NCBI RefSeq assembly: GCF_032854445.1
Contig: NC_088301.1
Coordinates: 36,195,187-36,259,186 of the forward strand
DNA length: 64,000 bases
Reading direction: 5' to 3'
DNA from: Liolophura sinensis
Lineage: Eukaryota > Mollusca > Polyplacophora > Chitonida > Chitonidae
Shown: positions 1 to 64,000 of the stretch, piece by piece
Layout of the letters: the number at the start of each line of letters is the position of its first letter
Position numbering within the stretch: position 1 is the first letter of the stretch
The notes under the pieces: generated by a model
What the model saw: only the letters and a program-made list of their open reading frames with translations
What the model was told of the DNA's origin: nothing
The model's database searches: none
Program-made: the position numbers and the translations under genes

Positions 1-54
<54 letters not shown>
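1..54. repeat. TA/CA microsatellite
   Basis: The window opens with an uninterrupted TA dinucleotide run, then a CA run, then TA again. It lies in an intron of the first GH31 unit. Simple repeat with no other signal. Confidence 0.95.
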
Positions 55-279
55 AATTTCATCTCATTTCAACTTTCTCCTTCATGAGTTTAATTTACGC
101 AATATCAGTATGGACTATCTCAGATACTAATTTATTACATAAATTATGTACAAGGGATTTCGTTACTTACGTATTCTACGAATAATAAGTTAAGAAATGG
201 CCATTTTCATATCTATATGTTTAACTGACATGTTTATGTGTAACCATTCAAACACCTTTATGATGGTCGTTGCTTGTAG

Positions 280-4033
<3,754 letters not shown>

Positions 4034-4376
4034 GTACAACAATGTACACCCGTTAATCACTGAGTCAGTGTAGAAGAATAGCATCCCAATACATCCCATC
4101 CATCATAGGATCCAAGTAAGGATGCACCTTGAGAAAATAGATATGAAGATTTCGATGGGATTTTATGTTGTATTCAAGCAAAATCAAGGATGCTGCTTGT
4201 GGACTAAGCACCCCCAAGGACTTCTCCCTTTGCATTGCTTTTGAGGAATATTCCAGATCAGCGACCTGTAACAAATAGCAAGAAACATGCATTTTTGATA
4301 CCTAATTCTGCCTAAGCCATGTTGTTATAAGCGGCAAGTAATTTATTATTATTTAAGCATTTACTTGGGCGATTGA

Positions 4377-4382
4377 AATAAA
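4377..4382 (+). terminator. Candidate polyadenylation signal of the first GH31 unit
   Basis: AATAAA, 344 bases after the TAG stop. It sits only 37 bases before the ATG of the next GH31 gene, which leaves very little room for a separate promoter and 5' UTR. Assignment is by position only. Confidence 0.45.
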
Positions 4383-4418
4383 ACCCGTTTTTCACCGGTT
4401 ACACGTGACTATCACACT

Positions 4419-17702
<13,284 letters not shown>

Positions 17703-18806
17703 CTACAATACATACTGACCCTTCCATGGAAGTGTAATTAGGAGTGTACTAATGAAACAGTACAAAACTACAATATCAGTTTTATATGTACACATATACA
17801 AGTAATAACAAATAGCGTTGGATTGCTTGTAAAAGAAGTTATTTTATTAGTTAAGTTATCTTGTCACCAATATGATTTTTTGAATTGTTTAGCCTCTTGT
17901 GAACTGATCTGAATAAAAATACGAAATAAAAATTCGTTATAAAAATAATCTGCGTTTAAAGACACATACCTCTTGTACTTTTTTAAATTAGTAATGTAGT
18001 TAACGATATCTAAATACTATTTCCGTTTTAAATAAGTATTCTGCATTAACGCCCCCTACCGGTGTGAGTCCTCAGAATAATAGCCATATATATGAACAGG
18101 ACAAAAATCTCTAACTTGTCAAGGTAAAGCCATGTACAAAGTTCCGATTCGGTATGATGAACCGTTTTGGGAATAGCCTGGAAAACTGTCAAAAGAATGT
18201 CCGAAAAACAAAAAGAGTCAAAACGGTAAACATTTTGTTAAAAAGACAAAACGACCCGAAAATCGCATATGATCTGTCACATTAGTAAAGCTATGTAGCA
18301 AGTTGTAAGTCAGTGTGACAGACTAATCGTTTGCAAAAAAAGTCCAAAAGACTGATTCGTGGCGGACTGACAGACTGGCTAACTCACAGGCAAAAAAGCT
18401 GTAGTCTCCTCCACTACCGGTATATATATATATATATATAGAACATGTGGTCGAGCACTGCTATACAAATATCGGATTGTTACTTCTTGACTCACTGAGA
18501 TGTGGTGACCACACCACTCGCTATAGTGTAATGTACCATATTGTGCATGTAGCAAATACAAAATTGTTATTTCAGCCTATACATTTATGCTTTCATCGTC
18601 ATAAGCCATGGTCACAATGAGGTCTATTTGGTAAATTTATAACATTATAATACAGAAGACACAAACAGCGTTCTAATAAACATGTAAGTACCGCCATATA
18701 ACAACTTTAAGAGCTTTAGATTTATAACAGTTCACTGAAACACGATATCATCACAGAAAAAACAGTCTGTACAAATGAGCTGCTTGTATCACAGCTCCGT
18801 AATGAT
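17703..18806. other. Intergenic region between convergent genes
   Basis: 3' flank of the GH31 gene and of the minus-strand 402-aa gene. It contains two overlapping-type poly(A) signals for the GH31 gene (17912-17930) and a 20-bp TA run (18421-18440). I see no coding exon. Confidence 0.7.
17912..17930 (+). terminator. Polyadenylation signals of the GH31 gene
   Basis: AATAAA at 17912-17917 and again at 17925-17930, about 210 bases after the TAG stop codon. Distance and strand suit a 3' UTR end. Confidence 0.6.
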
Positions 18807-20015
18807 TCACATCATCCATTTTTTGGGCAGAGGTGGATGAAAGGAGTGAGACAGACGATCGTACACGAGACCTTTAATTTCTTTCTTTCTAGACGAGGGC
18901 CAACCTGGTTTTCCATTACCATCACAAATACCCTCCAGGTACGCATTTCTACCACTGCTCCCTCCACCCAAGTGGCTATAATAAAGCCTCACTGGGCGCG
19001 GCAAGCCGTCCATGTAGCAAACTGGACATTCGTGAGGGCACGGTAAAACGAGTTCTTTAAATATGACATTACCCTTGGCGTTTGTAGGGTGCAATTTCCT
19101 CACAGATTCTATGTGTCGTGATGGACTGGTGCTGACAAATCTAGATTGGCGAGTAGCTTTTCCTGACACACTGTCAGAATATTGCTTGCTTCGATAAGAG
19201 TCCTTAGCTGAATCTGTACTCTCCTGCTGCAAAGGTTTCGAATGTCTTCTGTTTACCCCAATATTTCCGTACCGAGGAAACAAAGCAGATTCGTCAGGGC
19301 AGAAAGTAATGACCGGTAGTGCTACGTCTTGCCGACTTGATGCCAGGAAATCTTTGTTTTTGTTGATCCCATTTACAATAGAGGGACGCCTTGAAGGAGG
19401 AGAAGTGGTGAAAACGGAGCTTGCGGAAGTCGAGGAATGGCGTCTCAGATCTGGCGAGGACCGGGTTGGGGTGTGAGTGTGCTGGAGATCGGAACTTGAC
19501 TCAGTTTTCGGTACACCTGACTCGTCTTTATTGCTGACGGAGCTTCGTGTGTGGCATCTAGTCATGGTGTTGCCTCGATTAAGCAGTGAACAACTTGGAG
19601 ATCTGATATCGATAACATCCGATTCGTCTTTGTGAACGCCAGTGTTATCCATTCGCAGGTAAGCTGAATTCACCGATAATCTGAATGGTGCTGCAGGGTA
19701 TTGAAATTCGGAACTGGCCCCACGGGTGTGAGTATAGCTGTCTAATATGTCGTTCACAAAATGAACAACATCAGTGGCATAAGACGATCCACGTCTGCTA
19801 CCTGTAATCTTTATCTGGGATGGATGTCTCTGGTTGCGCAAAGAGGCGAGTTCTTCGTCTCTCTCAACGGCTTCACGTAAAACAGACTCTCCTTCCTTTA
19901 GTAATTCCAGATATTTGAGAAATTGAGACAGAGTAAAGTCAGGCGAAACCCTTTCACGACACCTTGTAGTTTTCACAAAGTGACTGGAACTTGACAGGAC
20001 ACGTGTTGACTGCAT
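18807..20015 (-). CDS. Unrecognised serine-rich 402-aa protein, apparently single exon
   Basis: An uninterrupted 402-codon ORF on the minus strand, far longer than chance ORFs in this AT-rich sequence. I do not recognise the family. Residues ~25-60 (TLSQFLKYLELLKEG..LREAVERDEELASLRNQ) look helical, possibly a short coiled coil. The middle (about 130-310) is rich in Ser, Thr, Arg and Pro and looks disordered. The C-terminal ~85 residues look folded and conserved-like: a C-x3-C-x2-C cluster (LPCPHECPVCYMDGLPRP), then YYSHLGGGSSGR, ICDGNGKPGW and a basic Lys/Arg end with SFHPPLPKKWMM. The cluster could bind a metal. No signal peptide or membrane segment. The start is the first ATG of this ORF; a 5' non-coding exon cannot be excluded. 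It is convergent with the GH31 gene. Confidence 0.7.
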   Translation of the reverse strand: MQSTRVLSSSSHFVKTTRCRERVSPDFTLSQFLKYLELLKEGESVLREAVERDEELASLRNQRHPSQIKITGSRRGSSYATDVVHFVNDILDSYTHTRGASSEFQYPAAPFRLSVNSAYLRMDNTGVHKDESDVIDIRSPSCSLLNRGNTMTRCHTRSSVSNKDESGVPKTESSSDLQHTHTPTRSSPDLRRHSSTSASSVFTTSPPSRRPSIVNGINKNKDFLASSRQDVALPVITFCPDESALFPRYGNIGVNRRHSKPLQQESTDSAKDSYRSKQYSDSVSGKATRQSRFVSTSPSRHIESVRKLHPTNAKGNVIFKELVLPCPHECPVCYMDGLPRPVRLYYSHLGGGSSGRNAYLEGICDGNGKPGWPSSRKKEIKGLVYDRLSHSFHPPLPKKWMM

Positions 20016-22616
20016 GTTGACAACACCTTTTAGCTTACGCCATAAACTCCTTGCTCCTTTTAAATAACAAATTTCGAAGAAAACATGTATAGCTTAGCAC
20101 TAGGAGATTCAAGTTTTGCCAGTCCTGATTTTGGTTACTGTTCCCTCAAACAGCATTTAGTCAAGCGCACAGCCTCAAATGTCAGCGGAAATCTCCAATC
20201 GCAGGGTTTACAGTCTATAGGCCTAGGTATCCGGTAGTTTTGATCACTTGCCTTCAGGGCGAAATTCCATCGGTGGTAACTTTCAAGATGTGCTATCGAC
20301 AGCATGAGCGTATTCTGGTAATATCTAAAGTTGTGAGATTGGTTTACTAGACACTATACAGTATATGTGAGATAAAGCGAATTCGAAACTGAGACAAACA
20401 ATCAATCGGCAGCCTTCACCTATCGTTGCACGCGTACACGGTGGAAATGTACAAGAGCATATGCAGGTCCTCGGGTGCAGTTTTATTCAGGTTTCCAGTC
20501 CATTTGGGGCGTGGCGGACACGTCACGACACAGATAAAATAAGTGATTGCTCTCTCTTCAGTCCGCGCCTCATTAACCGATAAAATCGTCTAGCAGTCTG
20601 AGTATAGACTTTGATTACAATCCTGAGTGACTACAGTATGTATAATTTGTAGGTCTCCCAATCGATGGACCCTCAGTTAGCGCGTGGAGTCTAAACACAT
20701 GCATCCGCCGTCAGTATGGAGCTACCTTTAGCCTCTATTGATTGCTTAATTTACCATCCTTCGGAACCATTTGATACAGCGCAATGAATGTTCTAACCTG
20801 ACGGTTCAATAAGGAGATTAACATCCGGGTCTTTGTTATCTTCTCGCAGCTCACCCACATTGCCGACAATTAGAGAGTGCACAATATGCCGTCAATCATG
20901 ACAACAAATCTATACCCATTATATTCTGGTCCCAGGACTATGCATGGGGGAGTAAGTCGGGTTTTTTTTTTTTACATAGTTCTATATAATATAGACCAAT
21001 ATATAAACTGTGGACAAAATATATGCATGTTATAACTTTAAAACAACACAGCTGTGCTGTAATGGCTGGCCCAAGGAAGAAAGCTGCTTGTTTCACTTGA
21101 ATTAATTTAATAAATCCATTACTAATTAAGCCTTGCATTGGTTCGAATATACATGCAAACCACCAATGTTTTTACAAAAACAAAGTAGCGCATGGTCATA
21201 AACATAAATTACCCGAGATCCGAACTAGGCAATACATGCCGTTAATCTACTCCCGCTATATATAATTGCCTCTCTCTACCAGATTAATATGTCCATGTCT
21301 GCATTTGTTTGATATGGGAAAAGTTAGAGAAAAGTTTTTCCACTTGTGTTGAGGATTACTCCAAGTAGTTTAAAATGGGCCGAGCGTATCCATTTGGGGA
21401 GGCGGAGGGGAACAGGACAGTACAGTATAGTATAGTATAGTATGGTCGGCTCCTAAAAATATATGCCATATAAGTTACTTTGTAAAACAGGCACCTTATC
21501 TAGCTGTAATCCATTAGGCCATCTTTATCCCTCTCTGCGTGTACGGAAAAATCAGGGCGTACGACATACCTGGTGGGGAAATGACGTTGGTGGCCTCAAT
21601 GATTAATGTGACGTCAATGATTAAGAATGAATGAATGATTTTTTTCAGGTTTTGTTTTTGGGTCACTTCACAATTTTTTCTGGTCGTTCGTCGTATGATC
21701 TGTTTGTAGATAGGGCCTACATATAGTATTGTCTCGTATCCATCATGCACGCGTTACTTTAAAATATGAAAGTGTTATTTAACGTTTTCAATATTCCTCC
21801 AGTCTGATCGCTGCTCAGAGCTATAGAAGTAGGCCTACCTTTATATCACCACTTCACCCTACCATCACGTGGAAGACAACACGAAGGGTATTCTAATTTA
21901 AAGAATGTAATATATATACACTCAATTCATGTTCAGACTTCAGCCACACCAGTATAGCTATAATACTCCTTACTAAAGTGGGTCTACCTTGTCTGGAAGC
22001 ATCGTCATTTTCATCAACGAGTCTGTGGTATTACAATTAGCAGCCTCTGGCCCTGTACAAATGCGTCAAGGGGTCAAGGGAATACTTCTCTGTATTTATA
22101 CTAAATAAAAATATAAACGCACCACCCAATATTTTGATAAAATTAACTGCGTTATCAAATTCCCTTCAACGCCGTTTTTCACGGGGCCTAAAATGGACTC
22201 TTAGTAGAACTTTTCCATAACCGGTGTTTTGGAAATTCCACACTTCAGTACTGAGTACGTCCGCCGCTTGCCTGCTACTGCTACACATCGTCGACGCGAA
22301 GTCGTTGACAAACACACGGGTCGAAGACTTACCACGTGTCCAATTGTGGACAGATCAACATAAAGTTGAAACAAAGTTGATTGAAATGGCCATGACCTAT
22401 CCCCGTGCCGGACAAATGGGGCGACTACTCGGCGTAGGATTTCAACAAGGTATCACACTGGCTCCATTGTTTGCCGCGGGTTATTCAGCCTACCTACCGA
22501 CCGGTTTGCCAGCGGAACACCGCTGTTCAAGTGACCGGGTGTACCGGGTGTCTAAGTGTTGCATACCAGGTCTTCAAGTGACGTACTAATTTCGCAAGAT
22601 TCCTTTTAAAAATTAA
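20016..22616. other. Intergenic region upstream of the 402-aa gene
   Basis: No gene that I can support. It includes a pentanucleotide GTATA-type run near 21420-21446 and a GAATGAATGAAT run near 21625. An open stretch at 22224-22589 has no ATG start and is listed under rejected items. The promoter of the minus-strand 402-aa gene must lie just right of 20015, but I see no diagnostic motif. Confidence 0.5.
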
Positions 22617-22690
22617 CTGCTTCACTCTTCGGGATCTGAATTCGGATCTCTGTCCCTTGTCCAGCTCTCTTACCATCTGAGCTATTGAAT
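22617..22690 (-). mobile_element. tRNA-like head of a SINE
   Basis: On the minus strand the sequence reads AATAGCTCAGATGGTAAGAG (an A-box/D-arm match) and, about 35 bases further, GATCCGAATTCAGATCC (B-box-like). This arrangement is an internal RNA polymerase III promoter. The anticodon arm does not fold convincingly as a functional tRNA, so I call it a tRNA-derived element. Confidence 0.55.
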
Positions 22691-22779
22691 ATTCTTCGTT
22701 TGCTACTGCTAGTATAAGCACTAGACAGCTGGTCACGTTACACCCTTCTATGGAGGCCGGGTTAGGCCATCGCCGTACT

Positions 22780-23232
22780 GGACACAGACCCCCATTACAA
22801 CTTCCGTTTTTCGGTAGGGACGATTGTAGTTCTGTGAATTTTAGGGTATAAAGTCTTTTTTTGCTCCCAGGCGTCCATTTTTGGTGCACAGGTGCATGCT
22901 TGGTATTAAAATGCTGGAAACTGTCTAAACTTTGAGGAGGTATGAGCTTTATTGATGAAAGTTTGAAACTCTGGGCGAGAGGACACAAGGTGTGAGGTAG
23001 TGATGAGGCTGCGAGTGACGTCCCCTTGGCGTTGCTAGGCACGCCTCCCAGCTGCCGGCATGGAAAGGTCCAGATTTTGACGGTCAACCTATGTCAAGAT
23101 TTTTATGGCTTCTTTCTCACAGGCTGGGCCAGGTATGCACCAAAGCTTATTGGCCACGGAATGTTTGGGACTGAGCTACAGTGCTAGACGTTAACATTGT
23201 CGCTTATGGAAAATTAATGGGGGTCCGAGGCC
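22780..23232 (+). repeat. Left 453-bp direct repeat of the transposon
   Basis: Same orientation and sequence as 26919-27370, apart from one extra T in the T-run after GGCGTCCA. It starts GGACACAGACCCCCATTA and ends TTAATGGGGGTCCGAGGCC, so the repeat by itself carries short inverted ends like a small non-autonomous element. Confidence 0.9.
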
Positions 23233-23490
23233 TGTACTGACGAAGTCACCAAAATGTGAAAAATGTCACTATGCGCTTAGATTTCGCAGCAGCCTGATAA
23301 TTTTTGGTGGGTATGTCTGTGATGTGTTTTGCATTGATTGAGCCGTTTTATAGCTTCTTGGGGCTATTTATTTTTTGAAAATATCCATTTTGATGAAAAA
23401 TCGGTAAAATGCTGTTCAGTGTAGGGTAACATGTGTATAGGCATCCTGAAATGAACAACATGCAACGTTCTAGTATTCCTACGCTTGAAA

Positions 23491-23879
23491 ATGGAGACGT
23501 TCAGAGCAGAAATTGCTGCAAAAATTGAAAGTTTCAGTGTTTATAACGAAAACGGAGCCTGTCGAGTGTGGACTGGACCATTGACGAGAGATGGTCGATA
23601 TGGCCTTGCCTCCTACAAAGACCCCGTCACACATCGATGGAAGAAGAAATACATCAGTAGACTTGTTTATATGGCCAGACAGGGGCTGTCACATTTAGAT
23701 CCCAAGCTTGATTGTGCCACAACACACGCTGTGTAAATGTGGACCACACAAGCTTGGAACCGCATTGTGTTAACAATAACAGGCAGCGCTGCTGCAACGT
23801 AGGGCGCTGTCTCGGCCATGGGCAGTATGCAAGGTGCATGCTGCATTTAAGACTGAGCAGGTTGGTTTCCCCTCATTAA
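23491..23879 (+). pseudogene. His-Me finger (HNH-like, I-PpoI-type zinc-loop) nuclease ORF, frame-broken
   Basis: The ATG at 23491 opens a frame with GACRVWTGPLTRDGRYG and KYISRLVYMARQG, the usual upstream half of a His-Me finger endonuclease of the homing-endonuclease zinc-loop type. At about 23715-23730 the frame breaks. The rest is readable in the +1 frame: LCHNTRCVNVDHTSLEPHC, then RQRCCNVGRCLGHG and ARCMLHLRLSR, stop TAA at 23877-23879. The Cys/His pattern (C-H-N..C-V-N..H..E-P..C and the later C-C/C/H/C set) is the zinc and active-site signature. The break looks like a small deletion around GATTGTGCC. These enzymes nick or cut DNA with a one-metal mechanism. Here the gene is probably dead unless the break is an assembly error or is spliced around. 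Confidence 0.65.
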
Positions 23880-23988
23880 AAATAATAAATAACAGATGTG
23901 TTTCAGATTTTGCTCAATTTCTGTCATCATTTTTTAATTTCTTTCACAAGCGACAACAGCAGTGACAAATTATATACAAAACTGGCGG

Positions 23989-26043
23989 CTACAAATATCT
24001 AGCGTATGTGTGATCTGTTGGGGTGTTGTCCAGTTGTCCCTTGGCATAGTCAGTTTTCTCTTCTGGATTTGAAAGCCTGTACTCAATGTGCTCTCGGAGT
24101 TTTCTGGCTGTATTGCGGAGTGATCTCCCCTTAACTGTCTGTCGCTTCTTATAAACCTTGTGGTACTGGTTCACCCTTTCAATCTGTTGTACTGTTTTCT
24201 CGCTCCTAGGTGAAATACTGGCGCCGACAGCTTGGAGTTTGGCAGCCGTGGACTTGTCCTGGCCATTGTTAAGTCTGTGGATTGTGGACGCCGCCCTTCC
24301 CTCCATATTTCTGCTGTAGTTTACATTCTTGGGCAAGGAGACGCTGAGTGATCTGTTGACAGCTTCGCACTTTTGAGTACTGGTGTTCATCCGGAGACTG
24401 GTGACGGCTGTCTCGCTCAACCTCATGTGCAGTACTTCGGTCAATAGTTTCCTGTCGTTGTCATCCATGTTGAAAGGGCAGAGTTTACTGGTGGATAAAA
24501 ACAGGGATCTCTCCCACCAGCTGCTGGTTTCCCCTCCGGAGCAAACCACACTGTTCCTGCGGCATTTGGAACAGTCCCCACCGTAACACCTGACCGTTGC
24601 ATCCACAACCCTGGGTAGGTAAGCTTTTATTTTCCTTATGTCACCAATGTGCTCAGACATAAGTTGAGAAAATATCAAGCTACACCTGGCCTTAACATCC
24701 TGACTCAACACCTTCTGTGCTTTCTTCCTGGCTTCCCTCGTTCGGCCCTGTCCTTCAAACATGGCATCGCTGAACTTAGCCTGGTTACATTTCTTGAACT
24801 GGGATCTACCAAGGTGCGTGGGGTCTGCTAACCGTTCGACCTCCCACAGTGGCTCGACCAGTCGGATGCCGTCCTCCACTCCCTTGGCTGACCTGGAGTC
24901 GCCGTCCGTGGTTACGTGCTTGGCTAAAACACCTTGCCTCGCCAATCCCTCGCCAATCTCGTTCCCCATATTATACTCGGACCAGGGGGCATGTGGGTTT
25001 GTGTTCGCTGTGCACTCCTCGTGTCCTCCAGGGCACTTTACTTGGAAGCCTTTTCCTCTCAGCCAGGACCCAGTCCAACACAATTTATTCTTCAGTGCTG
25101 CGGAGACAATGTATTGCTTGTCTGTTGATGTCTCCACTGCCAGGGAAATGGCTTGTGAAGCATTCTGGCCCGGTTTCTTGGGACTGGTTATGGTAATGCT
25201 GTTGTAGCGAGTGTCTGTGGCCAGATCTATTGTGCTGTCATCCTCTCCTCTTTGCCTTTTGTATGCCTTTACCTCTTCCACCTTATTTGCCATATCCTCT
25301 CTGTTCAGCTTTGCGATTGCAGATGCGACATGGTTTGCAGTGCGATGCATGTTCCTACGAGTGGCAGGCGGCACGTCCATTGCTGCAAATAGGAGTCTGG
25401 CTCGGGTGTTCCCCATTGGTGTGTCCTGGAGGCCTACTTGAAGAGCTCGGTTCACCGCTGCAGCTTTTTGGCCAGGTCTGTTGCATTCTACCTCTTTGTA
25501 GAATTTGTGGAAGCCAGATACATAGTCACAGTCACAGCACTTAAAACTGAACGCCCAGGCTAAACCCCACTTTTTCTCTGCAGCTATCTCTAACCTGGGC
25601 AGTGGACAGTGGTCCTTGGTCTCACTGTGCTCAAGCATAACTTTGTTCCATATACACACCATTTTCTGTATGTCTATGAGTCGCATTCCTTCAGCAGCCC
25701 ATTCCCGCTCATGGGTATCTCTGTCTGATCCAGCCGTGGAATCTACCTTGCACCGTCTTGGCCGCTGTATTCTCTTTGTGTCAGGCTGGTGTGTTCTTAC
25801 AGCCTCCTGATTGGGCTGGAAATCTGTGTCCATCAAGGAACACCCAGGCAGAGGATTCAGCATGTCTGTAACTGCTGACAGGTTATTTGAGCGATCCTGG
25901 GCCTTTCCAGCTTGAAATCTAGACTGTTTCCTCTTTCTGTCTCCCTTCATGGTGTTTTGGGGTAGATTGTTTGCCTTGTTAACTGTCAGACTGACCAATA
26001 TAGGTGTACTTGGTGGCTGCCTGATTGGAAATGTTAAATTCAT
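23989..26043 (-). CDS. Mutator-like transposase of the invertebrate DDE family
   Basis: An intact 684-codon ORF starting MNLTFPIRQP. The N-terminal ~150 residues are basic and disordered. A zinc-knuckle-like SFKCCDCDYVSGFHKFY lies near residue 175. The region near 300-360 (TSPKKPGQNASQAISLAVE; LCWTGSWLRGKGFQVKCPGG) leads into the candidate DDE core: Asp in VTTDGDSRSAKGV, Asp in RLADPTHLGRSQFKK and Glu in KCEAVNRSLSVSLPKNVNYS. This spacing and the closing GRAASTIHRLNNGQD motif match the Mutator-like transposase domain common in invertebrate genomes. A Cys cluster (CYGGDCSKCRRNSVVC) interrupts the core. The C-terminus is Lys/Arg-rich. No frameshift or stop, so the copy may be active. Superfamily assignment is by motif memory, not by a search. 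Confidence 0.8.
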   Translation of the reverse strand: MNLTFPIRQPPSTPILVSLTVNKANNLPQNTMKGDRKRKQSRFQAGKAQDRSNNLSAVTDMLNPLPGCSLMDTDFQPNQEAVRTHQPDTKRIQRPRRCKVDSTAGSDRDTHEREWAAEGMRLIDIQKMVCIWNKVMLEHSETKDHCPLPRLEIAAEKKWGLAWAFSFKCCDCDYVSGFHKFYKEVECNRPGQKAAAVNRALQVGLQDTPMGNTRARLLFAAMDVPPATRRNMHRTANHVASAIAKLNREDMANKVEEVKAYKRQRGEDDSTIDLATDTRYNSITITSPKKPGQNASQAISLAVETSTDKQYIVSAALKNKLCWTGSWLRGKGFQVKCPGGHEECTANTNPHAPWSEYNMGNEIGEGLARQGVLAKHVTTDGDSRSAKGVEDGIRLVEPLWEVERLADPTHLGRSQFKKCNQAKFSDAMFEGQGRTREARKKAQKVLSQDVKARCSLIFSQLMSEHIGDIRKIKAYLPRVVDATVRCYGGDCSKCRRNSVVCSGGETSSWWERSLFLSTSKLCPFNMDDNDRKLLTEVLHMRLSETAVTSLRMNTSTQKCEAVNRSLSVSLPKNVNYSRNMEGRAASTIHRLNNGQDKSTAAKLQAVGASISPRSEKTVQQIERVNQYHKVYKKRQTVKGRSLRNTARKLREHIEYRLSNPEEKTDYAKGQLDNTPTDHTYARYL

Positions 26044-26918
26044 ATTTTTCCTCTCTGTTTATATGTTGTAGATGCCAATGTGACACCCTTTGATGTGACT
26101 GTGTAGAGTAATAACCTGCTGTGAGACAACAGCAATGGTGCAGGGAGGTTTTTGCATGGTGAGGTGGTCAGCCAATCAGCAGTCATGGGGGAGGAGGGCA
26201 GGGGGGGGGGGATGCCTGGCTGGGTGGTCTTTTAAAGGGTTTCATCATGCTATTCAGTGGGGAACTGGGATACTAGTCTTTTCTTAAGTCCTGTCCACTA
26301 AAAAAGTGCCTGTGAGTAGGTCTTCATCACCTTGAGGCATTGTTCTTGCTTTGATTTTGGTCACAAATGATTGTTCCGAAATCGTGACAATCCGCTTTGA
26401 TACCCCCTACCACACTGTCAGTCAATTTTTTTCACATAGTTGCTGAAGTAAATGTCTTATATTTGGACATTTAATTGTCAGATAAATTGCCTATATTTTG
26501 ATGTATGCTTTGACACTTTTGGCTTGTAACTTTCATATTTAAAGCTGCTCTGAGTAGAAAAGTCTTCTTAAAAATGTATATTTCTCTAAATGGTTGCTTT
26601 TGAAAAGTCTAAAGTGCTCTGTCAATGTGATTTTTTTAACTTTTCTTGCAGATAAACATCTTGTCTTTCCAAAACAGTTGACCTGATGGAGATATCTTGA
26701 ACGGTATATGCACTGCAAAGCTTCAAAGTTTACCCTTCAGAGTTTTTTCACCCTGAAAAAAAGACACATGTCCAAGATGGGGGTACCCCAACTTGAATTC
26801 ATTCAACTCCAAAGTTTCTGCATGTATCAAGCCCTAATTTTGCCTGTGAGGTTCAGAAGTGTCAGGAATTGTGTGGTGCAAAAATTATTGATTTTGAAAA
26901 AAGGTGGCTGGTGTGATA

Positions 26919-27370
26919 GGACACAGACCCCCATTACAACTTCCGTTTTTCGGTAGGGACGATTGTAGTTCTGTGAATTTTAGGGTATAAAGTCTTTTTT
27001 TGCTCCCAGGCGTCCATTTTGGTGCACAGGTGCATGCTTGGTATTAAAATGCTGGAAACTGTCTAAACTTTGAGGAGGTATGAGCTTTATTGATGAAAGT
27101 TTGAAACTCTGGGCGAGAGGACACAAGGTGTGAGGTAGTGATGAGGCTGCGAGTGACGTCCCCTTGGCGTTGCTAGGCACGCCTCCCAGCTGCCGGCATG
27201 GAAAGGTCCAGATTTTGACGGTCAACCTATGTCAAGATTTTTATGGCTTCTTTCTCACAGGCTGGGCCAGGTATGCACCAAAGCTTATTGGCCACGGAAT
27301 GTTTGGGACTGAGCTACAGTGCTAGACGTTAACATTGTCGCTTATGGAAAATTAATGGGGGTCCGAGGCC
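26919..27370 (+). repeat. Right 452-bp direct repeat of the transposon
   Basis: Direct copy of 22780-23232, one base shorter. The minus-strand ORF visible in both copies (starting MTVKIWTFPCRQLGG) is read in different lengths in the two because of that single base, so it is not a gene. Confidence 0.9.
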
Positions 27371-28031
27371 TACTGTCTTTTCTCAATCCTATTATATTTC
27401 AACAACAACAACACCCCGTCGAGCATAACTCCCTTTGGTCCAACTATTTAAAATTAAATATAAACACGTTTCCATTTTCACTTTAGTGGATTTATATTTT
27501 CAAGCTAATTTGTTACTTGCAATAATCAGGAAAAATGTATTAAAGTTTCTAATTGATTTGTTTCATGTATCCGCACAAAATTATTTATTTAAAACGGTAC
27601 ATAAAGTGGTATTTGTTCAGACAAATTGACGTGTTAAGAAATGTCATTTTCCTTAAGTCCCTCAAGAGATCAAGCTCTGGTTGTACAATTGTTTGAAGCC
27701 TGTATTAACGTAGAAATTTTTAGCATTCTTTCAGACGACGCAAGTTAACTTATTGGATACCTATAAACTCTGTTGTAAAGCTATGTGGTATACCTATGTA
27801 GTTTGTCACGGCACCATGTGTAATGGATAACATTTTAAGAGCTTCATACAAGACCACATCAATATCGCCAATATATTAGTGCAATACAGTCAGACAAGCC
27901 TATACATGTATTGGTTTATGCATACGTGTTGGTTTAGGTGAATTTTAATATTTAGACAACTCCGATGGGCCTTAGTCCCTAAAATGGCGATTTCATGAAA
28001 CGAAACACTCGTCAAACAATGAAATCACTAT

Positions 28032-28197
28032 GTAAGTGAGTTTACCGCCTTTGATTTCGGTGTCCAAGCGAGATGAACACCCAGTCTTGACCGTTTTTGT
28101 CACCTTTTCGCTTAGCGACCTCTGTGACAAAAGACTGCCTCGACTGGGTGACCATCTAGCTTGAACACCTCCACCTCAGGCGGTAAATGTAACTTAC
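28032..28197. repeat. Fold-back (inverted-repeat) element, 166 bp
   Basis: The left arm (GTAAGTGAGTTTACCGCC..CACCCAGTC..TTTTTGTCAC) matches the reverse complement of the right arm (GTAAGTTACATTTACCGCC..CACCCAGTCGAGGC..TTTTGTCAC) over about 70 bases with scattered mismatches. It is nearly all stem, with a short central AT/GC loop. Looks like a small MITE; no ORF. Confidence 0.6.
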
Positions 28198-29205
28198 TGC
28201 ATTCAAGTTACCATCGATGAAATGAAGTTGAGTGCGATGACGATGACATCCCTTCCCACACAAGATGGGGGAGGCGAATGTGGCGGTCTTGGTAGGGCAC
28301 GTGGGCGATTAGCTGCCGAATTCTTCAAGACGGTTTCTGAGACGACTAATCGTTGACACATTAATGTTACGTGCTCTGGTGACAGTTCTCACGGTCGTGC
28401 CAGCGTGGAGCATGCCGATGCCGCGCTCGTTGCTTTTGTGGCATCTGTGCTTTTTGACAGAAATTGTACCGTAAGGGTGGTCTTTTGTACACCCGAGGGT
28501 AATGAGTGCCAGTGAAGACCTTACAGATCACTGAATACTACAGATAGGGCTACACCAGCGTTTGCTGGGTCAAAGTTTTAAATAGGCTTGAAATCAACAC
28601 TTTGGTTTTGAACACTGGAATGTACACTGGTGTAAGGTTTCGCTCTTGGCCACTCCTCAGTACTATATTGACAAAAATCACAGGATTCTTGTGAAATGTG
28701 GCAAAAAAAGTGTTTTTTTTTTCACAGTGTATGTAAAGTACCACTGCTATGTGTTTTAATCAGTGTCACCTAATATTATTTTTTATCAAAATAATCGCAT
28801 GAAAAATATTACATATCACACTCCTATCTTATCAAATGTTAACACATTACTGTCTATTGACCCTTACAGTCTATATTAAACTGTAGAGTACAGCACAGAA
28901 GATTCCCGTTTGGGTAGATTTTCACTCACCATAAGAAAACCACGTTTTCCAAGTGTTTGTAATGTAAAAAGTGTTTCTGACATAAAACCCACATGGGAAA
29001 ATAACAAAAGCATAATAACAAAACCCCTAGGTAGAAAAAAGTGTTATTTAAGAAACCATGCAACTATAACGTGCTTTTAACTTCTCCATTTTCCACCCTA
29101 AAAATGCTTTGGTGTTTCTATATCGCCCAGCTTGGTTGTAACCTAGATCCACGTGGAAAATTTCACTAAAATAACTGCTCGAACCCTACCTTACACAGAT
29201 TCCCT

Positions 29206-29506
29206 TTTCCACACAACACCCAAGATGTAAGTATGTGAAAGTCAGCATCGGTTAACCATCTTTCAACAGTAATCCTGCTGTTTAAACTTTTCAATGTTCT
29301 CTTTAAGAATTGCATGCACTGTAAAGAGAATGTTGGCTGTGATATAGTTTTTGTAGCCCATTACCCTGTCGGAAGTTCAAATTCCCAACATGGGGGACAT
29401 TGGTTTAACTTGTCCAATTCAAAAGTTTAAACAGCTGGATAGCTGTCGAAAGATGGTTTACCGATGATGGCTTTGACATATTTACATTTCGTGTGCTTTT
29501 GGAAAT
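29206..29506. repeat. MITE-like element with ~90-bp imperfect inverted ends
   Basis: The left end reads AGATGTAAGTATGTGAAAG..CATCGGTTAACCATCTTTC..CTGCTGTTTAAACTTTTCAA. The right end, reversed, reads AAATGTAAATATGTCAAAG..CATCGGTAAACCATCTTTC..AGCTGTTTAAACTTTTGAA. The central ~115 bases are not paired and include GTAGCCCATTACCCTG. No coding capacity. Confidence 0.65.
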
Positions 29507-30681
29507 CGGTGCATACCAAATGTAAGGTAAGGATCGAGCTGCTATTTTAATGAAATTTTCCTTGTGAACAAAGGTTACACCCACGCTATTCCATACTCAA
29601 GTGCTGACCAGCTAACTTTGGGCAACGTATTGAGTTGGGTAACTCTTACTGAGCGAATGAGCTAGAGAGAGAAAGGCACCCAAATAAGTCAGACTGACGA
29701 TAAAGAACATTTACTGCTTTTCACATGCACAATAAATCTTCCGTCAATCTGACACCTTTGTGTCCGTTTCTCTCCGTAACTCTTGCAACTGCATTGCTAG
29801 ACGAGAGTTACCCCACTCTACAACTAGGCTACATGTACATTACTATATTAATGCTAAACGTCTTTAAGAAAACACACATATTATGCCTTGAGTTTCAGTT
29901 GGAGTCGTCTCAGATAAACTAATGTAAAAATCAGAAGCCGACATCGAGCACACGGTTACCCGCGGCGATACAGAAAATCAGACTCGCCTTTAAATCATCA
30001 CTGACGACTCCAGAAATGAGAAGCACCCGTGGATCTGTCGGCTGCGTGCCTCTGGTTGCCATTCGGATTGAAAACTAAAAATCATAGGGAAAACTGACCG
30101 GACTCGAATCCCGACAGTTTATTCCCTTTGTCATACGCGCCGTGCTTTCCTCATTACAGCCCGACCAGATGCACTCCAACCGACAGCACCAGGGCTCAGA
30201 AACATAAACAGAAAGAGGAAGAAAATAATACGCTAATGTAAAAAAATGGAAACTATAAAGAGGTTAAATAGATTACACTTTCACTTTACAGATAGAAATG
30301 AGACAGACAGCGAAGGACAGTAATGAATTCCATAGATGAAGTTCCGAAAGGACAGAATAAAACACTTTCTGCAAGTTGCAAGAACAGAAATGAAAAAGCA
30401 GCGTGGGGATCAGTGCTGCACATGCGCAGAAATAGCGACCTGCAAAAATCTTAACCTGTATTTAGTTCCGACAGATCGACTAATGTCAAGTATTGATTAA
30501 TTGTGGTATGTTAGTATTGATTTATTGTTACTAATCACTACAACAAATTGCGAAGTAAACATGTCCTAATATTTGAAAATTAAATCAAATCTCAAGTGAA
30601 ATATCTGGATTCTTTTTCCGTAAAAATAATTAGTCAGATGTTTGAAAAGTATGTAATCATGTGGTTTCCGGTAGTTTCAAA

Positions 30682-30759
30682 ATGGCGATGAATTGTTGTG
30701 ACAGATTGAGTTATGTGGCAGTAGTTCCGTTGTGTTTGTCTTATTTATGTGAGTCATGA
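30682..30759 (+). promoter_or_regulatory. Upstream ORF ending on the ATG4 start codon
   Basis: A 25-codon ORF starting at ATG 30682 in a good context (AAAATGG) ends with TGA at 30757-30759. That TGA shares two bases with the ATG4 start, forming ATGA. If the mRNA begins upstream of 30682, ribosomes would read this ORF first and reach the ATG4 start only by leaky scanning or termination-reinitiation. The peptide contains a hydrophobic run (YVAVVPLCLSYLC). Whether it lies inside the transcript cannot be seen from DNA. Confidence 0.45.
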
Positions 30760-33700
30760 CTGGTCGACGGTCAGGTGAACTAAATGCAATGGATAGTCCT
30801 CGAGATTTCCATTCGACCTGTCGGGGAGCTGGGTATGACGATGTAACTTCACTTGATTCTTGGGGGGAGTTAGATCCACCTTCCCCTGTATTAGGTACAC
30901 AGCTGTCAGCCGCAGATCACGCGTTGCCGAAGCCATCACACAAGAAGAAAACACACTACAAACAGAAAATAGACGGGAGTAATGCGGTCAAACGAAAAGA
31001 TCGGAGTAAATCAGCGTTGGTTAACAGCAATAGTGGCAGCAGTAATTTTGGTGGGACTTCTTCTACAGCTGAACAAGTCAAAAGTGGTGGAAACATTGTT
31101 TATGATGATAGCCGCAAAGTCAACAAAAACAGTCATAGTAAGCATGAAGTCTCAAGTAGATATTCCAGTAATGATCCCATCATGCTTAATCCAGGGAACT
31201 TAGAATATATAAGTCCAATGAAAAGTTCAGTAACCAGCAATAGTAGCCATTACATACATTCGTCTGGAAGTACCTCACTACCATTTCAGCCGTCAAGTGG
31301 TAATATACATGCAAGTTATGAAAGTTCAGGCTCTTCGACTTCAGACACAGCTGGATCTAGTGCAAAGAAACGTTCAAACTTGAAAACCAAGAGGTCCTAC
31401 ATACAGTCAAAGTTACAATCTAACCCGGGAGATTTGGCTGGAGAAGAGGATTTTATGTATGTATCAAGAGACGTTCGGCTTAATACTGAAGCACAACGAT
31501 GGGAGGACAAGCATAGGTCTTCTGAGAGTATTTATTCCTCAACAGAACAGTCACAAAGTTTAAACAAAGGTTCAAGGGAAAGCGATTCCCCTGGAGATTT
31601 AGATCAGCTGTTTGAACAAAGTGAAAAAGTGAAGACCAAGTTGATGTCTATGTGGAATAATATGAAATATGGTGAGTTACATTGCTCTATAACAGTACCG
31701 CATTGTGCATGTAAGCAAAAAAGTCTCTCTTTACCTGATAACTCATACTCATTATTTAAAACAGATTTATACAGTTTTTTCATCATACTGTTTCATTTAA
31801 AGAGAAAACTTGCTCAATTTGATATTAGATACACTATTAGTATGTTTTTGACAGTTTAGTCATTGCTGGTATTAAATTGTTTTATACTTTATGGTATAAA
31901 TGAATTGCTTGTTTGGAACTGTCATGTTACATGTTTTACTAAGTTTCTGATTGTAATAATTCTGGCAACATAGTTAAACTGGTGTTTATAAGATTATAGT
32001 TTGTGCATGTGTGTGCTAATAAATTATATAAAGTCTGAATACAAGTAGGAATGGGATCATGTAGGGCCACTGAAAGACAATGTCTTGTCATGTAAACTAA
32101 GTGAGGCGGTGAAAAAAAATATCAAAAAGTTCATCAAAGGGCATTTGTTTAGTGGCATGTTGTTAATGCTACATGAATGGAAGAAAGTGGGCAAATAATA
32201 CACTACTAGGCAGTTACATTATTCATCATTAGGATTTGTCTTTCAGGATGGACTATCAAAACCAAAACGCAGTTCAGGTTTGACAGTCCTATATACCTAC
32301 TGGGAAAGTGTTACCACATAAGGAAGGAGGGTAAGATCTTCATTATTCGGTCATTGATTATTTATTTGATTACTGTTTAATGCCATTACTAAGTCGTTGA
32401 AGTTACCAATAGCGAATACCTGTACACATAAATTTTTAGAGTTAAATCACATAAGAATAAATGCCTCTTAATAATGACTCAGTTAGATTTTAAAACTTTG
32501 AAGAATGAAAACATTACTTGCGTCATTTCTCTTCATTCTACTGATAATGGATTAATAGGAAAAAACTTCCTTCGAGTAATGAATTACTTGTACATTGTAT
32601 GCATTTTTGGTCCGTCTGTTTAGCATGTTTCTTGTTTGTCTTGGCAAACTTAATAATAACCTAACAGTAAATATAATTTCTCCGATAAAGACAGAACTAC
32701 TGATATTCCTGTAAAATATGCAAATTTAAATCTCTCCCTCTCTCTACATATATGTATATATGAAATGAATTTTTTTTGGTGTTCAATGACATTTTGGTTG
32801 ATGTAAGACCAGTATTGAAATATCGTCCAGGAATCTGACAGTTTTCCTGACTTTTAAGGGTCTCATCCGAAACTGATTGGCTTGGACATGTCACAGATAA
32901 ACCCAGTTGTCTGAAGGGCTACATTATTTGCAAAAACCCATAAAAAATAAGAATTCTTGTCATTTATGTGATATTTTAGTATTCTTTCCATTCACTTTGC
33001 AGAGGATGTTGAGACTGATGCCCACTTGCCTCAGCACCACCGACCAACACATCCACAGCTTTCATACAGGATGACAGAGATGGAGGCATTCAAACGTGAC
33101 TTCACCTCACGACTGTGGTTCACTTATCGACGAGACTTTCCCCAGCTGCCACATTCTTCCCTAACTACTGACTGTGGCTGGGGCTGTATGCTGAGAAGTG
33201 GACAGATGATGCTGGCTCAGGCATTTATAGACCATTTCCTGTCTCGAGGTGAGAGTGAAGGATAAAATGTATATAATCTCATTTACAGGGAAATGTACAA
33301 AATTAAGATACCTGCAGGAACTAATAATTTTTTTTTAACACTTGTATATTAAGATGGCATAGCAAAACATTAGCATTAGTGGACTTAATTTATAAAGGAT
33401 TATGGTCAAAGACAAAGTTTGATATGAAATGGTACATGTTCTTGCTCCTGCCTGTCTCAGCACTCATCACTGAGAGGTTGGAGCAAGGAAGCAGCACTGG
33501 ATGGCTTGGTGTCAGTATAATTTGATTGGTTGGGGTATTGTGTGTGGTTTCTTTGGCATGATATTTCAGTGATAGCAATACTTTAGTGGCACGCACTTGC
33601 CCTGTACATGTATACACTCCTAATGACTCCATATCATTATGTGACTGAAAAATTGTTATGCACATATATGACATAAAAAAATCTAAGCATACATATATTC

Positions 33701-36584
33701 TTTCAAACTGTTTTTATCGTTTTTCAGATTGGAGGCTCTTCAACCATCAGACAAAAGAACAACAGTTGTATCACAAACAGATAATACGTTGGTTCAGTGA
33801 TTTTCCGAGTGACCAGTCACCCTTTTCCATTCATGCCCTTGTGCAGCTTGGAGAAAAAACTGGGAAACGGCCAGGAGATTGGTATGGGCCAGCATCAGTG
33901 GCACACATCCTTAAGTAAGTTAGAACAAACTCAGCAGAGTCATCCTAATGCTTAGTGCACACATGTACCTTGGCACATATGTGTGTATGAAGTAGGGCAG
34001 TAGACATTCTAGTGCAATAGTTATTCTAATAATAATTATATAATAATGCTTATATATAATATATAGCCAGCTCAAGCTGTGTGGTAGGAATTTTGGTAGT
34101 GCAGAATTATTAGCTATGGTCATTACATTGCACATATAGGAACTGAGATAATATATGATTGCTGATGTAAAGGGATCAGACATCATTAAAATATGTATAC
34201 ATGTTATACTGTAATCTTTTTAAGCTAAAGAGCGCTATTGATTTTGATGAGACAGCCATATTGTAGTGTTGACTTTGTCTTGCTGTTTTAGGGAAGCAAT
34301 TTCAAAGGCATATGAATACCAGCCAATACTAAATGACATAGCAATCTATGTTAGTCAGGATTGCACAGGTAAAGGATTTTTTTGAGATTGGCTTAATCTT
34401 CTTTTGAATAAATTTTGGAGGTATTTATTTTCTCAAGTATCAAAGGTATGTGTAATTCAGTTTTAAAACTTTGTCTTCTGACAGACTGGGGATTCATTAA
34501 ATTTTTTTTTTGTCATATATAAGCAATAGACACAATATAAAAATTTTAACTTGGGACAGTGCATATATCAGATTTTGAAACTTTTACACTTGCTAAAATA
34601 TTTGTTGAGAAGGCAAGACAGTTTCAGCTTAAGACCTGTGCATATTTCAGTGTACAAACAGGACATTTTGGATCTCTGTGCCAACCGTCGCAGATCTTCA
34701 ACACGACTAAGTTGCTCAACAGACTCTCCTACAAGTCCCCAGCCCTTTGTTTGTGCAGAACAAGACTGGAAACGGGGCGTTATCATCTTGATCCCTGTGC
34801 GTCTGGGCAGTGATGCATTGAACCCAGTCTACATACCTTGTCTTAAATCCTTGCTAACACAGGACTGCTGTTTGGGCATTATTGGGGGGAAACCTCGACA
34901 TTCTCTCTATTTCATTGGTTGGCAAGGTAAACACAGCAAAGAACTGTTTTATGTCAGACCTTAGTGATTCGACATTAAGGTCTATACCTTAATGGTCATT
35001 TTTATGAGTAATGCTTCAAGACACAAAAGATAGAAAGAGGATACTTGCTGTTTGAATAATTCAGATTTGTGATATTCTTGGTTATTTGGAATACACATGC
35101 TTCATTCTAGCGCCATTTCATAGTGAGAAAAGGTTATACAGGTCCAGCAGAATTATTCATACTTTTAATACAGGTTAGAAAGAATAAAAGGAAAAAGCAA
35201 GACCTTCATTTAGTTCAGGTAATGTAATTGAGTATATCAGAGGTATTTACATGTAGCTAATTAAAGTCTATAAATCAATGTCAATAAATTTTTATGCCAG
35301 TATGATTTTTGTAGAGGACAAGTTGATTCATCTGGATCCTCACTATTGTCAGGATGTCATTGACACAAAGTCAAGGGATTTCAATATAGCCGTAAGTACA
35401 TTTACCTTAATACAGCTATGTAAGTGTTGGAAATCTAAAAGTTGTAACACAAATGACATATTGACAAAATCAGGCATTTTTAATATTTTCCAAAAGAAAT
35501 GGATACAGGTTTCATTTCTGGAGTTCTGTATACAATGTATTTCATTTTTCAGACCTTTCATTGTATGTCACCTCGGAAAATGTCATTCAACAAGATGGAT
35601 CCCAGCTGTACCATTGGCTTCTACTGTAAATCCAAGGAAGACTTTAACAAATTCATAGAACAGACAGAGGAGGTAAACAGCATATTTGTGTGTCTTTGAT
35701 TGTTTTCTTTGTAGGGGTGGGGGGCGCGGCAGGTGTTACACTGTACATCTATGTATGCATATCTCTCTGCATTACTCATGAAGGTGAACTGTAAGACATT
35801 TCGTAGGACATTTCATAATGTTGATTTCTTAAGATAAGGTGTTCAAAAAAGAGTCATGTTAGGTTAAACTTCTAAGTTCAGGTGATAGACACAAGGTGGA
35901 GATTCTTTGTGGGGGTAATTTATTCAGTTTGAATGAACTTTGAGAGGGTTCATATATCTGTTTAATGACATTGTCTGTGCTTAAGGATTAAATCATGGTT
36001 TGTATTTTATGTAAGGTGGTTAATATTTATGACATCGTGTCTCTTTGCTGAGCTAATTATAATAGGGAAGTTTTGAGATAGCTTTAACACCAAGCGGACA
36101 TACATAGTTGTGGAGCATCTGCTGCACTATTCTTCGCCAACATTGTAATGGTCAGCAGCAGGCTTCATGTGAGTGTAAAAGTATACTGAAAATACAGCCT
36201 ACAAAAAGGCCAGTAAAAACTTACATTTGAAGTTACATTTACAAAAATATTCTTAGCTTTTCATATATTATTGAAGGAAAGTTAAGGCTTACTGATTTAG
36301 GGTAGAGTCTAAGTAGTAGTCTAACCCTTTGAATATCATGTGCATGTGTGTTGATGAATTTGCAACGATCTCTCGTTTCCTTTTCGCAGATGGTCTTGGA
36401 GCCAAAGTACAAGGGCTTGTATCCAATGTTTATCTTTTCTGAGGGCAGCTGCAGTGATATTAATCTGGAGGGACTGTCAATAAAGGAAGACAAACTATTA
36501 CGCATACGTCATGTTAATACAGCAACAATCAATGGCAAACCTCGATCAAGGACAATTGAGTCAGAGGAATTTGTCTTTTTATGA
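30756..36584 (+). CDS. ATG4: Autophagy cysteine protease ATG4, ATG4C/D-like
   Basis: Cleaves and delipidates ATG8/LC3-family proteins during autophagosome formation; cytosolic C54 peptidase. Nine exons, 2178 nt, 725 aa: 30756-31671, 32247-32330, 33003-33248, 33728-33914, 34292-34368, 34651-34926, 35315-35391, 35553-35672, 36390-36584; all GT-AG and in phase. Residues 1-300 are a Ser/Lys-rich, disordered-looking region encoded by one large exon. The protease starts at [14 protein letters not shown]. Catalytic Cys395 lies in [16 protein letters not shown]; Asp603 and His605 lie in [10 protein letters not shown]. Other family motifs are [27 protein letters not shown] and [19 protein letters not shown]. 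The HYCQ form and KTK near the start suit ATG4C/D rather than ATG4A/B. At 725 aa it is longer than the human proteins (about 460-475 aa). The last residues EEFVFL resemble an ATG8-binding LIR core. An in-frame stop lies two codons upstream of the ATG. Confidence 0.93.
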
Positions 36585-37416
36585 AGTCTCCATGTTAACT
36601 TAAGGTTATGGTGTATCGTGTATATACACACATGTACTGTGCCAAGAACATGTAAAGCATAGTTTATAGTATAAAACACTTTTAATCTTCTTGCTAAGAA
36701 GTTTATGATATTTTATCATGTAAGCAAAGTTTGTGATAGTTAAAGGATGCAAATATGATTGCTGAAAGTAAATTTAGTGGTATGCATGTTTTTGCTCGGC
36801 TAAGGAACTTCCATTTGACAGTATCATTTGAAATGACAGTTTTATCTCAGCATCCTTTTGTTAATGTAACTAGTACACCTCTCAATAAGAAGACTTACAT
36901 CTACCAGAATGTCGAGACTCAATTCTTAGCAGTTCTTACACAGATCTGTTTTAGCTTGTTCACAAAAGGATTGGGATTGAGAGGAAAGTGGTGTACTTCA
37001 TATTTTATTATTTCAGGGTTGGGGTGGAAAAGGAATTCTGTCTCTTTTACCATGTCCTAAAACAGAATGTTTTAACAAGACAGTTTTTAATAGTTTTCCA
37101 TTAGACTTTGAAAGAAAATCAACAAATACTAATGGTGTGCTAGTGTTTTAAATATTACCAAGCACTATATGTGGAAATTTAGAGAACTCGGGAAGCCTTA
37201 AAGTAGGCGAACTCCACCATGATTATCTAATTAAGGCAGTCTTGTAAGGTTGCAGTGGTATTTGCATAGGGCTTGCTTTATTTTGTAAATAACAGAAAGT
37301 GGTACTGGGATATATTTTATCTTGTATGGGCAGATTTTAATTAAAACCAAACTTATTTTGATCTCCAATTTATAATTATGATTGCTGAGTATCAGAGCAT
37401 TAAGCTGGGTTATTTT

Positions 37417-37422
37417 AATAAA
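37417..37422 (+). terminator. Candidate ATG4 polyadenylation signal
   Basis: AATAAA about 830 bases after the ATG4 stop; another (GGAATAAAAAC) lies near 38480. I cannot tell which is used. Confidence 0.35.
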
Positions 37423-38013
37423 TCAGTGATTTAATACCCTATTTAGTTAGCTTACCCTACACAAGTAGGCTTATATCATTCAATGCATTCATCAGGATTT
37501 GAGTTGTTAGAAAAGTATGTGCTTTATTCAAGGATTCTCTCTGTTGAGTTTACTTATTTTTCTTCATAAAATGTAAAGCACAGAATATATATTTTAGGGA
37601 CCAGGGTTATGTATGAATGATTGGTGTCTTTTTTTGCCCAATGCACACATTTTCTTATTTATAAATACATATATTCTACATATTTTATTTGTGCATAGAA
37701 TCAGTATGGTCACAAAGCTTAGCCTAAAGCTCCGTGTAATAATAATTCTTCAGATAGCACTTACAGTGTGTGCTGCTTACATGAATATTTTCTGGAAGAA
37801 GTGGGTTTGATGATTAGTGTTTAGATTGCCTTTTACAGCAACATGTTGAAAATATTTTTTTTGTATATTTTTCTACTCTTTGGAGTAAAGATTAGGTCAA
37901 ATCTTAAAAAACCCTACGTTTTTCAATTTTTGAAGAAGAAATGTGTTGAACTCCACATTATGAAAGTCATACACCTTAAATTCATGTTTCATTATTTTAG
38001 TTTTCTTTATTTG

Positions 38014-38062
38014 ATTGGTGTTTTATGCCATGCTCAAGAATATTTCACTCGTGTTTCATTAT
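38014..38062 (-). mobile_element. SINE tail remnant
   Basis: On the minus strand it reads TGAAATATTCTTGAGCATGG then CATAAAACACCAATC, the diagnostic 3' end of the main SINE family of this window. Only about 50 bases remain. Confidence 0.7.
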
Positions 38063-38799
38063 AGATGTTTAACCCACTGTAACAAGGCTTCTTACAGAAA
38101 GTGCTGAGTTAAAATAATAGTTCATACCACATTTATAAGTGTTTTATTATAATTACCTATTTAACTAGACACTTATTCATATCATTATTCCAATTTAGTA
38201 TAACAAAAAAAACTTATGATTTTGCTCAAATAGTGGAGGTATTTATGTTCATTATAAATGTAATCTGTGTCTAGAAATATAAAAAAAGACCATATACATT
38301 TATGTACTGCATCCATAATCTTAGATTATGTATACATGTAAAGTTATGTTCTAAATACTACAGAAAGTACTGGCATACCAATACATCAAGTGGAATCTTG
38401 CTTACATGTAAGCACAAGTATATGCATGCTGATGAATTTGTACAGGTTGTTGTGTCTGAATGTGTGAAAGTGTGTGAATTGGAATAAAAACAAGCTGATT
38501 TAGTGTTTGGTTTAAATAGTAAAGATGTATACTATATGTAACTGCGCAGCCATGTATTTGGATTTAAACACTATATCTATTGTAGAGAACAGGAAAATGG
38601 TTTTATTTTGTACAAAGATGATGAAAATTTTGAAATTATAGAAAATTGTCAACATTAAGTGGTGCTTCTTTTAATTATGCATGGTTGCAGTTATGCTCGT
38701 ACTGGATGGTTCTTGGGGGTTTTGGTGGGTGTGTGTGGAGGGAAGTTGTCGGGAGGGTGAGCACAGTACTAACCCATATGAACCTTTGGTCTTTTGGGG

Positions 38800-39535
38800 T
38801 TCTCTACCAATTTGGATGAGCCATCAGGTTTGGTGCATTCTGTACTAACCTGAATGAGCCATAAGGTTTAATGGGTATACTTCACCAGCCTGGATGGGCC
38901 ATCGGGTTTGGTGCACGTTGTATCAGCCTGGATGGGCCATCAGTCTTGGGATGTGCTGTACCAGCCTGAATGGGCCATCAGGATCATTACATGGTGTACC
39001 ATCCTGGATGGGCCATCGGGGTGGGTGCACGCCGTACCAGCCTGGATGGGCCATCAGGTTTGGGATGTGCTGTACCAGCCTGGATGGGCCATCGGGTTTG
39101 GTGCACGCTGTACCAGCCTGGATGGGCCATCAGGTTTGGGATATGCTGTACCAGCCTGGATGGGTCATGGGATGTGGTGTACTGTACCAGTCATCATAGG
39201 CACTCAGGTTTGGTGGGTACTTTCGTAGCCTGGATGGGCCATTATGTTAGGAGGGTACTGTGCCAACCTGTGTTAGCCATCAGGTTTCATGGGTACTGCA
39301 CCAGCCTGGATGGGCTCTCAGGTTTTGTGGGTACTACACCAGCCTGGATGGGCCATCAGGTTTCATTGTGTACTGCACTAGCCTGAATGGGCCATCAGGT
39401 TTTGTGGGTACTGCACCAGCCTGGATGGGCCATCAGGTTTCATTGTGTACTGCACTAGCCTGAATGGGCCATCAGGTTTCGTGGGTACTGCACCAGCCTG
39501 GATGGGCCATCAGGTTTCGTGGGTGCTGTACTGTA
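38800..39535. repeat. Minisatellite, ~37-bp unit, about 20 copies
   Basis: Tandem array whose consensus is roughly CCAGCCTGGATGGGCCATCA followed by GGTTT(G/C)(G/A)TGGGTGCTGTA. Units are diverged at the left edge (GAGCCATCAGG, AACCTGAATGAGCC) and most uniform in the right half, where a two-unit higher-order pattern (GGTTTTGTGGGTACTGCA alternating with GGTTTCATTGTGTACTGCA) appears. It is open in several frames because the unit lacks stops; I do not read it as coding. Confidence 0.9.
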
Positions 39536-41146
39536 CGAGTCACGACACTTCTATCACTTCAAAATTTCTTAATGGATAATGGAATTGATTATAAAGCTAT
39601 AGGACACAGCATATGTCAAAACCCAGAGAAGTTGAATCACTGGTAACCTACGTGTATGCTTAAAGGGTAAAACAAGGTTCACGTGACATCTACAGAAACA
39701 GGTAAAGGAAGAAAATTACCAACTAGCTAACCGTTTGACAGTAACTACAGCCAAATCAGACAGTATTAGTATGTTAGAGCCGCCGCTGTATAAGTGAAAC
39801 GCCTTTGTGAACTGATACAGTGTAAAACACCAATCATATAAATAAACATGTTAGTAAGTGAACTGCAAAGAACACATTTCCACATCCGTGTTTATTTGCC
39901 TGGCCATGCTGCAGGAAATAAACCAATCACATATAATAGTATACATAAATATATTTATGAAAACATGTCAAAATTTGTGCTTGTTTATAGACATTCTTAT
40001 ACAATCTTGAAGGTAATTGTAACATTACAACATGTAAGTATACAAAAATGAGCAAAAATCAATTAAAATCAAACTGTTCAATCCACAGGTAATTAGGCAT
40101 AAATAATTTAAATCCTACTGACAATTATGACATTGCTTCTGGATCCACCTGCAATTGACAGGAAGACTACTACTCTTGTGTATAAACATACAAAGTTGTT
40201 ATCAGTTGTTATAAATGTTAAAAAATTATCATTTCTCCTTGAAAACTGTTGTAAGTTCAGGACTTAAATACAAGAACAATGTGTGGCTGTATATTTTTCA
40301 ATAGTGAACTGATATAAGTGAGGTTTAACTTCCTTACCACACCTAAAAAATAATAATAGATTATGACCCCAGGAGGACACAATTATTGGCAAAGGATCCT
40401 AGATACTTTCCTCACAGGCCCAGCCTTTAAAACACTTTCACCTGCAACAAAATGCACCTAAAGTAAAATTTATGGATAACAAGAATTTCAAAACTGCAAA
40501 ATTGATAGGCCTACTGAGCTTTCAAGGTATAAATGGATACAGGGATGTTATGAAATACATTTATCTTACAAATTTGTTTCAAGTAAGGATTGTCACAAAG
40601 TGCATGTGTATTGGCAAAAAGTACACGTATTCCCATAATGATGCCATGACATTTGGATAGAATCAGGCTACTCAAAATCTTTATAATGCTTTACTGGTTA
40701 ACTTATGTGAAAAAAGGGCAAACAATTTAGCTACAGCATCTTGAACTTCTATGTATTTTATATGCGCACAAAATTTCCAGTTAAGACCAATTTCCAGATA
40801 CATGTAAACCCATTACTTAAGTATCTTATAAACTATGGTTGACATCATACACCTATGTCTGGGCTCAGAAAGTTTAGTAAACCGGACTTGATACATTGTA
40901 AGTCATCAAAGTTTTTAAAGTTACATATACTTTTTTTTGCTAAAACAGAAGCATAATGACAATGGATATCAACTCAGTTGATTCAGAACTGCAGTAAAGC
41001 ATTCCTACAGGTAAAATTAATTCATGATTACGGAGTTATTTTCTTTCTGGAAATGCTCCAGTACTTGATTCTAATAAGTACTTGTAGCTGATTAAATATA
41101 GTGAATAATAATATGCCCTATAAAGCAAAAAACATAATTCTTAATA
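39536..41146. other. Intergenic / AK3 3' flank
   Basis: Includes a SINE tail at 39776-39847. On the minus strand AATAAA occurs at 39891-39896 and could serve AK3, giving a 3' UTR of about 1.25 kb, but this is only positional. I see nothing else. Confidence 0.45.
39776..39847 (+). mobile_element. SINE tail fragment
   Basis: GCCGCCGCTGTATAAGTGAAAC, then a diverged middle, GTGTAAAACACCAATC and an ATATAAATAAA tail. Same family as 2767-2989, truncated and diverged. Confidence 0.7.
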
Positions 41147-48597
<7,451 letters not shown>

Positions 48598-48724
48598 ATT
48601 GAATATATCCTATAATTATGTGAATTTGGGAGGCAGTTTCTTGAGTAAAACTTCACCAGTGGTAAAGAAATTGAACAAACTTCGCAGACAAGGCCCAAAT
48701 CCACATTTGTTGATACCAGCCAAG

Positions 48725-51700
48725 ATGAGGGATGAACCAGAAGGAAACAGCATTATGCAGAAGAGCAAACTGCGTCTTTATGCACCTGTGACCCCAAACA
48801 AAACATCTCTAAGCTCACATTCCATGGCGGCCGCACGCAAAAGTAAAAGACATAAGCTTACTGCAGATGACATTAATTTGGATCACATGGATGATAAGTT
48901 CCTGATGAAGAAAGCCAAGAAGGTTGACATTTCACAGACCTGCACATTCAACTCTTTGAACTTCACGACATCTACAACTGTTGGTCAGTCTGATACTTTG
49001 ATATCCCAAAGCAATGTTTCCAATGCTGGAGGAAGCCGTGCCAAAAAAATAGATATGAGCTGGGAAAATGCTGTTGAAACTGCAAGGGGTCAACCTGATG
49101 GGGCAGAAAGATCATTTCATGAGACAAAACTTTCTCGTGTTGATGAAGACGATGATGAAGGATCCATTGGTGCAGCTAAATCAGTGGAAAATGATGATGA
49201 AGAGGAAGAACTGCCAGCTGCTGAAGAAAAGAAGAAAAAGTCAATAAAGGTATACAAAGACAGAATTAAAAAAGTACAGTGAAGAAAAGATGATCTATGC
49301 ATGGAGAAATCTTCTATCTCCCTGATAAAAAGATTGATTAGCTTTATGACAATTTTAAATTCACATTTCCACCAAACTCAAAACAGTGCATGTTCTGAAT
49401 GTGTGCATATAAATTTGATAATATGAGAATTATGATTTTATCTTCAAAATTCACTTATTACTTTGAAAGGAATTTGTAAGTTTTGAAACTTCTTCAATTT
49501 TAAACTTTTTGTCTTGTTGGAGTTATTATTATTTGGATAGAAGAAAAAAAAGAATTTAACACAGTGAATTTATCCATTAAATACTAGTACTTGTTGCCTT
49601 TCAGACCCAGATAAAAACAGCTGCTAGAAGATTAAAGTCATTCAGAGTTAAAGGTGGGAAATCTGGAGGGGCTGAGCCTGGAACTCCTGGAAAGAGAAAG
49701 ATTGTGAATCCAGCATTGACAGATGATACATGTAATCCAGGTAAGACAAAACTGCACATCATTCTTCAGGGATTCATACAGGTCGATTTTAGACCCCGGT
49801 ATTCGATGGTAATATTCAGTTAAAAACTGAATACTAGAGTGAAAAGACTTAAATCTGTGTTTTTGTGGTACAAAAACTAAAATTTTTGGATAAAAACTGA
49901 ATCACATATGTTAGCTTTTGACTTTGATCATCAATGGCTACATCCGTGACAAGTCGAATTGGTCAGCCGTGATTTTGAAGACCAAAATGGCAAATAAAGA
50001 CAGCCTATTTGTGCTGATGCGGGTTGAGTAAATGTACTCGCACCGTATTGCTTTCCCCATGTACAGTGTTCAAAGACAGACCGCCATCACAGAAGATTTG
50101 AGATCAAGCGTCCTTTTAACACGTAATGTTAATCGTATAACCATCTGTCTTTAACATCTTTATGGTCAGTCAGGCAGAGTCATGTCAAACTGGCTGCCTC
50201 ATTAAATGTGCGTGTTCACCTGCATATATCAGAAGAATCACTGAACCATGTCCGCTGAGCGTGTGCAGTGTGATGTTGTGGCTTATTTACGATTTATGGA
50301 TTCTTTGCATCAACAAAAGACACAGGCATACAGTGCAAAATACTATGTTTAACAGTAAGAAGCTCGCACATATATCACTTTTTCATAGAGAGCAGGCAGC
50401 TGTTTGAATCAATTACTGAATCTACGCAGTGAATTTACTATTCATGATTTAAATTCGTTGAGTGATGGACAGGTGTATATCTCTTAAGGCCGAGTTATCA
50501 TTGTGACAAATTGAAACTGATTCATGTCGATCTTAAATTTTGTAGTAACAGGCTCAAAACGGAAGATTTTTGCATTAAACCTATGCCATCAAAAAATCAC
50601 CAAGAGTGCCCCCTTTTCAAGTTGGCATCAGACTATGTTTTTCCCAGCTTGAGGGCACCTACCCACCCACTTGAACCTCTTATTTTGGCACCAGAAATGT
50701 ACTGTTTGACACATCCCATATTAAGAAAAAGTACAGTCAGGTGTAAGGATAATTTTTCTCCGGTCAAAAGTGTGCCAGGATCATGTAATTGGCAAGATTG
50801 TTTGAGCTGTTACTGACAGTCACCAGCCCTATTATGCTAAGGAAACTTCGCTGGATAGGAAGTGTATCCTTTTAGTTTTACTGATACATTCTTGCTATAT
50901 AAAAACAACGGTGGAGGAACTTGAAAGGGCAGACCTGTGCATTTTCCAAATCCATACAGTTAAGTTCCTTATACAATGACAAGGCTGATATTTCACCCTA
51001 AAACTTCAAACAACACAACATGATCTTGACTCCCCTCTTTCTGAAGTGTAAGTGTGCTACACGCAATGTAGATGAGGTCAAAGCTATTCAATAATCTGAT
51101 GTGAGGCTCCCTTGGGTGTTTACAACATTGCCAAGCATACACTGTACCTGTATGGAGGATTTTCTAGTGTCTCTTTGTATAACATAACAACCAACAACTG
51201 ACCATGGATGGTTTATAACTGTTTTATTATAAATATAAAATCTCTGATCAGGAGCCCAGTTTTTGTTTTCGTATGTGTTGTTTATTTTGGATGATATATG
51301 CAGGGTTTATATCTGTTTCATTATGTACCTCAAGTCTGAGCAGGAGAAGCCTCATCTCTGTATTTTGCACAGGTTTACTTTTGATATAATGTTTGTTAGT
51401 TCCTCTCTTTCTAAATATAAACTGACGGCCAAAAGAAACTTTACAAAGAATTCAAATCAATGTATTTTGCCTGGGCAAAAAACAGGTTTAATATATTGAA
51501 AAGACCAATGACTTTAGATAATGAAAATCTTGAGTAAGAACGGACAAAGCAGCCCTCAAATCATTTTACAAGTGAACAAACAGAGCAGGGTTAACAATGG
51601 ACAGAGTATACAAAAAGTTGATTATTTTTAAAATCGGTCAATATCAAAACCAATGAATATCGCGTGTGGGCACTCTTTGCTTCAAGCCATGCAGTAACTC

Positions 51701-54700
51701 TCCGACGCATAGAAAAAGATGACGTGGCCTTCGTTCCCATTCATCTTGGAGAGCAAACGGCAGTTCTAGTCCGTTGGCTGCAAGGTGTGGCCGTTGTCTT
51801 ACTTGACGACCCATGATATCCAAAAGGTGCTCTATGGCGGTCATATCTTGGGAGCTTGCAGGCCACAGCAAGACGTTGACTTTGTTGGTGTCCAGGAAGT
51901 TCTGCACAACTCGAGCTGTATGGGGTCTGGAGTTGTCATGCTGGTACAGGACACCATGTGGCTCCTGTTGAAGGAATGGCAGGACAGCAGGACGAAGAAT
52001 TTCATCCACGTAATGTTGAGCTGTCAGGTTCCCGTAGATGATGAACAGTGGTGTCAGTTCCTCTCCACAAATCACACCTCACACCATCACGCTGCCACCA
52101 CCAAACGGTACCACCCCCTGGACTCATGATGCAGCCGTTTGTTCGCCTCCTCGATGGTAAACTCGCTATCTGCCATCGGCTCGGAACAGGCAGAAGCAGC
52201 TTTCATCTGTGAAAACAACACGTTGCCAATCACGTTGCTGCCAGTGGCATACAATTCGAGCTCATCCCAACCTCTGGCGACGATGTTCGGCTATCAACAA
52301 CTGTCCTCTGAATGATCAATAGGGCCTAATTCCGTGAGCCATGAGCCTCCTGGACACGTTCTGCCGACTGACCAGGTGACCTAAAGCACTGATTGACGAT
52401 GATGTCACTGTCAGGAAGCAGTTCCTCAGGTGTGAGGTGCTCAGGTACCCGTCTTCTCTGGACGTAGTTACCGTAGGCCTGCCTGTTCTTGGCCTGTCGG
52501 ATGTCTGTCCTCTCTGTAACGTTGCATCAAGTTTGACAGTTACACAAGAGCAGCGGAAGGTCCTTGCAATGTGGACATGGGTGGCTCCCCTGGATGCCAT
52601 ACCCAGGGCCCTCTCGCGTTGTTCTGGAGTCAATCGAGGTATTACTTTTGGGATTTTTAGTCAGTGTGCAGCACATTGTGTTATTTATATACACTTATTA
52701 TTATTATTGTGATGTTCTGGCCATCCATGGGTCACACGATTTTTCAACTTTCTTCGTTGTCTCAAAACAAATTCGTGTGGGCGTATATGACGCTTGTGGC
52801 ACATGGGAATATGCTTCGTACTATGTTTTCCTGCAATAATTTGGTATTAATTTGCTGAAAAGGCAAAAGGTTATACTTAACTCACAGAGTTGTAAAGTTT
52901 CTTTTGGCGTCAGTTTATAACAACCAACAACTGAACATGAATCATCATGGTGTATAACTGTTTTATTATACATTGCATATCTCTGATCAGGATAATATAC
53001 TTGTAAAAGTAGGTGTATGTACCAATAATAAAATCATGATCAAAATGAACCTCAAATGAAATTAAACTTATACAAGTAAACTCATACTGACCAAAAAAAA
53101 ACAACATAATTTTGAGTTTCCAGTCCTAAATACTTGAACTTATATTAATCCTTGTTCATGTAAATACAAGAAACACATTTACTGATGTAAAATAGACATG
53201 TACAAGAGTCATATCACCAAAGGGAAAGGTACATCAAAATATGGTTTACATACACAAAAACATATTGAACGTTTTGAGTTAAATTTTTTTTAAAGCATTA
53301 TTTTGATTTATGCCCCGTAACTAACAGGACTTCTAGTAAATTCCTGAAGAGAAATACATGTATACAGTTTGGCAAACAGTAAATATTGCACATTCAACTT
53401 TTTTCTGTAATGGGTACATGGGATTTTTTTAGTGAAAGAATTAAATATACATTGTATGTGCAGAATATCATGGCATCAAAACCAGAAATAAAATTTTCTG
53501 TTCCTTTTCTAAGGATGTCAGAAAACTAGTCTTTACAGAAGTTAAGCATGTATATTAATTATTTGGTTTTTCTAGAATCACCAAAGAAGAAACTGAAGTT
53601 TGAGGAAATGACCAGGAAAGAGAGGAAAAAGATGAGACGGCTAATGAAAAACAACAGTGAACTAATAAAGTCCTCTAAGAATGTCTGGGAAGAATTAAGA
53701 AGGTACATGTAACACTTAAGCTGCTTTTGTAAGAAATCCGAGATACATTTCATAGGTTTTGATGCAGTCATTAATTATGTTACCATAATAATTAAATTTT
53801 TCTAACCAAATTGTTTTCTTTGACTGTAGACATGATCTAGCTGAGGAACGCAGAATTGAGCTCTGTGATGTTCTGTATAAGCACGTCAAAGGAAAAGTGA
53901 AGGAGGTATGTTGTCTTTCATATATGATGAAGAATTTGTAATTTGATCTTGAATGCAATAATACATTATTTCCATTAAATTTTAAAGTTTGTCTTTTGTA
54001 TGAGGTATCATTAGACGTGCAAAATTATATTTTCGAACTGATCACAAATTTGTTTTAATAGTGTGCGTCCTTTTTAATGGAATATTGTCACCTAAAGTTT
54101 AGCATTTTACAAGTGACACATATTGCTTGAGTCTGATTTATCCACATTATTGGACTACAAAGAGTTATTTGTGAAGTTTGATTAATTTTTATCAAAAGGC
54201 TTAAGTGTTGGAATAAGCACTGTAATTTTACAACCTTTCGTAGACTGATAAAATTATACTTATGGTGAAGCCCAGAAATTATGAAAGCCCTGTAGTTATG
54301 TATCCAAAATCAAATTAAAAACCTGCATAAATTCCACTAAAAGTTGCTCTTTCATATGCGAAAAGGTTGCAGAATTAGGGTAGTATTATATTAAGGAATT
54401 TGTTTTCTAAAAGTGCAGTTTTGCATATTCAGGTGAAATACGGGTTATAAAAGTGGAAAAGGCCTTCTAGAAGTGCAGTTTTACATTTGAAAATAAGGTG
54501 AAATACTGGTTATAACCAGTGGAAAGAATGTTTGCTTTGGGGTTGAGAGGACAGTAATAAATTTGTTCATAACTCTTACAGATGGTATTTGCACATGACA
54601 CAGCTAGAGTGATTCAGTGTTTGATTCAGTTTGGTGACCCAGATCAGAGGCAAATGGTATTTGAAGAAATGAAAGGTAAGGAATGAACAGATAACTGTAA

Positions 54701-57700
54701 AATTCAGATTGTATTTTCTTATAGTGGTGCACGTCATTATGACAGCGTGCTTCTCCACTGTGTTTGGCAAAGTATTAGATTTAAATGGTGTGTTGTTTTA
54801 ATTTTTTCTTTTATGAAATTGTACAGAATTTTGGATTTATGTTTTTACAACTATTAAACAAGAAAAACTGTTTTTGAAAGCGGTATGTATTTTGAATTTG
54901 AAAAAAATTGAAAATTGCTATCAGTAAAGATTACCCAACTTTTACCCAACCCTTTTTCAGATCAGATGGTTCCAATGGCAAAATCCAAATATGCAAAGTT
55001 TGTTGTAAGAAAAGTTTTAAAATATGGGTAAGTTAGGACATGTAGTGGCAAGGTGTTATAACCTAATATTGTCCAGTAACATTTTATTTACTGGTGCATT
55101 ATTTGTGCATAACTTGGATAGTGTTGAGTAATAATAGTATATTGAGTAATTATGGACCTTTGTATTTATATTACAAAGAGAAAGATAAACATACAGGTGT
55201 AAGGTAAAATACAGCTGCTAAAGCAGAGATGCCTGGGCTCAAGCCAGTATTGCTGGCCTAAGTGGTGTCACTTCCAGTTACCCGAATGATGTCTATGCTA
55301 AACAACATATGATTATACTGGTTTATTATGGAAAATCGCATAAAATTTAATACATGCCCACATTTGGGATTGTTCAAGATGGCTGCCAGAAGTATTTTGC
55401 AATTTAAAATTTGTTGTCAAACTCTGAACAATTATAATAGGGCTTCTAGCCAGAGGCTTAAACCCCTAACTATGTTTATCAGAATGCAGCAACAAGATTT
55501 AGGCGTGGAAGGCAAGGAAGCTGAAGTTTGTGAACATTTAAAACAATTCATAATATTTTTCAGGACAAGACCACAAAAAAATTTTGTGTTCAAGGCATTT
55601 CATGGGAATGTTCGCAAATTGATTAGACACAAGGTAAGTAGTTGTGTCCATGTAAATAAAACATCATCATGCTTAGAGCGTATTCCATGGAAACATCAGA
55701 CATTTTCAGTTCTCTTCTTTCATGTATATTTAAATACCTTCCTGCAGTTCGTTATTTAGAAATAAATGCCAAAGTGATTACACGTATGACAGGTTGCCCC
55801 AGTGTACAAAAATAATGCAGTTTCTACATGGAATGCATTTCTTAAATTCATCATCAAAAAAAAGACAAACAGTGGACTTTGGTCTCTTATTATATAATAA
55901 ACTCATCACTTTTACTTCGTTATCTGTATCAAAGGTTTGAAATGGTTTGTTGTAACAGGAAGCTGCAGAGGTCGTGGAGTATGCTTACAATGAGTATGCC
56001 AATGCCAGCCAGAGATTAGCTTTGCTTGAGGAGTTCTATGGGCCTAGCTTTATCCTATTCAAGGTAAACAGATGTTTATACTCCTTATCTGTCGGTCACT
56101 GTAAGTTCAATTCCAGCTCATGCTGTCTTCCTCTCCAGTAATGCATGGGAAGGTCTGCCAGCAACCTGCGAATGCTCATAGGTTTCTCCCGGGCTCTGTT
56201 CGGTTTGCTCCCACCATAATGCCGATTTTGAGTACAGCGTAAAACACCAACATGACATTTATTATATACCTGTGGCTGTCACTGATGTGATACAGAGGCA
56301 TTCTGAATTTTTCCAAAAGGGACTCCATGGCTCAGTTGGTTAGCATAATGACCCAGGAGCCTCTCACCAATGCGGCTGCTGTGAGTTCAAGTCCAGCTCA
56401 TGCTGGCTTCCTCTCCGGTATTACCTGAGAAGGTCTTCCAGCAACCTGCAGATGGTTGTGGGGTTCTCCTGGGCTCTGCTTGGTTTCCTCCCTCAATAAT
56501 GCTGGTCGTCATCGTATAAGTGAAATGTTCTTGAGTACAGTGTAAAACACCAATCCAATAAAATAGATATATTTTTCAGTATATGGATCCTGTGAAAACA
56601 GGGATTATTTTCAATGTTTTAAATCAATACGCCCTCTTCCGGGTAAAGCCCAAACTAACTCCCGAGTTTGGTTTTCAAGGCCAAAACTGCCCAAACTTTG
56701 ATTGTGGCTCTCAAATATATTTGTTTTGTGCATCAATCATGGTTAATACTACGACGTTGTGGTATTTATTAAAGCTGAGTGAAAATATGTCAGACCTCCT
56801 TGGTGAAAATCCTTAACTTTGCCACCTAAGCAAAAGGTCGCATAGATAAATGTTGACATCTTGATCAATCCCATACAGTCGGTGATCTAATCTCGTTTCA
56901 CTCATGGTCAATGAAATTTGTCCCATGAATCCAAAATTTGCCATTTTCATTTACCTGGCATCTTTCATCTTCCCATCTGCTGAATGGAAACCGTAAAAGT
57001 AGCAAACATATCCAGTGCTTACACATTCGTGACAGTCATCAGTTTCATAATTAATTTCTACTTGTGGGCCATGATCAATGTTCACGGCTCATTTTGAAAA
57101 TTTCCAGTGGAGTCACTGGAGCTACAACTACATATGGTCAGTGACTACACGGCCGCACGAGGATGATATTTTTAATAAGTGCAGACTACCTGTTTTAGAG
57201 CCAAACGTTTAGTCCAGTTATCATCATCTACTGTAGCCGTTCCTTTCAAACAAGATGTGATTTTATTCCATACCATACGTTGTAACTTAGCTAGCATAAC
57301 CCACGTCTCTCTCGCGTGACAATAGAACGTGAGGGGATTCCTGTGGCGTAGGGATTTGACCGTGTTCGGCAGTCTTGTAATGGCCTGAGCTCATGAATGT
57401 TCTTGGACAACTGTAGCTGATACATCATCGTGGATCACACACTGTTAGGATAGTCTCTATAAATAAATATTCCTTGAATGTTAATTGTTGTAACAGCAGG
57501 ATGTTGTTGTGGCACAAACTTGCATAGTGCAATGCATTGTTCATTCATATTTCTATCATTACTACTCAGTAAAGCTATTATATAATTTTCTTTTGATAAT
57601 GTATTCTTGCCATCATAAATCTGTATGCATCAGTGATTTAGTGTTTACTATATAGTTTTGTCAATTATAAAAACACAAATAGTGCCATAGGGTTAGGGTT

Positions 57701-60700
57701 AGAAGAAATTGTTAATTGCTTAACGTTTGAGTGCTTTTGTGTTTTTGCAGACTTTTGAGACAAAATGTTTGGATGACATCATGCTGAGCCAACCTGATAA
57801 GAAGGACATGATTCTAAGCAATATGAAAGAAGCCCTTCTGCCTCTTGTAGACAAGTTAGTGGCTGTTTTTTACCTCCTGTTGCCTATGTATCAGGGCATG
57901 TACATCGGAAAATATACACTATTATAAAAAGTGCCTATATGAATATTGGATTCAAATTCTTTGATAATATTAATATGAAAATTACATTTATTAATTTTTT
58001 CAAATTATTTTAAAAAAGTCTAAACATCTTAAAGCTATCAAGAGTTTCATTACTATTTATTCAAAAATAATTATAATTATAGAAAAACATTAAAAAACAT
58101 TTTAAAAATATTTTGTTTTATTTTTTCCAGATCAATCCTTATGCATTCCTTGGTTCATAGAGTGTTCTTCGAGTTTTTCCACTATGCCAATAGCAAAATG
58201 AAAACTGTAAGTATGCATACATCTGTCTGTAAGTGTTTTAGATTTTTCTAAAGTTTTTCTTTTACTGTGGGTTCAAGTATGTTAAAGTGAAAGACAGCAT
58301 CCGGTGGGGTTGTGCTGGTAATTTTGACCTCTGTTAAATGTCTACAAAGTTGCAATAGAATTGGTGTACAATTAGATTCGTGTTCATTTTCTGAAACAAA
58401 AATGGAAGTAAATTTAAGCACCACTGAGGCTGATCTAGGCATTCAACTGTTGATGGATCTTATGCGTCAATTCTGTAACAGTGACATCTAAGATGAGAGG
58501 TGTGCTGACTTAGTTTTCGCATACTAGGCATGTATTCGGCTCGAATACAGCATTTCAATAATTTTACTGTATTTTATAAAAGAAAACAGAAATAAAGATC
58601 CCTTGTATGCGAGAAAGATCAGGAAGCAAAGTTTAAATTCTTCAGTTGTAAGAGAAAAAGTAATTATATCTTAGGATAATTCAATTTAATTAATTTTAAG
58701 ATGCTGTCTGCTCATTTCCATAAACCTTTGGAATCCCTGAAGAACTTTGCGTTGACTCTGATATTTGTTATTTAGATACTGCTAATTAAATGCTAAAATA
58801 AAGGACAAAACATGTATTTGGAGAGATGAGTGCGACTTTTAGGCTTATCGTATGTCACTTCATGGAGTGAATGTGTAAAGGCTGGGTCACAGCTTGACCA
58901 CGCAATCTGATAGCAACATATTTTATTTGATATAATTCTTAAGATGTCTGCCTTGATTCACACCAGCCATTTCCATTGATATGTGTTTTAGCCTGGTGGT
59001 GTTGGCCTTTGAAATAGGTCCGTTTGCACATGAGACACCGTGTTATGTTATCTCTCTTTCTCTGTTCCCTCAGGATATGATTGAAGTGTTACGAGAGGGA
59101 CTTGTCAGTATGCTGCACACTAGGGATGGAGCAAGAGTCGCCATGCAGTGTGTGTGGCATGGCACCACAAAGGTAAGAGCTTGATTTGATGTTGGCGATA
59201 ATAGTATTTAGAAATTAGAAACTGTTGCACCAAGCACTTCAGCACTTGCTTGTCATAATATACAAGTAGATCAAGCCAGGTACTATTCTGTTTAAGAAAG
59301 ATGTGTAAGATTTTTGTAGGTCACCTATACAAAGTATTAATAAAGGTGAAAAATTGTGATAGGGAAGAGAATGCGGTGGCTGTGTCACTATTAAGGTTTT
59401 CTGTTAAGCCACTGTATGTTAAGGATAGTTGTAAGTACATGGTAAAGGTTTTATGTTAGGCTCCTTTGTATTTGGGTAGTACATGTTTATGCCTGTGTAG
59501 GGTAAAGGTTAAGCTTTTATGTTTAGCTCCTGTGTATTTGGATTAAGCTTTTTATTTTAATTTGTCATCTCTTATATGTTTTGCAATTTTATTAATTGCT
59601 TAAACAGGCCATCTGACGGGATTCCTTGGATACATGTACTTGAGAATGATTTTAGTTTGTACATATTAGGCTTTGGCATGCGCTATTGTGTAATATGTGA
59701 TTTTCATGACTTTGATTAACAGGACAGAAAAATCATCATCAAGAGTTTAAAGTCCCATGTTGTCAAAGTTTGTCAGGAGGAGTATGGCCATATGTTGTTA
59801 CTGGCATTATTTGATGTGGTAGATGACACAAGAATACTGCAAAAGATTATAATAGATGTGAGTGATCAATTTAATTTAGATTGTGAGCTAAGCTGAAACT
59901 ATGTTCAGATACATGTACATTGTTTGAACATTTTCTATGCTATACAGACTACATTGGATGAGCCTTCTTTAACAGTATCTTTAATGCATTTTTATTTTAC
60001 TGAAATTTTCCAACTATTTAAGCTTCAAGTTAAAATGGTGCTTACAGTTGTGATTTTATCTGCTAAGATACAGTAGGGATCATGTTGTTTCTTTATTTTG
60101 AATAATTTCCATGTTTTTTTAGTGAATTGTTAAATTGTTACTTTACATGTAAGAAGATTCAACATTAAAAATATTTGTTTCAGGAAATGTTAAAATCTGT
60201 GGAACAGGTAGCCACGGATCAGTATGGAAGAAAGGTGTTGATATACCTGCTCAGTCCGAGAGACCCACTCCATTTCCACCCAGACATTGTCAGAATCTTA
60301 CAGGAGGGTGATAAAAACACAACAAGGTAAATTGCCTAAATTAGAGAACAACATTTTATGGGCTACTTGTTCCTCTTTTATACATAATTACATTCATGTA
60401 TTCCTAGCAGAAATGTGGCTGGTTATAGGTTTCCTCTGGCCTGCTTGTTTTCCTCCCATCATAATGCTGACCTAGTCATATAAGTAAAATATTCTTCAGT
60501 CAAATAAATTAACAGAAATCAGTACAGATTGATTAACCATTTGTTTTCTAAATGCAACACCAGTGTTTCTACAGTGTTGAATTGATGGAATGAATTTTAT
60601 TTATGTGGAAGTAAAGTCACAAGTCTTGAATTTCTGTTTTCATTTATAAAGTTGAGATTTCTTATCATTCATAATGTTTTGTTTGTTTGTAGTAAGAAGG

Positions 60701-62243
60701 ACATGTCCACAAGACACAAAGAGCTGCTGGAAGCTGTGTCTGAGCCCCTGCTTCAGTATGTTATCGATCACACAAAAGACCTTGTGCTGAACAACGCTTC
60801 GCTTCTCTTCTTGCTCTCCATCCTCACTCATGCTCAAGGTATTTCAGATTTGTCACAATCTTGTGTCACTTTAGCACTTTCCTCTTTTTCCCCACATTGT
60901 AATTACATTCATTACACACCACTTGTCTCCCACCAATATGATGTGCCTCTTTAAGTCACACATGGGGAAAATCATCAATAACTTGCCACAGGTCAGTGAG
61001 GTACTCTTGGATCTCAAGCTTTCTCTATCCATGAAACTGGCCATGGTTATATAATAATAATATGTAAGTGAAAAATTATTGACTGATATTGAGACAACAT
61101 TCAGATTAGTAAGTGCTGTCCTGTAGCATATTTCTTGACTCACTGTCAGATGGAGAATATGTTCCTAAGTCTAAAAAAAGAACATTGCCTTGAAATAAAA
61201 TAATGATGATGAAACAAATGCAGTTAAAAATTGGCTGGCTTCAGGGACCCAACACAGGCTATGGAAGCTGTGGCCAAGATTGCAGCCGAACCATTCACTG
61301 CAGGAAGTTTGGATAACTTCCACATTGTTGAACACCCAGCCGGCCACCTGACCTTGAAGCGGCTTATCCTGAATGACAAAGACAGATTGCAGCAAGGAAA
61401 CACAGGTATGATAAAATCTACAGACGTCATTCTTGAGATCTTCTATCTTATCTACTAAATGCATTTTGCTTTGAAATATAACTGGTTTTAGATTTTAATT
61501 GATGGCTTGCTGACTCACTGTTTGTAGGATTTGCATGGATTTTATTTATTGTTTCTCAACCAATTTTATTTCAGTTTTGTTCTCTCAAGTGTTGATGAAT
61601 ACACTGCCCTCAGGACGTCTGAAATCTTGGGCAGCTTGTAACAGGGGCTGTTTCATTCTCCTGGGGTAAGTTAAGCAAATCTGACAATGAATTAGAGTAG
61701 ACTGAGAAGCATATTTGCCAGATCATCATGTACTGTTGGACAGTGTGACAATTGTTCTTGTTCTCTTGTGTGACTTTTTATGTGGCTGAAGCAAAGTCAA
61801 ACTTTTTTTTGAGCGCATATGTGTATCTTAAACCTGTGTTAGGTGTGAGTGTAACGTGTGTGGTCATTTTGCTTGATTCTGTTGAATTGGGTAGGCGTTA
61901 TAATGCGGCCAGACCTCAAATCAGGTTGTGTACCAGAGGCAGATCCTGTTCTGAAATGGCAAATAAAGAAAAATTTTAAAAAAATTAATTAAAAATAAAA
62001 AAATGTTAAAATATGCTTTGCACATCTTAATATTTAATGTTTTATATTTTTATTTTGACAAAGAAGGTCAGATAAATTTGGATACATTTGTATTTTGTGT
62101 TTTGCTGCAGGCTCTTGGAGTTGGAAAACCCAAAGGTAACAGCAGAGGTCCAGAAACAACTGGCCGGAGTTAAAAAGTCTCTGAAAAAGATGACATTCAA
62201 AGGATCACATATTCTCCTCCAAAAACTTGGGGACACGGACTGA
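48725..62243 (+). CDS. PUM3: Pumilio homolog 3 (Puf-A, KIAA0020-type)
   Basis: A nucleolar PUF-repeat protein involved in ribosome biogenesis. Exons: 48598-49249 (first ATG 48725), 49605-49740, 53576-53702, 53830-53905, 54582-54675, 54961-55027, 55564-55633, 55959-56063, 57751-57854, 58131-58206, 59074-59172, 59723-59857, 60184-60326, 60693-60838, 61245-61405, 61575-61665, 62111-62243. Residues 1-230 are low-complexity with acidic (DDEEEELP) and lysine-rich blocks typical of nucleolar proteins. The Puf-A core follows: VWEELRRHDLAEERR, FAHDTARVIQCLIQFG, AKSKYAKFVVRKVLKYG, AAEVVEYAYNEYA, TRDGARVAMQCVWHGTTKDRK, YGRKVLIYLLSPRDP, VEHPAGHLTLKRLI and CNRGCFILL. About 762 aa if one missing base is allowed (human about 648). 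The junction 60838/61245 is one base out of phase (see findings). The 42 open codons before ATG 48725 could be coding if an upstream exon exists. Intron 2 contains a Tc1 element; other introns hold SINEs. Confidence 0.9.
51416..52919 (-). mobile_element. Tc1/mariner-family transposon, decayed, in PUM3 intron 2
   Basis: Terminal inverted repeats TATAAACTGACG with CCAAAAGAAACTTTACA (left 51416-51446, right 52890-52919 reversed) bracket about 1.5 kb. On the minus strand two blocks of a Tc1 transposase are readable: the N-terminal helix-turn-helix part (52633-52316: TPEQRERALGMASRG, then DRPRTGRPTVTT) and the catalytic part (52075-51644). The catalytic triad motifs are VVFTDES, YQHDNSRPHTA and SSQDMTAIEHLLDI. 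It is a pseudogene: the start is ATA instead of ATG, an in-frame TAG follows the first catalytic block, and the frame changes between the halves. The TA outside both ends fits the usual target. Confidence 0.85.
54405..54526. repeat. Two-copy tandem repeat, period ~60 bp
   Basis: Both copies contain TTCTA(A/G)AAGTGCAGTTTT followed by GGTGAAATAC(G/T)GGTTATAA and GTGGAAA. Located in the PUM3 intron before exon 54582. Probably a simple local duplication. Confidence 0.7.
56091..56255 (+). mobile_element. SINE, 5'-truncated and internally deleted, in PUM3 intron 8
   Basis: Contains TCACTGTAAGTTCAATTCCA, GCTCATGCTG, GTCTGCCAGCAACCTGCG, TGCTCCCACCATAATGCC and GTAAAACACCAAC. The segment between the CCATAATGCC and GAGTAC motifs is partly deleted compared with the 2767 copy. 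Confidence 0.8.
56321..56570 (+). mobile_element. SINE, near full length, in PUM3 intron 8
   Basis: Full tRNA-like head (GGACTCCATGGCTCAGTTGG with TTAGCATAATGACCC), B-box-like GTGAGTTCAAGTCC, body and tail (GTGTAAAACACCAATCC, AATAAAAT). It lies about 65 bases after the truncated copy at 56091, so two insertions sit almost in tandem. Confidence 0.88.
60417..60511 (+). mobile_element. SINE 3' fragment in PUM3 intron 13
   Basis: GGTTATAGGTTTCCTCTGGC, TTTCCTCCCATCATAATGC, ATATAAGTAAAATATTCTTC and CAAATAAATTAA. Short and diverged member of the main SINE family, lacking the usual AAAACACC motif. Confidence 0.75.
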
Positions 62244-64000
62244 ACTTAGAAGAGTGCCAAAAGAGAAAAATGTCTATATCACCTTAATTAAATTGGGGAA
62301 ATGACTTTGACTGATAAATGCAACTGTTGTGTGTGTGAAACTTCTTATTCTGGATATAAGAGGAGGAGCAGTCCAGATGCAAGAGTAGAATTCTTCTGGC
62401 AGGATTATTGATTGAAAATTCCATTGAAATGTCTCCAGCCAAATTGTTGACTGTACTCTGTCTTAGCAGATATGTATGTTCTGTGGACAGGCTGATCATC
62501 TCTTGTACATAATGACACATCCACAGGAAGATCAGATTCAGTGGAGCATCTCAAGAACTGGCTGAACCTTTGATTAAACTGTGATGAAAATGGCTTACCT
62601 TGTGCTGAATTGTCATGAAAAATTAGTTCTGTTTATGAATTGTTCCATGTTATGTTGTGGCAGTGATAATGTCAGGGATGCAGGCACTGTTGTTATTTTA
62701 CATTTACATTTAACATACAATATTAGCAATAAGGGTGTATATGTAGCTATATTCTTCTTTCACAGTAGCCACAGTTTTACTGATTTTTATGTTTAAAAAG
62801 TATATTGCAGCTTTCACATGATCTGAACAAGCTGTTCTCCTGGAGATACTAAGTTTCATTTCCATGTACTTCTGCGGAGGAAATTTCCACAAAGCGCTAA
62901 ATGTACCCGTAGACCGATCTAGTCTCTTAAGATGTACTGTATGGAGCGAATGTCTGCCATTTGAATATACTATGTCTTCTACAACATGGCTTTTCGAAGG
63001 AAATTTTCTGTCAATACCATATTCCCAATGCTGAGCTTCATCTTCACGACTTTCAAAACTTCAAAGAATTTTTTACATATTTTTTTGTGACAGCTGTGTC
63101 CTATATCATTTTTTCCATGCATATTTAATGGCAGACTTGATGTTCACTTTAAAGGAGAAGAAAACTTAAAATCATGACACTATACGCTGAAAAGAGCACA
63201 TTTTTTTCTATCTGGTGGTGCCTGCTGTGTAATTTTGCGATTTTTCCTCGCCATACACATAAAGCCTGAATACAGTAAAGCTGGCCGTATCCATCGCATC
63301 CTCCATCTTTAACACCCTGTAATTTATGCTGGGTGGGGGAGGGGGCGGGTGTTGCCTCTCAGCAAATGCGAATTGTTAAAACTGGTTGTTTGCATAAACT
63401 CAGAACCTACGTCCAACATTCCAGATTCCCGATCGTCAAGCGGAAAACGAACTGTATTGTCCACTACCTTCTGGGAGGAAGAGTTATACTGGAAATGTAC
63501 GAACTGCACTTTGTCGGTTTCTGACGGCAATTCTCCTCCTAACACAGAAGACTTCAGTAATAGTTCTTAGGCAAAATGGAGTCGCCCACAGCAGATGTTG
63601 GCCCTAACTTTATTTATAATTTTTTGACAGAAGGTACAAATTAGAATGTTTTTCAAGGCAAGCACCTGCGAGGAAATGCATACTCTTTTCAATGTTATTT
63701 AATTGATATTTAAATTTTCTTCTCCTTTAAAGGTTGATATTGTTCAGAATTTGATAGTGCAATAAATACTAATGCATTTCCATCTATACACAAAAATTAG
63801 TAATAGCAGACATTCTCTCCTTTTCATATAGTATGTGTTAAAGAGACTAGAGTGGACTATGGGTAAGATGAGAGCTGTGAAAACCTTCAAGTTGGAAATG
63901 AATACTTTCGGAGAAAAACCTTTTTCAACCTGAATGACATAAAGAAGTTAAAGTTGCAAATTTTCACACATTCTGCTTAATTCTTTTGTAGCACATACTT
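62244..64000. other. PUM3 3' UTR and downstream flank
   Basis: No further exon recognised. Candidate poly(A) signals on the plus strand are ATTAAA at 62572-62577 and AATAAA at 63761-63766. A short G-rich patch lies near 63330-63350. The overlapping open frames at 63324-63570 on both strands lack any support. Confidence 0.5.

Follow-up and report, generated by a model that had tools for sequence, protein, structure and literature searches.

Among described systems, the closest to the element reported here are the KolobokP transposons of Kojima and Bao (2022, Mobile DNA 13:24; PMC9587614), a lineage known from 228 families in seven animal phyla and richest in bivalves. In the published description, KolobokP elements consist of an internal region (INT) between two long terminal direct repeats (LTDRs) of approximately 450 or 660 bp, each of which has its own terminal inverted repeats (TIRs) of 11–18 bp, perfect or imperfect. 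In the INT, the gene for a DDE transposase is accompanied by one for an I-PpoI-like His-Me nuclease, which lies downstream on the opposite strand. The ends conform to 5'-RR...YY-3', the target-site duplications (TSDs) are mainly 3–4 or 4–5 bp long, without a strong target preference, and the transposase has a CCHC finger downstream of the first D, a C/DxxH motif and a zinc finger lying between the second D and the E (PMC9587614). Autonomous families of oysters span 4,022–4,748 bp; most KolobokP families encode both proteins, with a few, such as KolobokP-1_LG and KolobokP-1_SaGl, having no recognizable nuclease. Solo LTDRs and multimers have also been reported for KolobokP, and the nuclease has been proposed to induce unequal crossover (PMC9587614).

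In the 64-kb stretch of Liolophura sinensis contig NC_088301.1 analysed here (the window), an element of 4,591 bp, located at positions 22780–27370, displays the same organization. It shares with KolobokP the LTDR-INT-LTDR layout, with LTDRs of the ~450-bp class and their own TIRs of up to 18 bp, the RR...YY ends and a TSD (TACT) within the range of 3–5 bp, as well as a DDE transposase with two zinc fingers and, as judged by eye, the motifs in the reported order. An I-PpoI-like nuclease gene, for which the match is partial, lies downstream on the opposite strand, and the total length falls within the 4,022–4,748 bp of the oyster families. The element differs from the published description in that the nuclease frame is broken in this copy. 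Judged by that description, rather than by an alignment or a tree, the element is best regarded as a single, probably young KolobokP insertion (LTDR-INT-LTDR), a reading to which we assign a probability of about 0.96. A preceding sequence-only reading of this DNA had not associated the combination with any one known family and had considered it a candidate for an undescribed system; given that the architecture is that of KolobokP as published (PMC9587614), the element is of a kind already known rather than undescribed. The recurrence of the transposase-nuclease pairing, which the same reading had raised as a possibility, has in effect been demonstrated by the 228 KolobokP families, most of which encode both proteins (PMC9587614).

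Terminal repeats and the inserted unit

Comparison of the repeats showed that the coordinates proposed for the element by the sequence-only reading are exact to the base. The left LTDR (22780–23232, + strand; 453 bp) and the right LTDR (26919–27370, + strand; 452 bp) enclose an INT of 3,686 bp (23233–26918). Each LTDR starts with GGACACAGACCCCCATTA and finishes with TAATGGGGGTCCGAGGCC, so that left and right copies carry the same imperfect inverted ends, in which 15 of 18 positions are paired, and the termini, GG...CC, are of the 5'-RR...YY-3' type. The tetranucleotide TACT adjoins both outer ends of the element, directly outside the left end at 22776–22779 and directly outside the right end at 27371–27374. 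Equal 4-mers at the spacing of the element are encountered at 289 of the 59,401 window positions (0.49%), and the TACT pair is likely a 4-bp TSD. Its location outside both ends indicates that the composite, not a single repeat, was the inserted unit. The inner junctions (TGTACT... and ...GTGATA), unlike the outer ends, are without a TSD of their own, which favours one composite over two insertions.

The same borders bear on whether the structure is a chance nest, in which a transposon of the MuDR or Kolobok type, a stray nuclease gene and two separately inserted copies of a 453-bp non-autonomous element came together. Although the repeats, being equipped with inverted ends, could each move independently, the lack of TSDs at the inner junctions, the single TSD around the whole composite, the near identity and direct orientation of the repeats, and the recurrence of the same arrangement in 228 families (PMC9587614) all speak against such an origin, which we consider extremely improbable. 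The view of the locus as one mobile element built like a composite transposon, with LTDRs that have their own inverted ends, is borne out.

The two LTDRs are distinguished solely by one T in a T-run, with 0 substitutions over 452 aligned bases. Because the LTDRs are free of substitutions and the transposase ORF is open, the copy appears to be young, suggesting a recent insertion; gene conversion between the LTDRs would yield the same substitution-free picture. The 64-kb window yielded no second instance of the LTDR, the INT or either protein, a single weak match of 19 residues (E = 0.32) having been set aside, and no solo LTDRs or multimers. A 30-base word from the LTDR had no relative in viral contigs. 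A palindromic homing site was sought in the LTDR by considering even- and odd-spaced palindromes with arms of 6–10 nt and spacers of 0–6 (35 settings, 60 dinucleotide shuffles each); none of the settings reached P ≤ 0.1, and thus no candidate homing site within the LTDR is favoured. A shorter perfect palindrome, TTGAC-G-GTCAA, was noticed at position 23077.

The transposase and nuclease genes

The DDE transposase is encoded on the minus strand by an open ORF of 684 aa (23989–26043); stop-free frames of the element reach 689 codons, whereas none of 200 mononucleotide shuffles gave one longer than 214. Residues 120–497 match the Pfam family PF20700, ‘Mutator-like transposase’, with an E-value of 1.5e-77. 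Following the description in PMC9587614, we placed the motifs by eye at D277, C322/C337/H341/C344, D380, D407xxH410, C486/C491/C494/C501 and E560, whereby the CCHC finger follows the first D, the second zinc finger lies between the second D and the E, and E560 is located beyond the Pfam match. A single-sequence AlphaFold model of the protein was too poor for checking the triad (mean pLDDT 36.2, pTM 0.22). Searches of viral and bacterial/archaeal contig collections yielded no relatives of the transposase, a result that says little on animals, and a 75-aa part of the protein had none in viral contigs.

The term Mutator-like, applied to the transposase by the sequence-only reading, corresponds to the Pfam label of PF20700. 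The domain name, together with a TSD that is not TTAA, could also be taken to indicate an element outside KolobokP, either MuDR or an unnamed lineage, in which the same parts were gained independently. However, the zinc finger between the second D and the E and the CCHC motif fit KolobokP, as do the length class of the LTDRs and the His-Cys box nuclease, making independent gain of the same parts hardly credible.

The nuclease gene is located on the plus strand, downstream of the transposase gene and convergent with it, and is represented by two frames that are out of register. The downstream frame (23712–23876, + strand), which begins LCHNTRCVNVDHTSLEPHCVNN, covers the zinc-binding and active-site region, with the pattern LCHNTRC...H...E....N. 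This 55-aa piece matches the Pfam family of the homing-endonuclease zinc-binding loop, PF05551, with an E-value of 4.7e-4 and 20.8 bits, below the gathering score of 27. In a two-sequence comparison with I-PpoI, 13 of 27 residues are identical (E = 5e-5 for that one comparison), with L99, C100, C105, H110, E114 and N119 of I-PpoI (1a73_A chain numbering) matched in register. I-PpoI was not among the matches in a PDB-wide search with the 55-aa piece; PDB searches with both nuclease pieces yielded weak unrelated matches only (E = 0.28 or worse), and the 55-aa piece had no relative in viral or bacterial/archaeal contigs. The upstream frame (23485–23736, + strand) runs for 83 codons to its stop, with the putative nuclease reading extending only to about 23712. 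It produced no meaningful Pfam or PDB match, and its tentative assignment to the nuclease is based on its position and on the downstream piece.

The Ser-His pair that in I-PpoI directly precedes Leu99 (S97-H98) is missing from the LCHN frame, which has a stop in that place. Given the missing pair and the change of register between the upstream and downstream frames, no active nuclease would be expected from the copy, which is probably nuclease-dead, with the frame broken beside the active site. The convergent His-Me nuclease noted by the sequence-only reading is recognizable in the insert as I-PpoI-like, but the gene is not intact. An assembly or sequencing error, with the gene being intact in the animal, is the less likely explanation of the break, albeit one that carries some weight: a damaged gene is somewhat unexpected in a young copy with substitution-free LTDRs and an open transposase frame, and data from a single genome cannot separate an error from a true lesion. 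Nevertheless, the lesion is more than a homopolymer frameshift, given that the Ser-His pair before LCHN is also gone from that frame.

Neighbouring repeats in the window

The window has a G+C content of 38%, and Rfam and tRNA scans of its 64 kb gave no match. Just to the right of the element, at 28030–28200, there is a strong imperfect hairpin with 58-nt arms that are 74% complementary (DNA fold of −43 kcal/mol, z = −9.15), perhaps a small non-autonomous inverted-repeat element. An inverted repeat at 29217–29495 has 79-nt arms, 84% complementary and 121 nt apart. At 41344–41578, two perfectly complementary 106-nt arms are separated by a 23-nt spacer, a structure that represents either a palindrome of recent origin or an artefact of the assembly. 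A minisatellite with a 38-bp unit occupies 38813–39531 (~19 copies, 74% matches), and a fragment of a DDE_3 (Tc1/mariner-type) transposase is found at 51644–52075, with a match below gathering (E = 1.1e-5). Finally, a dispersed SINE-like repeat is present at 2767–2992, 11325–11479, 15289–15437, 43727–43928 and 56078–56583. It contains GGCGTAAAACACC, which we take to be a word of molluscan SINEs and which has three exact and two one-mismatch sites in the window, against 0.11 expected; a literature search on molluscan SINEs returned no paper matching all terms.

Proposed movement and relation to known systems

The movement of such an element can be envisioned as follows. The transposase would recognize the short inverted ends. 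Use of the outermost pair would move the whole 4.6-kb unit and leave the 4-bp target duplication, and use of the pair within one LTDR would mobilize a lone LTDR in the manner of a small non-autonomous element. In turn, the His-Me nuclease might cut within or at the LTDR, leading to recombination between the repeats and thereby to multimers and solo LTDRs. This role of the nuclease in KolobokP is one that both Kojima and Bao (PMC9587614) and we infer, and the recurrence of the architecture, the excision of LTDRs and the multimers are known from their study. A role of the nuclease in target-site choice, suggested by the sequence-only reading, is argued against by the reported lack of a strong target preference in KolobokP (PMC9587614). 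From the present copy, only the transposase could act, because the nuclease gene is broken at the active site. With its transposase frame open and its nuclease broken, a young copy of this kind provides a modest natural experiment on nuclease function. If the lesion predates the insertion, the nuclease would be dispensable in cis for transposition and would serve another step, for instance, recombination between LTDRs, as in the 2022 model (PMC9587614); that this copy moved recently with its nuclease already dead is, however, rather doubtful.

Comparison with other systems places these features in context. The Kol0, KolobokE, KolobokH and KolobokD lineages share the transposase class with the element, and KolobokE and KolobokD also have the CCHC zinc finger in common with it, but these other Kolobok lineages are described as carrying other accessory proteins and no LTDRs (PMC9587614), in contrast to the element. 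The classical Kolobok TSD is TTAA, whereas that of the element is TACT. With I-PpoI, a His-Cys box homing endonuclease of a group I intron, the element shares the LCHNTRC motif and the following H, E and N positions; I-PpoI is intron-encoded and its active site is intact, whereas the nuclease of the element is transposon-encoded and its frame is broken. The likeness to MuDR (Mutator) lies in the shared Pfam label. MuDR generates long TSDs of 8–11 bp, and no TSD of this type was seen at the element. Furthermore, MuDR is described as being without a zinc finger between the second D and the E (PMC9587614), whereas in the element C486/C491/C494/C501 are located between D380 and E560. Bacterial composite transposons resemble the element in that a coding middle is flanked by two end elements, each of which has inverted ends, but the transposase of the element sits in the middle of the unit and not in the end elements. 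The Liolophura element, in which a DDE transposase is joined to a homing-type nuclease, provides a clean example of the published KolobokP lineage that is useful as a control.
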